In this document: piece after piece, positions 1 to 20,712 of the stretch | Layout: every line of letters begins with the position of its first letter | Numbering within the stretch: the first letter of the stretch is position 1 | IMG/VR virus record: IMGVR_UViG_3300042398_001310 | Span: 1 to 20,712 of that record | Strand: one strand, 5' to 3' | Origin: a virus | Length of the DNA: 20,712 nt | Translations under genes and position numbers: made by a program | Notes under the pieces: generated by a model | What the model was told of the DNA's origin: nothing | Database searches by the model: none | The model's input: the letters and a program-made list of their open reading frames with translations, nothing else

Positions 1-199
1 CATTCTGGACCGCAATTTCGCCCAGCTTTTGAGATTCTGAGTTCTTCCCGTAAGGGGGCGTGGAATAGGCAAGATTCACCGCCAGAAGCCGGGCACCACG
101 ACGCATGGTCGCGGCGATCTGTTTGCCAGTAACCTCCTGATAAAGCTCCATCTTCTTCTGGAGCTTTTGGTTATCAATCTGGACTTTTGGGGTTGCCAT
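1..199 (-). CDS. Partial phage tail-region protein (3' end outside window)
   Basis: This open frame starts at an ATG at 199 and runs off the left edge, giving at least 66 residues beginning MATPKVQIDNQKLQ. It is Lys/Gln-rich at first and then contains a segment (TMRRGARLLAVNLAYSTPPYG) of a type I associate with small phage structural proteins near head-tail or tail genes. It follows the tail assembly chaperone GT, where phages usually place tail genes leading up to the tape measure. A TTTGACA element overlaps the stop codon of GT, 17 nt before this ATG, and no clear Shine-Dalgarno is visible. The role is inferred from position only, and the missing C-terminus could change the call. Confidence 0.6.
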   Translation of the reverse strand, partial: MATPKVQIDNQKLQKKMELYQEVTGKQIAATMRRGARLLAVNLAYSTPPYGKNSESQKLGEIAVQN

Positions 200-216
200 A
201 TTCAACCACCGCTCTA

Positions 217-223
217 TGTCAAA
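217..223 (-). promoter_or_regulatory. TTTGACA element upstream of partial tail gene
   Basis: TTTGACA overlaps the stop codon of the GT frame (TGA 221-219) and ends 17 nt before the ATG at 199. Confidence 0.45.
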
Positions 224-871
224 AATCCAGATCCAAAAGGTCATCTGCCCATCTCAGCGGCCTCCCCGGGGTGGTTCCATCCCCGGTCCAAACATGGTAG
301 TCCAAGATCCGCATCCCCTCCGTGAAGGGTAATTCCCACAAAATGTAGTCGTGACCCCAGCTTGTCTTTTCGGCCAGTCGGGCGACGTAACTCGTCAGCC
401 AGCCCGGCCTCCAGCTTTTGGGTCGGACTCTCCACCGCCTGATGCCTCCCCCTTGACGGCGGTCTTGCTCTTATTCATCCGCTCGACGAGTTCTAGGATG
501 CGTGGCGTCGCCTCGGCGAAGACATCGGCTTCGTAGGCGTCGAGGAAGTCATAGACGGCGGCGCGGAACTCCTGCGGTTTCTCCGAGAGCCGACGGACTG
601 TCTCCTTGGGGGATGACTGGGAGAAGAGGATCGCCCCGACATCGAATGCCACCGAGTTCATTCGACCAATGACCAGACCTACGCCGCACTCGATCAGCAG
701 GGCGAGGTCTCCCGCTGAGATCCTGCGGAGTTTGATCCCTGCGATCTCCTCGCCGCTGCGGAGGATATCCCGGTCGAGTTCCCTATTCCGCTCGGTGGTG
801 TCGATTTCATTCAGGTCGGCCCCGAAGTCGTTGATGACTTCCTTGTCGTTGTGGTCGTTTTTGCTGTTCAT
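219..871 (-). CDS. Tail assembly chaperone GT, made by -1 programmed ribosomal frameshift
   Basis: This is the long form of the tail chaperone pair. Translation starts with gene G at 871. At the slippery heptamer CCCAAAA (422 down to 416; zero-frame codons CCA AAA) a -1 slip leads into a 65-codon open frame that ends at TGA 221-219. The product would have about 217 residues: 152 from G and 65 T-specific, the latter beginning SWRPGWLTSYVARLAEK and including GHDYILWELPFTEGMRILDY. The Trp/Tyr-rich 'LWELPF' stretch is what I expect of a T domain. The T frame has no ATG near its start, so it can only be reached by frameshifting. In lambda, gpG and gpGT act together on the tape measure protein during tail assembly. 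The position after the tail tube candidate fits that role. Confidence 0.82.
381..422 (-). promoter_or_regulatory. -1 frameshift signal: CCCAAAA slippery site plus downstream hairpin
   Basis: The heptamer CCCAAAA at 422-416 fits the X XXY YYZ rule in the frame of gene G. Fifteen nucleotides further on, 400-381 can fold as GGC-(T bulge)-GACG, loop AGTTA, CGTC-GCC: seven base pairs with one bulged T. The stem contains the zero-frame stop codon. The spacing is longer than the usual 5-9 nt, so the role of the hairpin is less certain than that of the heptamer. Confidence 0.78.
395..871 (-). CDS. Tail assembly chaperone G (short, unshifted form)
   Basis: The 158-residue acidic protein begins MNSKNDHNDKEVINDFGADL. 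I chose the ATG at 871 over an upstream in-frame TTG at 886, which lies inside the previous gene. The middle part (about residues 40-125) is helical-looking, with SAGDLALLIECGVGLVIGR and a later DFLDAYEADVFAEATPRILE. The C-terminus is a Gly/Glu-rich linker where the frameshift occurs. Normal termination is at TGA 397-395, six codons after the slippery site. By analogy with lambda gpG this is the abundant form of the chaperone pair. Only size, position and the frameshift support the family assignment. Confidence 0.75.
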   Translation of the reverse strand: MNSKNDHNDKEVINDFGADLNEIDTTERNRELDRDILRSGEEIAGIKLRRISAGDLALLIECGVGLVIGRMNSVAFDVGAILFSQSSPKETVRRLSEKPQEFRAAVYDFLDAYEADVFAEATPRILELVERMNKSKTAVKGEASGGGESDPKAGGRAG

Positions 872-875
872 AAAA

Positions 876-1307
876 TTAGCTGGCAAGCTGGGCGAGCCGT
901 TGGCGTTCCTCTCGTCCTAGCCTCGGGGTGACGGCAAGGCGCTTGTCGCCCCGGTTGTGCAGCCGCTGGTTGGGAACCTTGTGACTCTCAGAGATGATGT
1001 GAGTCCTTGAGAACATCGCTTCTCGCGCCAGCAGGAAGCAGATCATGTTCGATGGGCGAATGAGGTTCTCACCCATCGGGTTTTCCCAAGCGCGGAGGAA
1101 GTCGCTGATTGCCTCGCCGTCGCCGTTGCTGGTCTCAAAGTGCCAGGTGAAACTTTCGCGGCCCTGCGCGTCGGTGATCCGGGTGCATTCGGCATTGGCC
1201 TTGAATGCGAACCCTGCGCAGTGCAGGGAGATGGCGAGCTTCATGTCGCTGGTGGAAAACCATCCACCTTGCGCGGCATCCTCTTCGGGGATCTGTGGCT
1301 TGTTCAT
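876..1307 (-). CDS. Hypothetical phage tail-region protein
   Basis: A 143-residue protein starting MNKPQIPEEDAAQGGWFSTSD. It lies between the tail tube candidate and the tail chaperone G, with only four bases between its stop and the chosen start of G. I recognise no catalytic motif. There is a beta-rich looking core (ECTRITDAQGRESFTWHFETS) and a basic C-terminus (LGREERQRLAQLAS). The late-operon position suggests a structural or assembly role. No TTTGACA element precedes it; a short hairpin at 1318-1337 lies just upstream of its start. Confidence 0.68.
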   Translation of the reverse strand: MNKPQIPEEDAAQGGWFSTSDMKLAISLHCAGFAFKANAECTRITDAQGRESFTWHFETSNGDGEAISDFLRAWENPMGENLIRPSNMICFLLAREAMFSRTHIISESHKVPNQRLHNRGDKRLAVTPRLGREERQRLAQLAS

Positions 1308-1317
1308 GGGTTATTCA

Positions 1318-1337
1318 GCCCCCTTTAAGCCGGGGGC
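1318..1337 (-). terminator. Short GC hairpin between tail tube candidate and next gene
   Basis: GCCCCC at 1318-1323 pairs with GGGGGC at 1332-1337 across an 8-nt loop. It sits in the 51-base gap after the tail tube candidate and ends 10 nt before the next ATG. There is no T tract, so it may act as an attenuator, an RNA-end protector or a translation brake rather than a true terminator. Confidence 0.3.
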
Positions 1338-1358
1338 AAGGGCTTTGGTTGGGGTGGA

Positions 1359-1733
1359 TTAGACTCCGGTAATCAGCGGGTAGCGGCTCGCGGAGATGGA
1401 GATCTGCTTGAAGCCGTCTGGCGTCTTGGAGATCTCGACGCTGTCCACGATGACCTGACCCGTGGAGACGCCACCGACTGCCTCGACATTGGCGAGGGTG
1501 AGTGCGGTAGCCACCGCTGCGGCAACGACTCCGGTTGTCCCGGCAACTGTCCCGGCGACTGCAATCGTGGACTTGGGGTTGTAGTAGGCCACGAGGCGAA
1601 CTTCGCCGTTGTTGTCCCGAACCTCCTGCTTGTCCTGCGACGTGGAGATGGAGAACGAGGAGATGAGGATTCCGGTTTCGGCGGTGCAGCCGAAGGAGGT
1701 GCCTGTGGATGATCCGAGTAGGGTGACGGCCAT
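1359..1733 (-). CDS. Candidate major tail (tail tube) protein
   Basis: A 124-residue protein beginning MAVTLLGSSTGTSFGC, rich in Ala, Thr, Val and Ser with few charges. The order of features suits a beta-rich tube subunit: an N-terminal beta segment, a middle SFSISTSQDKQEVRDNNGEV, an Ala/Gly/Val-rich stretch (about residues 56-85) and a final VDSVEISKTPDGFKQISISA. It lies where siphophages place the major tail protein, after head-completion genes and before the G/GT chaperones. At 124 residues it is short for a tail tube protein. The leader is A/C-rich with no Shine-Dalgarno, like that of the capsid gene. A TTTGACA copy lies 33 nt upstream, further than in the other genes. An alternative is a minor structural protein. 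Confidence 0.55.
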   Translation of the reverse strand: MAVTLLGSSTGTSFGCTAETGILISSFSISTSQDKQEVRDNNGEVRLVAYYNPKSTIAVAGTVAGTTGVVAAAVATALTLANVEAVGGVSTGQVIVDSVEISKTPDGFKQISISASRYPLITGV

Positions 1734-1766
1734 AAGTTTGGTGGTTGGGAGTTAGGAGTTGCGCGG

Positions 1767-1773
1767 TGTCAAA
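1767..1773 (-). promoter_or_regulatory. TTTGACA element upstream of tail tube candidate
   Basis: The heptamer TTTGACA (minus strand) ends 33 nt before the ATG at 1733, the longest spacing in the set of eight. Confidence 0.35.
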
Positions 1774-1812
1774 TGACGTTGCGGCTTTGGCTGTTCAGGT
1801 CGGTGAAGGAGG

Positions 1813-2220
1813 TCAGTCCACGACGCCGAGCGTCAGTTGGATGTCGGCAGTCCATGAGTTCCCGTCTTGGGATGTGGAGATGCTCTGAATCGGTGATGCC
1901 CCGGCTAGGTTGGGGGCGTCATTCGCAGGCCAGTTGGCGAAGAGATAAGCCTGCGTGAGGGCAGTCTTGATCGTCTCCTGTGCGGCAGAGAATGAGGCGT
2001 AGGAGTCAGCACCGAGCAATGCCGGGGAGTGGAGCTTCACCGTGATCGTCGCCGTGTAGGCACCGACGCCGACGGAGTTTAGCGTGTCCGCTGAAACGAT
2101 GAGGTTCAGTGTCTCCGGGCTAAGTTCCGTGAAACTCGTCCCGGTGTTGATTGCAGTGGTCGGGAAGGCTGAGGCTGAGAGTGCGGCCTTAAGCGCGGAT
2201 TCGATGGCGAGCGGGTTCAT
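1813..2220 (-). CDS. Candidate tail terminator / tail completion protein
   Basis: A 135-residue protein beginning MNPLAIESALKAALSASAFP. The pattern is an N-terminal helix, beta strands with small residues (YTATITVKLHSPALLG), a helix with AAQETIKTALTQAYLF, and a C-terminal strand SWTADIQLTLGVVD. This resembles the fold order expected of tail terminator/completion proteins that cap the tail tube next to the connector, but the call rests on position and size. Its ATG overlaps the previous stop as TAATG (2222-2218), indicating translational coupling with the upstream gene. Confidence 0.5.
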   Translation of the reverse strand: MNPLAIESALKAALSASAFPTTAINTGTSFTELSPETLNLIVSADTLNSVGVGAYTATITVKLHSPALLGADSYASFSAAQETIKTALTQAYLFANWPANDAPNLAGASPIQSISTSQDGNSWTADIQLTLGVVD

Positions 2221-2549
2221 TATTCGCGAATGGCAGTGACTTGGATCTCGTTGCCCAGGGGAGATCCGGTGAGCGAGGTGGCCGTCTCGACACGGAAGGT
2301 CAGCTTCTCAGCAACCAGCAGGACGGAGGTGCCGAGTGCTGGCTTCGGTGCGCGGCCCACGGGCCAGCGTAGAGTGATGGAGCGGTCAGTGTTAAAGCCT
2401 CCCGTCTCAAGCGACATGCTGGGCTTCGGCGTCGAGACATGGGCGTAGAAGGTTCGCCCAGAAATGGTGACCTGTGTGCCGAGAGCATCGGCTATGCTGG
2501 CAAGCCCCTTCGCATGGAAGGCGGCGATGCTGGATCGAGACAGGGCCAT
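2220..2549 (-). CDS. Candidate head-tail joining protein
   Basis: A 109-residue protein beginning MALSRSSIAAFHAKGLASIAD. Beta-rich segments follow a short N-terminal helix: GTQVTISGRTFYAHVSTPKP, then a C-terminal EKLTFRVETATSLTG and NEIQVTAIRE. The position directly after the capsid gene and before the tail genes is where connector or head-closure proteins are encoded. The size matches head-tail joining proteins, but no diagnostic motif is visible. A TTTGACA element lies 13 nt before the ATG, with an AGGGG stretch between. Confidence 0.5.
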   Translation of the reverse strand: MALSRSSIAAFHAKGLASIADALGTQVTISGRTFYAHVSTPKPSMSLETGGFNTDRSITLRWPVGRAPKPALGTSVLLVAEKLTFRVETATSLTGSPLGNEIQVTAIRE

Positions 2550-2676
2550 GCAGAGAGGCCCCTGTCAAAACGTGGTCGGTGGTGACCGACCCGGTTAGAC
2601 TGAGAGCGAAGCGAACAGCCCCGAGCGTCAGCGAGTGGGTGAGCCGAGCGGGCGCGAGCGAATCAAAAGGTCATGA
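2550..2676 (-). repeat. GC-rich spacer with CGCTC repeats and a small hairpin
   Basis: Non-coding spacer between the capsid terminator and the next gene. It holds GGTCGGT (2574-2580) paired with ACCGACC (2585-2591) around a GGTG loop. It also holds several CGCTC/GAGCG words between about 2605 and 2660. No open frame of note is visible. The repeat words may be low-complexity filler. Confidence 0.4.
2563..2569 (-). promoter_or_regulatory. TTTGACA element upstream of head-tail joining candidate
   Basis: TTTGACA on the minus strand, 13 nt before the ATG at 2549, in an otherwise non-coding spacer. Confidence 0.45.
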
Positions 2677-2720
2677 CAAGCAGAAGGCCGTCCCCCACGC
2701 ACGAGGGACGGCCTTGCTTG
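2677..2720 (-). terminator. Strong hairpin after the capsid gene
   Basis: An 11-bp perfect stem pairs AAGGCCGTCCC (2684-2694) with GGGACGGCCTT (2705-2715) around a 10-nt loop. It is extended by CAAGC (2677-2681) with GCTTG (2716-2720) across a 2-nt bulge. It starts 17 bases after the capsid stop codon. There is no long T tract right after the stem on the minus strand, so it may stabilise the capsid mRNA end or reduce read-through. Confidence 0.7.
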
Positions 2721-2737
2721 TGTGCCTAGTGGAGGAC

Positions 2738-3595
2738 TTAGGCGGCGGTGACGATGAGGCCCATCGTTCCGGAAGTGACGGCCTTGGCCGCACCGAACAT
2801 CACCTCGGCGGAGGCGACGAGAGCGCGGGAGCTGCGGTCTGCCATCACGTTGTAGTAGATGGAGAGGCCGAGCTGCTCGAGGACCACCACGTCGCTGATC
2901 AGATACTCGTCACGGACGTGATCGAGCGCAGGAGCGGCGGAAGCAATCGCGAGAGCCTCGGGGCTGCAAGCGAAACCAGCGAGGCGGGCCTGACCGCTGA
3001 ACTGGTTGGCGTAGAAGACGCCGTTGTCGAAGCCATAAGCGCCCTTGTCGAGCGTGATCGAGGTCGTCGCCGTCGGGATGATCCCGGAGTAGAGGGTCGG
3101 CGAGAGCACGAGGCCCTTGCTATTGCTCTTGCTCACGGAGGCCCAGAGCTTGGCGAGATCGCCAGCGGCGAAGTTGGCAGCGGCTGTCGCGGGAGCAACA
3201 ACTGCGGAGCCGTAGTTCGCAACGGTGATCGGGGTCGTGACGATGCTCCAGATCTTGTCGGCGAGGGCGTTCAAGTTGATCTTGACGAGCTTCTCGAGCT
3301 TGATCGCGTTCTGGATGTCCACATAGTCCAGTCCAAAAGGCTGGTAGATGTGGTCGAGGGCGACAGTCGCCTTGTCCAGAGTCGTGCCGCCGGTGCTGTT
3401 GAAGCTGGTCGGGTTGGTCTGGGTGGAGGCGGTTGCCGTGGCGACGGGCACCTGAACGGTGTCCTTGGGCTTCTTGACCTCTGAGGAGAAGTCGGTGCTG
3501 AAGAGGTTCAGGGCGGCCAAGCGATTGGCGAGGACCGTCTGAGCCTGCTCCGAGATCGTGCTCGAAATGAGCGCGGAATCGATGGTGTTGGGCAT
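2738..3595 (-). CDS. Major capsid protein
   Basis: A 285-residue protein beginning MPNTIDSALISSTISEQAQT. It has the composition of a coat protein: a helical N-terminal segment (ANRLAALNLFSTDFSSEV), then a long Ala/Thr/Ser/Val-rich body. The words DTVQVPVATATAS and TVALDHIYQPFGLDYVDIQN recall the early strands and spine of P22/HK97-fold coat proteins. It follows the portal and the protease-scaffold gene, the standard order for head genes. A strong hairpin follows the stop. The leader lacks a Shine-Dalgarno and carries repeated AACCC words, a feature shared in style with the tail tube candidate. The coat-protein fold call is by pattern and context. Confidence 0.85.
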   Translation of the reverse strand: MPNTIDSALISSTISEQAQTVLANRLAALNLFSTDFSSEVKKPKDTVQVPVATATASTQTNPTSFNSTGGTTLDKATVALDHIYQPFGLDYVDIQNAIKLEKLVKINLNALADKIWSIVTTPITVANYGSAVVAPATAAANFAAGDLAKLWASVSKSNSKGLVLSPTLYSGIIPTATTSITLDKGAYGFDNGVFYANQFSGQARLAGFACSPEALAIASAAPALDHVRDEYLISDVVVLEQLGLSIYYNVMADRSSRALVASAEVMFGAAKAVTSGTMGLIVTAA

Positions 3596-3660
3596 GGTGG
3601 GTTGGGTTGGGTTGGGGTTTGCTTGGCTTTCCTGAGAGCGTTATTGCCTCATGAAATTAG
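3596..3660 (-). promoter_or_regulatory. Capsid gene leader; shares a ~45-nt element with 14502-14544
   Basis: On the minus strand the region begins at the TAA stop of the protease gene. It contains CTAATTTC, then AGGCAATAACGCT, then AGGA and CCAAGCAAAC, and ends in AACCC-type repeats before the ATG. The first ~45 nt closely match the leader of the ParB-like gene. I see no Shine-Dalgarno next to the ATG. It may hold a promoter or an mRNA leader for high expression. Confidence 0.5.
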
Positions 3661-4817
3661 TTGCGGCGGGCTGCGAAGATCGCGGCCTTGTGCTGCTTGA
3701 AGAGTTCGGCGGCGAGCTTCTTGTCGCCTGCCTCGACGGCGGCGGCATAAGCCTCGGCGGGGCTGAAGGGAGCGGCCTGCGCCTCGATCTCGATCTCGAC
3801 ATCGGAGGGGAGAAGTCCAGCGGCCCGGAGGGCGATGCGCTTGAGATCCTCAAGCTTGGCGATGGCCAGATCACGCTTCTCGACTTCAGCCTTCAGCGCA
3901 GAGAGATTCCGGTGGGCGGTCTCCAGGTCGGCGCGGAGGTTGATGACCTCGGCCTTGGTGTTCTCGAAATTCAGAACAACTTCGGAAAGCTTGGAGGAGA
4001 GCTTCTCCTCGGGGAGTTCCTCCACTTCAGTGGACACTCCGACAGACTCAATCTCTGATGGATCGACACCGACTTGCTCGGCGATTTCTTGGATGGTCTC
4101 CACTGGAAGATCAGAAGCAGGAATCTCGACGACTCCCTCTGGGAGATTCTGTGTGCCTTCAGGCCCCTTCACTTCCTTCGGCCCCTCGGGGTCGTGCTGT
4201 GTGCCCTTGGGGCCATCGACCTGAAGCTCGACGACGGCCTCGTCGGCCTTCTCCTCGATGGGCTGGGACTCGGTGACTTCCTCGACCTTCACTTCCTCGA
4301 CGGATGCGACAGGGGGAACCTCTTCGGGTTTGATGTCTTCTGGCATAGCTTGAAAGAGTCCGGAGGGATTGGCTGCGGGCTGATCGACGAGGGCCACGGC
4401 GTAGATTTCCACCGGACGGGCGTAGCGGTATTCGTCGATCTCCTCGGAGATGCCGGAGAACTCGATGGAAAGGCCAAATGAGGAGGGCATCATCTCGGCC
4501 ATCTCCATGATGCGCTCGTATTCCTCACCGCTTTTGATAAGGTGGAAGTCGGCGCGGAGTTGATTGCCCTCGATGACGAAGTCGCGGAGAACTCCCTCGA
4601 TCTCACCGAAGCCGCTGCCGTGGTCGCTCTTGACCTGAAGACCGTCGATGTAGGTCTCAGCGGAAGCCTTGACCATTTCGAGGGATGTCTGGTCGATCCA
4701 GATGCCGTGGCCCTTGGCCTCGACCCCGGCTGTGATGACCGAGACACCGCGCAAAATGCCAGCCTCACGGTCAACCCGTGAGCCGGTTGCGGCGGCGAAA
4801 AGAGTCAGCTTCTGCAT
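3657..4817 (-). CDS. Prohead protease fused to scaffold domain
   Basis: A 386-residue protein from the ATG at 4817. An upstream in-frame start at 4877 would lie inside the portal gene and is rejected. Residues 1-155 look like a HK97/Mu-type capsid maturation protease: the catalytic His is probably H66 (SDHGSGFGEIEG) and the catalytic Ser probably S117 (SSFGLSIEF), followed by VALVDQPAANPSGLF (about 141-155). Residues 160-270 are a very acidic, Pro/Glu-rich linker with repeated PEGP/EGTQ words. Residues 270-345 look like a coiled coil (KLSEVVLNFENTKAEVINLR), typical of scaffold, and the C-terminus is basic and Ala-rich. Such fusions guide capsid assembly and then digest the scaffold. A TTTGACA element overlaps the portal stop codon 17 nt upstream. 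Confidence 0.8.
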   Translation of the reverse strand: MQKLTLFAAATGSRVDREAGILRGVSVITAGVEAKGHGIWIDQTSLEMVKASAETYIDGLQVKSDHGSGFGEIEGVLRDFVIEGNQLRADFHLIKSGEEYERIMEMAEMMPSSFGLSIEFSGISEEIDEYRYARPVEIYAVALVDQPAANPSGLFQAMPEDIKPEEVPPVASVEEVKVEEVTESQPIEEKADEAVVELQVDGPKGTQHDPEGPKEVKGPEGTQNLPEGVVEIPASDLPVETIQEIAEQVGVDPSEIESVGVSTEVEELPEEKLSSKLSEVVLNFENTKAEVINLRADLETAHRNLSALKAEVEKRDLAIAKLEDLKRIALRAAGLLPSDVEIEIEAQAAPFSPAEAYAAAVEAGDKKLAAELFKQHKAAIFAARRN

Positions 4818-4834
4818 ATTGGAGAAATGCGGAG

Positions 4835-4841
4835 TGTCAAA
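4835..4841 (-). promoter_or_regulatory. TTTGACA element upstream of protease-scaffold gene
   Basis: The TGA within TTTGACA is the portal stop codon. The element ends 17 nt before the ATG at 4817, and no Shine-Dalgarno lies between. Confidence 0.45.
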
Positions 4842-6321
4842 CGGCGGGGTCTGCCACTGGCTCCGCGGTGGGGACAACTGGCGAGCCGGGAGCAGGAGGG
4901 AAAACCTCCGAGACGCTGATCTGGACTCCCTCCTCGGCGGCGATCTCCATCACGCGCTTCTTGCGGCGAACGGCTGCTCGAATGGTGTCGTCCAGAACCT
5001 TGTCGTGATCCTTCCCCTGCATGTTGTAGAAGTCCTGCGGGGAGATCTGACCACGGAGAAGCATGTCGCTGTAGAGGCGACCATCTCTCCCTATATCGAC
5101 GCTCACTTTCTGAGGGGCGACCCACTCGACCCTGTTGAGGAAAGGCCCCTGGTCGTTAGGGGATGGCAAGCGGCCAGCTTGGATCTCCTGGTAGATCCAG
5201 AACTTCCAGAATGGGGAGCAGAACTGCTGGATGATGATCTCCTGAATGCGGCCAATGGTCTTGGCAGCATCCTCCATCGCGAAGCGCATGGCTGGGCCAC
5301 CGGAATCCTCCGGATCGAAGAGCACCGAAGCAGGCATGTTGAACCCGTGCGCTATGTCGCGGCGAAGATACTTCAGGAAGGTGTCGAGGTTGTTCGAAGG
5401 ATGAGCGTTGCTAAATGATTCAATGGACTCCCCAGGGAGAAGCCTTGGGACAATCGAACCCTCCACCATCTGATCGCGCGTGACAGAACCACTGCCGGTG
5501 GAAGTTTTCTGAAGCGATGAACCAAGCCCGATGCTCTGGGATTCGGGCGATTTTATGATATAGGCTACCGACGCACCCAACTTAGCGGACATCTTCTCGT
5601 ATGAGACGATCTCGCTGGCGTCTTGGAGATTGTCGGCGGCGCGATGAAGCCACGGGCGGGATCTCACCTGACCAACGCGATCCACCTTCCCCACTCGGGT
5701 GAGGTCGTCCGCGCTGATCTCATTGTATTCGGCGTAGTTGCCGGGGGCCTTCAGCACCCGGTAGCGGGTCGGGGCGCCGAGCTTGGAGACCTTCACTCCA
5801 TCCACCCAGCCGTCCTTCACATCACCGTGAGCCGATCCGACGTTCTCGCCCGGGATGATCCGGAACATGGCGCGGTCGGAGTTGCTGGTCTGCTTCTGCC
5901 AGAAGACATCACCGGCAAGGGCCATCTGCTTCACGAGTAGCTCCTGAGCGTCGTAGAAGTTGACTTGCTTGGAGACATCGACGCCGAAAGCTGCATTTCC
6001 ACAGGCATCCTCGAACGCCTGCTCGGCGAGTCGGTTCCATGACTCATCGGCGGTCTTGGCCTGCGGGATGAGAGGGCCGACGAACTTGGCAACGCCATCC
6101 ACGGCACGGGCGGCGAGGCCGATGTTTTCGTAGAGAAAGAAGCTCTTCTTGGTCTGCTCGATCCGCGCCGAGGGAGTGAGAGACTTGGAGGCGTCCAGCG
6201 TCGGCGTGTAAATCCACATCCGCTGCGGGGAGGCGATGCCGTCCGCAGATGAGAAGTTGGTTTTCTTCGGGCGACCCGCTCCGGGTCGATAGCCGCCACG
6301 CTTTGATTTCGGTTCGCTCAT
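4837..6321 (-). CDS. Portal protein, lambda gpB-like family
   Basis: A 494-residue protein from the ATG at 6321 (MSEPKSKRGGYRPGAGRPKK); an in-frame GTG at 6333 is an alternative start. The N-terminus is basic with an AT-hook-like RPGAGRPKK. The body shows lambda-type portal features: FLYENIGLAARAVDGVAKFV early, LKYLRRDIAHGFNMPASVLF in the middle, then WVAPQKVSVDIGRDGRL and LLRGQISPQDFYNMQGKDHD near residue 440. The portal ring forms the DNA entry vertex, docks the terminase and joins the tail. Length is close to that of lambda gpB (533). The C-terminus is Pro/Val-rich and probably disordered. Confidence 0.9.
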   Translation of the reverse strand: MSEPKSKRGGYRPGAGRPKKTNFSSADGIASPQRMWIYTPTLDASKSLTPSARIEQTKKSFFLYENIGLAARAVDGVAKFVGPLIPQAKTADESWNRLAEQAFEDACGNAAFGVDVSKQVNFYDAQELLVKQMALAGDVFWQKQTSNSDRAMFRIIPGENVGSAHGDVKDGWVDGVKVSKLGAPTRYRVLKAPGNYAEYNEISADDLTRVGKVDRVGQVRSRPWLHRAADNLQDASEIVSYEKMSAKLGASVAYIIKSPESQSIGLGSSLQKTSTGSGSVTRDQMVEGSIVPRLLPGESIESFSNAHPSNNLDTFLKYLRRDIAHGFNMPASVLFDPEDSGGPAMRFAMEDAAKTIGRIQEIIIQQFCSPFWKFWIYQEIQAGRLPSPNDQGPFLNRVEWVAPQKVSVDIGRDGRLYSDMLLRGQISPQDFYNMQGKDHDKVLDDTIRAAVRRKKRVMEIAAEEGVQISVSEVFPPAPGSPVVPTAEPVADPAV

Positions 6322-6334
6322 GCATGAGCGCACC

Positions 6335-6341
6335 TGTCAAA
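6335..6341 (-). promoter_or_regulatory. TTTGACA element upstream of portal gene
   Basis: TTTGACA lies 13 nt before the ATG at 6321. It is followed directly by GGTG, a weak Shine-Dalgarno-like word. Confidence 0.45.
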
Positions 6342-6359
6342 AATCAATCGAAAATCAAA

Positions 6360-6434
6360 TGGCACAGCCCCTCGGAATCGAACCGAGCCAGATGGTTTTG
6401 GAGACCTTCTCGCCGCCTTGGAACATTGGACTGC
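6360..6434 (-). tRNA. tRNA-Trp-like gene (anticodon CCA), odd D arm
   Basis: A 75-nt cloverleaf can be drawn. The acceptor is GCAGTCC with GGGCTGT (seven pairs, two of them G-U), followed by G and an encoded CCA. The T arm is CTCGG, loop TTCGATT, CCGAG (five perfect pairs). The anticodon loop CTCCAAA is that of tRNA-Trp, on a stem AAGGT/ACCAT with one A-A mismatch. The variable loop has 4 nt. The D arm is weak: at best three pairs (TTC/GAG) around a 9-nt loop that keeps the GG pair, and the usual T8 and A14 are missing. It lies in the gap between the portal gene and the preceding small gene. It may be a divergent working tRNA or a decaying one. Confidence 0.6.
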
Positions 6435-6519
6435 TAAATTGGTTCCCGGCTGGGCTGACCATATCAAGCCGCCGAAAAAGTCGAGCGGCACCGGGATCTC
6501 TCAGGCGTCCCCGAGAAAA

Positions 6520-6822
6520 TCAAACCGACCAGCGGAGGTTGCTGAAGTCGGGCCGGGTGCCAAGCTGGCGGGTCTGGACAGATGCGCTCGCGTCCAGAAC
6601 GGCGATGCACTCCTCAATCGCGTTCAGATAAACCCACTTTGGAAGGGTCACTTCTCCATTGGCAGAACCACCCTCGGCACTCGTCCCAGTGATGGTGACG
6701 TCCTCGACCGCTTGGTTGAACACCTTCGTGGCGAGATCGCGCAGATCCTCCAGAGAGGAGTTCCTGAGGAGATAGCTCTTGATGCCGGCGATCTTGGCAT
6801 GGTCGGGAGTGTTCGAGGCCAT
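6520..6822 (-). CDS. Small protein in the gpW (head-tail joining) position
   Basis: A 100-residue protein beginning MASNTPDHAKIAGIKSYLLR. A helical N-terminal half (SSLEDLRDLATKVFNQAVED) is followed by a beta-like stretch (VTITGTSAEGGSANGEVTLP), a helix (VYLNAIEECIAVLDASASV) and an Arg-containing tail (RPDFSNLRWSV). Lambda encodes gpW between terminase and portal, and many lambda-like phages keep a short protein there, so a connector role is possible. I see no clear gpW motif. A TTTGACA element lies 13 nt upstream. The 85 bases between its stop and the tRNA-like gene hold nothing I can name. Confidence 0.65.
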   Translation of the reverse strand: MASNTPDHAKIAGIKSYLLRNSSLEDLRDLATKVFNQAVEDVTITGTSAEGGSANGEVTLPKWVYLNAIEECIAVLDASASVQTRQLGTRPDFSNLRWSV

Positions 6823-6835
6823 GAAGGCCCCGTCA

Positions 6836-6842
6836 TGTCAAA
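6836..6842 (-). promoter_or_regulatory. TTTGACA element upstream of gpW-position gene
   Basis: TTTGACA lies 13 nt before the ATG at 6822 and 3 nt after the terL stop codon (6848-6846). Confidence 0.45.
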
Positions 6843-6845
6843 GGG

Positions 6846-8624
6846 TCAGGGGGCCTTTTCTTCCGGGGCTGGATCCCTCCGTCCCAGTTGGTTTCTCATG
6901 ATCGCCCAGGCGACGCAGTGAAGCTTGCTGCAATCACCGAAGTGATCGGCGGTGACTTTCTTCCAGTAGAAGGGTGAGACCCGGCTGTTCTTGTTCTCCA
7001 GCATCTGCTGGCCGGTGTGCCCCTCGATGAAGTCTCGACCGACATCCTGAGGAAAGTGGAGGCGGGGCGGCAGCCGCTTCTTGATCCGCTCGAGATAGAG
7101 GTGGGTCTTCCAGGCAAAATCGCCGTAGGTGTAGAGCAGGATATTCAGCCCCTTGATGGTGGTGACGGCGTAGTTGCCGAAGGTGGACTCCGACCCCTTG
7201 GACGGGTAGTAGAGGCCACCCGATTTCGCGCAGACGGAATAGACCCTCTCGGTGAGGAAGCCGCTGTCTATAAGCCCCGCCACCGGCGCGACGATCTCGT
7301 CGCTACCGGGCAACTGGTAGCGGCGAGCGGCAAGGAACTCGGGTGAAATCAGATCCTCGACGGAGAGCACGGTGCCGTAGTCGATGACCCATGATTCGCC
7401 CTGGTCATTCCGAGCCTCGACTGACCAATGGGTCTGCTTCTCGCCCGGATCGGCGCACAGCGTTAGGATAGCCGGTGATCCGTCCGCCGTGACCTCATCA
7501 GGGATCTCGCGCAGCCGGTAGCCGTCGCGCAGCTCGAGGATGGCATCCTCTTTCACGGAGGCAGCGCGGTTTTCGAAGGGCAGCCCTTCGTAGGTATTCC
7601 GAAAATCATGCAGCCCTCCGGGGCTTCCTTGTTTCTGGAGGAACAGGACCGCCATGTCGCCCCAACTCAATGTAGGGGAATACATCGAGGAGATATGGGC
7701 GGAACGGTGATCCAGCGGTGCGCTGGGATTCTCAGCGACCCACCGGTCCGAAGCCGCCGCTTCCTCGATAAGTCCACGCTTGAGATCCTGCCCCCACAGG
7801 TCTCCGCATTCCTCGCACTGGTAGCAGGCGCTCTCCCTCACCCCGTCGAGATCCCAGCCAGTCTCCCCATGCAGATCGGGTGACCAGTGGACTTGATCAA
7901 ACTTCAGCCACTGGTCACATCCGCAGGACGGGCATGCGACATGAAGGCGGTGCTGACTGCCAGCCATAAATTGGCTGTAAATAGCCCCGGTCTCGACCGT
8001 CGGTGTTGATGCCAAGACCACCTTGCTGATGTTGCGGTACTGGATGGTCCGCGCCATCGCCAACTCAAGCGCAGGGGCCTCAATAGCCGTGCTGTCGGGC
8101 CACTTGTCCACCTCATCGCAGTAGAGGTAGCGTACTGGACGGCTGGCCAGATTGCTCTGGCTGTTGGAGCCGATGAGCTTGAGGGTGCAATTTTTGAACT
8201 GCATCTCGGTTTTTTTGAACTGGTCAGGATCGTCCGGAAGCAGGGACCGCAGGGCGTGGCATGACCTGATGCGGGGAATCAGCTCCCGCTCGCTCCAGCT
8301 TTTTGCATTCTCGCCGGTGCTGGTGACGTAGAGCATGGGGCCGGGATCTTCAGCGATGGAGTATTGGATCAGATTCGCCAGCAAAGTGGTCCCGCCAATC
8401 TGGGCTGACTTGACCAAGGTGATCTGGCGGATTGAGCGGTCTCCATACCACTCATGGAGCTTCCGAAGGTATGGGGTGAAATCGCACGAGAATCGCCCAG
8501 GACGCGGCGAGAAGCGTGAATCAAGCGTGATGTGCTCCTCTGCCCATTGAAGTGGTAACTGCCTTTTACGCGGCTTCCATAGCCCCTCCAAATCCTGACC
8601 GATCCCGACGAGTGCCGCCGTCAT
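6846..8624 (-). CDS. terL: Terminase large subunit, lambda gpA-like family
   Basis: A 592-residue packaging motor. The ATPase domain has a Walker A-like segment at residues 72-80 (KSAQIGGTT) and a Walker B at 165-171 (RYLYCDEVDKW spans it), with a coupling-type STPTVETGAIY near 206. Two CxxC pairs (C231/C234 and C270/C273) suggest an inserted zinc ribbon. The nuclease domain probably uses D392 (TLCADPGEKQTHW) and D453 (LIDSGFLTERVY). It pumps DNA into the prohead through the portal and cuts concatemers; lambda gpA-type enzymes usually cut at cos. Its ATG overlaps the terS stop as ATGA (8624-8621), so the two subunits are translationally coupled. Confidence 0.93.
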   Translation of the reverse strand: MTAALVGIGQDLEGLWKPRKRQLPLQWAEEHITLDSRFSPRPGRFSCDFTPYLRKLHEWYGDRSIRQITLVKSAQIGGTTLLANLIQYSIAEDPGPMLYVTSTGENAKSWSERELIPRIRSCHALRSLLPDDPDQFKKTEMQFKNCTLKLIGSNSQSNLASRPVRYLYCDEVDKWPDSTAIEAPALELAMARTIQYRNISKVVLASTPTVETGAIYSQFMAGSQHRLHVACPSCGCDQWLKFDQVHWSPDLHGETGWDLDGVRESACYQCEECGDLWGQDLKRGLIEEAAASDRWVAENPSAPLDHRSAHISSMYSPTLSWGDMAVLFLQKQGSPGGLHDFRNTYEGLPFENRAASVKEDAILELRDGYRLREIPDEVTADGSPAILTLCADPGEKQTHWSVEARNDQGESWVIDYGTVLSVEDLISPEFLAARRYQLPGSDEIVAPVAGLIDSGFLTERVYSVCAKSGGLYYPSKGSESTFGNYAVTTIKGLNILLYTYGDFAWKTHLYLERIKKRLPPRLHFPQDVGRDFIEGHTGQQMLENKNSRVSPFYWKKVTADHFGDCSKLHCVAWAIMRNQLGRRDPAPEEKAP

Positions 8625-9244
8625 GACTGCTGACTGGTCGGATTTTCACCCGCGCCCAGCGATGATGATGTTTTTGAAGACCATGGAGCGGATCCTGCCG
8701 CTACCGAAAGCTCTCTCAGGATCGTCTCCACCTCGAACCGGACGATCCCGCTCACATCCATCGTGCTATCGATCCGGGCTGAAAGCACGTCTGGAAGGTT
8801 TTCTATCTGCTGCTTCACCAGGGCGAGGTTGGTGCTGATCCACTCGCGGACAGTTTCAGCTTTCACAAGCTGTCCGGTCTGGATATCGAGATCGGCATTG
8901 CGGGCCTGCGATTCAACGAGCAGCTTGTGGCAGTCGTTTGCGGCCTTATTAACCTGAATGAGTGCCGAGAGATCACCTCTTTCAAGAAGCTGGTCGGCGC
9001 TGGCGCTAAGGCGGGCCAGCCGGATCGCGGCAGCCTCCTCGACCTGACGAGCCGTGAGTACCTGGGCGGTGCCTTGAATGAGAGTCATCTGGCTTACCGA
9101 CTCAGATGCGGCAGCACGGCGGCGAAGAAACTCTATCCACCGGCTGTCTCCCTTCTGTCTCCATATCTGGACTGCCCTTACTTGTAGACCGTGCTCATCG
9201 GCACAAGCCTTGATTAGGTGGGATTCGTTTCGCGAAGTAGCCAT
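8621..9244 (-). CDS. terS: Terminase small subunit (Nu1-like position, N-terminal HTH)
   Basis: A 207-residue protein beginning MATSRNESHLIKACADEHGL. The first 45 residues look like a helix-turn-helix with a tryptophan motif (VRAVQIWRQKGDSRWIEFLR), as in small terminases that recognise the packaging site. The middle (about 65-160) is helical with TARQVEEAAAIRLARLSASA and EWISTNLALVKQQIENLP, which fits oligomerisation. The C-terminal tail is Ser/Gly-rich. It is coupled to terL by an ATGA overlap. A TTTGACA element is 16 nt upstream, with no Shine-Dalgarno. Confidence 0.82.
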   Translation of the reverse strand: MATSRNESHLIKACADEHGLQVRAVQIWRQKGDSRWIEFLRRRAAASESVSQMTLIQGTAQVLTARQVEEAAAIRLARLSASADQLLERGDLSALIQVNKAANDCHKLLVESQARNADLDIQTGQLVKAETVREWISTNLALVKQQIENLPDVLSARIDSTMDVSGIVRFEVETILRELSVAAGSAPWSSKTSSSLGAGENPTSQQS

Positions 9245-9260
9245 TTGCGGTTCTTGTTCG

Positions 9261-9267
9261 TGTCAAA
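9261..9267 (-). promoter_or_regulatory. TTTGACA element upstream of terS
   Basis: TTTGACA lies 16 nt before the ATG at 9244, and its first base is shared with the dyad at 9267-9289. No Shine-Dalgarno is visible before terS. Confidence 0.45.
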
Positions 9268-9289
9268 CGCACTCATTGCGAATGTGCGT
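9267..9289. repeat. 23-bp dyad upstream of terS
   Basis: ACGCA at the left end pairs with TGCGT at the right end, and CATT pairs with AATG around a GCG loop, with a CT bulge on the left arm: nine pairs in all. It could be an operator, an early-late transcript end or part of the packaging site. Confidence 0.4.
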
Positions 9290-9395
9290 ACGTGCTATGC
9301 GCTTCACTCCCAAAGCAGACGCACGTAAAAACAACGAGAGTGCGCCCAACCGCGAGGAGAGTGTGGTTGGAAAAGATTCCTTCCCACGGGGGGGT

Positions 9396-9659
9396 GGACA
9401 TGGCGGACATGCCCGGACATGGTCGAGTTTCTGACCATGTCCGCTTGCAATCATCTGAAACTTCGCCACTTGCAAAGTGGCGGACATGGTGGACATGGTA
9501 TCCCCATATCAATGCGGGCGCGCACACGCACAGGCACCCGCGCAGGAGAGATTTAGCATCAATGTTCCAGCGATAGGCCGATAGCATGTCCACCACATCC
9601 GCAATAATCATATCATCTTGAAAGGGAGAGGGATGGAAAGCGGACATGGTCAGGACATG
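9396..9659. repeat. Nine-copy GGACATG repeat cluster (origin or packaging site candidate)
   Basis: Direct copies of GGACATG begin at 9396, 9405, 9415, 9482, 9491, 9642 and 9653. Inverted copies lie at 9436-9442 and 9585-9591. The fuller consensus is CGGACATGGT. Neighbouring direct copies are 9-11 bp apart, about one helical turn. ACCATGTCCGC (9434-9444) and GCGGACATGGT (9480-9490) form an 11-bp inverted repeat around GCCACTT-GCA-AAGTGGC, with CTTGCAA also duplicated inside. The cluster fills most of the roughly 405-base gap between helicase and terS, and its first copies cover the helicase stop codon. I see no convincing gene in the gap. Confidence 0.72.
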
Positions 9660-11296
9660 GTGACCTTGCGGATGACGAATTGCTTGGACACCACTCTGTT
9701 CTCGCCGACACGGGCATCATCACCACGACTGAACTCGATGTCACCGAAACGGCTCCCGTCGAATCTCCCGCAGATTTTACCAAAGGAAGCTCGTTCCTTA
9801 CGTTTTGCCATATCCATCTCGGGAGCTTCAGAGTCTAGCACCCATGAAAATAGTCCACGATCCCTGGCAAAGTCCATCAGGTCACCAGCACTGAACGTCC
9901 TTGAATCAGTTCCCCATTCGCCCAAGGCATCAATCACCATCGTCGTGAAGTCACGCAGCGTATCGTCTGCGGCCTTGGATGGTGTCTCCACAGGGTTTGG
10001 AAGGCCAAAGTGCTCCATGATCCCACCGAATAGATGTCCCCATCGGCTGAAAGAAGGGTGGCGGCGAGAACCTTCCGGTCGGCCGGCTGCGTTCCATTCG
10101 CGTATCAGTGACCATATTGCAGCCAACAGCTTCGGACGCATTGCTAGGATTTCGAATTCCCCGATAGGGTTCTGGATCTTGCGATCCTCGGAGCAGGCTT
10201 CGATCATCTCCAGATCCACGATTAGTGATCTGCGCCGCATGTCTGGATTCACCCTTGCATGGTTTCCAGTAATGAAGACCATGCATTCCTTGTTTAAGGC
10301 GATGACCTTCGATACGCCAAGTTGGCGGTCTGAATAGGTAGTTGAGGTCACAAATGCCTCCAGTGCAGAGTTCCCGATGACGCCCGACCAGTTATCGTAT
10401 GCCAGATATGGAACACCCCCTAGCACAGAGGCAAAAAGTTGTTTCGATAAAGCATCAGGAGAAGTGGTGTTAGGAGGTGCCGAAATCACTGCCGACCCAA
10501 AAGAAGGGCAGATTGCCAACCTCAGCATCGTGGTCTTCCCGCTGCCCTCCCTGTTCGCATTGTAGATCCAGACAGGGCGCTGGTGAGCCGGATCAAGCAT
10601 CATGTCACCGAAGACAGCGACCATCGCCGTGATGGCAATGGACTTGGCTTTGAGCGTCTCATCACGAGGCCAAGGGAACTCCTTCAGCAAATCATCAAAA
10701 AGAGCGATGGCGTCGTCCGACGGCATCTCCCGATCATAGTCCACATTCCCCATCGTCCAGACACGCGCCTCCGCGTCATATCCTTTAGGAAGCAATTCCA
10801 GCTTCCCGTCGGCACGGATTACCGGCTGGGAGACCTGATTCACTCGGCGGATCGACCTGAGCGACCGGATGAACTGCGGCGATGCCAGGACAAGCGACGC
10901 CCCGGCGGCGGTCATCGTTGCGGCTTCCGTGCGCCTGTCCTCCCCGACCCCTATCCATTTCTCAAGCCTGACATAATCCTCGATCCAAGTGCAGAATGAC
11001 TCCGATCCTATCTGCTCCAACTTGCCGCTTTGAGTGATCTCCATCACAATTCCGTCACGGGTGAATATCGGTGCATCCTTCAGTTTTTCGGCGAGGGCCG
11101 TTGCAAATTCAGAAACGGACTGACCGTTGCCTGGCAACAGCAGCACAGGCCTCAGATCCAGCTTTGGAGGCTGTGCTGCGGCGATGTCGCGTTCCAGCGA
11201 CTTCAGCCAATCATCAGCCGGAACCATCGAGGAGAAAAATCTGCCTATCATTTCCTGCTTCGTCCCGCTTAGGCCATCATTATTCCATTTATTCAT
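9650..11296 (-). CDS. AAA+ replicative helicase-type ATPase (phage/VirE-D5-like)
   Basis: A 548-residue protein from the ATG at 11296, chosen because AAAGGA lies about 8 nt upstream; a longer frame would run into the primase gene. Walker A is at about residues 246-256 (NANREGSGKTT). It is followed by TTSPDALSKQLFASVLGGVP and a Walker B-like PYLAYDNW, a sensor-1-like VFITGNHARVNPD and an Arg-rich DMRRRSL. The N-terminal third (about 1-200) has no motif I know. Domain order matches helicases that follow a TOPRIM primase in temperate phages. It probably unwinds the phage origin. Its last codons are built from copies of the GGACATG repeat (read as ATGTCC), so the array starts inside the gene. Confidence 0.78.
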   Translation of the reverse strand: MNKWNNDGLSGTKQEMIGRFFSSMVPADDWLKSLERDIAAAQPPKLDLRPVLLLPGNGQSVSEFATALAEKLKDAPIFTRDGIVMEITQSGKLEQIGSESFCTWIEDYVRLEKWIGVGEDRRTEAATMTAAGASLVLASPQFIRSLRSIRRVNQVSQPVIRADGKLELLPKGYDAEARVWTMGNVDYDREMPSDDAIALFDDLLKEFPWPRDETLKAKSIAITAMVAVFGDMMLDPAHQRPVWIYNANREGSGKTTMLRLAICPSFGSAVISAPPNTTSPDALSKQLFASVLGGVPYLAYDNWSGVIGNSALEAFVTSTTYSDRQLGVSKVIALNKECMVFITGNHARVNPDMRRRSLIVDLEMIEACSEDRKIQNPIGEFEILAMRPKLLAAIWSLIREWNAAGRPEGSRRHPSFSRWGHLFGGIMEHFGLPNPVETPSKAADDTLRDFTTMVIDALGEWGTDSRTFSAGDLMDFARDRGLFSWVLDSEAPEMDMAKRKERASFGKICGRFDGSRFGDIEFSRGDDARVGENRVVSKQFVIRKVTMS

Positions 11297-11310
11297 AACT
11301 ATATCCTTTT

Positions 11311-12186
11311 TTATTCCTCCACCATTGCGGCAGAGACCCAGTCCGTGAAATCCACCTTCCCATCCGGGGCCTCCGGCCATAGCCGGTCCCAGTCTACAAT
11401 GCTAACCTTGCATCCGGCTTCAGTGAGAGCCTTGGCGACAATCACCGCATGGCGGCCACCAGCCAGATCGCGATCAGGACAGATGAAGACCGCCCGACCC
11501 TTTAGTGAATCTGTGAACGAGGCCCGCCACTTCCCAGCACCCATCGGGGATGTCGTTGCAAGCAGACCCAGCTTCGAGGCATTGTCAGCATCCTTCTCCC
11601 CCTCTAAAAGCACCACCGGTTCATCGATCCGGGCTGCGATTTCCGGAAGATTGTAGAGCACCGGCTCGATGCCGCGCAGCGACCAGAGCCACCACTCCCC
11701 CGTCTTCTTGTCGTATTTAGACTCCAAGCTCTCGCATTTCTCGCCCTGACGGGATGGCCTCCGCTGCGAGAACGTCTTTGAGTTGTCATCCGTGTAGCGG
11801 AACTTCAGAGTCTGATGGACTAGGCTGCCAGTCTCATCGCGGTAATCATAGATCGCCTCAAGTTGGCGAGGGCGCTTCGCTTTCTCGCGCTTTTCTCGCA
11901 CCTCATCCTGAAATCCAGCCTCGCGGCGCATCCACTCAATGGCCTCCTTTGGAGTGCATTGCCGGACGAACTTCACGAGGTTTAGGGAATCCCCGCCATC
12001 GCCCGTTGCATGATCCTTCCACATCAGTTCAGCCCCCTTCGAGTAGATCGAGAAAGACTCACTGGCATCAGGACGCAGCGGGGATGAGAACGAGCCGCAC
12101 TTCCCTGGCCATTCAGAGATCCCGAGCCTTCGTGCGACCTCATGGAGATCCAGACGGGCCTTGATGTCTGCAACCGATACCTTCAC
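11311..12186 (-). CDS. DNA primase with TOPRIM domain
   Basis: A 291-residue protein starting at GTG 12186. Residues 1-90 resemble the zinc-binding/CHC2 part of DnaG-type primases (LHEVARRLGI, then CGSFSSPLRPDASESFSIYS and WKDHATGDGGDSLNLVKFV) but keep only one of the usual cysteines, so zinc binding is doubtful. The TOPRIM core has EGEKD at 195-199 and CPDRD with D238/D240, the acidic residues that bind metal. No helicase domain is attached; that role belongs to the next gene 15 bases downstream. GTGA overlap with the preceding stop shows coupling. It likely primes phage DNA synthesis. Confidence 0.85.
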   Translation of the reverse strand: MKVSVADIKARLDLHEVARRLGISEWPGKCGSFSSPLRPDASESFSIYSKGAELMWKDHATGDGGDSLNLVKFVRQCTPKEAIEWMRREAGFQDEVREKREKAKRPRQLEAIYDYRDETGSLVHQTLKFRYTDDNSKTFSQRRPSRQGEKCESLESKYDKKTGEWWLWSLRGIEPVLYNLPEIAARIDEPVVLLEGEKDADNASKLGLLATTSPMGAGKWRASFTDSLKGRAVFICPDRDLAGGRHAVIVAKALTEAGCKVSIVDWDRLWPEAPDGKVDFTDWVSAAMVEE

Positions 12187-12428
12187 TCGGTTGGAAGCTT
12201 GTTGCCCTTTCGCTCAAGAAACGTGAAGTTCCCGATGATCGGAAGTTCTGGCCGCTGATCATTCTCCAACTCATGTGCGGTAAGCTTCTGCTTTGCGATT
12301 CCATCATATCCATACTCATCCCTCCCGTTGCGGTTCTCGATGAGAATGATGTCGAGATAGTTGTGCTTTTTCCCACGGTGGATCCTGTTCTTGTCGATCA
12401 GATTGGTTTTCAGTTTGAGTGCGATCAT
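12183..12428 (-). CDS. Small conserved-looking phage protein (unknown)
   Basis: An 81-residue protein beginning MIALKLKTNLIDKNRIHRGK. The arrangement 'IDKNRIHRGKKHNYLDIILIENRNGRDEYG' followed by PIIGNFTFLERKG resembles a short phage family I have seen next to replication genes, whose function I do not know. The lysine-rich beta-like start suggests nucleic acid contact, but this is inference. It is joined to its neighbours by ATGA at 12428 and GTGA at 12186. Confidence 0.75.
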   Translation of the reverse strand: MIALKLKTNLIDKNRIHRGKKHNYLDIILIENRNGRDEYGYDGIAKQKLTAHELENDQRPELPIIGNFTFLERKGNKLPTE

Positions 12429-12577
12429 GGATTTTTAGGTTTGTATGTGTTGTGTCTTGGTTTCTTTGTTTTTTTGGACTTCCAGTTGATGGCCGCGTAG
12501 TTTGAGCGGTAGTTGTGACTGAAGTTATTCCTAGAAGAGTCTCCCTTGCCATTAGCTGCACGAGACTTGTTGTTCAT
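12425..12577 (-). CDS. 50-residue basic phage peptide
   Basis: A 50-residue frame beginning MNNKSRAANGKGDSSRNNFS. It is strongly basic, ending KSKKTKKPRHNTYKPKNP, with an aromatic middle (HNYRSNYAAINW). The ATG shares a base with the previous stop (TGATG, 12579-12575), and its TGA overlaps the next start as ATGA (12428-12425). Both junctions support translation. This frame is preferred to an 81-codon frame from 12561 on the same strand, which breaks the overlap pattern. The function is unknown; charge suggests binding to nucleic acid. Confidence 0.78.
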   Translation of the reverse strand: MNNKSRAANGKGDSSRNNFSHNYRSNYAAINWKSKKTKKPRHNTYKPKNP

Positions 12578-12771
12578 CAGAGATCCAGATTGGAAGGTGT
12601 AGAGCGCAGGCCGGGCACCTCGATGGCATCCAGTTTCACCCAGATCCCGACACCTCCGGACGAGTCGGCAGGGACCACGCAGACCTGATTGGTCTTGAGA
12701 TGGATCTGGACCACCTTCATCAGGCGGCCCGACGACTTCAGGCGCACCAGCTCAGAAATTTTCAAGTTCAT
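12577..12771 (-). CDS. Small SH3-like / DUF2158-type protein
   Basis: A 64-residue protein from the ATG at 12771, with AGGAGGAGG directly upstream. An earlier frame start at 12924 would overlap the neighbouring gene and is rejected. The sequence MNLKISELVRLKSSGRLMKV resembles the start of small YodC/DUF2158-type proteins (a 'V-x-LKSGG-x-M-V' pattern), and the rest is beta-rich with a VWVKLDAI-like strand. The family assignment is tentative. It overlaps the upstream gene by 20 bases. Confidence 0.65.
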   Translation of the reverse strand: MNLKISELVRLKSSGRLMKVVQIHLKTNQVCVVPADSSGGVGIWVKLDAIEVPGLRSTPSNLDL

Positions 12772-12985
12772 CCTCCTCCTCCTCATTGATGTATTGGGCC
12801 TTTCGACGGCGGACCGAGCCGAACGAGAAAGTCGAGACACGCTCCATCCCGCGACTTGCGAAGAAGGCATCACACTTCCGTTTGATTTCAGCCTGGGGGA
12901 TCCTGCCGCACAGCCCGGCCTCATCTCCCGACTTGGAGAGACGCATCAGCTTCCCGTTCATCGTGGCCCAGCCGTCTGCATTCAT
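12752..12985 (-). CDS. Hypothetical early protein
   Basis: A 77-residue protein from the ATG at 12985, beginning MNADGWATMNGKLMRLSKSG. It ends in a run of acidic residues (INEEEEDELENF). The start is fixed by an ATGA overlap with the previous stop (12985-12982). The middle contains IKRKCDAFFASRGMERVSTF. I recognise no family. Confidence 0.68.
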   Translation of the reverse strand: MNADGWATMNGKLMRLSKSGDEAGLCGRIPQAEIKRKCDAFFASRGMERVSTFSFGSVRRRKAQYINEEEEDELENF

Positions 12986-13206
12986 CGGCGCTTCCTCCGG
13001 GACTTGGGGGCATCGAGGGCCATCGACGGGGCGAATCGATCCAGCTCGATCTGGAGCTTCCTGATTGCCTTCCACAGTTCGGAAATCTCATTCCGATTTA
13101 GAGGGTGTTTTAGTTCCACCACATGGGAGGCAGCCGCCCGGATCCGACGGCACTCAGCCTTCAGAGCTTGGATCTCATCGCAGAGATCGAGAACGCCGGA
13201 GTCCAT
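12982..13206 (-). CDS. Small coiled-coil protein
   Basis: A 74-residue protein beginning MDSGVLDLCDEIQALKAECR. It is mostly helical with heptad-like spacing (LKAECRRIRAAASHVVELKH, then ISELWKAIRKLQIELDRF) and a basic tail (KSRRKRR). TAATG joins it to the upstream gene, and its own stop overlaps the next start as ATGA. It could be a DNA- or partner-binding accessory protein; function unknown. Confidence 0.7.
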   Translation of the reverse strand: MDSGVLDLCDEIQALKAECRRIRAAASHVVELKHPLNRNEISELWKAIRKLQIELDRFAPSMALDAPKSRRKRR

Positions 13207-13694
13207 TATTTTGCCTCGGTGGAGAGCAGATAGTCGTAGAACTCCACCATCGGGCGCAGCAGTTCACAGGCTTTCTTCCGGTCCTGAGTCGTCCATTTCG
13301 GGATCGAGGAATCCATCTTTCGCCGCCAGATCGAGAATCCCTGGTGAAGGCCCTCGATGGTCACGATGGCCGTCCCCTTGCCGAGTCCTTCGTTCAGCTT
13401 CGGCTTGGCCGTCTCCTCCGTGGAGGGCAGCCCCATCGCCAGTTCAAGCTGGGCCGCGATCTGCGCCTCCGTGTCCTCGACGAACTCCTCACCGTAGGAG
13501 TTCTGACCATACTCGCGCCACTGGCGCATCCAGACCGAGGAGCAGCGCTTGGCGACCATGATCCTGTAGCCAACCTCGAAGTATTCCTGCCCACTCATCA
13601 CCTCCGGCAGCACAAGGCCGTCCGGTCGGAAATAGCCAGATGGAGTCAGTTCTTGGGGAGAAACATCTCCCTCTGTTGCAATTTCTAATGTCAT
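13206..13694 (-). CDS. Hypothetical early protein, 162 residues
   Basis: It starts at the ATG at 13694 (MTLEIATEGDVSPQELTPSG), with GGGGAG about 9 nt upstream. An upstream TTG at 13709 lies inside the previous gene. Features seen: EVMSGQEYFEVGYRIMVAKR, an acidic helix (EEFVEDTEAQIAAQLELAMG) and a C-terminal part with aromatic residues (LHQGFSIWRRKMDSSIPKW). No motif I recognise. It starts 5 bases after the ParB-like gene ends. Confidence 0.7.
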   Translation of the reverse strand: MTLEIATEGDVSPQELTPSGYFRPDGLVLPEVMSGQEYFEVGYRIMVAKRCSSVWMRQWREYGQNSYGEEFVEDTEAQIAAQLELAMGLPSTEETAKPKLNEGLGKGTAIVTIEGLHQGFSIWRRKMDSSIPKWTTQDRKKACELLRPMVEFYDYLLSTEAK

Positions 13695-13698
13695 AGAA

Positions 13699-14493
13699 TT
13701 ACTCCCCAAAGACTAAATTAGTAATCTTTTTGAATTCAGTCTTGGATTCGTCTGATCCCTTGAAAAGTTTTTTGTAATCTTTCTTTGATGGATTAAATAC
13801 CCGCATTGATGCAGAAAAAAGTTCATCAGGACGGCCTCCCGACAGTTCATTAGTTGCAACCCTCCGTGCAAAAAGTGCTGATATCTTCGTGAAATACTCA
13901 AAGTTATAGGTATTGAGTGCCCTATATTGAGAAAAGGCATAATCTTGATGACCGGTTATGGCCCAATAAGCAGCGGCACATTTCACTGGTGCGGCAGAAA
14001 AGACCTTTGTTCTCGTGTTACAATAAGACACCAACTCTTTGATTTTCAGACCAAACGGATTGGTCGACCATGAAAGAACAGACTTTGCGGAAACCTCTCT
14101 CCCAGTTTGATTCGTTAAAATCCTGCTGGCGAATAAAAGAGCATCAGTTACCTTTCTATCTAGTCCGGTAAGATCAGCAGTTGTCCTTATTTTCTCTTGA
14201 TCAAGGGCCAAGACGTCCGCGTCAGACAAGCCCCTGGTTACCCACATTTCCGCTGTAATTCCAGAAATGCAAATTCCGTGGAGGCGGTGATGTCCATTAA
14301 CGAGCGAACCATCTTGATGGAATGCAATGCCGTTAGGTAATCCATGTTGAAACTCTCCTGACTTCAATAGCCGCACGAACATGTCAACGTGCCTTCTAAT
14401 AAGTGGATTTTTCCTGACACCATTACCGCGAGACAGAGATAGATAAAACTCTGCCCTCTGCGGTGGGATTATTTCTAATGTTTGTGTTTTCAT
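13699..14493 (-). CDS. ParB/sulfiredoxin-fold-like phage protein, low GC
   Basis: A 264-residue protein beginning MKTQTLEIIPPQRAEFYLSL. Residues 54-72 (NGIAFHQDGSLVNGHHRLH) match the core pattern of ParB-like nuclease domains, in which 'DG-x-x-x-NGHHRL' forms the binding loop. The C-terminal half is helical and Lys-rich. I cannot tell whether it binds or cuts DNA. The gene is plainly AT-richer than its neighbours (for example 13860-14060), which suggests a recent arrival. Its leader matches the capsid leader. It is not coupled to the upstream gene, unlike most genes of the operon. Confidence 0.72.
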   Translation of the reverse strand: MKTQTLEIIPPQRAEFYLSLSRGNGVRKNPLIRRHVDMFVRLLKSGEFQHGLPNGIAFHQDGSLVNGHHRLHGICISGITAEMWVTRGLSDADVLALDQEKIRTTADLTGLDRKVTDALLFASRILTNQTGREVSAKSVLSWSTNPFGLKIKELVSYCNTRTKVFSAAPVKCAAAYWAITGHQDYAFSQYRALNTYNFEYFTKISALFARRVATNELSGGRPDELFSASMRVFNPSKKDYKKLFKGSDESKTEFKKITNLVFGE

Positions 14494-14544
14494 CTTGTGC
14501 GTGTTTGTTTGGTTTCTCCTCAGCGTTATTGCCTTGGAAATTAG
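14494..14544 (-). promoter_or_regulatory. ParB-like gene leader; second copy of the capsid-type leader
   Basis: On the minus strand it begins at the upstream stop (CTAATTTCC), continues AAGGCAATAACGCT, then AGGAG and ACCAAACAAAC, and ends A/C-rich before the ATG. It aligns with 3614-3660 with few changes. GAGGAG is present, but about 28 nt before the ATG, too far for a normal Shine-Dalgarno. Confidence 0.5.
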
Positions 14545-15074
14545 TGTTTCCTACTAAGTTGCACCGCCGAATAGGTAGCGCGGCTACCTTCCGACTTCCT
14601 GAACTTCGTGATCGAGAGCCCGAGCACATCGGCCCAGCCCACGACGTAGTGGGAGATCAGGGCGCGGGTGCATCCCAGATCCCGAGCGATTTCAGCCTGA
14701 CTACGCTTCCCGTTGAGCTGGTCCAACCCGGCGGCGAAGGCCAGCGCATGAACCTGAGCCGCCAGATTCTTGGCACCCAGCAGCAGACCGATCACACGGC
14801 CCAGCATCTCCCAAGCCTGACCGGCCAGATTCTTCCGCTCACGCTCACGGACCGTCAGACCCCACTGACCGGCGCAGGCGATCACCTCCCGCATCACCAG
14901 CCAGTCGATCTGCATCTTCGAGGGAGGGATCTGCTTCTGGACGAACCAGAAGAACTCCTCAGCCAACTCATCACCCTCCCCGTCAATCTCGGCAGCGTAG
15001 TCGGGCGTGTAGGCCGACTCAGCCGTGTCATTGCTATAGGCGCGGAACGCCTCGTGGGGTGATGCAGAGATCAT
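14541..15074 (-). CDS. HTH protein (sigma/response-regulator-like)
   Basis: A 177-residue protein beginning MISASPHEAFRAYSNDTAES. The N-terminal 110 residues include ERKNLAGQAWEMLGRVIGLL and look helical. Residues 122-150 (GKRSQAEIARDLGCTRALIS) are a clear helix-turn-helix, followed by a Ser/Arg-rich tail. It may control transcription of phage genes or bind the origin. The start overlaps the previous stop as ATGA (15074-15071). Confidence 0.75.
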   Translation of the reverse strand: MISASPHEAFRAYSNDTAESAYTPDYAAEIDGEGDELAEEFFWFVQKQIPPSKMQIDWLVMREVIACAGQWGLTVRERERKNLAGQAWEMLGRVIGLLLGAKNLAAQVHALAFAAGLDQLNGKRSQAEIARDLGCTRALISHYVVGWADVLGLSITKFRKSEGSRATYSAVQLSRKH

Positions 15075-15358
15075 GGCTTTTTCAGGGCCTCCAGTTTCTT
15101 GAGTTGCGCGACCGCCGTCCTCGACGCCTCAAGGCACCAGGAGATCTCATCCGGGGCGCAGATACCCGCAGCCACCGCCACATCCCCCTTCAGCAGATCC
15201 GAGGCCCCCAGCAGAGACTCCTGACAGCAGTCACAGAGCTTCCACGGGTAGCTCTCCGAGCCGGTGGACTCATCGGTGACCGGCAGGCCGGCCACCCACT
15301 TCGCCGGGGCCGTGCAGAGTGGCATCGTGCAGATGCCGAGCGAGTTGAGGTCATTCAT
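15071..15358 (-). CDS. Small Cys-rich protein
   Basis: A 95-residue protein beginning MNDLNSLGICTMPLCTAPAK. C10 and C15 plus the later WKLCDCCQESL give five cysteines that could bind zinc, though the spacing matches no finger I know. The C-terminal half is helical (CLEASRTAVAQLKKLEALKK). It is coupled on both sides by ATGA overlaps. Function unknown. Confidence 0.7.
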   Translation of the reverse strand: MNDLNSLGICTMPLCTAPAKWVAGLPVTDESTGSESYPWKLCDCCQESLLGASDLLKGDVAVAAGICAPDEISWCLEASRTAVAQLKKLEALKKP

Positions 15359-15432
15359 GACTTGGGCAGGATGAAGAGGGCCAGCAGCAGCAGGATCGCC
15401 AAGGCGAGGGCGCAGGTCGTGTCGGCGCTCAT
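15355..15432 (-). CDS. 25-residue membrane peptide
   Basis: A 25-residue frame beginning MSADTTCALALAILLLLALF, almost all of it one hydrophobic helix with a short ILPKS tail. GGAGGAG lies 4 nt before the ATG. It overlaps the gene before it and the gene after it by ATGA. The strong ribosome site and double coupling argue that it is translated. The role is unknown. Confidence 0.7.
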   Translation of the reverse strand: MSADTTCALALAILLLLALFILPKS

Positions 15433-15614
15433 AGGTTCTCCTCCGGGTAAACTCGCTTGAGCCGCTTCAGGGCATATTCCGTGACCTTCCAGCCGATCTT
15501 CTCAGCGTCGGTAGTCGGGTAGGAGATGCGACGCTCCGGACGTCGGATGCCGCCGAGATTGTGGATGAAGGAGAGGGCGCGGACCGCCTCCTGGGATGCG
15601 AGGGCGTTGCTCAT
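15429..15614 (-). CDS. Small basic hypothetical protein
   Basis: A 61-residue protein beginning MSNALASQEAVRALSFIHNL. It has a helical start, then GGIRRPERRISYPTTDAEKI and a helical KVTEYALKRLKRVYPEENL. It is coupled on both sides by ATGA. No family is recognised. Its last codons supply the ribosome site of the next gene. Confidence 0.7.
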   Translation of the reverse strand: MSNALASQEAVRALSFIHNLGGIRRPERRISYPTTDAEKIGWKVTEYALKRLKRVYPEENL

Positions 15615-15787
15615 TTGCCGTCCTCCTTCAGAAGGCGCAGGTATTCCCGCCAGAGCCGGTCCTTCACAGCGGCCTCATAGCCGGTGACCCGGCGATACCA
15701 TGCCCAGATCCGACCCAGCAGAGACTGGGGCTTTTTGTTGAAGCTCCGGACATATTCCAGCGCGGCGTCGAGAGTCGGATCGCTCAT
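15611..15787 (-). CDS. 58-residue basic helical protein
   Basis: A 58-residue frame beginning MSDPTLDAALEYVRSFNKKP. It is Trp/Arg/Tyr-rich (LLGRIWAWYRRVTGYEAAVK) and ends in a long basic helix (DRLWREYLRLLKEDGK). ATGA overlaps exist at both ends (15787 and 15614), and GGAGGACGG near its stop serves the next gene. It may lie against the membrane or bind a partner; function unknown. Confidence 0.75.
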   Translation of the reverse strand: MSDPTLDAALEYVRSFNKKPQSLLGRIWAWYRRVTGYEAAVKDRLWREYLRLLKEDGK

Positions 15788-15894
15788 CGGGAACCTCCCA
15801 TGAAACGGGCAATCAGCCCGGCCAGAATCTCAGAGAACTCCCGACGGCCCACAAAGAGAACCCCCGCCAACATGGCAAAGATGAGGGCGATCAC
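15784..15894 (-). CDS. 36-residue membrane peptide, first gene of early operon
   Basis: A GTG start at 15894 follows the near-perfect Shine-Dalgarno AAGGAGGTG with 4-6 nt spacing. The product starts MIALIFAMLAGVLFVGRREF (initiator written as Met) and has one membrane helix followed by an amphipathic basic tail (EILAGLIARFMGGSR). The stop overlaps the next start as ATGA. The strong ribosome site makes translation likely despite the size. It opens the run of early genes on the minus strand. Confidence 0.75.
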   Translation of the reverse strand: MIALIFAMLAGVLFVGRREFSEILAGLIARFMGGSR

Positions 15895-16142
15895 AGGTCA
15901 CCTCCTTCGGCTTGCAAGAGAAGTGTGATTCCTGCACACTGCCCCCTGAAATCGACGGACTGAACACTACGAATTGTGGAACTCGTGTGGAACTGACCTC
16001 GATTTACTCTGTAAAAAACTGCCCTGTGGTGTAACGGTAACTTGGGTTTCATGGGTTTTTGCGTTGGTTTTACTCTGTTAGGGTTGGACTGAATTGGAAA
16101 AAAGCCTTCCTTCATGTGGAACTATGTGGAACTGGTTAAAGC
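15895..16142. other. attP candidate and divergent promoter region
   Basis: This gap separates the integrase (plus strand) from the early operon (minus strand). TGTGGAACT occurs four times, at 15975-15983, 15986-15994, 16115-16123 and 16125-16133: two pairs, each with about one helical turn between copies. Between the pairs, near 16023-16050, TGTGGTGTAACGGTAAC looks like the acceptor-end and D-arm part of a bacterial tRNA. Two repeat pairs around a core beside the integrase gene is the layout of a phage attachment site. I could not assign promoters with confidence. Confidence 0.5.
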
Positions 16143-17243
16143 ATGGCCTACCTCGTGAAGCATGCCCGGTCTCCGTTCTGGTTTGTGCGATTCCGTGATT
16201 TGGAGAGGCAGCGCTGGAGGGAAGAGAACCTGAAGCTGCGCGTCGATTGCCCGAAGGATTCGGCCAAGGCCGTCAAGGAGGCGGCGAAGAGGTCGGGCAA
16301 CGAGGCCATCGTGAGACCGAACAGGGGCGGGGATTTCGTCGAGTGGGTTCCCACCTACCTGACCGACCATTACAAGAACCCGCGCACGCTCCTTCGCTCC
16401 CGATACTTCTGGAGCACCGTCCACGTCTTCCTGCACGAGCAGGGGATCAGGACACCGAGCGAGGTCACCTACAAGCATGCCCAATCCTACCTCGACTGGA
16501 GGAAGGGGGCCGGTGGGGAGCACGCCAGCCACAACACTGCCCGCGCCGAGTTGAAGTTCCTGAGCTTCCTCATGAGCGAGGCGATCAGGCGAGGACTGGC
16601 TGAGACGAACGGCCTTGCCCTGGCACGAGTCCCGATGACCCCTCCCAAGGAGAAGCGCGAGATCACCACCGCCGAGATCACCGCCGTCCGGAAGGCCCTG
16701 CGCGGCCAGCCGGGATGGATGGCCACCGCCTTCGAGCTTCAGCTTCACTTGGGCTGCCGCTTCTCCGAGACCCGCATCCCCATGGATCGGATCGACCTGA
16801 AGAGAAAGACCATCCAGATCCGAGATGCCAAGAGGCAGGAGGGAGATCCGAGGAAGTGGTTCAGCACCCCGATCAACGACCAGTTGGCGGTATTCCTGAA
16901 GGGCATCACCCCCCACGACGGATACACCCTGCCCGAGATCGAGCGCACGATGAACCGCGACTTCAACCGGGTTCTGGGCCGTGCTGCCGGGGGATTGACG
17001 AGTCATTGTTTGCGGGTCTCCTTTATTTCACGGCTCCATCGAGCCGGGCTCTCCGAGAGCGAAGCGATGCGGTTGGTGAATCACTCGACACGGATGGTCC
17101 ACCGTCTTTACTCGAAGCTGAACGTCGAGGACGCACGCCGCGCGATGAAGCGGGTGCCGCTGCCCCCGCCTCCGCCGCCAAAAAGGCGCGCACCCAGCGC
17201 AGGGTCGTCTTCTTCCCGAAAAAAGGGCAGCCTCGGCGCTTGA
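16143..17243 (+). CDS. int: Tyrosine recombinase (integrase)
   Basis: A 366-residue protein beginning MAYLVKHARSPFWFVRFRDL. Residues 1-165 hold an arm/core-binding region; the catalytic domain follows. Catalytic residues by pattern: R206 (HLGCRFSETR), a lysine near K230 (RDAKRQEGD), H288 and R291 (TSHCLRVSF), H314 (LVNHSTRMVH) and the nucleophile Y323 (HRLYSKL). After about residue 340 comes a Pro-rich, Ser/Arg-rich tail whose DNA is shared with an antisense gene. It would integrate the phage at a host attB site and, with a directionality factor, excise it. The ATG follows directly after the fourth TGTGGAACT repeat. Confidence 0.93.
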   Translation: MAYLVKHARSPFWFVRFRDLERQRWREENLKLRVDCPKDSAKAVKEAAKRSGNEAIVRPNRGGDFVEWVPTYLTDHYKNPRTLLRSRYFWSTVHVFLHEQGIRTPSEVTYKHAQSYLDWRKGAGGEHASHNTARAELKFLSFLMSEAIRRGLAETNGLALARVPMTPPKEKREITTAEITAVRKALRGQPGWMATAFELQLHLGCRFSETRIPMDRIDLKRKTIQIRDAKRQEGDPRKWFSTPINDQLAVFLKGITPHDGYTLPEIERTMNRDFNRVLGRAAGGLTSHCLRVSFISRLHRAGLSESEAMRLVNHSTRMVHRLYSKLNVEDARRAMKRVPLPPPPPPKRRAPSAGSSSSRKKGSLGA

Positions 17244-17340
17244 GGGAGGAGAGTTCCGTCGGGTTCATCCCGACCAGGGCGGCGAGGGCCTTGGGGAACT
17301 CCAGACGCTCCGGGTCGATCATGGGGGTGGTGGATGGCAT
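17023..17340 (-). CDS. Excisionase-like small DNA-binding protein, antisense to integrase end
   Basis: A 105-residue frame. The start is at 17340 or, in frame, at 17322 (MIDPERLEFPKALAALVGMN). Residues 7-57 look like a MerR/Xis-type winged helix-turn-helix: ALAALVGMNPTELSSLKRRG, then CPFFGKKTTLRWVRAFLAAE. After residue 60 it turns into low-complexity Ala/Arg/Ser, exactly where it overlaps the integrase tail (17023-17243). Its position 22 bases after an RHH regulator, in the lytic direction, suits an excisionase or recombination directionality factor. A shadow of the integrase is the alternative, but the protein-like part lies mostly outside the overlap. Confidence 0.6.
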   Translation of the reverse strand: MPSTTPMIDPERLEFPKALAALVGMNPTELSSLKRRGCPFFGKKTTLRWVRAFLAAEAGAAAPASSRGVRPRRSASSKDGGPSVSSDSPTASLRSRRARLDGAVK

Positions 17341-17362
17341 GGCTGGGGGGGGTGAAAAAGGC

Positions 17363-17530
17363 TCAGGAAACTTTTTTCGGCGAGCCGTAGGTCTTGCGGA
17401 TCGCGAGGCGAACCAAATCTGCTACCTTGAGATCGTGCGCGGCGGCCAGCTTGCGGAGGTGCATGAATACTGGCTGTGCGACCCGCACGTTCACTTGCTT
17501 GGTGAGTGTCATTCCGTTCATCTGGAGCAT
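17363..17530 (-). CDS. Ribbon-helix-helix regulator, leftward
   Basis: A frame of up to 55 residues; starts possible at 17530, 17521 or 17512. The core MTLTKQVNVRVAQPVFMHLR is a beta strand leading into a helix, followed by KLAAAHDLKVADLVRLAIRK, the order of an Arc/CopG-type RHH domain. Upstream, TTGCAA and TATACC are 16 nt apart and could be -35 and -10 boxes. They would start the mRNA at or very near the first codons, so it may be leaderless. GTATAC overlaps the -10 box and may be the operator. It likely acts as a repressor opposite the rightward RHH gene. Confidence 0.72.
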   Translation of the reverse strand: MLQMNGMTLTKQVNVRVAQPVFMHLRKLAAAHDLKVADLVRLAIRKTYGSPKKVS

Positions 17531-17621
17531 TGGTATACAAAAGGTAGTAATGCTTGCAACCTAATTATTCCGCTTACCGAAAAAAAGTTTTGCGTGGGTC
17601 GTATTGGTATACATTGAGCCC
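17531..17621. promoter_or_regulatory. Divergent operator region of the RHH switch
   Basis: Two copies of ATTGGTATACA, at 17529-17539 and 17603-17613, each contain the palindrome GTATAC. One is next to each divergent RHH start codon, and the copies are 74 bp apart. For the leftward gene, TTGCAA-16-TATACC forms a plausible promoter. For the rightward gene, TATACA (17608-17613) is a plausible -10 box but has no good -35. The middle is AT-rich. This is the best candidate for the lysis-lysogeny control region. Confidence 0.6.
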
Positions 17622-17837
17622 ATGAAGATGAATAAAGCAGTCCAGATTAGGATGCCCATCGAGATGTGGGATCATCTCTCCACGCTCGCCGCCAAGCGGG
17701 CACCAGGCACAAAGGTCACCCACCTCATCCGAGAGGCGATCCAGAGGACGTTCTATTCGGAGGGCGAGGCCGGGCAGTCACACCCTTCCGAAGGGAAAAG
17801 TGGGGGGGTGGGGGGGGTTAAATCCCTCTCTTCGTAG
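17622..17837 (+). CDS. Ribbon-helix-helix regulator, rightward
   Basis: A 71-residue protein from the ATG at 17622; an upstream frame start at 17604 falls inside the GTATAC element and is rejected. The sequence MKMNKAVQIRMPIEMWDHLS followed by TLAAKRAPGTKVTHLIREAI is an RHH domain (strand, helix, turn, helix). The remaining 25 residues are Gly/Ser-rich and encoded by G-rich DNA with two long G runs. It probably binds the shared operator region. By analogy with Arc/Mnt-type proteins it could be the lysogeny or antirepressor side of the switch; which side cannot be told from sequence. The 115 bases after its stop hold no gene I can support. Confidence 0.78.
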   Translation: MKMNKAVQIRMPIEMWDHLSTLAAKRAPGTKVTHLIREAIQRTFYSEGEAGQSHPSEGKSGGVGGVKSLSS

Positions 17838-17952
17838 GAGTTATAGAAACATAAAGACCTTTCCCGCCGCTCCGAAACTAGAGCAAGCCACAAGGGATGA
17901 CAAGCGGTGATGTGACTTGACCGTCACCACTCCGAACACTATAAACCAACCC

Positions 17953-18216
17953 ATGAACACACTCTTTCTGGCGGATGCCGAAGGGGCCTTGGCGGCATTT
18001 GGGATCTTTGGACTCGTCGGGGGATTCATCCTGGCCGCGCTCTATGCGCTCTTCCCCCTGATCGTCATGTGGCAGCTTGGAGGGGTGAAGCAGCGGATCG
18101 ACCGGCAGCGGATCGAGGAGTTGAAGGCGCTCAAGGGTGCCACCGAGGAGATCCGGACTCAGAATGCCCTGACCCGCCAGTTGCTCAGGGCCTACGGCCA
18201 CGAGCCGGAGGTCTAG
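17953..18216 (+). CDS. Small membrane protein with coiled coil
   Basis: An 87-residue protein beginning MNTLFLADAEGALAAFGIFG; the start at 17953 is preferred to one at 17917. Residues 10-41 form one long or two short hydrophobic helices (LVGGFILAALYALFPLIVMW). The rest is a charged coiled coil (RIDRQRIEELKALKGATEEI). It is expressed in the same direction as the rightward RHH gene, so it may be made in the lysogen. A superinfection-exclusion role is only a guess. Its TAG stop lies in the palindrome CTAG and shares it with the converging gene's TAG. Confidence 0.68.
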   Translation: MNTLFLADAEGALAAFGIFGLVGGFILAALYALFPLIVMWQLGGVKQRIDRQRIEELKALKGATEEIRTQNALTRQLLRAYGHEPEV

Positions 18217-18464
18217 AACTCGATCCTTCGCCACCGATCCCGCCAGAGAAGGTCGCTCAGGCGGTTTGAGAGGGCAATGATTCGCACCTCTGGCTCCGAG
18301 GGAAGGAGCAGGTGAAGGGCCTCGTGGCAGACGGTATCGAGCCTTTCCCTGCTGTTGTTTTTCGTCGGGTCGATCTCGATCAGGTCAGGGGCGACGGCCT
18401 GACCGAGGGCCTTCTCCTTGCCGAGTTTGCGGTCGCGGATCTTCAGCGTCCGAGGAAGCTTCAT
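18213..18464 (-). CDS. Mini HExxH metallopeptidase-like protein
   Basis: An 83-residue protein beginning MKLPRTLKIRDRKLGKEKAL. It contains DTVCHEALHLLLP (HEALH, residues 47-51), the zinc-binding helix of HExxH peptidases, flanked by a strand (DLIEIDPTKNN) and a C-terminal helix (IIALSNRLSDLLWRDRW). Its layout resembles short phage proteins related to ImmA/IrrE- or SprT-type domains, with a possible third ligand further on (E57). It might cleave a repressor or simply be a structural relic. The start overlaps the previous stop by ATGA (18464-18461). Confidence 0.65.
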   Translation of the reverse strand: MKLPRTLKIRDRKLGKEKALGQAVAPDLIEIDPTKNNSRERLDTVCHEALHLLLPSEPEVRIIALSNRLSDLLWRDRWRRIEF

Positions 18465-18655
18465 TTCAGCCGTTCCTCGATCTTGTCCATGAGCATGGAG
18501 TGGAAGTCTGCGAGGGCGTCCAGCATGTCCTCGTGGTTGTCGGTGGCGAACCTCAAGCGGAACGGCAGCTCGATGCCGTCGATCTTCACGTCGAGCGATA
18601 ATGCCCAGCGGATCTTCCCCTCGGGGAGCTGCTCGCTCTCGGTCACGACGCTCAT
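18461..18655 (-). CDS. Hypothetical small protein
   Basis: A 64-residue protein from the ATG at 18655, beginning MSVVTESEQLPEGKIRWALS. A beta-rich first half (LDVKIDGIELPFRLRFATD) is followed by an acidic helix (HEDMLDALADFHSMLMDKIE). A longer frame from 18796 would lie inside the upstream gene. ATGA overlaps hold it on both sides. Function unknown. Confidence 0.68.
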   Translation of the reverse strand: MSVVTESEQLPEGKIRWALSLDVKIDGIELPFRLRFATDNHEDMLDALADFHSMLMDKIEERLK

Positions 18656-18915
18656 TTGGAGGGATGATAGTGCCAGGTCAGCATGAGTTGGTGACCCGTC
18701 CAGATCCGGAACTTCTTCCTCTGGAGCCGATTCGATTCCACCAGCCGGGTCAGCCTCACACGCATCGCCGACTCGGACTGCCCAGACTGCCTGCACATTT
18801 CCTTGAGGGTGAGCCAGCCTGCGGGGATGTTGTCGGGAGATCCGGAGAAGACCTTTTCCGACATGATCTCGGCGAGCCAGTCGTTGGCAGTCTTGGGTGT
18901 TATCTTCTTTTTCAT
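18652..18915 (-). CDS. Winged-helix DNA-binding protein
   Basis: An 87-residue protein from the ATG at 18915 (MKKKITPKTANDWLAEIMSE). Residues 30-75 have the pattern IPAGWLTLKEMCRQSGQSES, AMRVRLTRLVESNRLQRKKF and then a wing (RIWTGHQLMLTWHYH), which is a winged helix-turn-helix. Similar short proteins occur in many temperate phages; their targets are mostly unknown. It starts 4 bases after the metallophosphoesterase stop. Confidence 0.72.
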   Translation of the reverse strand: MKKKITPKTANDWLAEIMSEKVFSGSPDNIPAGWLTLKEMCRQSGQSESAMRVRLTRLVESNRLQRKKFRIWTGHQLMLTWHYHPSK

Positions 18916-18919
18916 GAGC

Positions 18920-19681
18920 CTAAAACGGCAGCCGCCAGCCGTGGTCTTCACCCTCGCTGGGGCCTGTGAAGAGCCAGACTTGGGAGGCGGGCTTGCTCCC
19001 CTCGCGGAACTCTCCTGCGACGATGCCCATCCCCCATGCCATTGTGGCGCGGCGGCAGGAGGCGTAGGTCATTTCACGCTTCCGGGTCAGGGTGCCGACG
19101 CAGTAGCCGTGGGATGACTTGATCGTGCGCCCGGGGGCCTGCATCGCCCGATGGGTATGGGCAAAGATCACCTTGCCCCCGTAAGCCTCGGCCATATCCC
19201 GGGCGCAGGACTCATTGTAGAAGGTGCCGTGGGTGAATGTCAGGTCGGCGCGGCGGTATTGCTGGTAGATCCCTTCATAGGGGATGACCCGTGTGCCGAT
19301 CTTGGCGCAGCCGTCCTCGATGTGCTGGATAGCGCGGTTGGCGGCGTAGGCGATGACGGCGTTTGGAGAGGACTGAAGGTGCCAGAGCCTGACCTCGTGG
19401 TTGCCACAGAGCAGAATGTCGGGTCTGTATTCCCGCAGGAACATCAGTCCCCCGTCGATGTCAGGGGCCACCGGCTCCGCGCTGTCGGCATCGATGCCAC
19501 GGGCACCACTGCGGAAAGCGGCAGTATCAATGGCATCCCCGAGGTGCAGGGTCAGATCGCCAGAGCGAATCCATGCTTTCTTGAATGCCAGGACAGCCTT
19601 CTTTGCCTCGGGGCAAATGTGCTTCCCATGGGAACACCCCACGGCCATGAACCTTGACCACCGTGAGACGACGTTCGCCAT
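18920..19681 (-). CDS. Calcineurin-like metallophosphoesterase
   Basis: A 253-residue protein with the metal-binding motifs of the family in order: GCSHGKH (C16-H18, where D-x-H is usual), HLGDAID (D49), CGNHE (93-96), a histidine at FTHGTF (H151) and AHTHRAM (H175, H177). The usual first aspartate is replaced by cysteine, which may alter metal binding. The substrate is unknown; phage members include nucleotide phosphodiesterases and phosphatases. A TTTGACA element lies 14 nt upstream. An inner ATG at M12 is an alternative start. Confidence 0.85.
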   Translation of the reverse strand: MANVVSRWSRFMAVGCSHGKHICPEAKKAVLAFKKAWIRSGDLTLHLGDAIDTAAFRSGARGIDADSAEPVAPDIDGGLMFLREYRPDILLCGNHEVRLWHLQSSPNAVIAYAANRAIQHIEDGCAKIGTRVIPYEGIYQQYRRADLTFTHGTFYNESCARDMAEAYGGKVIFAHTHRAMQAPGRTIKSSHGYCVGTLTRKREMTYASCRRATMAWGMGIVAGEFREGSKPASQVWLFTGPSEGEDHGWRLPF

Positions 19682-19695
19682 ACTCTCGGAGGCCG

Positions 19696-19702
19696 TGTCA
19701 AA
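19696..19702 (-). promoter_or_regulatory. TTTGACA element upstream of metallophosphoesterase
   Basis: TTTGACA lies 14 nt before the ATG at 19681, in the short gap after the endolysin stop at 19733. Confidence 0.45.
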
Positions 19703-19732
19703 GCTCCCGCTTTGAAATCGCCCGTTGCGATG

Positions 19733-20308
19733 TCAGGCCACCAGATCCCGCTTGATCGCTTCCAAGCGGTTCATCCAGCCGTTTCGGAACTTCTCAAGCT
19801 TCGGATTCCCCGCCATGATTGCCTCATAGCGGCGGCGGGATTTCTGAAGGAAGGCCATCGCGAGGCCCGTGCTATCTGGCGACGCCATCGCGGATCTGCG
19901 GGTTTTTTCGCCGAGGATGCCGTCCACGGTCAGCCCGGCCCCGTAATCGTTGATGGCGTTCTGAAGCATCCGGATCGCGGTGCGGGTGCCTTGGTTGACG
20001 CCCTGAACGAAGGCCACTTCCTGCACTGGTGAAGGCAACCCGGCAAAGGGCATCCAATCTTCCGAGTAATAATGGGCGGCGATGGCACGGGCGGTTGGCT
20101 CGGCTGGCGGTGGGGCGATCCGGTCGTGCTTCACCGTCAGCCCTGCAAAGGTTGCCCCTCCCGGATCTACCGGATCATTCTCCCATCTGATCGTCTCGCC
20201 GTCTGGTGCATAGACGCATTCCCAGCGGAGGACGAGGCCGAGCGATTTGCGGAATCGTGCTGGGAGGCCAGCGTCTTCAGCGGCGTTGAGGATGTCTGAG
20301 CGTTTCAT
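19733..20308 (-). CDS. Endolysin: GH108-type muramidase with peptidoglycan-binding domain
   Basis: A 191-residue lysis enzyme beginning MKRSDILNAAEDAGLPARFR. E30 (LGLVLRWECVY) is the likely catalytic acid, with the downstream NDPVDPGGATFAGLT signature of GH108 N-acetylmuramidases at about 44-58. Residues 105-185 (NQGTRTAIRMLQNAINDYGA, then LTVDGILGEKTRR) look like a PG_binding_3 domain. It cleaves the glycan strands of the host wall at the end of infection. It has no signal peptide, so it depends on a holin, for which the next upstream genes are candidates. Confidence 0.88.
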   Translation of the reverse strand: MKRSDILNAAEDAGLPARFRKSLGLVLRWECVYAPDGETIRWENDPVDPGGATFAGLTVKHDRIAPPPAEPTARAIAAHYYSEDWMPFAGLPSPVQEVAFVQGVNQGTRTAIRMLQNAINDYGAGLTVDGILGEKTRRSAMASPDSTGLAMAFLQKSRRRYEAIMAGNPKLEKFRNGWMNRLEAIKRDLVA

Positions 20309-20337
20309 GAGGAGAGGTGGAGAGAGTGAGGATTTAC

Positions 20338-20403
20338 CATGGAGAGCATGGAGAGCATGAAGTTGTTAGCGGTCGCCCTTCATGCCCCTTCATGTGCTTC
20401 ATG
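20338..20403. repeat. CATG-phased repeat array between holin candidate and endolysin
   Basis: Six CATG words begin at 20338, 20347, 20356, 20381, 20391 and 20400. Left part: ATGGAGAGC twice in tandem (20339-20347 and 20348-20356). Right part: CTTCATG at 20378, 20388 and 20397. Spacings are 9-10 bp within each group. The last copy overlaps the stop codon of the upstream gene (20401-20399). No gene is seen in the gap. Confidence 0.6.
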
Positions 20404-20623
20404 GTGAGTTCTTCCCCTCGGCGAATTTCTGAACGACCTTGGCCCCGGCTGCGGTTGCGAGCGTGATTTCAAGCAGGCTGCCGACTCCATGCGGGATATC
20501 CTGTCCGGTGATAAGCCAGCGCCCGATGACCAGGACGACCAGCGAGAGAACGACCGCCAGCGAGAAGCGGGTCATCGAGGGCGATCCGGGTTCATCGCTG
20601 AGCAGCCCGCGTAGGAAGGTCAT
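20399..20623 (-). CDS. Holin candidate (two membrane helices)
   Basis: A 74-residue protein beginning MTFLRGLLSDEPGSPSMTRF. Hydrophobic helices lie at about 20-38 (SLAVVLSLVVLVIGRWLI) and 47-67 (VGSLLEITLATAAGAKVVQK), with a short polar tail. Size, helix number and the position right before the endolysin fit a class II-type holin. It is coupled by ATGA (20623-20620) to another small membrane protein, which could instead be the holin. Confidence 0.65.
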   Translation of the reverse strand: MTFLRGLLSDEPGSPSMTRFSLAVVLSLVVLVIGRWLITGQDIPHGVGSLLEITLATAAGAKVVQKFAEGKNSP

Positions 20624-20712
20624 TTGCGGAAGCGTTTGAGGAAGTCCCCGATCTCAGGCAGGAAGCAGATGCTCAGGAACATCAGGAGCGATCCGAGCGC
20701 ACCAGCGAGGAA
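20620..20712 (-). CDS. Partial small membrane protein (5' end outside window)
   Basis: Thirty codons and a stop are visible: a hydrophobic helix (AGALGSLLMFLSICFL) followed by a basic tail (EIGDFLKRFRK). The stop overlaps the next start as ATGA. It is probably part of the lysis cassette, as a holin, antiholin or spanin-like protein. The start and length cannot be seen. Confidence 0.6.
   Translation of the reverse strand, partial: FLAGALGSLLMFLSICFLPEIGDFLKRFRK

Follow-up and report, generated by a model that had tools for sequence, protein, structure and literature searches.

Phage immunity is known largely through helix-turn-helix repressors, and the locus described here raises the question of whether a pair of ribbon-helix-helix (RHH) proteins can serve as a lysis-lysogeny switch in their place. 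It lies in a 20.7-kb window, the whole stretch of DNA that was analyzed (IMG/VR virus record IMGVR_UViG_3300042398_001310, classed linear), where two divergent small ORFs, RHH-L and RHH-R, sit between integrase and excisionase-like genes on one side and a gene for a small membrane protein on the other. We favor, at a probability of roughly three in four, the reading that this is the immunity region of a temperate phage, in which two paralogous RHH repressors replace CI and Cro. The pair is best read as the only recognizable switch, in a design resembling Arc and Mnt.

RHH-L is encoded on the minus strand (17363–17521; 52 aa counted from the conserved ATG) and RHH-R on the plus strand (17622–17837; 71 aa, with its start codon, ATG, at 17622), leaving a 100-bp gap between them. 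The RHH-L ORF reaches 17530, and its fourth codon, the ATG at 17521, is the start common to the relatives and the most likely site of initiation. Comparison of relatives shows that both ORFs are coding, since the differences are concentrated at third codon positions, with counts at the three positions of 7/2/20 for RHH-L (window against relative L005) and 5/1/22 for RHH-R (L007 against L037), and because of this bias both proteins can be placed under protein-level selection. Single-protein Pfam scans of the window proteins gave weak matches, below the Pfam cut-off. When alignments of the relatives were compared with PDB profiles, RHH-L matched CopG (E=0.03) and Arc, RHH-R matched a CopG-family regulator (E=0.001), and the RHH_1 family was matched in several alignment members, at 3e-5 and 4e-6. 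A first-pass annotation, made from the sequence alone, had recognized two RHH proteins facing apart, and both the existence of the ORFs and these family matches bear it out. Structure prediction for each protein, which that annotation had suggested as a check, gave AlphaFold monomer models with an extended N-terminus followed by two helices in both cases, the strand not being called by DSSP. Fold searches of the two models against the PDB returned no match at E<=0.001; the top matches were weak, P22 Arc for RHH-R (E=0.49) and VapB for RHH-L (E=1.3). Membership of both proteins in the RHH (CopG/Arc) superfamily is supported by these comparisons. A search of 50,697 annotated phages gave no match to RHH-L, to the type-B RHH-L or to the integrase.

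The pair is conserved among viruses that share the tyrosine integrase (plus strand, 16143–17243). Eleven viral contigs carry this integrase type at 52-98% identity, and ten of the eleven (L002-L011) have a divergent RHH pair at the equivalent place. Further scans found eleven more clear pairs (L037, L070, L072-L075, L077, L079, L081, L085 and L086), which brings the count to at least 21 viral contigs besides the window; additional pairs in L030 and L032 are RHH-like as judged by eye. The sole match in a genome contig, a Spartobacteria MAG, has an RHH pair near an integrase of 44% identity, and six xis-like relatives (L012, L031, L033-L036) have no recognizable RHH pair beside xis. Left and right proteins are paralogous in each of four unrelated pair types, with scores of at least 44 within a type and at most 40 across types (the P22 Arc and Mnt rows being excluded), i.e., the two proteins of one type resemble each other more than they resemble their positional counterparts in the other types.

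Downstream of RHH-L on the minus strand lies an excisionase-like winged-HTH ORF (17023–17340), convergent with the integrase and overlapping its 3' end; the overlap spans 17023-17243, and the same kind of overlap is seen in the different int/xis module of L070. Relative to the type-B contigs L006 and L007, DNA homology with the window ends at 17342, two bases past the start codon of this ORF, and relative to L006 it returns near 17946, just before the membrane protein gene. The exchanged cassette of RHH-L, gap and RHH-R thus spans 17343–17945; against L006/L007 the integrase is 91% identical and RHH-L 15%. The reverse was found for L007 and L037, with integrases 50% identical, RHH proteins 86% and 86%, and gaps 80%. 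In L003 and L070 the cassette is 98.4% identical over 498 bp, from the exact RHH-L stop codon through RHH-R, while the integrase and xis-like genes differ (integrase 29%, window against L070), and L006 and L085 behave in the same way. Cassettes shared between different integrases, and the converse, therefore indicate that immunity cassettes are exchanged independently of integration modules. The two RHH genes are not always co-inherited, which counts against the reading of a fixed pair: between L006 and L007, RHH-L is 89% identical, RHH-R 30% and the gap 57%, and the similarity of the gap tracks RHH-R more than RHH-L. As a separate observation, an RHH-R C-terminal tail, YPLEEITALRAAEEPKKSRTQ, is kept while the DNA-binding head is replaced (L002:7672-7737, L003:7603-7668, L006:7667-7732), and the window RHH-R does not have it. 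The DNA encoding this tail has no clear third-position bias; the tail was rejected as a selected peptide and is therefore possibly a conserved stretch of DNA.

The gap contains an exact 11-nt repeat, ATTGGTATACA, with one copy beside each RHH start and both copies in the same orientation on the plus strand. The left putative operator (17529–17539) overlaps a proposed leftward –10 box, TATACC, and the right putative operator (17603–17613) overlaps the proposed rightward –10 box. When the 98-bp stretch was shuffled 5000 times with its dinucleotides preserved, 7 of the shuffled sequences had a repeat of at least 11 nt, and GTATAC has only two sites in the 20.7 kb, both in the ATTGGTATACA copies, in agreement with the GTATAC repeats noted beside both starts in the first-pass annotation. 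In the 31.6-kb relative L005, TTGGTATACA occurs only twice, both times within the gap. In L072 and L073 both copies read ATTGATATACA, i.e., they carry the same substitution in parallel, as would be expected of operators. In a test of left-right similarity, the window, L005 and L072/L073 reached significance, L009 and L077 were marginal, and most of the remaining relatives fell short; pooling ten type-A representatives gave p ~5e-6, and pooling type B gave no significance (p=0.33). A twin operator general to all relatives was rejected, since significance is confined to some lineages; the twin arrangement appears statistically clear only in the lineages of the window, L002 and L005 and of L072/L073. 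A perfect 15-bp palindrome-like site, GGGCACATTGTGCCC, is found a single time in the L010 record, where it overlaps the start region of RHH-R. These patterns suggest that RHH-L and RHH-R may bind the gap repeats.

The –10 boxes first proposed, TATACC and TATACA, do overlap the repeats, and on the right the comparison of type-A relatives favors a different box, TACATT (plus strand, 17610–17615), over TATACA. No promoter matching the E. coli sigma70 consensus was found by scanning, and for this reason the –10 boxes stay a proposal. The motif (T/C)ACATT lies 6-8 nt upstream of the RHH-R ATG in every type-A relative (spacing read by eye), a spacing at which the transcription start would fall at or next to the RHH-R start codon. 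On the left, most type-A relatives have, also by eye, a TTG-type –35 and a weak –10 located 7-10 nt upstream of the RHH-L start codon; type B lacks this spacing pattern. Any Shine-Dalgarno (SD)-like motif was found in 7 of 34 hand-picked phage genes, and functional SD sites occur in 10% of genes in Spartobacteria (PMC10783764). Because SD sites are scarce in both, a missing site is uninformative on leaderlessness. Leaderless mRNAs are plausible from the motif spacing, more so for RHH-R than for RHH-L. An Rfam scan returned nothing at the gathering threshold.

Integration signals lie nearby. A proposed attP core (plus strand, 16020–16041), located upstream of the integrase between GTGGAACT arm-type repeats at 15976-15994 and 16116-16133, matches exactly, over 22 bp, the 5' half of tRNA-Gln(TTG) from genomes of the order to which the Spartobacteria MAG belongs. 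In L006 and L007 each side of attP carries GTGAAACT (or GTGAAACA) as its repeat, so that the paired repeats vary together. A tRNA-Gln attP beside an integrase supports a temperate life, as judged from these sequences. Seven stretches of host DNA were searched for a prophage at tRNA-Gln, and none had one. The nearest annotated terminase is that of the Akkermansia phage Moulinsart, and the hosts are probably Verrucomicrobiota.

From gene content, conservation, coding selection, operator co-variation, module exchange and paralogy, all of which are observed, we infer the roles of the two partners, the positions of the promoters and the order of events as follows. Divergent promoters would overlap the putative operators beside each RHH start codon. 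RHH-R would be the lysogenic repressor (CI/Mnt-like), made together with the small membrane protein (plus strand, 17953–18216), and would sit on the operators and shut off the leftward promoter, thereby maintaining lysogeny. RHH-L would serve the lytic arm (Cro/Arc-like): leftward transcription would yield RHH-L and the excisionase-like protein and then, after crossing the integrase gene in antisense, head for the replication and structural genes, almost all of them encoded on the leftward strand. Like Cro or P22 Arc, RHH-L would damp both arms, the rightward one and the one that produces it, and a swap of the cassette would change the immunity type. A switch between lytic and lysogenic arms had been part of the first-pass annotation; conservation, cassette exchange, co-variation of the twin repeats and the lack of a CI/Cro-type repressor in near-complete relatives speak for it, while the part given to each arm is still a proposal. 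A more far-reaching version can be offered only tentatively: a primary immunity switch of RHH paralogs with no CI/Cro counterpart, built at least four times from unrelated RHH families and exchanged as a cassette, with leaderless mRNAs, so that the few bases bound by the repressor would also be those at which translation begins, and with mixed RHH-L/RHH-R dimers that may set the decision.

Does another repressor hold lysogeny? Neither an S24 domain nor an HTH_3 match above the cut-off was found in 12 contigs of relatives, and among the 44 ORFs of the 32-kb relative G005, RHH_1 was the only regulator-type Pfam match (E<=0.05). The earlier statement that no CI/Cro-like HTH pair is visible in the window thus extends to these relatives, where a classical repressor, named at the time as a finding that would count against the switch, did not come to light above the cut-off. 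We consider it unlikely, if the best of the alternatives, that the pair is a secondary immunity module like P22 immI, running a side function (excision, or a membrane exclusion protein), with lysogeny itself held by an unrecognized primary repressor. The Mnt/Arc pair of P22 is itself secondary to C2/Cro (PMC8022706, PMC7549136), some genes of the relatives are without assigned function, and a weak HTH protein is encoded at 14541-15074. Against this, besides the result for the 12 contigs, the pair is placed where int and xis meet, at the head of the leftward strand on which almost all the remaining genes lie. An antirepressor-like gene was not recognized next to it, and cassettes exchanged along with their matching operators are a typical feature of primary immunity.

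A still less probable reading is that the pair is a local regulator of integration and excision, balancing xis against int with no control of lytic genes. RHH-L does lie directly before a xis-like gene, antisense-overlapping the integrase, in two different int/xis modules, and an excisionase-like gene adjoins RHH-L in relatives with different integrase modules, as the first-pass annotation had it for the window. The window ORF itself matches phrog_66 weakly (E=0.15), so that it is called an excisionase from its position; in L081 the gene next to RHH-L is recognizable as HTH_17/phrog_66. However, one pair accompanies two integrases, one integrase accompanies different pairs, and the near-complete relatives have no other recognizable lysogeny regulator. 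A CopG-type antitoxin or copy-control module, suggested by weak matches to CopG_antitoxin and VapB-type RHH proteins, is very improbable, because the RHH neighbors gave no significant match to a toxin in Pfam or PHROGs, toxin-less divergent pairs recur across unrelated pair types, and the pairs are always in integrase-bearing or phage contigs.

The preferred reading, an RHH/RHH immunity switch, can be set against known systems. The mnt and arc genes of P22 diverge from a region of shared operators. In lambdoid phages, CI/Cro regions have divergent promoters, a paralogous DNA-binding pair, operators overlapping the promoters and cassettes exchanged between related phages, and the lambda cI repressor mRNA is known to be leaderless. 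The present locus resembles the lambdoid regions in its divergent paralogous regulator pair and in the swapping of the whole cassette, its promoters and operators being predicted, and differs from them in using RHH rather than helix-turn-helix proteins and in having no self-cleaving S24 domain, so that induction must work differently from CI. In P22, Arc is the lytic-phase RHH repressor and represses its own synthesis, Mnt acts in lysogeny by blocking the synthesis of Arc and antirepressor, and the two small repressors have some mutual homology (PMC7549136); immI is a secondary immunity region within the late operon, which controls the antirepressor beside the C2/Cro primary switch (PMC8022706). 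Two divergent, mutually homologous small RHH proteins are likewise present here, as read from sequence, but they lie at int/xis, and no antirepressor, CI-type repressor or second switch was recognized. Because it fails a defining feature of each, the pair is filed neither as immI nor as CI/Cro. F55 of SSV1, a 55-aa RHH protein, is the main lysogeny repressor of its virus and binds an 11-nt site at several promoters including its own (PMC9608457); it differs in being the single repressor of an archaeal virus, with no divergent RHH partner described in that paper. An arrangement that in P22 is only a side system thus appears to be the sole recognizable switch in an uncultured phage family, probably of Verrucomicrobiota. 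Such pairs offer a route to recognizing lysogeny genes where CI/Cro searches fail, and the natural sets of paralogs with matching putative operators are material for studying the co-evolution of repressor-operator specificity.

The small membrane protein of the rightward arm, whose place is taken in some relatives by different small ORFs, is a candidate exclusion or conversion gene. Adjoining it at 18213-18464 is a small protein with a HEALH motif (metalloprotease-like), of which two divergent forms occur among the relatives. The weak helix-turn-helix match at 14541-15074 lies on the lytic strand and is present in several relatives too, and ARAGORN places a tRNA-Trp (CCA) gene at 6360-6434, beside the portal gene.
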